Of a stretch of 37,147 bases of DNA, positions 1 to 37,147 are shown piece after piece; position 1 is the stretch's first letter; the number at the start of each line of letters is the position of its first letter. Under the pieces are notes generated by a model. It was not told the origin of the DNA. It ran no database searches and saw nothing but the letters and a program-made list of their open reading frames with translations. Both the position numbers and the translations under genes were made by a program. Source of the stretch: Candidatus Methanoperedens sp. BLZ2 (GTDB taxonomy: Archaea; Halobacteriota; Methanosarcinia; Methanosarcinales; Methanoperedenaceae); NCBI RefSeq assembly GCF_002487355.1, contig NZ_NTMG01000073.1, forward strand, positions 1 through 37,147, in the 5' to 3' direction.

Positions 1-360
1 TTTTTTTTTCCTCCAAATGTTCTGTTTGTTATTCTTTCCTTCTTGTGCTTCGGGGCACGCAACACAGATATGCATCATGATTTTGGGCGCGCAATAATTG
101 AAATTATTTATATAATAATTTAGGCTGTAACCGAGATACCAATATGATTTTCTGAAAGCGTAGTAATAAATCCGCGTTCATCTGCGTTTATCCGAGGTTA
201 AAAAAAGCCGGAATATGCTTTGTCTTGCTGAAACACCGGCGCCTAAAAAAAGTTCATGAGCTTGAAGCCGGACTCATGCGCTCCCAGGCAGACAGCAAGA
301 GGTTGATGGAATCTGGAAATCACTAACAATTAAGTATTAATAAAATTATAAGGACTCTGA
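1..360. other. Intergenic leader; divergent gene starts off the left edge
   Basis: No ORF of note lies here. The first bases, read on the minus strand, give GGAGG followed by an A-rich stretch running out of the window, which looks like the ribosome binding site of a divergent gene whose start codon is just left of base 1. The segment around 166-206 (CCGCGTTCATCTGCG core, ending in an A-tract) resembles dispersed intergenic sequences I remember from Methanosarcinales, but only one copy is visible here. AAGGA at about 350-354 is the ribosome site of the next gene. Nothing else recognisable, and no tRNA fold was found. Confidence 0.5.
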
Positions 361-1284
361 ATGAATAACGAGGATATCTGTATTTTAATACCCACCCTCA
401 ATGAGGGAAAAACAATAGCCGGATTGGTAAGAGAATTCAAATCGATAGGTTATCCCGATATTCTTGTTATTGATGGTCACAGCATGGATGATACAGTATC
501 AAAAGCGCAAAATGCAGGGGCAAGGGTCGTGTTGCAAAGCGGCACTGGAAAAGGACAGGCTATCAGCCAGGCGTTTCATCTGTTATCAAGCAAATATATA
601 GTAATGATAGATGGGGATGGGACATATCTTCCTGAAGAAATAAACAAATTAATTGAACCGGTAATATCAGGACAAGCTGACCATGTTATCGGTAACAGGT
701 TCACGAATTACCAGACAGGCGCATTCACAGGTTTAAATCTCCTTGGAAACAAGATATTAAACAAGATATTCGGTTTTGCTTATGGCGTCTGGTTAAATGA
801 CATACTTTCCGGATACAGGGCATTCAATTATAATTCTTACAAACAGATCGAATTGAACCGGACTGGTTTTGAAGTAGAAACAGAAATTACGGTCGAATGC
901 GTCAAAAAAGATCTCAAAATCGTTGAAGTGCCCATAACATACCTTGCAAGAGTAAGCGGTGCAGCTACAAAACTTCGGCCAGTCAGGGATGGCTTGCGGA
1001 TCGCTTCAACAATATATCTTCTTGCCAGGACACACAACCCCCTTTTCTACTTTAACCTGATAGGGGGGTTTTTAACTCTTCTCGGGGTAATTGTTGGAAT
1101 ATACGTAGTAGATGAATGGATAAAAAACGTGACACATGTTCCACTTACAATTCTTGCCACCCTTCTTATAGTAACCGGAATACTGATGTTCATCTTCGCG
1201 ATCCTCAGTGACCTGATAGTCTCAATGCACAGGGAAAATATGCATATGATGCGAAAAATCTTGAAGGAAAAGGATAAAACATGA
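361..1284 (+). CDS. aglJ: AglJ-type dolichol-phosphate glycosyltransferase (GT2)
   Basis: Family 2 glycosyltransferase of 307 residues. The N-terminal GT-A fold shows ILIPTLNEGKTI (about 9-20), the nucleotide-sugar/metal motif MIDGDGTY, and DILSGYRAF, all typical of DPM1-like enzymes. Two hydrophobic segments near residues 230-252 and 262-288 anchor the C-terminus in the membrane. The arrangement closely matches haloarchaeal AglJ, which charges dolichol phosphate with the first sugar of the S-layer N-glycan, so the expected site is the cytoplasmic membrane face. The start is supported by AAGGA about 7 bases upstream. It is the first gene of a compact operon and overlaps npdG by ATGA. The family is secure; the exact sugar is not shown by the sequence. 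Confidence 0.85.
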   Translation: MNNEDICILIPTLNEGKTIAGLVREFKSIGYPDILVIDGHSMDDTVSKAQNAGARVVLQSGTGKGQAISQAFHLLSSKYIVMIDGDGTYLPEEINKLIEPVISGQADHVIGNRFTNYQTGAFTGLNLLGNKILNKIFGFAYGVWLNDILSGYRAFNYNSYKQIELNRTGFEVETEITVECVKKDLKIVEVPITYLARVSGAATKLRPVRDGLRIASTIYLLARTHNPLFYFNLIGGFLTLLGVIVGIYVVDEWIKNVTHVPLTILATLLIVTGILMFIFAILSDLIVSMHRENMHMMRKILKEKDKT

Positions 1285-1937
1285 AAATAGCAATACTCGG
1301 AGGTACAGGCAGCATCGGGGAAGGATTCGCCCTGCGATGGGCAGGAAAACATGATATACTTGTTTGTTCCCGCGAAATTGATAAAGCTGTCAATGCAGCG
1401 GAAGAGTACACAAATATACTTTTATACAGAGGCATGCAGTGCTGCGGCATTACAGGATGCGGAAATGAGAAAGCTATCGGGGAAGCTGATGTGGTTGTGC
1501 TTTCCGTACCCTACAAGGGTGTAATTTCCCTTTTAAAAAAACTATTACCTTGTTTTAAAGATCAGATCGTTATCTCACTTGTTGTTCCCATGACGAAGAA
1601 TGGCCTGTTTAAATATACGCCCCCAGCACAGGGAAGCGCAGCACTTGAGATACAGGAGATTCTTCCTAAAACCGTTAAAGTTGTTTCATCATACCATAAT
1701 GTTTCAGCGCGAAAACTCGCAAAACTTGAACTAAGTCTTGATTATGATGTTGTAGTCTGCGGGGATGACGAGAATGCAAAGCAAACCGTTATGGAACTTA
1801 CACGCGAAATAAAATCTCTTCGTCCACTTGATGGCGGTGGTCTTGCATCATCGTATATGATCGAGTCCCTGACGCCATTTTTGATCAATCTCGCTATCCG
1901 CAATGGTCTTTCTGACCTTGGCGTTAAGTTCGTATGA
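1281..1937 (+). CDS. npdG: F420-dependent NADP oxidoreductase
   Basis: Protein of 218 residues, normal for the family. The N-terminal Rossmann motif ILGGTGSIGEG (about 4-14) binds NADP, and VVLSVPYKG and the long SLVVPM region match F420H2:NADP+ oxidoreductase (Fno/NpdG). The enzyme transfers hydride between reduced F420 and NADP+ in the cytosol, supplying NADPH for biosynthesis in methanogens and relatives. It is translationally coupled to aglJ by a 4-base overlap and to the downstream glycosylase gene by another 4-base overlap. Expression is probably constitutive with the operon; no separate promoter was seen. Confidence 0.9.
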   Translation: MKIAILGGTGSIGEGFALRWAGKHDILVCSREIDKAVNAAEEYTNILLYRGMQCCGITGCGNEKAIGEADVVVLSVPYKGVISLLKKLLPCFKDQIVISLVVPMTKNGLFKYTPPAQGSAALEIQEILPKTVKVVSSYHNVSARKLAKLELSLDYDVVVCGDDENAKQTVMELTREIKSLRPLDGGGLASSYMIESLTPFLINLAIRNGLSDLGVKFV

Positions 1938-2539
1938 AAAAGATTTATGATCTGCTCCGTCGTGAACTTGGTCCCAGGCACTGGTGGCCCGCAGATACAG
2001 CTTTTGAGGTTGTTATCGGAGCGGTTCTCACACAGCAGACAAGGTGGGAAAATGTGGAACAGGCAATAAAGAACCTGAAAGACCATAGCCTGCTGGAAGC
2101 GGATTTCCTTTCAAAAGTTAAAACGGAAGAACTGGAAGGGCTTATCAGGTGTACGGGATTTTACAGGCAAAAAGCTATGAGATTAAAAAATATTTCGATA
2201 TTTTTCCATGAAAATCCTGACATTCTTGAAAAACCTGCAGGTGAACTCCGCAATATCCTGCTTTCCCTGGATGGAATAGGAAACGAAACAGCAGACAGTA
2301 TCGTATTATACGCGGCAGATAAACCAAAATTCGTGATCGATGCCTATACAAAAAGAATATGCAAATGCATCGGGATAGAAGGCGATTACGGAAAACTCCA
2401 ATCGGTCTTTGAGAGTTCGCTGCCTGTTGATGTTTCCCTGTATAAGGAATTCCATGCCCTCATTGTTGAATATGGAAAACAATTCTGCGGGAAAAAACGA
2501 TGCTGTGATTGTATACTGGTAGAAAATGGCAAAACGTAA
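1934..2539 (+). CDS. HhH-GPD DNA glycosylase (endonuclease III / MagIII-like)
   Basis: Base-excision repair glycosylase of 201 residues. It has the helix-hairpin-helix LSLDGIGNETADS and the catalytic aspartate in FVIDAYTKR (D136). The position that is a catalytic lysine in bifunctional endonuclease III (GVGRKTA) is not lysine here (GIGNETA), so a monofunctional alkyl-base glycosylase of MagIII type is more likely than an AP lyase. The C-terminal cysteines (C185, C190, C191, C193) do not form the usual C-X6-C-X2-C-X5-C iron-sulfur motif and the fourth ligand is absent. It overlaps the next gene by 14 bases. Fold confident; substrate uncertain. Confidence 0.8.
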   Translation: MKKIYDLLRRELGPRHWWPADTAFEVVIGAVLTQQTRWENVEQAIKNLKDHSLLEADFLSKVKTEELEGLIRCTGFYRQKAMRLKNISIFFHENPDILEKPAGELRNILLSLDGIGNETADSIVLYAADKPKFVIDAYTKRICKCIGIEGDYGKLQSVFESSLPVDVSLYKEFHALIVEYGKQFCGKKRCCDCILVENGKT

Positions 2540-3521
2540 CAACATCCTTATCCGCGATATCCCACTTTTCGGGTGCATCGCATTTGGTATCATCGATCGC
2601 GGGACGAACGTATTGCAGGTTCGCCCGATAAGTGAATGTCCTATTTCCTGTATTTTTTGCTCAACAGATGCAGGTCCTTATTCACATCAGAGGATATCGG
2701 AATATATGGTTGATCTTTCGCAACTGCTTCCGGCTTTTGAATGGGCTGCCTCTTATAAAGAGATCGATGACATTGAAGCTCATATCGATACGGTGGGAGA
2801 GCCTGCCATGTACCCGCAGCTTGTTGATCTTGTGCAAAAGCTTTCTGAAAACAAAAATGTCAGGACAATCTCCATGCAGACAAATGGAGTTCTATTGAAC
2901 ACAAAACTCATTGATGAACTGGATAGTGCGGGCCTGTCCAGGATTAATATGTCAATCGAAGCCCTTGACCCGGAACTTGCAAAGAGGATCGCAGGAATTG
3001 ATTCTTACAATATTGAAAAAGTTCGAAAGACAGCAGAATATATCGCCATGAATACTGATATCGACCTTCTGATCGCCCCGGTGTGGCTTCCAGGCATAAA
3101 TGATGAAGAGATCCCAAAATTGATCGAATTTGCACTTTCGATCGGTGCAGGTAAAAAATGGCCTGCTCTTGGAATACAGAAATTCCTTTCCCATAAGAAC
3201 GGAAGGAAACCTGGTGTTAAAGTGATGAGCTGGGAAAAATTCTATTCACAGCTTGAGGAATGGGAAAAGAAATTCCAGACAAAACTTATTCTTTCCCCCC
3301 AGGATTTTGGAAGCCATGTTTGCAAAGCGCTTCCCAGGATGTTCAGGAGAAACGAAAAAGTAAAAGTAAAAGTTATAGGGCCGGGCTGGATGAAGGGTGA
3401 GAAACTTGCGATTGCAAGGGACAGGGTATTGACGATCGTGAATGCCGGCAATATCCCTGTGGGAAAAGAAATCCGGGTCAGGATCGAAAGAGTGGTGGAC
3501 GGGATATATATGGCAAGATGA
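2526..3521 (+). CDS. Radical SAM protein with C-terminal TRAM-like domain (COG2100-like)
   Basis: A 331-residue radical SAM enzyme. The [4Fe-4S] motif is CX3CX2C at C38, C42 and C45 (CPISCIFC), followed by a TIM-barrel with DTVGEPAMYP and MQTNGVLL, typical of the superfamily. The last 55 residues, VKVKVIGPGW to VRIERVVDG, look like a TRAM RNA-binding beta-barrel, suggesting an RNA (tRNA or rRNA) substrate; that is inference. I associate the architecture with the uncharacterised archaeal group COG2100. The start overlaps the glycosylase gene by 14 bases. It sits in an operon with AglJ, F420:NADP reductase and IlvE, which does not define its job. Confidence 0.8.
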   Translation: MAKRNNILIRDIPLFGCIAFGIIDRGTNVLQVRPISECPISCIFCSTDAGPYSHQRISEYMVDLSQLLPAFEWAASYKEIDDIEAHIDTVGEPAMYPQLVDLVQKLSENKNVRTISMQTNGVLLNTKLIDELDSAGLSRINMSIEALDPELAKRIAGIDSYNIEKVRKTAEYIAMNTDIDLLIAPVWLPGINDEEIPKLIEFALSIGAGKKWPALGIQKFLSHKNGRKPGVKVMSWEKFYSQLEEWEKKFQTKLILSPQDFGSHVCKALPRMFRRNEKVKVKVIGPGWMKGEKLAIARDRVLTIVNAGNIPVGKEIRVRIERVVDGIYMAR

Positions 3522-3635
3522 GCATTGCTTCTTATCTGGTATTCAGCTCTGCCAAAAAATCAAAGATATATGATACATGATTCTAGCAATCAAAACGCAT
3601 ATATCCAGGCGTTTCCCTATGTGAAAGGGATTCTC

Positions 3636-4508
3636 ATGGATTTAGTAATTTATTTTAACGGAAAATTTGTGCCAAAACAGGAGGCAAGAACCTCCATATA
3701 TGATCATGGTTTCTTATATGGGGACGGAGTTTTTGAAGGTATAAGGGCATATAACGGCCGGGTATTCAGGCTGAACGAGCATCTTGACAGGATGTACGAT
3801 TCTGCAAAAGCGATAGACCTTAAGATCCCCCTGTCAAAAGATGAGATGAAAAAAGCTATCATCGAAACAATGAAGAGAAATAACCTGAAAGATGCTTATA
3901 TTCGCCCCATAGTGTCACGTGGAGACGGCGACCTTGGTCTTGATCCCAGGAAATGCCCCAAACCCAATATATTCATAATAACACAGGAATGGGGCGCAAT
4001 GTACGGGGACCTGTATGAAAAAGGACTTACAGCTATTACAGTCGGTGTCAGGAGAAATGCCCCTGAAGCAATGCCCCCGAACATCAAATCATTAAATTAC
4101 CTGAATAACATCCTTGCAAAGATCGAGGCAAACGCAAAAGGCGGTGACGAGGCGATCATGTTCGATGTACATGGTAATCTTTCTGAAGGTTCGGGAGATA
4201 ATATTTTTGTGGTAAAGAACGGCGAGGTGATCACACCACCCGCGCTTAATAACCTTCGCGGGATAACAAGGGCCGCTGCAATAGAACTTGCGAGAAAGGA
4301 AGGAATAGACGTTGTGGAAACAAATATGGGTTTATTTGATCTTTATACGGCTGATGAGGTTTTCGTTACAGGGACAGCAGCAGAGATAGGTCCTATTACG
4401 AAAATAGATGGGCGGTTAATAGCTGATGGAAAGCCGGGCAAGATCACCAAAATGCTCATGTCTGCTTTTAAGGAATTAACTATAATAGAAGGGACTCCTA
4501 TTATATAG
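3636..4508 (+). CDS. ilvE: Branched-chain amino acid aminotransferase
   Basis: Class IV PLP aminotransferase of 290 residues from the start chosen here. Motifs include [18 protein letters not shown] near the N-terminus, the PLP lysine in [10 protein letters not shown] (K151), [12 protein letters not shown] and [10 protein letters not shown], all diagnostic of IlvE. It interconverts leucine, isoleucine and valine with their 2-oxo acids using glutamate. The frame is open upstream to a TTG at 3525, but those 37 residues do not resemble the family; the ATG at 3636 follows AAAGGGA at about 3624-3630 and gives the normal MDLVIYFNG start. It lies 114 bases after the radical SAM gene. Confidence 0.93.
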
Positions 4509-4522
4509 AGAGGTTTTAGAAA

Positions 4523-4930
4523 GTGACTGAACCAGAAGTTTTAAAAGAAACTGAAATAAATATCAAACTAAAGGCAAAAATGGTATCAGCGGATGATCTG
4601 AATTATACTCTTCAGGTATATCCCAATAACATCGATTGGAAATACATTGAATCGGATTCGGAATATAAGATCCACGAATACAGGTTCAAGGCAGAATCCA
4701 TAAGACAAATAGTCCGCAATGTATTGTTCAAATATAAGGAAATCATGATCGGTTCAATAAAAGTCGGAGCAAAAGATTACCTTTTTGAAGTACAGGTTCC
4801 AAAACGGATCGATACTGAAAAACTCAAACAGATGTTTACACAGATAGGTAGTGAATTAAATCGCGAGATCCAGAAAAGCAGGACTGAACTGGCGTCATTT
4901 AAGCAATTCCTTGATGAATGTGAATTTTAA
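4523..4930 (+). CDS. Hypothetical protein, last gene of the operon
   Basis: A 135-residue protein I do not recognise. It starts with GTG 14 bases after ilvE, behind an AGAGG site at 4508-4512, so it is almost certainly cotranscribed. It is rich in charged residues, has no cysteines except one near the C-terminus, and has no membrane segment or signal peptide. Predicted beta strands (INIKLKAKMV, LNYTLQVYP, MIGSIKVG, YLFEVQVP) are followed by a helical tail from about residue 95. Cytosolic; function unknown. Confidence 0.7.
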   Translation: MTEPEVLKETEINIKLKAKMVSADDLNYTLQVYPNNIDWKYIESDSEYKIHEYRFKAESIRQIVRNVLFKYKEIMIGSIKVGAKDYLFEVQVPKRIDTEKLKQMFTQIGSELNREIQKSRTELASFKQFLDECEF

Positions 4931-4945
4931 GTAAATTAAGTAAAG

Positions 4946-5018
4946 TTAAAAGAATCTTTGCGCTTTGTACTTTGCAAAAAACTGCAAAGAAAACCATAGC
5001 TGCAAAGACTTCTTTTAA
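4946..5018. repeat. Imperfect inverted repeat with CTTTGC/GCAAAG units
   Basis: Arms TTAAAAGAATCTTTGC (4946-4961) and GCAAAGACTTCTTTTAA (5002-5018) pair over 16 bases with one extra base. The loop between them contains further CTTTG and GCAAAG units (4963-4988), so several alternative hairpins can form. It lies between the convergent ends of the 4523 gene and the 5052 gene, so it may act as a bidirectional terminator or be a dispersed palindromic element. Confidence 0.6.
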
Positions 5019-5051
5019 TTTTATGTTTGTTGGCTAATATTATGGCTGATA

Positions 5052-5258
5052 TTATAATTCCCTGACTACGTGAATATTTGAGAAGGGGATATAATGTTTC
5101 TTTCCTGCATGTTCTCCTTCCAGCGGGAAAAATACCAGATATTGTTCATTATGCTTCACTTCAATTACATTCGAGTTTGTGATCCATTTGTCAAATGTCC
5201 TGTTCCCATCGTCATCCACATATCTTCTGGATTCTATGATATACTTTCTTTCAGTCAT
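5052..5258 (-). CDS. Small hypothetical protein downstream of cbiQ
   Basis: A 68-residue protein with no recognised family. The start at 5258 has a strong GGAGG site about 10 bases upstream, the main reason to treat it as real. The sequence (MTERKYIIESRRYVDDDGN..., ending in YIPFSNIHVVREL) suggests a small all-beta, cytosolic protein; there are no cysteines and no membrane helix. It follows cbiQ by 82 bases on the same strand and could be cotranscribed with the metal transporter, but the gap is long enough for its own promoter. Function unknown. Confidence 0.65.
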   Translation of the reverse strand: MTERKYIIESRRYVDDDGNRTFDKWITNSNVIEVKHNEQYLVFFPLEGEHAGKKHYIPFSNIHVVREL

Positions 5259-5340
5259 GTTTTTTTATCCTCCGTATATAATAATCGGGTGCTATTGTAT
5301 TTCAATCTTACGCAAGTATGTCATAGAAGCCAGTACTTTT

Positions 5341-6150
5341 CTAAAATGCTTGTATATGTGTGACAATTATAACTCCGAATGTAATAGCCAGAACAGCAAA
5401 ATCTGTGATGTGTAATTTTTTCTTATCCACATATACATGTGCGTCTGCACAGTATCCCCTGCAAAGCATGCTCTGGTATGTTCTCTCACCCTGCTCATAA
5501 GAACGAATGAAAAGTGAACTGATGGTATAACCTATTTGTTCAAGTGTCCATTTTCTTGGAACTTTCCTGTTCCATATTTCAAAACAGCGGGTTTTTTGCG
5601 CTGTTCTTATCCTCCCCAGCATATTCCAGAAAACAAAGAGGTAGCGAACCATCATTGTAAACAGGAGCGCCATTTCTTTTGGAAGGCCAAGGCGCCTTGC
5701 CGATGCCACAAGTTCGCTCATTGAGGTTGTTGAAGAGAGAAGAATTACAGCGCTTATACATACAAAAAATTTTAAAAATATGATCGCGCCATATAACAGG
5801 CCTTCATTTGTAACTTCGACCCCCATTGGCAGCCTGTACATAATTGTAAAATCATTCAGGAATGGCTGTTTCAGGAACGGCTGGAGAATCGAGATGCCAA
5901 GCCCGAAAGGAAGCGCTATTAAAAATCTTGCAGCAAGATGCGATAATTCAATCTTTGAAAACAGCAAAAGAAGAAGGAGATATGCTTCCAGTATCCCGAG
6001 TTTTGTAAAATTAAGAGTTTCCATGCGCGGGAGAGCCACCACATATATAGTAATGGCAAGGGTCATGAGGATCTTTATCCTTCCGTCAATCCCATGTATA
6101 GGGGATTTTCTATATGTCTCACGCTCCATTTCCGTGATGGAAACATGCAT
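5341..6150 (-). CDS. cbiQ: Nickel/cobalt ECF transporter transmembrane protein CbiQ
   Basis: A 269-residue integral membrane protein, the T-component of an energy-coupling-factor transporter. It has about five hydrophobic segments and the two cytoplasmic coupling-helix signatures typical of CbiQ/EcfT: SARRLGLPKE around residues 150-160 and the later SMLCRGY motif that docks on the ATPase. It passes conformational energy from CbiO to the substrate-binding CbiM. It starts 1 base after the cbiO stop codon, so it is translated as part of cbiMOQ. Whether nickel or cobalt is moved cannot be read from this subunit. Confidence 0.92.
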   Translation of the reverse strand: MHVSITEMERETYRKSPIHGIDGRIKILMTLAITIYVVALPRMETLNFTKLGILEAYLLLLLLFSKIELSHLAARFLIALPFGLGISILQPFLKQPFLNDFTIMYRLPMGVEVTNEGLLYGAIIFLKFFVCISAVILLSSTTSMSELVASARRLGLPKEMALLFTMMVRYLFVFWNMLGRIRTAQKTRCFEIWNRKVPRKWTLEQIGYTISSLFIRSYEQGERTYQSMLCRGYCADAHVYVDKKKLHITDFAVLAITFGVIIVTHIQAF

Positions 6151-6151
6151 T

Positions 6152-6976
6152 TTATTTCACGACCTTTAACAGTTCATCCCTTGCTTCTTCAAGTGTGAAT
6201 TTCACGCCCACTGGTACTCCTTCTTCCTGGAGCATTTCCATGAGCTGTGCCACCATTGGAAGGCGAAGATGGGTTTTCTTTATAAGTTCAGGGGAGGAGA
6301 AAATCTCAAGGGGTGTACCATCTCCTATTATCTTACCTTTTGACATGATGCAAACCCTGTCAGCCAGCATGGGTACTATATCCACTTCATGTGTTGAGAC
6401 TATGGTTGTTATCCCGAGATACCGGTTCATGCCATTTATAAGCTTGATGAGGCGTATAGCTCCGCCAGGGTCAAGCCCTGCTGTGGGTTCATCAAGAACA
6501 AGGACTTCCGGCTGCATTGCAAGGATACCTGCAATCGCTACTTTTTTTTTCTCACCTGTGCTAAGATGATGCGGAGCCCTTTCTTCAAAACCTGTAAGTC
6601 GCACGGTTTCAAGCGACTCATGGACACGCTTTTCGATCTCTTCCATACTTAAACCAAGGTTCATGGGGCCAAATGCTACATCCTGTTTCACTGTGGGAGC
6701 AAATATCTGGTCATCAGGATCCTGGAAAACAACGCCCACGGTTTTCCTGACTTCGATGATATTCTCATTACTTATGCATTTTCCTTTGATCAGTATCTCG
6801 CCGCTTGTGGGTTTAAGTATCCCGTTAAAATGCTTGAAAAGAGTTGATTTCCCCGCGCCGTTTGCTCCTATTATTGCGATCCTTTCACCCGGCCTTGCTG
6901 TAAAATTGATTGCATCAAGAGCTGTGATCTTTCCGCGGTACACATGCGTAAGGTTTCGGGCTTCGATAATGTTCAT
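6152..6976 (-). CDS. cbiO: Nickel/cobalt ECF transporter ATPase CbiO
   Basis: A 274-residue ABC ATPase. Walker A is GANGAGKST (about residues 37-45), the Q-loop is VFQDPDDQIF, the signature is HLSTGEKKK, Walker B is VLVLDEPTAGLDP and the switch histidine is in STHEVD. The Q-loop DPDDQ form is typical of ECF/CbiO ATPases. It powers uptake through CbiQ and CbiM at the membrane. Starts with an AAAGGT site within the end of cbiM; the spacing of 1 base shows operon structure. A 37-residue C-terminal extension after the ABC core is normal for the family. Confidence 0.94.
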   Translation of the reverse strand: MNIIEARNLTHVYRGKITALDAINFTARPGERIAIIGANGAGKSTLFKHFNGILKPTSGEILIKGKCISNENIIEVRKTVGVVFQDPDDQIFAPTVKQDVAFGPMNLGLSMEEIEKRVHESLETVRLTGFEERAPHHLSTGEKKKVAIAGILAMQPEVLVLDEPTAGLDPGGAIRLIKLINGMNRYLGITTIVSTHEVDIVPMLADRVCIMSKGKIIGDGTPLEIFSSPELIKKTHLRLPMVAQLMEMLQEEGVPVGVKFTLEEARDELLKVVK

Positions 6977-6977
6977 A

Positions 6978-7913
6978 TTATACCTTTTTTATGACCCTTG
7001 ATATTCCAATCCACATGATCAGTATTGCTGCAAATCCAATTATGATGGCAGCCACTTTTCCTGCGTCTCCCATTCCGGGTATCGCATAACTCGGAAACAG
7101 CGGAGTTATTGGAGCTATCATATTATTGATCTCGCTGCTTACGACCAGGCTTGCTGTCTGCTGCAGTCCATCCGGGTCTCCCGATGCAAGGAATGGCGCT
7201 GCCGCGGCAAGTCCGAATAATGCGAAAATTCCAACAGCTGCGACCTTTGCCGTGCTTTCTTTCTTATGTGTCCCTTCATTAACGATATCAGGTCTTGCTT
7301 TTATTATGGCGCCAAATACTATTACAGTTATGAGACCTTCCCCGATCCCTGCAATCCCCTGGAATGTGCCCATGAGAAGAACGCCCTGTTTGAGCGGAAA
7401 AGTGCCAGCCAGCCAGAGTTCAAATGAAAGGGCGATAGCAGGTAACAGCATGCTCAGCCAGCCGCCTGCGAACATTGCCGCAGGACGCTTTACTGACAGT
7501 TTGCTCAAACCGATAAATGTATAATATCCAATGAAGCCTCCGATAATTCCCATGTTCAATATGTTCGCCCCCATGACCGTGATCCCTCCGTCCCCGAACA
7601 GGGACTGTATGGCAAGCACCATCGTCATCAATAAAACAGCCGCCCAGGGGCTTGCAAATATAATTGCGGTAAGTGCAGCTCCCACTATATGCCAGCTGAC
7701 ACCCGTGAACATAGGTACGGGAATAAGGAGGCTTGCCGCGATGTTAATGGTCTGGAGAACGAAAATACCCGCAGCAAGAACACCAAAAAGCGGTATCATA
7801 TTCTCGTTCATGTCCTTTCTCGCCCATTTTACTGCTCTTGCAATAAATAATATCGATATTATCCAGTAGATTGCTGCCTGCCCCAGGGGAATAAATGTGT
7901 CAGGTATATGCAT
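6978..7913 (-). CDS. cbiM: Nickel/cobalt substrate-binding protein CbiM/NikM fused to a PDGLE-type (NikN/CbiN-like) domain
   Basis: A 311-residue membrane protein. The N-terminus MHIPDTFIPL carries the Met-His start used for Ni/Co coordination in the CbiM/NikM family, and SWHIVGAALTA supplies another conserved histidine. Residues 1-215 give seven or so hydrophobic segments. The C-terminal 90 residues have a TM, the ASGDPDGLQ motif of the PDGLE domain and a final TM, so the N-component is fused rather than a separate gene. GAGGAGG lies 10 bases before the ATG. The inverted repeat 30-75 bases upstream suggests metal-dependent repression. Nickel for F430 or cobalt for corrinoids are both plausible cargo. 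Confidence 0.92.
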   Translation of the reverse strand: MHIPDTFIPLGQAAIYWIISILFIARAVKWARKDMNENMIPLFGVLAAGIFVLQTINIAASLLIPVPMFTGVSWHIVGAALTAIIFASPWAAVLLMTMVLAIQSLFGDGGITVMGANILNMGIIGGFIGYYTFIGLSKLSVKRPAAMFAGGWLSMLLPAIALSFELWLAGTFPLKQGVLLMGTFQGIAGIGEGLITVIVFGAIIKARPDIVNEGTHKKESTAKVAAVGIFALFGLAAAAPFLASGDPDGLQQTASLVVSSEINNMIAPITPLFPSYAIPGMGDAGKVAAIIIGFAAILIMWIGISRVIKKV

Positions 7914-7941
7914 ATTCTATGTCCTCCTCAAATAATATTTA

Positions 7942-7988
7942 GTAATATTTCATAATTATATACATATATAGTATTACAATTATGAAAT
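7942..7988. promoter_or_regulatory. Candidate operator for the cbiMOQ operon
   Basis: Perfect 11-base inverted repeat ATTTCATAATT (7947-7957) / AATTATGAAAT (7978-7988), overlapped by a second pair GTAATA (7942-7947) / TATTAC (7972-7977). It sits 29-75 bases upstream of cbiM and contains TATA-like sequence (7963-7970). Widely spaced dyads in front of nickel transporters are typical of NikR-type repressors, so metal regulation is a reasonable inference, but the regulator is not in this window. Confidence 0.5.
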
Positions 7989-8174
7989 TTCGTAACACCG
8001 ATTGAATAATCGTTATAGTTTTCCGGGTATATTTAGGTTATGGTTTAAGGGTTCTGTCAAATCTTCATTTGCTAAAAGGACTTCACTATTATAAGGATGG
8101 CAATCATATATGATTTACTTAATGTTATAATATTAACGACCGACAACTTGACAGCACTAAAAAAAAGAGTTTTT

Positions 8175-9530
8175 ATGGATAAATCAACTAATGATGAAAC
8201 TAATGATAAAACCCCTCTTGATAAAGCGGATGTAATAATTATAGGCGGGGGCGCATCGGGACTTGGAGCCGGGAAGGAAATAGCAAAAGCAGGGAAAAAA
8301 GTCTACGTGCTCGAAGCACGAAACAGGCTTGGGGGCAGGATATATACTTTAACAGTTCCGGGTTTCTCAACACCGTTAGAAGCAGGTGCAGAATTTATCC
8401 ACGGTGATATGCCTGCAACCCAATCGTTGTTAAAAGAAGGTAGTATCAAGTCCTACCCTATTGCCGGAAAATACTACATGATTAAAAACGGAAAATTCCA
8501 GAAATTTGAAAATATCCGGACCACTTTCTCGACACTTCTTTCAAAAGCAGATTCACTTAAACAGGATATGCCTTTCAGTAAATTTTCGGATCAATACCTG
8601 AATGAAGAGAAATATAAAACCATAAGGGAAATTGCCAGAGGTTTTGTCGAAGGTTATGATGCGGCCGATATTGAAAGAGCCAGCACGTTTGCTCTGAGAG
8701 AAGAATGGAAAGTATTCGGCCAATCGGATCAGTACCGTTTGAAAGGTGGTTACATTAAGCTTATAGACTTTCTTTCAAAGGAAATAATAAAGCATAACGG
8801 TGCAATCTTTTTGTCAACTGTTGCAAAAGAAATCCGGTGGAAGCCAGACAACGTTGAAGTTATTAGTGATAATGGTAAAATTTATTCAGCACGCAAAGCG
8901 TTGATCACTGTACCGCTTGGAGTTCTTCAATCAAAGCCGGACGATGAAGCCCACCTTCATTTTTCCCCCGGATTGCCTGAAAAACTGGAGGCAGCAAAAT
9001 CAATCGGGTACGGCACTGCTATAAAAGTATTTCTTGAATTCAAGGATGCTTTCTGGGAATCATCTGAAAATCAAATTCAAATACGTAAGATGCCTGAACT
9101 TGGTCTTCTTATTTCCGATACTTTTTTTACCGCCTGCTGGACTCAACTGCCGAATAAGACTCCGCTTCTTACAGGATGGCTTGCAGGTCCGCAAGCGGAG
9201 AAAAATAAAAACACATCAGATGAGAACATAATAACTATGGCACTCGATGCTCTGGGTTATATCTTTAATACAAACAGGTCGTTCCTCATAAAGAATTTGC
9301 GTGCAGGAAAGGTTGTAAACTGGCAGACTGATCCTTTTTCACTTGGAGCTTATTCTTACGCAACTGTAGAATCAAATGAAGCAAAAAAGGTATTAACCCA
9401 ACCAGTTGAAGATACATTATTCTTTGCCGGAGAAGCTCTGTCAGAAGGCACTGCTATGGGAACATTGGAAGAAGCACTTGCGAACGGAATAAAAACAGCA
9501 AAGGAATTATTGACTCATCTTAAGAGTTGA
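8175..9530 (+). CDS. FAD-dependent amine oxidase (monoamine/polyamine oxidase family)
   Basis: About 451 residues from the chosen start. VIIIGGGASGLGAG followed by VYVLEARNRLGGR is the FAD-binding Rossmann signature of flavin amine oxidases; ALITVPLGVLQSKP and the C-terminal LFFAGEALSEGTAMGTLEEAL complete the family pattern. It would oxidise a primary or secondary amine (polyamine-like) with release of an imine; the substrate is unknown. The frame is open to an ATG at 8097, but its first 26 residues do not look like the family and neither start has a good ribosome site, so the start is uncertain. It runs convergently into the radical SAM cluster with a 7-base gap. No signal peptide is evident; soluble. 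Confidence 0.87.
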   Translation: MDKSTNDETNDKTPLDKADVIIIGGGASGLGAGKEIAKAGKKVYVLEARNRLGGRIYTLTVPGFSTPLEAGAEFIHGDMPATQSLLKEGSIKSYPIAGKYYMIKNGKFQKFENIRTTFSTLLSKADSLKQDMPFSKFSDQYLNEEKYKTIREIARGFVEGYDAADIERASTFALREEWKVFGQSDQYRLKGGYIKLIDFLSKEIIKHNGAIFLSTVAKEIRWKPDNVEVISDNGKIYSARKALITVPLGVLQSKPDDEAHLHFSPGLPEKLEAAKSIGYGTAIKVFLEFKDAFWESSENQIQIRKMPELGLLISDTFFTACWTQLPNKTPLLTGWLAGPQAEKNKNTSDENIITMALDALGYIFNTNRSFLIKNLRAGKVVNWQTDPFSLGAYSYATVESNEAKKVLTQPVEDTLFFAGEALSEGTAMGTLEEALANGIKTAKELLTHLKS

Positions 9531-9537
9531 AAAAATA

Positions 9538-11349
9538 TCAGAAATAATACCATATAGATGAATAATCATCAACATTTTCATTATCATCTTTCAACCTTTT
9601 AAGATACTCAAAGATCGAAACATCTGTATAATTATACGGTTCAACAAAGGCGTATTTAGATTCCCATGGATAGAAACGATAAACTCTTCTTCCATCTTCC
9701 AGGATCATTATTACCTCATGGTCCTGCCATGAGCGAAGATATGATTTCCCAAGCCTTGGGACATTGAAAACCGGCTCGTCTGTTCGCACCATTCCCGGCA
9801 GGAACCTTGCCTCCTCTTCTCTTTCCTGTTCTATCCTTGCAATGGGTACACGATAATCTATCGTTTCATCTTTTCCTTTAGTATTGAAAGTGTAATATGG
9901 GTCAATTCCCGACTTTTTTAATACTGTTCTTAAGAAACTCGATTCATATTTTTTGCTATTATAATATGTAAAAACTTGCTGGTTGTACATGTTGATACCG
10001 AGTTTCTTGATCTTCTTAATAGCTTCCAGGGTATCAGGGGTAAACTCGGTAGGATGTTCAAAATGTGTTACGATGCATAATTCCCTTGTCCCAAATGTAT
10101 GGTATTTGTCAAATATCCCAATGAGTTCATCTGTGATCCTTTGCGGCATTGTTACAATGATCCTTGTACCTATCCTGATCCTTTCAATATGGCCGATTCC
10201 TGAAATTTTAGACAACAACCAGTTAATAGAGACATCATCAAGCGTTAACGGATCTCCGCCAGTGATCAGTACTTCTTTTATGTTTTTGTTATTAGATATC
10301 CAATCCAGAGCATTCTTCATTGATTCCCGTGAGAAAACAGCATCTTTTATATCTGTGATCTCCCAGTTCCTCTGGCAGTATACACATATCTGCGGGCATG
10401 AATCAAAAGGTTTGAGAATAAGTATCTGCGGATACCTTCGAGTTATTCCCTTTATAGGACTTGTGGATTTTTCACCCATAAAATCAAGGTTTGTGCCATT
10501 ATCTTTGCTTAGCATATAATTCCAGCAGTAATTCTCACTTGGAAGGACCTGTGCTCTTATTGCATGGTCATATTTCCCTGAGTTTTCCCTGTCAAAAAGC
10601 GAAAGATAATGGGGAGTGATCTGAAAAGGTATGCAGTTTTTTCTTGCACATTCAAGCCCCCTTACCTCATCATCACTTAATCTTACAAGACACAGTAAAG
10701 TATCAATATCCGAAATTATATTTTTAATCTGCCAGTTGTAGTTCTGCCAATCCTTGTCAGTGGCATTGAAAAAATCCAGAATGGACTTTTTATTATTCTT
10801 TCTTTCTTCTATTAGATATTTATCCATCCCGGTCTTATATCGCAGGAAATAATTTTCCACATTTGATGAATAATCGTCAAGTATTTTCATGCGTTCAAGT
10901 GCTGCAGTATGCCCATTCAGGCTTATAAATAATGGAACTTCCTTTTCTGCATACATTCCTGACTCGCAGTTAATACCTTTGAAAAGATTAATAAATTCCA
11001 GGAAAAATCCAACATTTAAGCTATCGGATTTTGCTTTTTTCTTTGCAGCCCTGTATAATGAATTCAAAGCGGAATAATTTGTAATGTCCTCGTTTTCTGT
11101 TCTGATGACATTTTTAAAAACCCTTATGCACTCCTTTGCATTATTCCTCTCAAGAATATTTTTATCTTTAAAATGTTTATCAGAATAGATGTTGAAAAGA
11201 TGCCTTTCTAAATCGTTCAGGTGATCAAAAAGACTGTTCCGTGCTTCCTGCAGTTTATTGCTTGATTTGAGAATCTTGAAAATTATAGGGTCGTATTCCC
11301 ATAATGTTTCTATTAGTTTTGATTTATCATATTCCAGTAATTCTTTCAT
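9538..11349 (-). CDS. KamA-family (lysine 2,3-aminomutase-like) radical SAM protein, long form
   Basis: A 603-residue enzyme, longer than ordinary lysine 2,3-aminomutase (about 415-470). The [4Fe-4S] motif is CX3CX2C at C318, C322 and C325 (CPQICVYC), followed by VLITGGDPLTL and RIRIGTRIIVTMPQRI, which match KamA. Near the C-terminus VPRLGKSYLRSWQDHEVIM aligns with the PLP-binding PGGGGK segment of KamA and keeps the lysine (K535), so PLP use is likely. The first 280 residues are a mostly helical extension without a recognised fold. GAGG lies about 10 bases before the ATG. It follows the RRE radical SAM gene and the 30-codon ORF on the same strand. Free amino acid or peptide substrate is undecided. 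Confidence 0.82.
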   Translation of the reverse strand: MKELLEYDKSKLIETLWEYDPIIFKILKSSNKLQEARNSLFDHLNDLERHLFNIYSDKHFKDKNILERNNAKECIRVFKNVIRTENEDITNYSALNSLYRAAKKKAKSDSLNVGFFLEFINLFKGINCESGMYAEKEVPLFISLNGHTAALERMKILDDYSSNVENYFLRYKTGMDKYLIEERKNNKKSILDFFNATDKDWQNYNWQIKNIISDIDTLLCLVRLSDDEVRGLECARKNCIPFQITPHYLSLFDRENSGKYDHAIRAQVLPSENYCWNYMLSKDNGTNLDFMGEKSTSPIKGITRRYPQILILKPFDSCPQICVYCQRNWEITDIKDAVFSRESMKNALDWISNNKNIKEVLITGGDPLTLDDVSINWLLSKISGIGHIERIRIGTRIIVTMPQRITDELIGIFDKYHTFGTRELCIVTHFEHPTEFTPDTLEAIKKIKKLGINMYNQQVFTYYNSKKYESSFLRTVLKKSGIDPYYTFNTKGKDETIDYRVPIARIEQEREEEARFLPGMVRTDEPVFNVPRLGKSYLRSWQDHEVIMILEDGRRVYRFYPWESKYAFVEPYNYTDVSIFEYLKRLKDDNENVDDYSSIWYYF

Positions 11350-11402
11350 CTTTTATTGCCTCTTTAAGATGTGCTTTTCATACTACGAAATGCCATCCGG
11401 GT

Positions 11403-11495
11403 TTATAGTAATCCTGAACCGCTGTTTTTTATCCCGGCATTTATTTTCTTTTCTACTTTTTCACTGATATTTTTCCGTGGCCACCAGGGTATCAT
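11403..11495 (-). CDS. Candidate 30-residue peptide between two radical SAM genes
   Basis: A short ORF that begins with an ATG overlapping the stop of the upstream radical SAM gene (ATGA, 11492-11495), the same coupling used elsewhere in this genome, and ends with TAA at 11403-11405, 53 bases before the KamA-like start. The product begins MIPWWPRK, has a lysine/glutamate-rich middle and ends GSGLL. No homology is known to me. Because the upstream enzyme has a C-terminal peptide-recognition-like domain, this could be the precursor of a ribosomally made modified peptide, but a chance ORF cannot be excluded at this length. Confidence 0.4.
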   Translation of the reverse strand: MIPWWPRKNISEKVEKKINAGIKNSGSGLL

Positions 11496-13651
11496 TTCAG
11501 ATATACAATATTTTTTTCTATCAATCCATTCAAAAAGCCATTGCATTTGGATTCAGCTTCAGTAAAAGGGATTTGATATTTTTCTTTTATTAAATCAATT
11601 ATTTCAGATATTGTAGATTTCCCATTGCTCTTATCCAGAATATCCCTGGCAAGATCAGAAATTGTAAAAATCCTGTTATTATCTATATCAAATAAAATAT
11701 TCACTTTTTCTTTTTGAAGGTTTCCAGGTTTATTTCCTTTTCCTGTAAGGCCGGAATGGATTATCTGTGCCAGGTTAAAATTGAAAGTCCCGATAAAGAC
11801 CCCTTCATTCAGGACAGGTTGAGAATCAGTTTTTTTTGTAGATTTATTCACGGTCTTTTTCCTGTTCTGTATTGCCCTGATCAATCCGGATAAATCCGCT
11901 ACTTTGCTATTAGATCCCTTGTAATGGGAAACATACAGGAAAAGATGCTCCCTATCAAGATTGCTCCAGATGGGCAAATCCGGGTATTTATGAGCAAGTT
12001 TTGCATAGAATTCCTGGATTACAGCTTCGGTATCCTTTTTCGATAATCCCGCCGAGATATCACAATCATACCATAAAGACAGGTCTAAGGCATCATCTTT
12101 GTATATTTTTGAGACATTGAAATTATCAGGATTTTCATATACTTTTGAATGCTTTGTGAGCTGGAAACTCCCGAAAGACATTGAACGAATCTTGCCACTA
12201 TTATGCAAAATAAAATCCATGGTTTCTCTTGCTTCACTGTGGGTTTCAGTAGGAAAACCGAATATCAGGAAAAGGTGGGCCCAGATGCCAGATTCCTTGC
12301 AAAACCTGCAAATTTTTAATACATTCTCTTTTTTGATTCCTTTATCCATGCATTTAAGGACCCTCTCGCTGGCTGATTCCAGACCGAAATAAAGCATCTT
12401 ACAACCTGCGCGAGAGAGCTTGTTGCCAAGTTCGGGGGAAAAAGAGGATTCAAATCTTGAATCGGCAAGCCAGGAAATATCCAATTTTTCATCGATTATC
12501 CTGTCTGATAATGCGCCAATTATTTTTGTGGACAAACCTTCATCCTGGAAAGTGAAAAATTTAGTTTTGTGTTTATTATTCAATGTTTTGATATCGTTAA
12601 AAAGAAGGTCAACATCTCTTGGCCTGTATTTACCTGAATAACCAAATCCGTGGTCACAAAAAGTACATCGGTTCCAGTAACATCCTCTTGATGAAAGAAC
12701 AGGAATGACAGGTTCGGGTGATAAATATTTATCAAGCGGGAGACCATCAAAGCATGGGGTTGGCAATAAATTGATATCTTCCCCGCTGGAACTGAGACTG
12801 TTTACTATGATCTCCGGGCCTTTTTTATAAATTAAATTGGGAATATCCCTGATATCAAATCCATTGTCCAGATGTTTGATTAAATCTAAAAGGGCAGTCT
12901 CTCCTTCGTGAACTATCACGCTGTCAAACACTGAAAAGAGATCTTTTGTTTTGCTTATTTCATTTATAAGACGCGTGAAAACACTGCCACCAATATTGAT
13001 ATGTATTTTCGGATCGGCTTTTTTAACAACATTTGCAAGTGTTAATCCCGGTATTAACTGGCTTATATTTATTATTGAAATACCTATTAGTCCCGGGTTT
13101 CCTTCAAGTACTTCCGGAAGCGTGTATTTTTCAAAATACTCAATAAAAATATTTTCTTTCCTGTCATTTATAGCCTGAAGAACATCCGAACTTTTTCGGC
13201 ATGAATGCCGCATATCATATGAATGAAATGTAAGGTTTGAAGGATAATAAGCAGATGATGCAAGTTTAAGGCCAAGTTCAAGGATCTTAAAAGCATTGAA
13301 TAGTTTTTCTATATCATAGAAGTCTTCTTTGCTTTTTATGATGTTTTTAGCATCCTCAACACCATTAATAACGTAATCCCCGAAAAGTATAGAACTACTC
13401 AAAGCTGTATATTGTTTCTGGAATTCAGGAGATAATTCTTTTTTTAATTCAAGTTCATGGAATTTTGTTTGCGCTTTATTATAGTAAACCTGAAGCCCTT
13501 TTTTACTTAAAAGATGATCATAAAACGAAGCATTGATATCAATCTGGAAAACATTGCAGTTATTGGCTTTTAAGAAAGCGGTTAATGAAGGGAGGCTCAA
13601 ATAAGGCTGTGTTGGTATCCATTGAGGTGGGAAGAGTAGTTTTGTAAGCAT
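11492..13651 (-). CDS. B12-binding-type radical SAM protein with C-terminal PqqD-like domain
   Basis: A 719-residue protein. Residues 1-45 (LLFPPQWIPTQPYLSLPSLTAFLK) and about 180-270 (IGISIINISQL, INIGGSVFTRL, VIVHEGETALLDL) form the cobalamin-binding-type Rossmann domain; no DXHXXG cobalt-ligand motif was seen. The radical SAM core starts at C324 with an unusual CX4CX2C (CYWNRCTFC; C324, C329, C332), followed by ADSRFESSF and FGLESASERVL. The last 75 residues (VNILFDIDNNRIFTISDLA to the C-terminus) resemble PqqD, the peptide-recognition element of RiPP enzymes. The next ORF downstream is coupled by ATGA. Function unknown; a peptide or protein substrate is inferred from the PqqD-like tail. 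Confidence 0.8.
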   Translation of the reverse strand: MLTKLLFPPQWIPTQPYLSLPSLTAFLKANNCNVFQIDINASFYDHLLSKKGLQVYYNKAQTKFHELELKKELSPEFQKQYTALSSSILFGDYVINGVEDAKNIIKSKEDFYDIEKLFNAFKILELGLKLASSAYYPSNLTFHSYDMRHSCRKSSDVLQAINDRKENIFIEYFEKYTLPEVLEGNPGLIGISIINISQLIPGLTLANVVKKADPKIHINIGGSVFTRLINEISKTKDLFSVFDSVIVHEGETALLDLIKHLDNGFDIRDIPNLIYKKGPEIIVNSLSSSGEDINLLPTPCFDGLPLDKYLSPEPVIPVLSSRGCYWNRCTFCDHGFGYSGKYRPRDVDLLFNDIKTLNNKHKTKFFTFQDEGLSTKIIGALSDRIIDEKLDISWLADSRFESSFSPELGNKLSRAGCKMLYFGLESASERVLKCMDKGIKKENVLKICRFCKESGIWAHLFLIFGFPTETHSEARETMDFILHNSGKIRSMSFGSFQLTKHSKVYENPDNFNVSKIYKDDALDLSLWYDCDISAGLSKKDTEAVIQEFYAKLAHKYPDLPIWSNLDREHLFLYVSHYKGSNSKVADLSGLIRAIQNRKKTVNKSTKKTDSQPVLNEGVFIGTFNFNLAQIIHSGLTGKGNKPGNLQKEKVNILFDIDNNRIFTISDLARDILDKSNGKSTISEIIDLIKEKYQIPFTEAESKCNGFLNGLIEKNIVYLK

Positions 13652-13663
13652 GATAATATGTGA

Positions 13664-13714
13664 GGTGAATAGGAATAATTAGGATAAAACTGTTTCGTCG
13701 TCATATTATTCACC
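13664..13714. promoter_or_regulatory. Inverted repeat in a divergent promoter region
   Basis: GGTGAATA (13664-13671) pairs with TATTCACC (13707-13714) across a 35-base spacer. It sits between the divergent starts of the radical SAM gene (13651, minus) and the acidic unknown gene (13762, plus), so it could be an operator shared by both. TTTATTTGA at about 13721-13729 is a possible TATA box for the plus-strand gene. The regulator is unknown. Confidence 0.35.
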
Positions 13715-13761
13715 ACAAACTTTATTTGATTTGATAATGATTTGATGTCAAGTGATCCAAA

Positions 13762-14070
13762 ATGAATGATAATGATACTAAAAATATTGGTGATGAATTT
13801 GTTGAGGAAGATGAGAATTCAAAAACTGAAGACGAGAAAGCATTAGAAGGATTATATGATCTGGTTTTACCACCTGGAGTTCCCTATAAACTCATCATGG
13901 AAGTAATGGATACATTCAATCTGGAAGTTACTACCCGCAAATGTGCGGTAAAAACTATAGACGTAGAGGATGATAATCTTCTTACATTAAGAGGAGATCT
14001 CGATTCAGTAAATAATGCACATGATTATATATTTAAAAAAATGAGTGAAAAGTATAATTATAAGAAATAA
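13762..14070 (+). CDS. Small acidic hypothetical protein near mcr
   Basis: A 102-residue protein with a strongly acidic, probably disordered first 30 residues (runs of D, E and N), then a compact region from about 33 to 98 beginning LVLPPGVPYKLIMEVMDTF and continuing with KTIDVEDDNLLTLRGDL, which reads like an alpha/beta fold. One cysteine, no membrane segment. GTGAT lies about 5 bases upstream of the ATG. It runs divergently from the radical SAM cluster and convergently toward the mcr side. I do not recognise the family; its location makes an MCR-associated role possible but unproven. Confidence 0.65.
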   Translation: MNDNDTKNIGDEFVEEDENSKTEDEKALEGLYDLVLPPGVPYKLIMEVMDTFNLEVTTRKCAVKTIDVEDDNLLTLRGDLDSVNNAHDYIFKKMSEKYNYKK

Positions 14071-14151
14071 TTTTTTTTATTGATTTTAAAAAAATCGCAA
14101 TTATTTATTTGATAAAGATCAGGGGGATTAAACCCCTATCCCTTTATAATC

Positions 14152-14409
14152 CTAAAACAGGCGCTCTCTACCAAGTGGTCTTGTGTATCCTGTTCCGCCG
14201 CAATTTGTGCATGGTATTCCCTGCATCAAATAACCTCTTCCCTTGCACCACTGGCATTTTCGGGATGAGTCTACAACTTCTACTTCTCCTTTTCCGCCGC
14301 AAACAATACATGTCTCGCCTTGATGTTTTCCAGTCCCGTCACAATACATGCATTTCACTATGCCTGGTACTTTGGGCGTTCTTTTTATTTCTCCTTTTGC
14401 TTCTGCCAT
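14152..14409 (-). CDS. DnaJ-type CXXCXGXG zinc-finger protein
   Basis: An 85-residue protein made almost entirely of four CXXCXGXG repeats (CMYCDGTG, CIVCGGKG, CQWCKGRG, CTNCGGTG), the zinc-binding pattern of the DnaJ central domain, with no J-domain. Two zinc ions are expected. Such stand-alone domains often serve as chaperones or thiol-redox helpers, so a role in folding or maturation of nearby MCR is a reasonable guess. It lies 108 bases beyond mcrA on the same strand but has its own TATA box (14444-14454) and GGTGAT ribosome site, and the mcr terminator separates the two. Confidence 0.85.
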   Translation of the reverse strand: MAEAKGEIKRTPKVPGIVKCMYCDGTGKHQGETCIVCGGKGEVEVVDSSRKCQWCKGRGYLMQGIPCTNCGGTGYTRPLGRERLF

Positions 14410-14419
14410 TTTAAATCAC

Positions 14420-14454
14420 ATCACCATAAATCTCAAACTATGTTATAAATATTT
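14420..14454 (-). promoter_or_regulatory. Promoter and ribosome site of the zinc-finger gene
   Basis: On the minus strand AAATATTTATA (14454-14444) is a good archaeal TATA box, and GGTGAT (14425-14420) is a ribosome binding site 10 bases before the ATG at 14409. Transcription would start near 14423, independent of mcrA readthrough. Confidence 0.55.
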
Positions 14455-14474
14455 CCTTTTAATCGTCGCATCCC

Positions 14475-14510
14475 AAAAAAAATAGAGAAAGTAGGCATTT
14501 AGCCTACTTA
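14475..14510 (-). terminator. mcr operon terminator hairpin
   Basis: AAGTAGGC (14489-14496) pairs perfectly with GCCTACTT (14502-14509) across a 5-base loop. Read on the minus strand the stem is followed within 8 bases by a run of eight T residues (about 14475-14482). It starts 8 bases after the mcrA stop codon, so it is placed to end the mcrBDGA transcript. Confidence 0.8.
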
Positions 14511-14517
14511 ACAATGT

Positions 14518-16206
14518 TTACTTTGCTGGGATAACGAATGCTCTCTCACCGGCGCAGCGGTCCCATTCTCTGAGTGCTGCTTTGCCGAATGCGCCCCTTG
14601 GATCTGCGAAGTCAAAGTTGATCAATTCATCTGCGAAGCAGACTTTGACCAATGGATTGACGCAGAAGGCATCCTTGCCTGCGTGAGCTGCTGCTACTAC
14701 TGAGGTGTATCCACCCTGGTGACCTACGTTCATTGCGTAGTTGGGGTAGTTTGCGCCTCTGCATTCGCCTATGCAGCCTTCATCTGAGGCAATTGAGAAC
14801 ACGTTGGTTGCACCGCACTGATCCTGCAGGTCATACCCGAAGAATCCAAGTCTGCCGTGTGCCTCTTTGTGGAGGTACATGGACAGATACCATGCGGAGA
14901 GACCGGCCTGGCTGTGGCCTGTTGCCAGAGCTGTTGCGCCGCCTGCTGCTATTGAACAGACTGTTGCGCGCTGTGAACCGCCGAAGTGGTCTTCCAGTGT
15001 GGTCGGATATTTCTCATATGCTTCAAGACTGTACAGTGTTGATTCTGTAGCAATGTCTTTTACGGTGTCGATTGTGGCTTTTGCCTTTCCGCGACCGCCG
15101 TATTTCTTTGATGCATATTCGTCTGCCCAGTACAGGAAGTCATCGACGATATCATTGGTGTATGCTGGTGTTGCATACATTGTGAATCCGACGCCGCCTG
15201 ACATGTAGCCACCGAGCCAGATCTGGTCATATAACATTGTGGCTGCGCTTGCAGTCTGCAATATTACATTGACTGGATCTTCTGGACCCTTTCTGTTGGT
15301 CTGGCAGATATCTGCCATATGACCGAAGGATAATCCTCCTGGCTCATTTGGACCTCTTGCTCTGCGTGCCGGGATCATGTCACCCATTTCGACAAGTCCT
15401 GCGTGTTTGGCTGTGAATGCAAGTTCTCCGACTGCTGCTTCACCGGCGCACATATGGTATGCGCTGATAAAGGTCATACCGACCTGCATTGCCATCCAGC
15501 GGCTTGTTCCTGGTCCATCTTCAGTTCTTGTGACGATGGTTGGGATGTGTACTGCCTGCCAGGAGGTCTTGCCTACTGCTGCCTTGATCTGTTTTGCCTG
15601 GTTTGCCGGGAATTCGTTGTCAATGTTGATAACGAACTGCTTATCTACTTCATCCTGAAGGGTTTCATCACCTGTGAATATTTTCACATAGCAGTCATCT
15701 ACTAATGCCGGGTGTGTTTCAACCATGTGTTCCTGGACGATTGCTGCGCCAGGCATTGCGTGGTTCAAAACTTCAAGGTAGTAGTTGATTGTCTCAGGTG
15801 TAACTTCCTTGCCTAATCTCTTCTCAAGAACTTCATGTGCAAGGTCAAGACCTACAACGCATGATCTTCTGATGTCGTCCCATTCCTGCTGCATTGCTGC
15901 ATTGTTGACGAAGTGAAGGTCGTCACCATCGCATACGATATCTGTTCCAGATATTGTGTATGGGGTCAACTGTCTCTGACCCATGGGGATACCTGCTAAG
16001 TGCAACTTGGGGTCATAAGCCTGCAATCCTCTCTTCTTGGTGATTGCTGCTCCGCACTTTGCCATCTCAACTTTTCTTGGATTCTGCTGGTAACCAAGTC
16101 TAAGGTATTTGGCTTTCTTATCGGTGATTTTGCCACCTTTATTCTTATTTGATCCCCATTCCTTAGTATATTTTGTCTCCATTGCTTTTTGGAATCTTAC
16201 TGCCAT
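14518..16206 (-). CDS. mcrA: Methyl-coenzyme M reductase subunit alpha
   Basis: A 562-residue MCR alpha subunit, catalysing the reversible CH3-S-CoM + HS-CoB <-> methane + heterodisulfide with nickel cofactor F430. By alignment to the well-known enzyme, the modified residues correspond to H268 (methyl-His), R282 in IPARRARGP (methyl-Arg), Q412 in GGSQRA, G457 in GFFGYD (thioglycine) and C464 in LQDQCG (methyl-Cys). All five are conserved; whether each is modified is not visible. The loop after the active-site segment reads [20 protein letters not shown], with C478 and C482 where leucines are usual. mcrG ends 10 bases upstream; a terminator follows. Confidence 0.98.
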
Positions 16207-16216
16207 TTAAGTCACC

Positions 16217-16966
16217 TCACGCCTTTGGGACGAACCCGTATTTGGTTCTTAATTCCCATACTCTCTGAACATGTTCAATAACTTCTTTATCGCTTCTGAA
16301 TGCAACATTGTCCACTCTATAGATGGTGGTTCTCTTTGCTGCTTCTGCTTCGCTCATTGGTTTTCCAAGGTTGACTTTTCGGTCAATTGGTACGCCGACC
16401 TGGTCTTTGTCACTTACAATGACTCCGCCTTCAAGTCTGCGCCTGTCCAACATATCGAACATTACGCCATCTTCCTGTAATCTGAGCGAGTGACCGTGAA
16501 CTGTACAGCCTCTCATGCCTGCAAGACCCCAGTCAGTGATCTCGGTTTCTGACTGTCTCTTGGCGTACTCTTCCATATCTCTCTCTCTCATTTCATTGAC
16601 TTGTCTGCCAGATAATGTACCTGGGTCGACTCCTCTGAAATTGATGGCTGCATGGTACGATCTCCAGTATGGTACTGCTGGACCGTTATACATTGAGTCA
16701 GCGAACTGTACATATCTCATTCTGTCGCCGGCTGCTGCGCCTGGTGTTGGTTCAACGACTTCTCTTACCGGGCATGCTGGTTCACCAATTTCTGAAAGTG
16801 GTGGATGTGTGCTCGGGTAATCGGAACCTGGTGCCCTATGACCGAGTAATGCTGTTAAGTCTTCATCAGAAATATCACGCATTTTCTCTACATCATCTGA
16901 CATAAATTTTCTTCTATTCTTAGCAACTGAGGTGCTGCCAGGATAATATTGTGGTTTATATGCCAT
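16217..16966 (-). CDS. mcrG: Methyl-coenzyme M reductase subunit gamma
   Basis: A 249-residue gamma subunit, standard length. Starts MAYKPQYYPG and holds the conserved GDRMRYVQFADSMYNGPAVPY and RGCTVHGHSLRLQEDG segments. With alpha and beta it forms the (alpha-beta-gamma)2 hexamer, helping to hold F430 and the CoM channel. An AGGAGG site lies upstream of the ATG. It lies between mcrD (55-base gap) and mcrA (10-base gap). In many Methanosarcinales mcrC would occupy the gap before mcrG; it is absent here. Confidence 0.97.
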   Translation of the reverse strand: MAYKPQYYPGSTSVAKNRRKFMSDDVEKMRDISDEDLTALLGHRAPGSDYPSTHPPLSEIGEPACPVREVVEPTPGAAAGDRMRYVQFADSMYNGPAVPYWRSYHAAINFRGVDPGTLSGRQVNEMRERDMEEYAKRQSETEITDWGLAGMRGCTVHGHSLRLQEDGVMFDMLDRRRLEGGVIVSDKDQVGVPIDRKVNLGKPMSEAEAAKRTTIYRVDNVAFRSDKEVIEHVQRVWELRTKYGFVPKA

Positions 16967-17021
16967 ATTTTTTCCTCCTAATTGATTTGAATCGGTTCTC
17001 TCTGCTCCTTGAATAAACTAA

Positions 17022-17543
17022 TCATTTCTCTTCCTCTGGATTAATAACACAGAGGCTATTTTCCGGTTTTGCATGCGGATCCATCAGGCCGAGTATTCGT
17101 TCGTCTTCAAGATTGATACTTTCATCAGTCTTGCTTTTGAATCCATACTTACCGTAATCAGTCAAAGTAGCTTTCTTCTTTATGAAGAAACCCTGTTTGA
17201 ATTCAAAGGAAAATGGCAGCGTTCGCTCGCACGCATTTCTTAGTTCTTCCTTTGTGCTTTCATCTTCTAGTTCGACTATTACCTCGCCTACCATCACATG
17301 CAATTCGAATGCACAATCTCCGACATGGATTATTTCCATATTCGGGTGGTTGACATCTGTTCCGGTTCCAGGTCCACATGTGACCTTCCGGGGCAGATTT
17401 TTTCCACCGATTAGCATTCTTATTACTCCATTGACATGATCGATCTCATTTAAGAGCCTTTCAGCAGTCTCTGGTTGCAATAATCTTTGAGGAAATATTT
17501 TGATCTGGATTGGTTTACCCGTGACTGAAGCAGTTTTTACCAT
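17022..17543 (-). CDS. mcrD: MCR operon protein D
   Basis: A 173-residue McrD, a soluble non-subunit protein that binds MCR and is thought to help its assembly or F430 delivery. Recognisable by IKIFPQRLLQPETAERLLNEI, GPGTGTDVNHPN and the C-terminal LTDYGKYGFKSK. It starts 14 bases after the mcrB stop codon and is cotranscribed. No unusual length or missing segment was noted. Confidence 0.93.
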   Translation of the reverse strand: MVKTASVTGKPIQIKIFPQRLLQPETAERLLNEIDHVNGVIRMLIGGKNLPRKVTCGPGTGTDVNHPNMEIIHVGDCAFELHVMVGEVIVELEDESTKEELRNACERTLPFSFEFKQGFFIKKKATLTDYGKYGFKSKTDESINLEDERILGLMDPHAKPENSLCVINPEEEK

Positions 17544-17557
17544 TCAATTCTCCGAAT

Positions 17558-18862
17558 TTATACGGCTCCTGCTACTGCCTTGATTGGCTCTCTGAATTCG
17601 TCTACCGCGCTGAAGACATCTCCTACTAATCCTGAGGTCTTCTCTGGGCTGTATACCTGAACACCTGCGTCAAGAGCAACTGCTGCTGCTACGCATGGTA
17701 CTGCGAGACCCTTTGAGTGTCTGGTAACTACGTGGTTGCCGTTGAAGACTCCTGGTCCACCGCCACCATAGATGGAGTGTGAGAAGAAGGAGAATCCGAC
17801 TGCTGCGCCCTGTACTTTACCGAAGTCACAACCTGGGAGTGAGGTCTCTTTCTCAATGAGGTCCTGGAAGTATAGCAATACTGAAGATACTGCCTGTGGG
17901 GCTCTCTGAGCGCCGCAGTTGATGAGTGTTGCTACAAGTGTGCCTGCTGCACAATATGCATTCCACTTTCCGACATCATTGGTCTTGTATGTTGTATAGC
18001 CAGATGCGAATTTCTTATCTGCGCTGATTACTTTATCTGCAATTGCTTTCTCAACGCATGCATGGACAGCTGAACCGATTGTACCGGTCTTGCCTAATGC
18101 TTTTGTTGTTCCATACACCATGTTATTGGCGTTTAAGCCCTGGTGTGAGAATGCAAGTAATCTGTGTCTTGTCTGGTTGCCGATTGCGTCACCCATTTCG
18201 AATACACCTGTATTCTCAAGGATTGAGCACAATGCTGCTGTGTTCATTGCGTTTTTCTTGCATACTGCTGCAAGGTGGTTTGCCATGACGTTTCTTAATG
18301 TATAGCCAAATCCTTCATCTTTCTGTGGGATTTCGACGATTGACTTTACGTTTCCGCCTACCATATCAAGTGTCTGTGGGTACTGTCCCCAGACTGCGGA
18401 CTTGACGGTTGGGGCATCGAACATACCGATATTGAATTGGCTTACTAATGCCTGTGTTACTGCTGATGCTGTGCAGGTCAATGATGATACATACTCTGCT
18501 GCAACATCGATTCTTACGGATGGAACCTGGACGATTAACTGTTTTCCACCGTTTAATGCTTTTACAACGGTGTCATCTCCGCTGTCAACCTGTACCATTT
18601 CGGTAACTGCTTTCTGGATAGCTGCTGCATTCTTTACGATATCTAATTTCATTTCTCTGCCGGGGATCTTTCTGCCTTTGCCACCGATTGCGGATGTTGC
18701 TAAGGTTTTCTCGATTCCTGCTAAGTCAACGGCTGCTGTTCGCTTTATACCGGTGACTATTGATTTGATAGCGGCATTTCTCATTGGGCTTATGTCGTTT
18801 ATGTCGACGCCTGATTTGAGTTTTGCTCCTCTGTCGCTATATAGGTCTATTGTGTCAGCCAC
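17558..18862 (-). CDS. mcrB: Methyl-coenzyme M reductase subunit beta
   Basis: A 434-residue beta subunit with MADTIDLYSDRG at the start and the conserved active-site region FFSHSIYGGGGPGVFNGNH near the C-terminus, whose phenylalanine and tyrosine line the substrate channel and help bind coenzyme B. The start codon is GTG, supported by a strong AGGAGGT site about 8 bases upstream. It is the first gene of mcrBDGA. About 300 bases of noncoding leader precede it. Codon use is biased to frequent codons, in keeping with a highly expressed protein. Confidence 0.98.
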   Translation of the reverse strand: MADTIDLYSDRGAKLKSGVDINDISPMRNAAIKSIVTGIKRTAAVDLAGIEKTLATSAIGGKGRKIPGREMKLDIVKNAAAIQKAVTEMVQVDSGDDTVVKALNGGKQLIVQVPSVRIDVAAEYVSSLTCTASAVTQALVSQFNIGMFDAPTVKSAVWGQYPQTLDMVGGNVKSIVEIPQKDEGFGYTLRNVMANHLAAVCKKNAMNTAALCSILENTGVFEMGDAIGNQTRHRLLAFSHQGLNANNMVYGTTKALGKTGTIGSAVHACVEKAIADKVISADKKFASGYTTYKTNDVGKWNAYCAAGTLVATLINCGAQRAPQAVSSVLLYFQDLIEKETSLPGCDFGKVQGAAVGFSFFSHSIYGGGGPGVFNGNHVVTRHSKGLAVPCVAAAVALDAGVQVYSPEKTSGLVGDVFSAVDEFREPIKAVAGAV

Positions 18863-19162
18863 GTTTATTTACCTCCTAATTTTTGTTTATTTCCAAGAAA
18901 TTGCTCACTTGGAAGCGATACAACAACGAGCGACTGCAACATGACAGAATAACAGAACCCAAAATAAGTCAATTATGTTCTATTCATCCCGACCATGTTG
19001 TGTTTTATTGTATCGAACAACCATTACAATCCCTTGCGACACCTACCAATTCCCCTAAAGTACTTAAAGTTTACGAATCGATCATGATAAAACATTATAA
19101 AATAAATGACGGCGTAGCTTCATGCTTATGCAATATATTCCTGACGATTTGTCTATATATTT
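18863..19162 (-). promoter_or_regulatory. mcrB leader and promoter region, possibly structured
   Basis: Noncoding between DUF2098 and mcrB. A TATA-like AAATATATAG (19162-19153) immediately follows the DUF2098 stop, and a second A/T-rich stretch lies at 19088-19108; either would give a 5' leader longer than 170 bases. Within the leader four nested complementary pairs occur: 18916-18923/19008-19015, 18937-18943/18994-19000, 18947-18951/18981-18985 and 18955-18958/18977-18980. AGGAGGT before the GTG start is outside the predicted structure. Confidence 0.5.
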
Positions 19163-19474
19163 TTATCCGCCGCTCTCCAAACTCGTATCACCCATTTCAG
19201 CTAGTTTGGAGGCTTCTTCCTGTTTTTTCAGGACTTCATTGATTTCCTCGCGGGAAAATATTTTCTCCCCAAGTTCTTCATCTTTTACTATTGTTATTTT
19301 TCTTAGAACTTCGGTTTTATAGTAAAGATCAGTCTTATCGATAAGCGCCCACGTACCTTCATCATCTGAAATGATTTCAGTGACATTACCTTTCGTTCCT
19401 GTATTTACATATTCTACAAAATTCCCAATCTGTAAAGGGTTTCCAGACATATCTGTTACCTTTATCTCGCTCAT
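19163..19474 (-). CDS. DUF2098 family protein
   Basis: A 103-residue protein of a family I know from methanogens (DUF2098). The small beta-barrel region [31 protein letters not shown]... is the family core; residues 65-103 form a charged helical tail. It is likely cytosolic and its function is unknown. GAGGT lies 5 bases before the ATG at 19474. It sits just upstream of mcrB on the same strand and diverges from mmp10, so it could share a transcript with mcr or with the same regulation; the A/T-rich region after it suggests mcrB also has a promoter of its own. Confidence 0.82.
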
Positions 19475-19530
19475 CTACCTCTATTATATCATTTATTGTT
19501 ATTAATCATTGTGGTTATGCAGGACAATAA

Positions 19531-19539
19531 GTTTATATA
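19531..19539 (+). promoter_or_regulatory. TATA box of mmp10
   Basis: GTTTATATA lies 23-31 bases before the ATG at 19562, the spacing expected for a leaderless archaeal transcript. It falls inside the longer open frame that begins at TTG 19496, which argues against that longer start. Confidence 0.6.
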
Positions 19540-19561
19540 CCATCTGACATTTCGTGAGGAC

Positions 19562-20797
19562 ATGGAAATTCTTGCTGACATCGGAGGGCGTCCCGGTCTT
19601 GACTGCCGGGGTTTTTGTAGATATTGCTATTTTAAAGGTGTAACCGAAATCCCCGCATTTGGCTGCAAACATTGTATGCCATTCCAGAAAGGATGTAATT
19701 ACTGCACAAAAAGCGTCAAGGAAGGATATTCAAGTTTTAAATCCATGCCAATGGTCGCGCAGGAAGTCAAACAATCAGTTTTTTTCAATAAGAATGAGAA
19801 TGTAACGAAATTCAATGTTAGCGGAGGAGGGGATGTGAGCTGTTATCCTGAGCTTAAACCCCTTATCAAATTCCTCTCGGAATATAAAAAACCGATCCAT
19901 CTTGGATACACAAGCGGAAAAGGCATGAATAAGGATGATGCCTTGTTCTTCATAGACCATGGTGTAAATGAAGTCACCTTTACGGTTTTCGCAACAGACC
20001 CGGAACTGCGGCGAAAATATATGAATGATAAGACGCCTGAAGATTCACTTTCTGCACTTCGTATCCTTGCCGGAAAGTGTGATGTTTATGCAGCAACAGT
20101 ACTTATTCCGGGAGTAAATGACAAAGATGTCCTGCTGAAAACCTGCAAAGATCTTGAAGAAATGGGCGCAAAAGGGCTCATACTTATGCGGTTTGCCAAT
20201 GAAAATGAACAGGGGCTGATCCTTAATAATTCCCCTGTATTAGAAGGAGTTACTCCCCACACCATCCTTGAGTTCAAATCGATAGTTGACGACATTAACA
20301 GCAAATTCGATTTCCGGGTAACCGGCACTCCCCTGTATGATCCTGAAACAGGGTCTCCATTTGCCATACGCAATGTTCCTGAAGCGCTGTCAAAATTACC
20401 TGAAATAACAAAAGAAGCAACGATCATTACAAGTGATGTTGCAGCGCCATTATTAAGGAAGATTTTCGATAAACTCGGAGGGCTCGTAAATGTCATTCCC
20501 GTGAAAAAGGATATTGGCTGCCTTATTACCATCGATGATATAAAAGCACTGGACTTATCACAAATAAAGGAAACAGTATTTTTCCCTGGAAGGGCATTTG
20601 TTCATGATCCTGAGATCAAGAAAATACTGGCCATGGATGGGAAAGACAGGTTAGTAAGAAGAGGGCCTGATATGCTCACAGTTGATGGTGAGATGAGCAT
20701 TTCAATGACAAAAGAGGAAGTTATTTCAAAAGAAATAGAAGCATTTACCGAACTTATCCAGGCGATAAATGTTATCGGGACAAAACCAATCCTTTGA
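19562..20797 (+). CDS. mmp10: Mmp10, McrA arginine C-methyltransferase (B12-dependent radical SAM)
   Basis: A 411-residue methanogenesis marker 10 protein. It C-methylates an active-site-region arginine of McrA (R282 in this window's McrA) using SAM and cobalamin. The start [14 protein letters not shown] leads straight into the [4Fe-4S] motif CX3CX2C (C15, C19, C22), followed by a second cysteine set C35, C38, C45 and C48. [10 protein letters not shown]-like sequence, [14 protein letters not shown] and [17 protein letters not shown] fit the family. I chose ATG 19562 over TTG 19496 or ATG 19517 because the TATA box lies inside the longer versions. It diverges from DUF2098 and the mcr operon. 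Confidence 0.93.
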
Positions 20798-20813
20798 TAC
20801 TCTGCACTCCATG

Positions 20814-21107
20814 TTACCCTTTTAACAAACGCCGAACATGCATTACAGCCATTACAATAACAAGGTCTTGTTTATTTTCTAATCTATATACTACTCGATA
20901 GTTACCAACTAAAATCTCTCTATATTGCAGATGAGGCAACTCAGGGATTTTATAGCCAATCATAGGAAAACTGAGTATATTTGCAACAGCATTTTGAATA
21001 TTTTCTATCTGTATCTGTGCATATCGTTTCGAGTCTTTCGCTATAAACTCATGAATATCATGTAAATCGTTAAGCGCTCGTATTGTCCACTTTATTTTTC
21101 GAACCAT
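20814..21107 (-). CDS. RelE/ParE-type toxin
   Basis: A 97-residue toxin of the RelE/ParE superfamily: IKWTIRALNDLHDIHEFIAKDS at the N-terminus, the conserved ILSFPMIGYKIPEL turn, and REILVGNYRVVYRL followed by VIVMAVMHVRRLL at the C-terminus. Members either cleave mRNA at the ribosome or poison gyrase; which applies here is not clear. It overlaps the upstream antitoxin by 16 bases and is convergent with mmp10, with 16 bases between them. Confidence 0.88.
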   Translation of the reverse strand: MVRKIKWTIRALNDLHDIHEFIAKDSKRYAQIQIENIQNAVANILSFPMIGYKIPELPHLQYREILVGNYRVVYRLENKQDLVIVMAVMHVRRLLKG

Positions 21108-21277
21108 TTAGAAGTCTCCCTGATGACTTCTTCATGTGAAATAATCCGCCCTTCTCGGACATCTTTCTCAGCAGTTTCAAGTTTTTGCCTGACGTAGAGT
21201 CGATACATAATTTCATCAATATCTAATTCATCTGGCATGTCTGCTATGAGCTCAAAAACTTGCTGTTTAGCTATCAT
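21092..21277 (-). CDS. Antitoxin partner of the ParE-like toxin
   Basis: A 61-residue, largely helical, acidic protein (ELIADMPDELDIDEIMYRLYVRQKL) encoded immediately upstream of and overlapping the toxin, the standard antitoxin position. I do not see a clear DNA-binding fold, but the length and composition match small archaeal antitoxins paired with RelE/ParE toxins. It would neutralise the toxin and probably repress the operon. Confidence 0.75.
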   Translation of the reverse strand: MIAKQQVFELIADMPDELDIDEIMYRLYVRQKLETAEKDVREGRIISHEEVIRETSKWFEK

Positions 21278-21482
21278 AATGTCTATTTCTTATATGGTTA
21301 TTTATAACATAATAGTTTCGCTCATTTTTTCCATAATGGTAAACGCTCACCTGCGCCTTGGCATCTGAGCGCAGGATATACTGCGAACCAAGATCCAGGC
21401 TGCGGAAAGCAAGCCGCATGGCAACGATATCGGAGTAACATGAATGACTAAAATCTGTTTGCATCTATAGACTGTACTTTTT

Positions 21483-21550
21483 GACAGGATTACAGGATCG
21501 ACAGGATACGATTTATATAATTAATTCTGTAAATCCTGTCGATCCTGTCC
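21483..21550. repeat. GACAGGAT palindromic intergenic element
   Basis: Perfect 16-base inverted repeat ACAGGATCGACAGGAT (21492-21507) / ATCCTGTCGATCCTGT (21533-21548) with a 25-base A/T-rich loop, and an extra GACAGGATT unit at 21483-21491. It lies between the antitoxin promoter region and the end of the AhpD-like gene. I recall similar GACAGGAT palindromes as dispersed intergenic repeats in other prokaryotes; only one copy is in this window. It could fold as an RNA hairpin and terminate the AhpD-like transcript. Confidence 0.7.
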
Positions 21551-21560
21551 AAATTTCCAC

Positions 21561-22007
21561 TTAATTTTTTTCTTCAGATATCCCGCAAACCTCGCATTTT
21601 TCTTTTCCGGCTATATTCTGCTTTTCCGAATCAATCGCGCGTGTGCCTTCGGCAAGGACTGCTGCATTGGATAATGTCCCTGCGATCAATATCGCATCAA
21701 ATATCTCCTCTTTTGAAACCCCAAGCCTCTGCGCCACCCTGATATGCATTTTCAGGCAGTGATCGCATCTTAAAGCTGCCGAAACCCCTATGGATATAAG
21801 CTCTATTGTTTTTGCATCCATTCGTTTAAATTCCCGGATTATTGCATTATCATAAAGCACCTTGGTAACAAGTAACTCTGGCGATTGCCTCATAAAATTA
21901 AGGATATACGGTACCTCGCCGTATGCTTTTTCAACCTCTTTCAATAATTCTTCCGCTGCTTCTTTTGGTTCCTTATTAAGGATCTTATCGATTTTCTTAA
22001 GTTCCAT
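21561..22007 (-). CDS. AhpD-like / carboxymuconolactone decarboxylase family protein
   Basis: A 148-residue all-helical protein of the AhpD/CMD superfamily. The redox motif is in ALRCDHCLKMHIRVAQRLG (CXXC plus the downstream histidine), as in AhpD-type peroxidase reductants. The helix IFDAILIAGTLSNAAVLAEG is also typical. The C-terminal tail has a second CXXC, KCEVCGISEE, not usual for the core fold. Likely cytosolic thiol redox or peroxide protection. No clear ribosome site is visible before the ATG. It stands alone between repeats, in the accessory region. Confidence 0.85.
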   Translation of the reverse strand: MELKKIDKILNKEPKEAAEELLKEVEKAYGEVPYILNFMRQSPELLVTKVLYDNAIIREFKRMDAKTIELISIGVSAALRCDHCLKMHIRVAQRLGVSKEEIFDAILIAGTLSNAAVLAEGTRAIDSEKQNIAGKEKCEVCGISEEKN

Positions 22008-22691
22008 GGGGCTCTAACAAAACGGTTTAAATCCTAAAGTAAATAAACATTTGTATTTGAAATGATGGTGGCAATCTGTGGTGGTAGTTAAGCCAATATT
22101 AAAAACTTCAATGCTCGCCATATATGGAACAGTTCATTTCAAATATGTAATTGAAAATTAAGAATAATAGGTTGGTACATATTATACAGGCTTCGGTACT
22201 TAACACGCTGTCCGATAATTCAAAAAATTGAAAAAAATAGGGCATATTAGGGCTTTAAATCGAAAAAGGAGGAAAATTTCTGTTAATTTTTATTACTAAG
22301 AGTAATTGGCGGACAGCCTCTTAAGTCCGAGGTTTGTGACTGTGGACGATAAATGTCTGTGCATCCATTATAACTATTTTGATTCAGAATAACAATAAGG
22401 GTGCCAAAAATGGGGCACGAATAAAACAAAAAAGAACAAAATGGAAATAAAGAGTATGGATAAATGGAACATATTCGTAGTTTCATATGCATTAATTTCA
22501 TAGCCTCTAACCTTTAAACATTAGGGAGTTTATTTTTTGAGCGAACACATCAAGCATACGAGTGTGACCTAAGTTGAGATTAAAGCGCATAAGGAGCTAA
22601 AAAGAAATATCATCGATGATGTTTTATATACCACGTTTATTTATTAATTTTGGTATGGGTTTGAGCATTTACTAATTTACAAGCTCCAAAT
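22008..22691. other. Noncoding interval with a repeat copy (about 22311-22425)
   Basis: No credible gene. The part from about 22334 (GTCCGAGG...TGACTGTGGACGATAAATG) to CCAAAAATGGGGCACGA at 22403-22419 is a diverged relative of the elements near 26516-26640 and 28665-28800. A perfect 12-base palindrome ATCATCGATGAT lies at 22609-22620. A minus-strand frame at 22283-22501 has unusual composition and no ribosome site, so I did not call it. Confidence 0.4.
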
Positions 22692-25600
22692 TCATCTACA
22701 TTTTTCCAAGCCGAATTTATCTTCAAGGATATATTTTATTGATTCTTCAAGATTCATGCCTTCTATAGGAGTTTCAATTAACTGGTCTTGCCAACCATTT
22801 TCCTTATACCACCTTCTCTTACGTTCCACTTTTTTATCGTAGTCGATTGTACCCAGCATTCCAAGGTGTTCCCAGTAATATTCTCTTCGTTTAATTTTGA
22901 AAGTGAAATCAGGTAATCTCCAAGACATTCCATCCAATGATATTAGTGGCTTCTCATAAGCAAAACCAACACCATGGCTAGCGAGTGCCTGCGTTATCCT
23001 TAATTCTCCTTTAGAACGAACGAGAAGCTCTGGCAAGGCTTCATAAACTAACTGCTCTGGATGAAAACTCTTAAAACCATCTTTTGGAATGCCTTTTGCT
23101 GTTCGGAATAATGCAGAATTACGTTTTACTATTTCAGAGTATCCCGCCCAAGCTCTCTCCTTAAGGAGTCGAGCGTCTTTTTGCATTAGTAAGAATAGTT
23201 TTCCAGTGGCACGTGAAAGTCCAGTATAAATGAGTTCACGACTTAAGAAATCACTAGCTTCAGATGGAAGGATTACTATAGTAATATCAAATTGGCTACC
23301 TTGAGCTTTGTGCACCGAAGCAATGTAACCAAGTTCTATATGTTCATTGCATTTTGATCTGCTTAGGTAGTATGAATATTTGATAAAATCTTTAGGGAAT
23401 TTTGCCTGCAACTGATTAAAATGTCGTTTTGGGAAAACGAATCCTAATGTGCCATTGGGCACATAAGTGTCTTCATTTTTAATACTCTTATTCTCATTAT
23501 GGTTCCATGCATAGTATGTATAATTCCTTATTTGCATAATTTTGTCATAATGAACATACCCAGCAAACTGATATTTCTTTACAATATCTTCTCCTCTCAA
23601 TAGCTTCTGAACTATTTGATTTAGATATTCCACACCTGAAGGAGTATGTCTGTAAGGTGCAAGAAGTTGTATAGCTTCCAGATTTTTCTTGGGAGAATAC
23701 AAATCGTTGAGCCCGTGAACATAGTTATAACGATCTCCGAGAGTACCAGATAATTTCTTTTTACCCTCAAGCATAGCAATAGCATTTTCAAGAACCTGCG
23801 GAATAAGCTTATAAAGGTCTTCATCATTATTCCATGTGTATACAGAAAAATCGCCTTTTGATATCCCTCTTTCAACATCCCATAGAATTTCTTCGTCTGG
23901 TCTATCGAGAGTTCGAGTAAAATGAGAAGCAAGCCATGCTGCACGACTTCCGGTCGCTTGACGACAATTCACAGTAAGCTCAGCCAAATAATTATGCTCC
24001 CTATTATCGTCTTTCTTTAGATAATCAATAATATCAGCAAAAGGTTTCCCTGGACCTATAGGGGGTAATTGACCTGAATCACCCACTAAAATCAAGCGCT
24101 CTGCGGTGCCTAAATCTATGGCGCGAACTAACGTTGCAAAAAGACTTACATTAAGCATTGATGCTTCATCAACTATAATAGTTCCAGGGTTGCCTTTCCT
24201 TCTATTATTTCGTTCTTTGAGCGTATAATTAAGAGGATTGATCCATCCCAATCCCATTAAAAAAGTGTGAATCGTTGTCGCCTCACGTTGTACCCTTAAT
24301 CCCAATATTATAGCTGCCTTTCCAGTAGGAGCAAGTAGGAGGAAACTATGATTAGGTTCCTTATCTGTGATACCCTTAACCAGCGAACGGAGTACTGTTG
24401 TCTTTCCTGTACCTGCACTTCCTGTTAGTACACTAAAGCGTGCTCTATACATTGTTTCAAGAGCACATGCTTGTTCTGCGATGGCCTCTCTTATAGAAGG
24501 ATGCTCTTTATCTTCTAATTGAAAAACATTAAGAATCTTTTTCCAGTCAATTTTTGAGGAGGGAAGTAATTCTTCATTCAAGAAACTGACTATCTCTTTA
24601 CGAATTATTCTTTCATCTGCATGGATTGAATTGAGAAAAATAGCTTCTATTCCATCGGCTATATCCATCATAAGTTTCTTAGTAAAAATAACTTTATGCT
24701 GTTCCCAAATTGCCTTGTCCAGAATGAATAGACTATCAGGATCGTTATCTTTGTGCCATTTTTCTATGGCCGCGAAAAGATCTGAACGGTCAATAAATGT
24801 ATGTCCCTCGTTCGCACTAGCTTTTAATTGCTCTACCATCAGTGCCCGCAATCGTCTTGGATCATCAAATTTGATGCGTGGTATATTCTTACCAAGTTCC
24901 TCAGATGGTATCATTCCATGATCAATTCGATGAAAACCTATTGTATCTTCAATATCTTTTCCAATATACTCCTCACATAGGCAATAGGGATTATCAAATA
25001 TCTCATTCAGACCAGAGGTAATAGAATATTTGTCATGGCTATCACCAAGAATGTTTTTTATTTGATCAGCAGTCAAGTCAAAAAATGGAAGTCTTTCTCG
25101 ACAAAATCTGGAAATAATTTCCGTTGTAGGTGAGCTTTTAAGTATTCTATATCGCTGAGCTGCATCACCGTATCTCTCCAGTTCTTCGGTATTCATTTTT
25201 ATTTTACCATCTAAACGATCAAAAATATACTCACGTAAATCGTTTGGATTTTTCTTAGGCAATTCAATCCGCACGTAGGCTGAAGGATTTGGAAAATTTA
25301 GGTATTCCAATGTATTCGTAAGTCCAGGATAAAGACCGCGACTCTCCCAACACTCCTTTCGTATTTGTTTTAGCCATTGTAATTTTGAATCCCAATAACC
25401 AGCATCAGGAAGGTAATTATCCTTTATAACTTTCTTTATTGATTTGATTGCCTGATCAATTAGTCCAATAGCTTCATCATCACTCACATGCCGACAAACA
25501 TATTTAAATCGCCTAGTGAGGTCTCCAGAAACTATTATAGCAATTGAAGCTGGATCAATTTTTTTATCCATATATTCTTGATACGGAATCCTTATCCCCT

Positions 25601-26219
25601 CATTGGGATAAGCGCTTTCCAATGTAATGGACCAGACAAAATCGCCGTATTTTTCCGATATATTCGTCGGAATTTGTGGCCATTTCTTAAATCCTCCGAC
25701 TTTTTTCAGTCGTACAATCCCTGTAAGAAGATATTTTCTATCCTGTCCAGTGATAGGATTATCATAGTTACAGTAATAAAATATCAGGCTGACTCCCTCT
25801 CCTTTCTTTAAATCAGAAAAAAATTCCTCAGCTATTTCCTTCCTCTCATCTGGATCGCGTCTATTACCTTTCTCATCCCACATTTCTTCAAAGGGCCATG
25901 TGCCAGAAGAATGCGGAGGAAGTGTTTCTTCAAGTTCTTCTGCTCCTTCTAAGAACTCTTTTGGAAGATGAATATGCCCTATTGACTGCTCACCAAAAAC
26001 ATTTATTGTTTCAGTACATGGTGGGGACTGATTCTTTAAATAGCGACACGGCTTACCGTGATTACTTTCTTCCCACTCATTATCTTTGTTATATCTAATT
26101 CGTTCAGCATTAACAGAAAAAAATCCCCCGCAATATACATTTTTCTTTGGTTCATTGCAAATACAGCCATCCCAACCACGATCATGCCATGAAAGTCTTA
26201 CAGAAACATGTGTAACCAT
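22692..26219 (-). CDS. Large RecD-like SF1 helicase with C-terminal PD-(D/E)XK-like nuclease domain
   Basis: About 1175 residues. The N-terminal 590 residues are not a known enzyme to me but open with VSVRLSWHDRGWDGCICNEP and further cysteines (C in VYCGGF, KPCRY, PPCTET), perhaps a metal site. The SF1 RecD/TraA helicase core has Walker A GSAGTGKT (about 600), DEAS motif II (about 681), GDSGQLPPIG motif III (about 708), VHKAQGSQFD (about 968) and GLSRATGKLF (about 997). The last 110 residues have an E...LPDFTF...YYWEHLG pattern typical of PD-(D/E)XK nucleases. GGAG 7 bases before ATG 26219 favours that start over 26231. DNA unwinding plus cleavage and an island setting suggest defence or repair. 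Confidence 0.85.
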   Translation of the reverse strand: MVTHVSVRLSWHDRGWDGCICNEPKKNVYCGGFFSVNAERIRYNKDNEWEESNHGKPCRYLKNQSPPCTETINVFGEQSIGHIHLPKEFLEGAEELEETLPPHSSGTWPFEEMWDEKGNRRDPDERKEIAEEFFSDLKKGEGVSLIFYYCNYDNPITGQDRKYLLTGIVRLKKVGGFKKWPQIPTNISEKYGDFVWSITLESAYPNEGIRIPYQEYMDKKIDPASIAIIVSGDLTRRFKYVCRHVSDDEAIGLIDQAIKSIKKVIKDNYLPDAGYWDSKLQWLKQIRKECWESRGLYPGLTNTLEYLNFPNPSAYVRIELPKKNPNDLREYIFDRLDGKIKMNTEELERYGDAAQRYRILKSSPTTEIISRFCRERLPFFDLTADQIKNILGDSHDKYSITSGLNEIFDNPYCLCEEYIGKDIEDTIGFHRIDHGMIPSEELGKNIPRIKFDDPRRLRALMVEQLKASANEGHTFIDRSDLFAAIEKWHKDNDPDSLFILDKAIWEQHKVIFTKKLMMDIADGIEAIFLNSIHADERIIRKEIVSFLNEELLPSSKIDWKKILNVFQLEDKEHPSIREAIAEQACALETMYRARFSVLTGSAGTGKTTVLRSLVKGITDKEPNHSFLLLAPTGKAAIILGLRVQREATTIHTFLMGLGWINPLNYTLKERNNRRKGNPGTIIVDEASMLNVSLFATLVRAIDLGTAERLILVGDSGQLPPIGPGKPFADIIDYLKKDDNREHNYLAELTVNCRQATGSRAAWLASHFTRTLDRPDEEILWDVERGISKGDFSVYTWNNDEDLYKLIPQVLENAIAMLEGKKKLSGTLGDRYNYVHGLNDLYSPKKNLEAIQLLAPYRHTPSGVEYLNQIVQKLLRGEDIVKKYQFAGYVHYDKIMQIRNYTYYAWNHNENKSIKNEDTYVPNGTLGFVFPKRHFNQLQAKFPKDFIKYSYYLSRSKCNEHIELGYIASVHKAQGSQFDITIVILPSEASDFLSRELIYTGLSRATGKLFLLMQKDARLLKERAWAGYSEIVKRNSALFRTAKGIPKDGFKSFHPEQLVYEALPELLVRSKGELRITQALASHGVGFAYEKPLISLDGMSWRLPDFTFKIKRREYYWEHLGMLGTIDYDKKVERKRRWYKENGWQDQLIETPIEGMNLEESIKYILEDKFGLEKCR

Positions 26220-26313
26220 AATCAACTCCAAAAGTTTGATGAAGTCTTATTCTTTGCGAGAAACAATCATATTCCATTGAATATATTAACCTGATGTTTC
26301 GTTCTTGTCAGGG

Positions 26314-26344
26314 AGTTCATACACGTATGCTTAGTGTATGAACT
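26314..26344. repeat. Perfect 11-base inverted repeat upstream of the helicase
   Basis: AGTTCATACAC / GTGTATGAACT with a 9-base loop. Could be an operator of the helicase gene, whose start is at 26219 on the minus strand, or a terminator/IS remnant. No T-tract follows on either strand, which is against a simple terminator. Confidence 0.55.
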
Positions 26345-26515
26345 TGAAAGCCAAACACATGAATTTCATTCGCAATTTACCGACCTTATATCCACAACGA
26401 TTCAGGACAAAAGAGGCACAGAAGAGCAATCACTCATATGCCTGTACGTGCCCCTTCCCTATGGACATTGGCCGAAACAACCAAATAGGAGATAGAAAAA
26501 CTCATGCACTACGTT

Positions 26516-26660
26516 GATGCCTCGGACTTTAGCAAAGCGGAGTCCGTGACTCCAACGATAGGCGTTCTTGTGCATCCGTTTGAATATCTTGAACCTGAAT
26601 GACCATCGGAGCGCTAAAAATGAGGGACACGGAAAGAGATGCTAAGCAGATATAACCAAC
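26516..26660. repeat. Island repeat, copy A
   Basis: GATGCCTCGGACTTTAGC, GCGGAGTCC at 26537-26545, and GCTAAAAATGAGGGACACGG toward the end. The 30-base core 26516-26545 matches 29240-29269 at 28 of 30 positions. GGACT and AGTCC can pair as a hairpin. Boundaries are approximate. Confidence 0.6.
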
Positions 26661-26694
26661 TGATGACCAAGGATTTTTATTAACAAACTTGCCT

Positions 26695-27024
26695 TTATAT
26701 CTCCAGTATCTTTCTTAATTTTTGATTCACTTCTTTCCTTAGTTCTTCATTAAGCTCCCCAATCTCGCCTACAATTAAATCTTTCAGCACAGTTGCGATT
26801 TTATCTAGCTTTATGACCGAATCCAATTTCAGTCCAGCATTTTTAAAAGCAGAATGATTCTTTGTTATTAAAACATCTACCACAGAGGGTTCAGATGGTA
26901 ATTTTGAAGAAATAAATGCCATGATTACATCTTTATCGCCTTCATATAACACTAAAGCAGGTCTAAGCTTTGCAGCGGTTAAATCAGTAAATGGAAAAGG
27001 CACAAGCACTATTTTTCCTTTCAT
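26695..27024 (-). CDS. MazF/PemK-type toxin
   Basis: A 109-residue MazF/PemK-like endoribonuclease toxin: KGKIVLVPFPFTDLTAAKLRPALVL is the family N-terminal signature, with the later AFISSKLPSEPSVVDVLI and SVIKLDKIATVLKDLI strands. It would cut mRNA in the cytosol. It is translationally coupled to the upstream antitoxin by ATGA (27021-27024). A repeat copy and the helicase lie beyond its 3' end. Confidence 0.87.
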   Translation of the reverse strand: MKGKIVLVPFPFTDLTAAKLRPALVLYEGDKDVIMAFISSKLPSEPSVVDVLITKNHSAFKNAGLKLDSVIKLDKIATVLKDLIVGEIGELNEELRKEVNQKLRKILEI

Positions 27025-27212
27025 TTATATCTGACCTTTAAGTCCGCTATTTTATAAATATCTGGTTCATTATCAAAGAAACTTGATAATGACTTTTCGG
27101 AAAGCTTCATCAACGAAACGATTTCTTTTTCATATAGTAGCTCATCAACCTTTTTTGAAATCTCGATTACATACCGCTTTATATCCCTTACTTCGGTTTC
27201 TAAATTCATCAT
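27021..27212 (-). CDS. Antitoxin partner of the MazF-like toxin
   Basis: A short helical protein, 63 residues from the start chosen here (MMNLETEVRDIKRYVIEISKKV...). The frame is open to 27269, but a TATA-like TTTTTATATATGC occupies about 27238-27250 on the minus strand, so the real start is most likely the ATG at 27212 or 27209. It precedes and overlaps the toxin, as antitoxins do. The heptad-like pattern suggests a coiled coil; no classical MazE DNA-binding motif is evident. Confidence 0.7.
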   Translation of the reverse strand: MMNLETEVRDIKRYVIEISKKVDELLYEKEIVSLMKLSEKSLSSFFDNEPDIYKIADLKVRYK

Positions 27213-27334
27213 GTTTATTAACATCTTTACGATATGCATATATAAAAACATGATTGAGAAGTCTTTCAAGGAGAACTCACACCTATGTTATTTCCGTGCC
27301 CCTTTTTATCGATTTATGTCTTAGCAACAAATAA

Positions 27335-28636
27335 CCTGACTTCGCCACCCACGGCTAAACGTCACGAATTTTAATCCCTTTATACAATTTGCCAGATGAC
27401 GGTTTACCAGCGTAATTTCAGACTATTATCCTCATATTTTTTAATAAAATCCCCAAAAATACTGACTACTTCTTTTGAAATATTTGACAGTACTGTAAAT
27501 TTGAAGCTATTTTGAGGGTATGCCACAGTAAGTGTCAAAATGTTCAGGAATTTCCTGAGTAACCTTATGTCTCTTACTATTGGTTTTTTTGCTAAATAAA
27601 GGGTCAAATTGACCAAAAAATTCGTGAGGAACGTAAGCAGTAGATATCCTTTAACTGCAAGATTACTCCAATGTCGTATCGGTCTCAACTCTAACCCATC
27701 TTTTAAACCACGAATGAATTTTTCAGCTTTATCCCTATCTTTATAAAGAGATAGGATTTTTTTGGGTTCATCATCGACGGAACTTTCAAGAGAGAAAAAT
27801 CCCTCTAATCCATTGATAAAAGGATTATCGATCGGACCAAAAGTTTTCTGCAAACTTCCATGCAGAATAATGTAACCATCTTTTGTTATGACCGAGCCAA
27901 GTTTCTTTCCCTTTTTTTTGCTTTTAAAGTGAGATAATGATATTCTCCATTACGGACCATTTTTTTGTTTGTTTTTGTGTTGGCTCCACAATCAAATATC
28001 AAGATGCTGCCCTTGTCCAATACTTTTGTTGCCACATTAAAAATGTGATCGAAATGCTTTTTGTCCTGGACATTTCCTTTTTGTATCGTTAGTGCGGTTG
28101 GAAGATCATTGATTCCTGTGCTAATCCCAAAGGTGATTTGTTTTTTCCCAAAAGCACCATCTCTTGAGTAACCTAAGGCTCCTAACTCCTGTTTAGTTCC
28201 CTCAAAATATGTGGATGAGAAATCCACGAATTGCTCTTTTGATATGAGGTTATATTTTGCCAGGAATTGTTGATAGAGTTCCAAGATGATTCCGAAGTTA
28301 TCTCCGATCCGTTCAATAGTCCTGTAAAAAGTTCGTTCTGCTGGTGTTTCTTTTAATCCCAAATATCCAAAAACTTCGTCGGGGTATATGTTTAGAATTT
28401 GATTGACTGAAACGTTGTTCGTCAATTTGTTATATATCAGTGATTTTATGATTTCTTGGAAATCCTTTGCTTTTCCACCGATTTTATCGAACAAAAAATC
28501 AAAGTAACCATAATCTTTTTCAATTCTATCGAGCATTACAATACTGCCTATAGGGAATGTTACATTTTCATGCAAGGTTTTTCACCAAAACTTCTGAAAT
28601 GTAATATCCCTTTATAGGCTAACTGGCGAGGTCAGG
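27335..28636 (-). mobile_element. Insertion sequence, IS4-superfamily (IS1634-like), 1302 bp
   Basis: Terminal inverted repeats CCTGACTTCGCCA (27335-27347) and TGGCGAGGTCAGG (28624-28636) match at 12 of 13 positions. Both ends are flanked by AAATAA (27329-27334 and 28637-28642), a 6-bp target duplication, so the boundaries are firm. The single transposase gene runs on the minus strand and is split by a frameshift at an A8 tract. It inserted in the noncoding interval between the MazF and HicBA loci. Confidence 0.88.
27404..28575 (-). pseudogene. IS4/IS1634-type DDE transposase split at an A8 tract
   Basis: Two reading frames make one protein. The upstream part (28575-27886, 229 residues) holds the first two acidic residues in QFVDFSSTYFEG and LIFDCGANTKTN. 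The downstream part (to 27404) holds the YREK signature [15 protein letters not shown] (Y-2-R-3-E-6-K) with the third acidic residue. The parts join by a -1 shift at GCAAAAAAAAGGG (about 27909-27921): re-reading one A continues through [18 protein letters not shown] into the second part without a stop. This may be an indel-broken gene, a programmed -1 frameshift on A-AAA-AAA, or a sequencing error. Confidence 0.85.
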
Positions 28637-28649
28637 AAATAAGCGATAG

Positions 28650-28810
28650 ATGCCCTCATGCACCCGCGCGTGGATGCTCCGTACCTTCCAGTGCGGAGTT
28701 ACGTTACTGCGCAATCGCGCTCACACTCATGCTCCAGAAGGGCGATGTAAAGCAAAGCAACTCCCAAAATGCTAAAAATTAGGCGCGAATAGTAACGGCA
28801 TATAACCATA
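28650..28810. repeat. Island repeat, diverged copy C
   Basis: GATGCTCCGTACC...GCGGAGTTACG (28671-28702) corresponds to the core of copy A, with CTCCG and CGGAG able to pair, and GCTAAAAATTAGGCGCG (about 28771-28787) and ATATAACC follow in the same order as in copy A. It lies just upstream of hicB. Similarity is by eye and boundaries are approximate. Confidence 0.4.
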
Positions 28811-28841
28811 CTTTTAATAACTGCAAATCTAATTATCGAAC

Positions 28842-29048
28842 ATGCAATTCACAGTAAAACTTGAAGAATCTGATGAAGGTGGATATACCGCCCAATGTCT
28901 TGAGCTTCCCGCAGCGATAAGTGAAGGAGATACAAAAGAAGAAGCACTCGATAATATTAAAGAAGCAATTCAACTGGTTCTTGAAGTCTCACGTGAACAA
29001 GCGCAGTCGTATACTGAAGTTTTTAGGGTGGAAGTGGCAAGTGCCTAA
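28842..29048 (+). CDS. hicB: HicB-type antitoxin
   Basis: A 68-residue HicB: MQFTVKLEESDEGGYTAQCLELPAAISEGDTKEEALDNIKEAI is the classic HicB partial RNase H-like fold. It neutralises HicA, an mRNA-binding toxin. TTTTAATAA at about 28812-28820 lies at the right distance for a leaderless transcript from the ATG. The hicA frame overlaps its end but is truncated, so the pair may no longer be active. Confidence 0.88.
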   Translation: MQFTVKLEESDEGGYTAQCLELPAAISEGDTKEEALDNIKEAIQLVLEVSREQAQSYTEVFRVEVASA

Positions 29049-29142
29049 ACTCCCTTCTGTATCTGGTAAGAAGATTATCAGATCTTTGAATTTTATAAGT
29101 GATATTGCTCCTGAGTTTAAATATAGAAAGATTGGAGGATAA
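29041..29142 (+). pseudogene. hicA: Truncated hicA toxin gene
   Basis: Starts with GTG overlapping the end of hicB. The first 15 codons (PKLPSVSGKKIIRSL) are textbook HicA, then the sequence departs (NFISDIAPEFKYRKIGG) and stops after 33 codons; the GSH histidine motif of HicA is missing. A different frame, open from GTG 29099 to TAG 29206 (..LEDKLPVPESKSF..), looks like the tail of another gene, so a deletion has probably fused hicA to foreign sequence. Confidence 0.75.
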
Positions 29143-29239
29143 ATTACCTGTTCCAGAATCAAAATCATTTGCAAAATATGTAGCTATTTCTGAAAAATCA
29201 TCATAGTATCTCGAATCCTGAACCATCGAGCATCCACAT

Positions 29240-29269
29240 GATGCCTCGGTCTTTAGCGAAGCGGAGTCC
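29240..29269. repeat. Island repeat, core copy B
   Basis: Thirty bases, GATGCCTCGGTCTTTAGC then GAAGCGGAGTCC, differing from copy A (26516-26545) at two positions. It is in the 181-base gap between the broken hicA and the end of the fwd operon. Confidence 0.65.
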
Positions 29270-29323
29270 AGTGATTGTTCGCAATAAAAAGTGTCAATAC
29301 ACAAAAAATAAAAACGATGATGC

Positions 29324-30082
29324 TTACTTAATGTAAAGCAGACCTTTTCCATTAACTATAACATCACCAGTATATTTCTTATACGTCACTCCATCAACTG
29401 CTTCATTACCTTCCAGCTTGAATACAGGCATCATCTCATCCACTGTCCCGTTGACAATTATCGTGCCTTTTGACATCTCGCTTCCAGGACGGCTGGTATT
29501 GCCTTCGATCACGATCTTGCCGCCATTGTTGCTCAATCCGGGGAGAATCCCTGTATTGCCTTTAACAATGATCTCGCCGCCGCACATATGCTCGCCAAGG
29601 AAATCAAGGGCATTTCCCATTACAGTGATTTTCCCGCCGCGCATGCCGCAGCTCTCACCGCGATATCCGGCGCCAAGGTAATATCCCGCATTTCCTTCCA
29701 CGATCAACTCGCCGCCTTTCATTTCCCTCCCTGCCCATGAGTCAACATTTCCCTTTACTGATATCTTTCCGCCGCTCATCTTTGAGCCAAGATGCATATC
29801 CACGTTGCCATTGATGATCATTAGTCCTGCGGACATTCCTTCCCCGATCCTTTTAACGCGGGAAAAATCGCCTTCCATCACGATTTTTGTATCTGCTGCC
29901 GGAGCAGAACCTTCCACCTTAACTGAGAAAAGCTCCCCGATAGTCGTCTTTTGGTTCCCGGTCCATGCTTCCATGGATTGGATCTCTGTTTCCGTTTTAC
30001 CGGCGAATTTATCAGGTGAGATATTCTCAGCTTCAGTTGAAATCCTGATCTCTTTCTTTGGTTTAATGGTAACCGTTTGCAT
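29324..30082 (-). CDS. fwdC: Formylmethanofuran dehydrogenase subunit C
   Basis: A 252-residue beta-helix protein with repeated G-X-I/V-X-V-X-G units (GGKISVKGNV, GGELIVEGNAG, GGKITVMGNA, GGEIIVKGNTG, GGKIVIEGNTS), the glutamate-synthase-C-terminal-like fold of Fwd/FmdC. It is a structural subunit of the cytoplasmic enzyme that fixes CO2 as formylmethanofuran. GAGGTGA within the end of fwdA serves as its ribosome site; the genes are 1 base apart. Last gene of fwdDBAC. Confidence 0.94.
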   Translation of the reverse strand: MQTVTIKPKKEIRISTEAENISPDKFAGKTETEIQSMEAWTGNQKTTIGELFSVKVEGSAPAADTKIVMEGDFSRVKRIGEGMSAGLMIINGNVDMHLGSKMSGGKISVKGNVDSWAGREMKGGELIVEGNAGYYLGAGYRGESCGMRGGKITVMGNALDFLGEHMCGGEIIVKGNTGILPGLSNNGGKIVIEGNTSRPGSEMSKGTIIVNGTVDEMMPVFKLEGNEAVDGVTYKKYTGDVIVNGKGLLYIK

Positions 30083-30083
30083 T

Positions 30084-31796
30084 TTAGCTCACCTCTACGG
30101 GAATTGCTCCGGCTTTAATGACCTTGGGATGAGTTAGATATTCATCCTGTACCATGTAATTTGCAAGCTGTATCGAGTAATAGTTCTTGAATTTCTTAAC
30201 AATGTCTTTCATCATTTCATTTGTATGCTCTTCAGGAACCCTTGCATCCACCCAGTATGTCCTTCCCATTGGTGTTGCTGTGATCTGGCCGTCCTTTACA
30301 ACAACCTGTCCGCCCTTTATTGTATATGCGGCTGATGAGAACGCGCTCTTTATCTTTGCATGTTCAACTGATGGATCTATCTGGTCAGGTTTGATGTCGT
30401 ATATGGAAACATCAGCATCTGCGCCAACTCCGAGATGACCTTTTGTATCAAGAAGCCCGAGTACCTTTGCAGTGCCAGCCCTTGTCATTATTGCGATCTC
30501 ACTGAAATCAAGTTCGCGGTCAATTCCCGGAAGCCTTGTTTTTGAATGAACAGCTTCATGAACGGTCTTTATTTCTTCCTGGCGCTTCTTGTTGCTCATA
30601 AGAAGCGCAATGACCTCCGAATAATTCACGAACGGCCCGCCATTGGGATGGTCAGTGGTCAATAGCATTTTATACGGGTCTTTTGTAAGCAGCCCGAGTT
30701 CAAGCCCTGTGGCCCACATGATAGCATAGACTGATACCTGCTTGACATAATATAACGGTACAACGCCTGATGCATCTTCAAGTTCAACATCACCATTGCC
30801 CCATTTTGCATGCAGTAATTTTGCGTTTGCATATTGAACAGGACCATCGGCAGTCATGGTGGTGGCGCTGCCAAATATCATCTGTCCCATATCACCTGTT
30901 ACATTATCGTGATTGTTAAGATAATTGGCTACTTCATCGGCTTTTGATTCAAAGTCGCCCCAGTTCGTTCCGCCCATTGAATTAAACAACAGGTGAGTAA
31001 CATGCAACACCTGCCTGTTCCTGCTGGCTTTGACCTGGTTTGCAAGTTCCATACTTGCAAGTGTTGTCTTGTAGTTGCCGGGCTTTCCAAGATTATTGCA
31101 GTGCAGATGCACCGAATGCGGAAGCCCCAGCATTTCATTGGCCTTCATCAGCGACACTATTATATCTTTTGGGGTTACATCAAAATTCGGGACAACATCA
31201 TCAAGACCTGTAACGTTCTTGCCAAAGCCCCACATCTCGCCTCCACCCGGATTTACGCATTTAACGCCAAATCCCCTGCTTGCAAGAAGACCCCATGATA
31301 TATAAGCAGCCAGCTTATCCATGTTCTTCTCCCGCACAAAGTCCATAGTGGGCCAGTTACTCCCGAATAGCGTAAGAGCGCCTTTGTCGATAATGGGTAT
31401 TTCTTCAAGTTCTTCATGGGTGTGGCGCGCTTTCATTATTGCCTGCGCTGCCTCAAAGACCGTTGTATAACCCATCTGTGCATAGCGGTATCCCATAGCA
31501 TAGACATTTGGCACAGTATAACCTGTAGTAGGTCTTGTTAGCTTTGTCCTTGGACTTATCCCTGATCGCGCATCTTCAGGGCGCATTATTCTTCCCACAT
31601 TGACTTTTGCACCTGCGATATGCGAATGTGCATCAACGCCGCCTGCCATTACAAGCCTTCCGCCAGCATCTATCACTGTGGCTTTGCTGCTTACCTCATT
31701 CACGATTTTTCCGTCTTTTATGGAGATATCGGCCTTATCACCATTTATTCCATTAGACGGATCATAAACCGAACCGTTCTTTATAAGAAGTTCCAT
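30084..31796 (-). CDS. fwdA: Formylmethanofuran dehydrogenase subunit A
   Basis: About 570 residues of the amidohydrolase superfamily. GGVDAHSHIAG places the metal-binding HXH at the N-terminal end of the barrel, and later SVHLHCNNLG, VLHVTHLLFNS and LTTDHPNGGPF supply further ligands of the binuclear site. This subunit transfers the formyl group between formate and methanofuran after FwdB has reduced CO2. The frame is open to GTG 31805, but that GTG lies inside the AGAGGTGA ribosome site, so ATG 31796 is the start. Situated between fwdB and fwdC. Confidence 0.94.
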   Translation of the reverse strand: MELLIKNGSVYDPSNGINGDKADISIKDGKIVNEVSSKATVIDAGGRLVMAGGVDAHSHIAGAKVNVGRIMRPEDARSGISPRTKLTRPTTGYTVPNVYAMGYRYAQMGYTTVFEAAQAIMKARHTHEELEEIPIIDKGALTLFGSNWPTMDFVREKNMDKLAAYISWGLLASRGFGVKCVNPGGGEMWGFGKNVTGLDDVVPNFDVTPKDIIVSLMKANEMLGLPHSVHLHCNNLGKPGNYKTTLASMELANQVKASRNRQVLHVTHLLFNSMGGTNWGDFESKADEVANYLNNHDNVTGDMGQMIFGSATTMTADGPVQYANAKLLHAKWGNGDVELEDASGVVPLYYVKQVSVYAIMWATGLELGLLTKDPYKMLLTTDHPNGGPFVNYSEVIALLMSNKKRQEEIKTVHEAVHSKTRLPGIDRELDFSEIAIMTRAGTAKVLGLLDTKGHLGVGADADVSIYDIKPDQIDPSVEHAKIKSAFSSAAYTIKGGQVVVKDGQITATPMGRTYWVDARVPEEHTNEMMKDIVKKFKNYYSIQLANYMVQDEYLTHPKVIKAGAIPVEVS

Positions 31797-31797
31797 T

Positions 31798-33096
31798 TTA
31801 TTCACCTCTCAATGCTTTCACTCGTTCTGTTATCTTTTCAAGTACCTCAGTGTCAGGCAGATGTGTGGGTTCAACCATCTTTCTCATCCTGAGTGATACG
31901 CCGTCCATCCTGTATGCCGTACCTTCCACCTCCACGCCGCAAATTGCCACTGGAATGACAACATTTGCTACTTCAGTCGTTGGATTCCAGTAAGGATCTA
32001 TCTGGACAACCGGGATCTTTGCAAGATGCCTGACAGAATCAGCCGGGAAATGAGCGCCTGCATCACCTGCTATTATCATTGCTGCATCTGTTTCTTTTCT
32101 TAAGAGCACATCGTTTGCCGCTGTTTCACCGGGATTGTAATAAGGAGCGCCGCGTGCAAAATCCACTGCTGTTGCAAATCCTGTCTCCCATGCGCACACA
32201 TTTCCGAATCCGGTAACATTATAGTGGCCTCGCATCGGCGTAATAACGCATTTTGTAAACGCGTTCAACTCTGTTACTAAAGAGATGGCGTTATCAATGT
32301 TCTTATACCTTGATTTGCTCTGGGTAAGTCCCATTCCAAAGAAAATCCCGACGAATTTTCCTGTTTTTAATGTATCCACAAGTTTTGAAAGCTGCTCTTT
32401 GGACACGCCTCCAACCGATTCCGGCACAACATCCGCATGTCCTGAAAGTATTGCCCTGAGAGCCGAAATCACAAGGTAATCACTGCCCTGCTCTAACTGC
32501 ACGAATTGATCTGCCATATTTGCCGTATCTGTTTTTCGTACATCCACTACAACGACTTTGCGTCCTTTTCTACCTTTTTCAGAGAATAATCCTTTTGCAA
32601 ACACAGAATATCTCCCCATGTGCCTGGGATGGGCATGTACCGGATTGCTTCCCCAGAATACAATAACGTCTGCCCTGTTCTTTACCTGGCCAAGGGTGGC
32701 TGACGGAAGACCTTTTTCATGGACTGCAAGGGTGGATGGGCCATGACAAACTGTTGCCGTGTTGTCAATAATTGCTCCAAGCTCCTCAGCAAGAAGAATG
32801 CCTTTCTTATGGACTTCACACACTGCCGATGCCCATCCGTACAAAAGAGGTCTTTTTGAATTTGAAAGGATATTTGCAGCTTCGTTAATTGCCTCTTCAT
32901 AAGATACTTCCTTGAACTCGGAATTCTTGTCTTTCCTCATCATGGGGGCTTTTATTCTGTGATGTCCCATTATTTTAGATGCGCCGAGTTTGCATGCTTG
33001 TTTAACATCGGTTATTTTGTTATCTTCCACAACGATTGTCAGGTCATCACACAGGCAGCCGCAAAAAGGGCAGAGTGCATCTGTTATTACTGTCAT
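31798..33096 (-). CDS. fwdB: Formylmethanofuran dehydrogenase subunit B (catalytic, W/Mo)
   Basis: A 432-residue molybdopterin-type subunit. CPFCGCLCDDL near the N-terminus binds a [4Fe-4S] cluster, and TATVCHGPS carries the cysteine (C117) that coordinates tungsten or molybdenum; selenocysteine is used in some relatives, cysteine here. GSNPVHAHPRHMGRYS and the C-terminal EVEGTAYRMDGVSLRM fit FwdB/FmdB. It reduces CO2 to formate or, in reverse, oxidises formate released by FwdA. The start overlaps the fwdD stop as TAATG. W or Mo type cannot be told from this subunit alone. Confidence 0.95.
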   Translation of the reverse strand: MTVITDALCPFCGCLCDDLTIVVEDNKITDVKQACKLGASKIMGHHRIKAPMMRKDKNSEFKEVSYEEAINEAANILSNSKRPLLYGWASAVCEVHKKGILLAEELGAIIDNTATVCHGPSTLAVHEKGLPSATLGQVKNRADVIVFWGSNPVHAHPRHMGRYSVFAKGLFSEKGRKGRKVVVVDVRKTDTANMADQFVQLEQGSDYLVISALRAILSGHADVVPESVGGVSKEQLSKLVDTLKTGKFVGIFFGMGLTQSKSRYKNIDNAISLVTELNAFTKCVITPMRGHYNVTGFGNVCAWETGFATAVDFARGAPYYNPGETAANDVLLRKETDAAMIIAGDAGAHFPADSVRHLAKIPVVQIDPYWNPTTEVANVVIPVAICGVEVEGTAYRMDGVSLRMRKMVEPTHLPDTEVLEKITERVKALRGE

Positions 33097-33473
33097 TACT
33101 TATACCTCGCGATCAGTTCTTTCATTAATAATACTTTCTTGTCCGTAGGTTCTATCCGCGCAGGAATACCTTTGAATCCCGGCATCCCGCAGCCCTTGGT
33201 ATCCGGATCGACGACTGCATTTGCCCACGGGCCCATGGGGATAAAAGCCATTCCGTCAGGATTTCCTTTATTTTCTTTTAATTTCACAACCACATCACCG
33301 TGATCTGTTTTAACCAATACGCGGCTTCCGGGACTTATTCCCAGGATACCTATATCCTTTGGGTTCAGTTCACAATAAGCAGTTGCTTCCTGATAGTCCG
33401 AAGAAGTTTTATTCTCAATAGTTGCTCCCTGATTTATTGTTCTTCCAGTTATGAGTATTGCATTTAATGTCAT
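33096..33473 (-). CDS. fwdD: Formylmethanofuran dehydrogenase subunit D
   Basis: About 125 residues of the molybdopterin dinucleotide-binding fold that is a separate subunit in Fwd/Fmd. MTLNAILITGRTINQG and AYCELNPKDIGILGISPGSRVLVKT are characteristic. It completes the pterin site formed with FwdB. The frame is open to GTG 33482 but I prefer ATG 33473, where the family N-terminus begins; neither start has a strong ribosome site. It is the first gene of the operon. Confidence 0.9.
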   Translation of the reverse strand: MTLNAILITGRTINQGATIENKTSSDYQEATAYCELNPKDIGILGISPGSRVLVKTDHGDVVVKLKENKGNPDGMAFIPMGPWANAVVDPDTKGCGMPGFKGIPARIEPTDKKVLLMKELIARYK

Positions 33474-33510
33474 CTTATACACTCTTTTTTATTATTGGTA
33501 AATACTTTCT

Positions 33511-33520
33511 TATTTAAAAA
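33511..33520 (-). promoter_or_regulatory. TATA box of the fwdDBAC operon
   Basis: TTTTTAAATA on the minus strand, about 40 bases before ATG 33473, placing transcription start near 33490 and a short leader. Confidence 0.5.
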
Positions 33521-33648
33521 GTATATGTTTTTGTTCGATTAAGATACAAAATCAAGGAGGGTAATAAAATTCGAAAATAATAAAATTCCGATTAACTAAA
33601 CAAAAAAAACAATGAATAAAAATTTAAAAAATTATTTGAATATCTATT

Positions 33649-34047
33649 TTAAACTCCTACAGTTTCTTTCGCAGTTTCGCGGACAGCTTCAAATCCGAAA
33701 TTCTGCTCAAAATTAACATCTATCTCTGGCAATATATCTACATAATTTACTAATTCGTGATATATCTCATGCCTCGGACTTACAATTATAACATGCGCAG
33801 GCGGATGTATTTTTCGAAGTCTTCCAATTGCGACACTTGCCTGGTCCTCAAGAGGAACTATCGCAGCAGACGAACAACACCCTCTTAATGGACTTTTCAT
33901 TATGTGCGTAAGAATGTTATCTGCAAAAGTCGGTTCCAATTTTCTTGCCTGATCTGAAAAAGTCAAATTTGCATACCTGACAAGGTCGTACAGTGCTATT
34001 TTCACTTTCGATGCATCATCTGCCCTGACTACAGCCATTGAGTTCAT
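33649..34047 (-). CDS. DUF356 family archaeal protein
   Basis: About 132 residues, best recognised by the segment ASVAIGRLRKIHPPAHVIIVSPRHEIYHELV, which I associate with DUF356 of methanogens. The fold looks like alternating helices and strands, cytosolic. GGGGG lies 6 bases before ATG 34047, so I prefer it to ATG 34077. A CC pair in PLRGCCSS is the only cysteine motif. It is separate from fwd (about 170 bases) and diverges from the XPD gene. Function unknown. Confidence 0.75.
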   Translation of the reverse strand: MNSMAVVRADDASKVKIALYDLVRYANLTFSDQARKLEPTFADNILTHIMKSPLRGCCSSAAIVPLEDQASVAIGRLRKIHPPAHVIIVSPRHEIYHELVNYVDILPEIDVNFEQNFGFEAVRETAKETVGV

Positions 34048-34205
34048 TTTTTCCCCCTTATTTGTGATCGTATCCATTTTTATATTACCTAATTCGTAGT
34101 GGTACTGATATAAATGCTGGTGCTAACTAAAGGCTATTTTCGTGCTACTGAGTATTTTATTATGATCAGAAACAAATTTCAGGGTTACTCCTGACAATCG
34201 TACTG

Positions 34206-34216
34206 TTTATATTATA
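34206..34216 (+). promoter_or_regulatory. TATA box of the XPD gene
   Basis: TTTATATTATA ends 19 bases before ATG 34236, which implies a leaderless transcript. Confidence 0.55.
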
Positions 34217-34235
34217 TCGAATCCTATGGTCGCCG

Positions 34236-36425
34236 ATGAAACAGGACTATCTTCGCTATTTTCCCAAAAAATCATGCTATCCGAACCAGCTGGAAGCGAT
34301 GCAGGCCATTCATGATGCTCTGATAAAAAAGCAGGTGGTTTTATTCGAAGGGGCATGCGGCACTGGTAAAACCCTGAGTTCTCTTGCTCCTGCTCTTCAT
34401 ATCGGGAAAACTGAGAAAAAAACAGTAATTATTGCCACGAATGTCCATCAGCAGATGGCGCAATTCATTGAGGAGGCAAGGGAAATAAAAAAAAACCAGC
34501 CCGAATTAAAAGTTGTTGTGCTTAAAGGTAAAATGCTGATGTGCCCAAAGCCGGATATGGATTATGACACATGCAGTTTGCTAAGGGACAATACCTATAA
34601 ATTAATGGAGCAGGAAAAAGATGTCGGGCAATTGAAAAACGAAATGAAATCTATCAGGGATAAGATAAAACGGGATAAGGATACAAGCCTCATACAAATC
34701 CAAAGGGAATTGAGCCAGGAATTTGATAAGGAAGAAAGGCAGCTTCATGATACAAGGAAAAACTCATGTGACTATCTTTATAAATTACTTAAAAGTGACA
34801 CCGATGATTTCCGCGGGTGGCTATTCGGTGGTGTGCGCACGCCTGAAGAGGTGGCAGACTGGGCTTTATCAAATGATGCGTGCGGATACGAACTGCTAAA
34901 ACGCTACATGAAAGAAGCCGACCTTTTGATATGCAATTACCATCATTTTCTTAATGAGGATATCCGAACAAATGTACTTGGATGGCTGGATAAAGGTCTT
35001 GCTGATGTTATTACCATTTTCGATGAAGCGCACAATATTGAATCCGCTGCACGCTCCCATTCATCCATGACGCTCACCGAATTTACTTTAAAACGGGCGC
35101 TTGATGAAGTCGAAGGGAACGAGGCAGCTTCTGCTTCAGTTGATGTTCAAATATTGCTTCAGGTTCTCCTTGATACAATACGATCAACATATAATATCAT
35201 TCTTGATAAAAAGTTCGGGGAACGCGAAAGAGTGGGCAGGGACTGGTATGATTTAAGGATCGCAGATCCCCAGGAGCGTACTGATATGTTCCGGGAAAAA
35301 CTAACGCTGGCTATTGATAAGGCAGGAATTAAGAAGCTCGATGAGACCATCGAACGTTTGAGGAGTTTCGGACTGACTGTTGATGCATTTTATGAAAAAC
35401 AATTCAATGAGGGGAAAAGCCATATTAAAAAAATATGCAGCAGCCTCATCACAGCGATCTTTCTTTCGGATTATGTTAAATTCTCAAAAGATAAAAGCTA
35501 TTATCCGATCCTGAATGTAAAGCGCCAGAATTCCGAGATATCAGGAAGACTTGAATTATTCACCTGCATCCCTAAAAATGTCACAGCGCCATTATTTAAT
35601 TCTGTCCACAGCGCAATCCTTATGTCAGCGACACTTGCGCCTTTTGAAACAATTAAAGCAACGCTTGGAATCTCACGGCCTACGTGTGAATTATCGTTCG
35701 GTCTGACTTTTCCGAAAGAAAAGCGCCTTACCATAGCAGTATCTGTCCCGGCTTTATTTTCAAAGGACAGGGACAGCCCGCAGACAAAGGAAGTGATCAC
35801 AAAAGTCCTTACTGATATAATTGAACAATCTGACGGGAACGTGATAATATTTTTCCCTAGCTTTTATGAAGCAACCCAGTACAAGAACCGGATAAAATGC
35901 GATAATCCGCTATTCCTGGATGAGGTAGGAGTTTCGGCGCAGCAGATCAGGGAGGAATTTTTCAGGCTGGGTGAATCAGGGAAGAAAGCCGTGCTAATAT
36001 CCTATATGTGGGGAACGCTCACAGAAGGCGTTGATTACAAGAATGACCGGGGAAGGACAGTGGTCATCGTGGGTGTTGGATATCCTGCATTGAATGACAG
36101 GACGCGCGCCGTAGAATCCGCATATGACGCTGAATTCGGGCACGGCTGGGAATATGCAATTGAAATCCCCACGATCAGGAAGGTGCGGCAGGCGCTGGGG
36201 CGTGTGGTTCGCTCACCCGGCGATTATGGGGCGCGTGTGCTGCTCGACGGGCGTTATACGTCCACATCAGGTAAGCGTTATGGGAAATATTCAGTGTTCA
36301 AATTCTTCCCTGAAGAAGAAAGAGCAGAGATCATAGATGTAGAACCTGAACGCGCCAAGTATTCACTAATGAACTTTTTTAATGATATAAGAAAAAATGC
36401 AGCAAAAACCAACAAAAAATTATAA
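34236..36425 (+). CDS. XPD/Rad3-family iron-sulfur DNA helicase
   Basis: A 729-residue SF2 helicase. Walker A is EGACGTGKT (K45), the DEAH box is TIFDEAHNIES, and motif VI is RQALGRVVRSPGD. Four cysteines between motifs I and II, in MCPKPD, YDTCSLL, NSCDYLY and DACGYEL, match the [4Fe-4S] domain of XPD. It unwinds DNA 5' to 3', in nucleotide excision repair or replication stress. A coiled-coil-like charged stretch (about 125-180) is inserted in the Fe-S region, making it longer than common archaeal XPD. It is convergent with the TRAM gene; a hairpin lies between them. Confidence 0.9.
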   Translation: MKQDYLRYFPKKSCYPNQLEAMQAIHDALIKKQVVLFEGACGTGKTLSSLAPALHIGKTEKKTVIIATNVHQQMAQFIEEAREIKKNQPELKVVVLKGKMLMCPKPDMDYDTCSLLRDNTYKLMEQEKDVGQLKNEMKSIRDKIKRDKDTSLIQIQRELSQEFDKEERQLHDTRKNSCDYLYKLLKSDTDDFRGWLFGGVRTPEEVADWALSNDACGYELLKRYMKEADLLICNYHHFLNEDIRTNVLGWLDKGLADVITIFDEAHNIESAARSHSSMTLTEFTLKRALDEVEGNEAASASVDVQILLQVLLDTIRSTYNIILDKKFGERERVGRDWYDLRIADPQERTDMFREKLTLAIDKAGIKKLDETIERLRSFGLTVDAFYEKQFNEGKSHIKKICSSLITAIFLSDYVKFSKDKSYYPILNVKRQNSEISGRLELFTCIPKNVTAPLFNSVHSAILMSATLAPFETIKATLGISRPTCELSFGLTFPKEKRLTIAVSVPALFSKDRDSPQTKEVITKVLTDIIEQSDGNVIIFFPSFYEATQYKNRIKCDNPLFLDEVGVSAQQIREEFFRLGESGKKAVLISYMWGTLTEGVDYKNDRGRTVVIVGVGYPALNDRTRAVESAYDAEFGHGWEYAIEIPTIRKVRQALGRVVRSPGDYGARVLLDGRYTSTSGKRYGKYSVFKFFPEEERAEIIDVEPERAKYSLMNFFNDIRKNAAKTNKKL

Positions 36426-36437
36426 TTAAAAGTAAAA

Positions 36438-36458
36438 GCAGAATAAAAATTATTCTGC
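36438..36458. terminator. Convergent hairpin between XPD and the TRAM gene
   Basis: GCAGAATAA (36438-36446) pairs perfectly with TTATTCTGC (36450-36458), 3-base loop. It overlaps the TRAM stop codon and ends 33 bases after the XPD stop codon, so it can serve both transcripts. Confidence 0.6.
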
Positions 36459-36659
36459 CACTTTTTCTGCGATCGCGAATTTGCGCATTACTTTATTAAC
36501 TGTTATCTTTACTTTATCGCCGACTTTTGTCTGCGGCACGAAGATGACAAAGCCTTCTACCCTGGCAATTCCGTCGCCTTCTTTTGCAATATCATCAATC
36601 GATACATCATAGCTTTCTCCGACTTTTACCGGAGCAACTTTTTCCTGATATTCACTCAA
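36450..36659 (-). CDS. Stand-alone TRAM domain protein
   Basis: A 69-residue TRAM protein: [47 protein letters not shown] is a complete TRAM beta-barrel. Archaeal stand-alone TRAM proteins bind RNA and are proposed RNA chaperones, sometimes cold-responsive. The start codon appears to be TTG at 36659, as no ATG is available in frame; GGATGTG lies upstream. No obvious operon partner. Length is normal for the family. Confidence 0.9.
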
Positions 36660-36872
36660 GTTTTACACATCCTTACATTAAATTACCGTCTGCTAGGGCA
36701 AACATAACTGCAGAAAATAGAATGAACATTTCACTGCCGTAAATGATGCTGCCAGAACAGCCTGTAATCTTATTTCTAACTGTCTTTAGAATATATAAGA
36801 CTTTGGTGAAAACAAATCAAATCCGGTTACGACAAATGTATTAGTAGTACTTTCGAAAATATAAATTTTTAT

Positions 36873-36909
36873 TCATAATTAAAAAGAATAACCCGGTTGA
36901 CCCACCGGG
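36873..36909 (-). terminator. Terminator-like hairpin after the partial right-edge gene
   Basis: Read on the minus strand, CCCGGT and ACCGGG (36909-36904 with 36897-36892) form a 6-bp stem with a 6-base loop, followed by a T-rich stretch (about 36890-36873). It starts 14 bases after the stop codon of the partial gene. Confidence 0.6.
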
Positions 36910-36922
36910 CATTTGAGATTAT

Positions 36923-37147
36923 TTACCCGGCAGCCTCTGCAGCCTCTGCAGCAGGTTTCACTCTTGTAAAGTGATAACCGCTTTCTTCAAGCATTGGCCT
37001 TATACTACTTTCCCAATCCTGGGCCTCCTGCTCACTTGAGAATGTAACTTCTATATCTTTCCCACTGCGTTTCACAACCACTTCTTCTTCAGAAGATTTC
37101 CTTCTTTCAGAAGTTCCCCCCCTCTCAGAAGTTCCCCCCCTTTCGGA
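36923..37147 (-). CDS. Partial gene with SERGGT repeats, running off the right edge
   Basis: The C-terminal 74 residues are visible; the 5' part is outside. The frame reads SERGGT SERGGT SERRKSSEEEV, then VVKRSGKDIEVTFSSEQEAQDW, an alpha/beta-looking segment, and ends in an alanine/glutamate-rich tail before TAA at 36923-36925. The 18-bp repeat units each contain a G7 tract. No family recognised. It is not an artefact of composition: the frame is open for the whole visible stretch and is followed by a terminator-like hairpin. Confidence 0.6.
   Translation of the reverse strand, partial: SERGGTSERGGTSERRKSSEEEVVVKRSGKDIEVTFSSEQEAQDWESSIRPMLEESGYHFTRVKPAAEAAEAAG

Follow-up and report, generated by a model that had tools for sequence, protein, structure and literature searches.

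Our conclusion from the analysis of a 37,147-nucleotide stretch of DNA from the nitrate-reducing, methane-oxidising archaeon Candidatus Methanoperedens sp. BLZ2 (the window; contig NZ_NTMG01000073.1) is that the 719-residue B12-dependent radical SAM protein encoded behind its mcr operon is probably the methyltransferase that acts on the C-beta of McrG His159, giving the 3(S)-methylhistidine of ANME-2d MCR. We put the probability of this reading at roughly three in four. We infer the protein's substrate, site and chemistry from what the analysis shows directly: the genes present and their order across the family, the domains and predicted fold of the protein, where the gene occurs or has decayed, and the sites that co-vary with it. 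The gene is thus our best candidate for the enzyme that methylates a histidine by the MCR nickel cofactor.

The MCR of this same strain has been crystallised (PDB 9QR1), and His159 of its McrG carries 3(S)-methylhistidine (PMC12413448). That 2025 report describes the residue as new in natural proteins, and its methylation as the first modification reported on any MCR gamma chain. 3(S)-methylHis159 was found in both ANME-2d MCRs and was absent from ANME-2c, while the remaining six ANME-2d modifications occur in ANME-2c too (PMC12413448). The authors expect an enzyme acting like Mmp10 or the glutamine methylase, but name none. Table 1 gives the positions of the genes and sites considered here; the conserved 102-residue protein listed there has no Pfam or NCBIfam match over cut-off.

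Table 1. Genes, domains and sites at the mcr locus of the window.
Feature	Position	Strand	Evidence
Long KamA-like aminomutase, 603 aa; judged outside the mcr system	9538..11349	-	TIGR00238 and neighbourhood
B12-dependent radical SAM protein with C-terminal PqqD/RRE-like domain, 719 aa	11492..13651	-	Domain matches, fold, place behind mcr
PqqD/RRE-like domain, residues 652-716	11504..11698	-	PF05402 E 9.6e-9; genome-level match too
Radical SAM cluster motif C324-YWNR-C329-TF-C332 (CX4CX2C)	12656..12682	-	Cysteines invariant in A1 and A3
B12-binding-like domain, residues 177-257	12881..13123	-	PF02310 E 1.3e-4
Protein of 102 aa encoded on the other strand, with mcrA and the radical SAM gene on either side	13762..14070	+	Conserved in family
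DnaJ-type zinc-finger protein behind mcrA, 85 aa	14152..14409	-	PF17302 and PF00684 matches; conserved
mcrA, identical to PDB 9QR1 chain A	14518..16206	-	Sequence comparison
mcrG, equal to PDB 9QR1 chain C apart from residue 159 (X there)	16217..16966	-	Sequence comparison
McrG His159 codon (CAC), reported 3(S)-methylhistidine site	16490..16492	-	PMC12413448
McrG Asp145-Trp146 codons	16529..16534	-	Co-varying sites
McrG residue 139 codon, third co-varying site	16550..16552	-	McrG comparison
mcrD	17022..17543	-	mcr operon position and conservation
mcrB	17558..18862	-	mcr operon position and conservation
Mmp10 gene, in mcr neighbourhood	19496..20797	+	TIGR03278, 620 bits

The initial annotation, made from the letters alone, had called the product a B12-type radical SAM protein with a C-terminal PqqD-like domain, and both assignments stand. 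A Pfam profile search matches Radical_SAM (PF04055) at E 8.7e-18, and C324, C329 and C332 are the three cluster cysteines; all 19 family members match Radical_SAM too. The B12-binding match is weak and under the Pfam cut-off in this protein, and E values reach 1e-8 among the family members, 19 of 19 of which match. PqqD (PF05402) scores 35.9 bits against a curated gathering cut-off of 23.4 and is matched by 18 of the 19 members; the family profile also matches the solved PqqC/D structure 5sxy (E 0.005) at the PqqD position. The AlphaFold2 model (mean pLDDT 91.6) has a predicted B12-radical SAM fold resembling TsrM, OxsB and MgmA by Foldseek, and the top phmmer match in the PDB is 9ccb, labelled MgmA in the Foldseek table. 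Since a PqqD/RRE-like domain is present, a peptide or protein substrate is implied.

Among the named NCBIfam families that the protein resembles, there is none whose curated cut-off it reaches. The best profile, the RiPP radical SAM C-methyltransferase TIGR03975 (E 5e-36), scores 124.4 bits against a cut-off of 281.85, ApyD (NF050148) scores 95.2 against 750, and MgmA (TIGR04014) scores 65.7 against 360, too low for the protein to be accepted as an MgmA orthologue.

What points to a substrate is the position of the gene, which lies behind mcrBDGA in 18 of 22 Methanoperedenaceae loci. With the mcr operon as its conserved partner, McrG is the likely substrate, and its modification is likely to be C-methylation and not the insertion of a beta-amino acid. 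Adjacency to mcr does not specify the target, however, and an alternative explanation is that the enzyme modifies another MCR residue (in McrA or McrB) or F430, while a different B12-radical SAM enzyme methylates His159. In favour of this alternative, the two crystallised strains have other B12-radical SAM genes in common: at least three genes of BLZ2 have counterparts of 58% identity or more in the second strain, and none of these is closely matched by the ANME-2c hits. It is important to note that these rivals were surveyed by profile only, with a profile that misses the 719-residue protein itself, so that the list of rival genes is incomplete. Beside mcr, no further B12-radical SAM gene was present in the loci examined.

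We nevertheless consider this alternative unlikely, firstly on grounds of distribution. Relatives of at least 60% identity in the named collection come from Methanoperedens(aceae) or from archaeal MAGs without a more specific name, while the ANME-2c family and the other families sampled gave weak partial matches of ∼25–30% identity or none. The McrG of the other crystallised ANME-2d strain equals that of one family genome (G003) at 248 of 249 positions, residue 159 apart, and G003 also carries the gene behind mcr. The presence of the gene matches the reported distribution of 3(S)-methylHis159. Because the six other modifications are common to ANME-2c, where no close relative of the gene was found, the His159 modification is the one that is left. 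For the glutamine methylase, TIGR04014 exceeds its cut-off in the ANME-2c family but in none of 34 Methanoperedenaceae genomes, which agrees with what the pattern of modifications predicts.

The second ground is the behaviour of McrG in a clade without the gene. All the Methanoperedenaceae McrGs examined have His159, which therefore cannot co-vary with the gene, and we used neighbouring sites instead. Exactly three sites, 139, 145 and 146, set the McrG of the gene-less clade G006/G016/G025 apart from every other family McrG in the set; all three are outgroup-like in this clade and lie shortly upstream of His159. Residues 145-146 are D-W in the presence of the radical SAM gene, and C-P in the gene-less clade and the outgroups. 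No sites in McrB or McrD set this clade apart, and the single such site in McrA is not outgroup-like, which argues against this alternative. The McrG signal derives from a single clade and represents one or few events.

Across the family the state of the gene varies. Only remnants remain beside mcr in G006, G022 and G025, in favour of our reading. Other findings count against it. G004, G011 and G022 have no intact gene, yet keep the derived D145-W146, with the mcr contig of G011 stopping inside mcrA. Three genomes (G008, G012, G031) have the gene away from mcr. The copy in G020 has a stop at codon 547 and that in G010 is split into three pieces, both perhaps assembly errors.

Two known enzymes show that MCR can be methylated by related chemistry. 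MgmA (TIGR04014; PDB 9ccb) is, like the enzyme proposed here, a B12-dependent radical SAM C-methyltransferase for MCR, and its gene sometimes adjoins the mcr operon (PMC11796369). It differs in its target, the C-alpha of a McrA glutamine, and in size, its model having 434 positions against 719 residues with an RRE-like domain here. Mmp10 (TIGR03278), the MCR arginine C-methyltransferase, likewise carries out radical SAM methylation of an sp3 carbon, and its gene shares the mcr neighbourhood of the 719-residue protein; however, it is a separate protein with another target, and its gene also adjoins mcr outside this family. ApyD offers a chemical precedent for the beta-methylation of His159: this B12-radical SAM enzyme, which bears an RRE, methylates C-beta of a tyrosine in a peptide to give beta-methyltyrosine (PMC10635010). 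Its profile is one of those that best match our protein (E 3e-27). The differences are that our protein lies far under the cut-offs of both ApyD and TIGR03975, and that the substrates of those enzymes are small precursor peptides from bacterial gene clusters, whereas the one proposed here is a subunit of a core metabolic enzyme. We think it likely that Methanoperedenaceae recruited an RRE-bearing enzyme of the RiPP-type B12-radical SAM kind, and that it methylates the C-beta of the F430-contacting McrG histidine.

In such a scheme, the RRE-like domain would bind the McrG chain ahead of MCR assembly, with McrG 139, 145 and 146 possibly forming part of the recognition surface or representing compensating changes. 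The [4Fe-4S] cluster would reductively cleave SAM to the 5'-deoxyadenosyl radical, which would remove a beta-hydrogen from His159; the resulting C-beta radical would gain a methyl group from methylcobalamin, to be recharged by a second SAM. If correct, no earlier enzyme is known that forms 3-methylhistidine or that modifies the gamma chain of MCR, and in the clade that has lost the gene three nearby McrG sites would have gone back to outgroup-like residues. The modification would be predictable from sequence across Methanoperedens, some species of which should be without methylHis159. It would also link peptide natural-product enzymes to the maturation of the core methane enzyme, and the gene would be a missing part for expressing methanotrophic MCR in other hosts. 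Having a candidate gene makes the origin of 3(S)-methylhistidine directly testable.

The same PqqD domain, together with the TIGR03975 match, raises another explanation, that the protein is a RiPP maturase whose RRE-like domain holds a small precursor peptide, encoded elsewhere, by its leader. A protein of the same length and 38% identity in the 'Methanosarcina sp.' UBA11020 MAG, with its own weak PqqD match (E 0.004), is encoded in a RiPP cluster, where its gene neighbours are a SPASM radical SAM gene and a true RiPP precursor gene of the Os1348 type, rather than mcr. We regard this explanation as improbable for the window, given that the conserved neighbours here are the mcr genes. The Os1348-type precursor is absent from the window genome, with none over cut-off in the family, and the 22 loci hold no obvious or conserved precursor candidate near the radical SAM gene. 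A small ORF conserved downstream in eight loci was considered as a precursor and rejected, as its product looks like a zinc-ribbon protein.

The initial annotation had also joined the radical SAM gene to the long KamA-like gene next to it, as a peptide-modifying cluster. The two ORFs do lie on one strand, 142 bp apart, and a peptide or protein substrate survives through the RRE-like domain; however, the pair is adjacent only in the window genome and one close relative (G021), with no precursor found, and thus the two genes are not a system. That they jointly introduce a beta-amino acid into a peptide, as the annotation had suggested, is highly improbable, being largely refuted by the gene-neighbourhood test that the annotation itself proposed.

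The 603-residue protein is indeed KamA-like, scoring 324.4 bits against the TIGR00238 cut-off of 199.2, but it remains under those of glutamate 2,3-aminomutase TIGR04368 (258.3 against 650) and TIGR03820 (199 against 525). Its CX3CX2C, GGDP and PLP-lysine positions align with those of glutamate and lysine 2,3-aminomutases, from which it differs by an N-terminal extension of ∼190 residues. In relatives, the gene is accompanied by the osmolyte genes MscS, ablA and ablB; an AblA-size KamA gene lies near it in six genomes (G002, G003, G008, G013, G015, G024), and in G002 both ablA and ablB are over cut-off. The ablA/ablB osmolyte locus has been described (PMC11337218). The viral contigs held no relatives of this protein or of the 719-residue protein. 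The conserved residues of the pocket are compatible with a free amino acid as substrate. Two invariant residues, Lys491 and Asn529, line up with two aspartates of AblA. These are the substrate-binding aspartate positions of lysine 2,3-aminomutase, at which glutamate 2,3-aminomutase would have Lys and Asn. The KamA-like neighbour looks to be a separate small-molecule aminomutase, unrelated to the mcr system, which perhaps makes beta-glutamate.

The initial annotation had joined the B12-radical SAM gene and the KamA-like gene of the window into a two-gene radical SAM/KamA cluster. Among 34 genomes of the family, the two adjoin only in the window genome and G021; in the others they sit on separate contigs, except in G015, where 75 kb lies between them. 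They form no conserved unit, and the cluster does not survive this comparison. The conserved partner of the B12-radical SAM gene is mcr, not the KamA-like gene. The minus strand of the window carries mcrB, mcrD, mcrG and mcrA, then an 85-aa DnaJ-type zinc-finger gene, followed by a 102-aa gene on the plus strand and the genes for the 719-aa B12-radical SAM and 603-aa KamA-like proteins. In 18 of 22 loci (counting contig-cut loci where it adjoins the 102-aa gene), the B12-radical SAM gene directly follows mcrA with its zinc-finger and 102-aa neighbours. In G008, G012 and G031 it is away from mcr, and in G020 it lies at the edge of a contig.

Features of the mcr neighbourhood, the clade-specific McrG sites and a related RiPP cluster
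Feature	Position	Strand	Remark
102-aa gene	13762-14070	+	kept behind mcrA in Methanoperedenaceae
DnaJ-type zinc-finger gene	14152-14409	-	kept behind mcrA in Methanoperedenaceae
McrG site	139		A/C/S to L/M in G006/G016/G025 clade
McrG site	145		D to C in the same clade
McrG site	146		W to P in the same clade
RiPP cluster, 'Methanosarcina sp.' UBA11020 MAG	L185:7427-12965		SPASM radical SAM, window-enzyme relative, second B12-radical SAM, Os1348-type 76-aa precursor

Among the other families examined, neither the zinc-finger nor the 102-aa gene turned up at the mcr loci, and their products are possible MCR assembly factors. Three other families (f2, f3, f5; L151-L155, L157) have a gene of ~200 aa, probably mcrC, between mcrD and mcrG; against these, the window shows it to be missing from the Methanoperedenaceae mcr operon.

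Relatives of the 719-aa protein at least 60% identical come, in the named genome collection, from Methanoperedens(aceae) or archaeal MAGs, and include M. nitroreducens ANME-2d and Mnv1. Other families of the order, where searched, gave partial matches of ~25-30% or none. Since the relatives are mostly metagenome bins, absence of the gene can reflect assembly loss.

This distribution can be set beside the known MCR structures. Over 562 residues the McrA of the window has the same sequence as that of PDB 9QR1, the ANME-2d MCR from BLZ2, and the window McrG matches over 249 residues except at residue 159, entered there as X. In both ANME-2d MCRs, His159 is 3(S)-methylhistidine; the remaining modifications are common to ANME-2c, which has 2(S)-methylglutamine instead, and the missing methyltransferase was suggested to act like Mmp10 or the glutamine methylase (PMC12413448). 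No paper in the literature searched, mostly outside subscription journals, assigns a gene to this methylation. The second crystallised ANME-2d McrG (9QQT) differs from that of G003 at residue 159 alone (248 of 249 positions agree), and G003 carries the B12-radical SAM gene behind mcr. Family f3, whose McrG (closest to 9QM5) places it in ANME-2c, yielded no close copy of the gene in the homology search and has a glutamine methylase over the cut-off, as does no genome of the Methanoperedens family. Thus the gene distribution fits the pattern of His159 modification. Position, distribution and co-varying sites together suggest that McrG His159 would be the substrate of the 719-aa protein.

The protein itself is confidently modelled by AlphaFold2 (mean pLDDT 91.6), and the best solved-structure matches to the model are OxsB, TsrM and MgmA. 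The PqqD-like C-terminal domain proposed in the initial annotation is borne out, residues 652-716 scoring 35.9 bits against a Pfam cut-off of 23.4, with a match in 18 of 19 relatives. Of the named profiles, the protein scores best against TIGR03975 (RiPP radical SAM C-methyltransferase; E 5e-36), PhpK and ApyD (E 3e-27), lying far below all three cut-offs. ApyD, a B12-radical SAM enzyme with an RRE, forms beta-methyltyrosine within a peptide (PMC10635010). In the UBA11020 MAG, a 38% relative adjoins an Os1348-type RiPP precursor gene. Because of the profile matches, ApyD and this relative, the family plausibly descends from peptide-modifying enzymes, with a precedent for aromatic C-beta methylation. 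In Nitrospinota (L186-L213 and similar) the relative is shorter, ~591 aa, and at most loci a ~106-aa cupin gene lies directly upstream. Rival candidates for His159 methylation exist among other B12-radical SAM genes, found in a profile survey whose list is incomplete.

Some family genomes lack an intact gene. Beside the 102-aa gene, remnants persist in three of them: residues 591-702, interrupted by stops, in G006, a fragmented 525-718 in G022, and 696-716 in G025; therefore the gene was ancestral there and then decayed. No copy was found in G004, G011 or G016, the mcr contigs of G016 and G011 ending early. In G020 (L084) the gene is interrupted by a stop at codon 547 and in G010 (L214) it is split into three pieces, through either assembly errors or recent decay.

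In the McrA+McrB tree, G006, G016 and G025 form one clade (83/99) within the genus, and their McrG differs from all others of the family in the set compared, the gene-less G004, G011 and G022 included, at exactly three sites (139, 145 and 146). All three carry outgroup residues and lie at most 20 residues upstream of His159. McrB and McrD have no clade-specific site; McrA, available from two of the three members, has one, not outgroup-like. In other clades, too, outgroup-like sites occur here and there, with no more than one in McrG, and the deep-branching G031/G033 pair has more in McrA and McrB. The contrast with other clades and subunits, noticed by inspection rather than by a preset test and in a single clade, is suggestive. 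D145-W146 is kept in G004, G011 and G022, none of which has an intact gene; this would fit a more recent loss.

The KamA-like protein retains the PLP lysine as well as the cysteines of the cluster, and in the alignment its Lys491 and Asn529 occupy the positions of two AblA aspartates, presumably the glutamate 2,3-aminomutase pattern. Its probable role is that of a small-molecule aminomutase. G002, G003, G008, G013, G015 and G024 have a second KamA gene, of AblA size, near the KamA-like one, with a mechanosensitive-channel gene upstream of the latter in those of these loci that were inspected. In some Methanoperedens (L068, L071), PurD-like ATP-grasp and GNAT acetyltransferase genes precede the KamA-like gene; such loci may make a further osmolyte.
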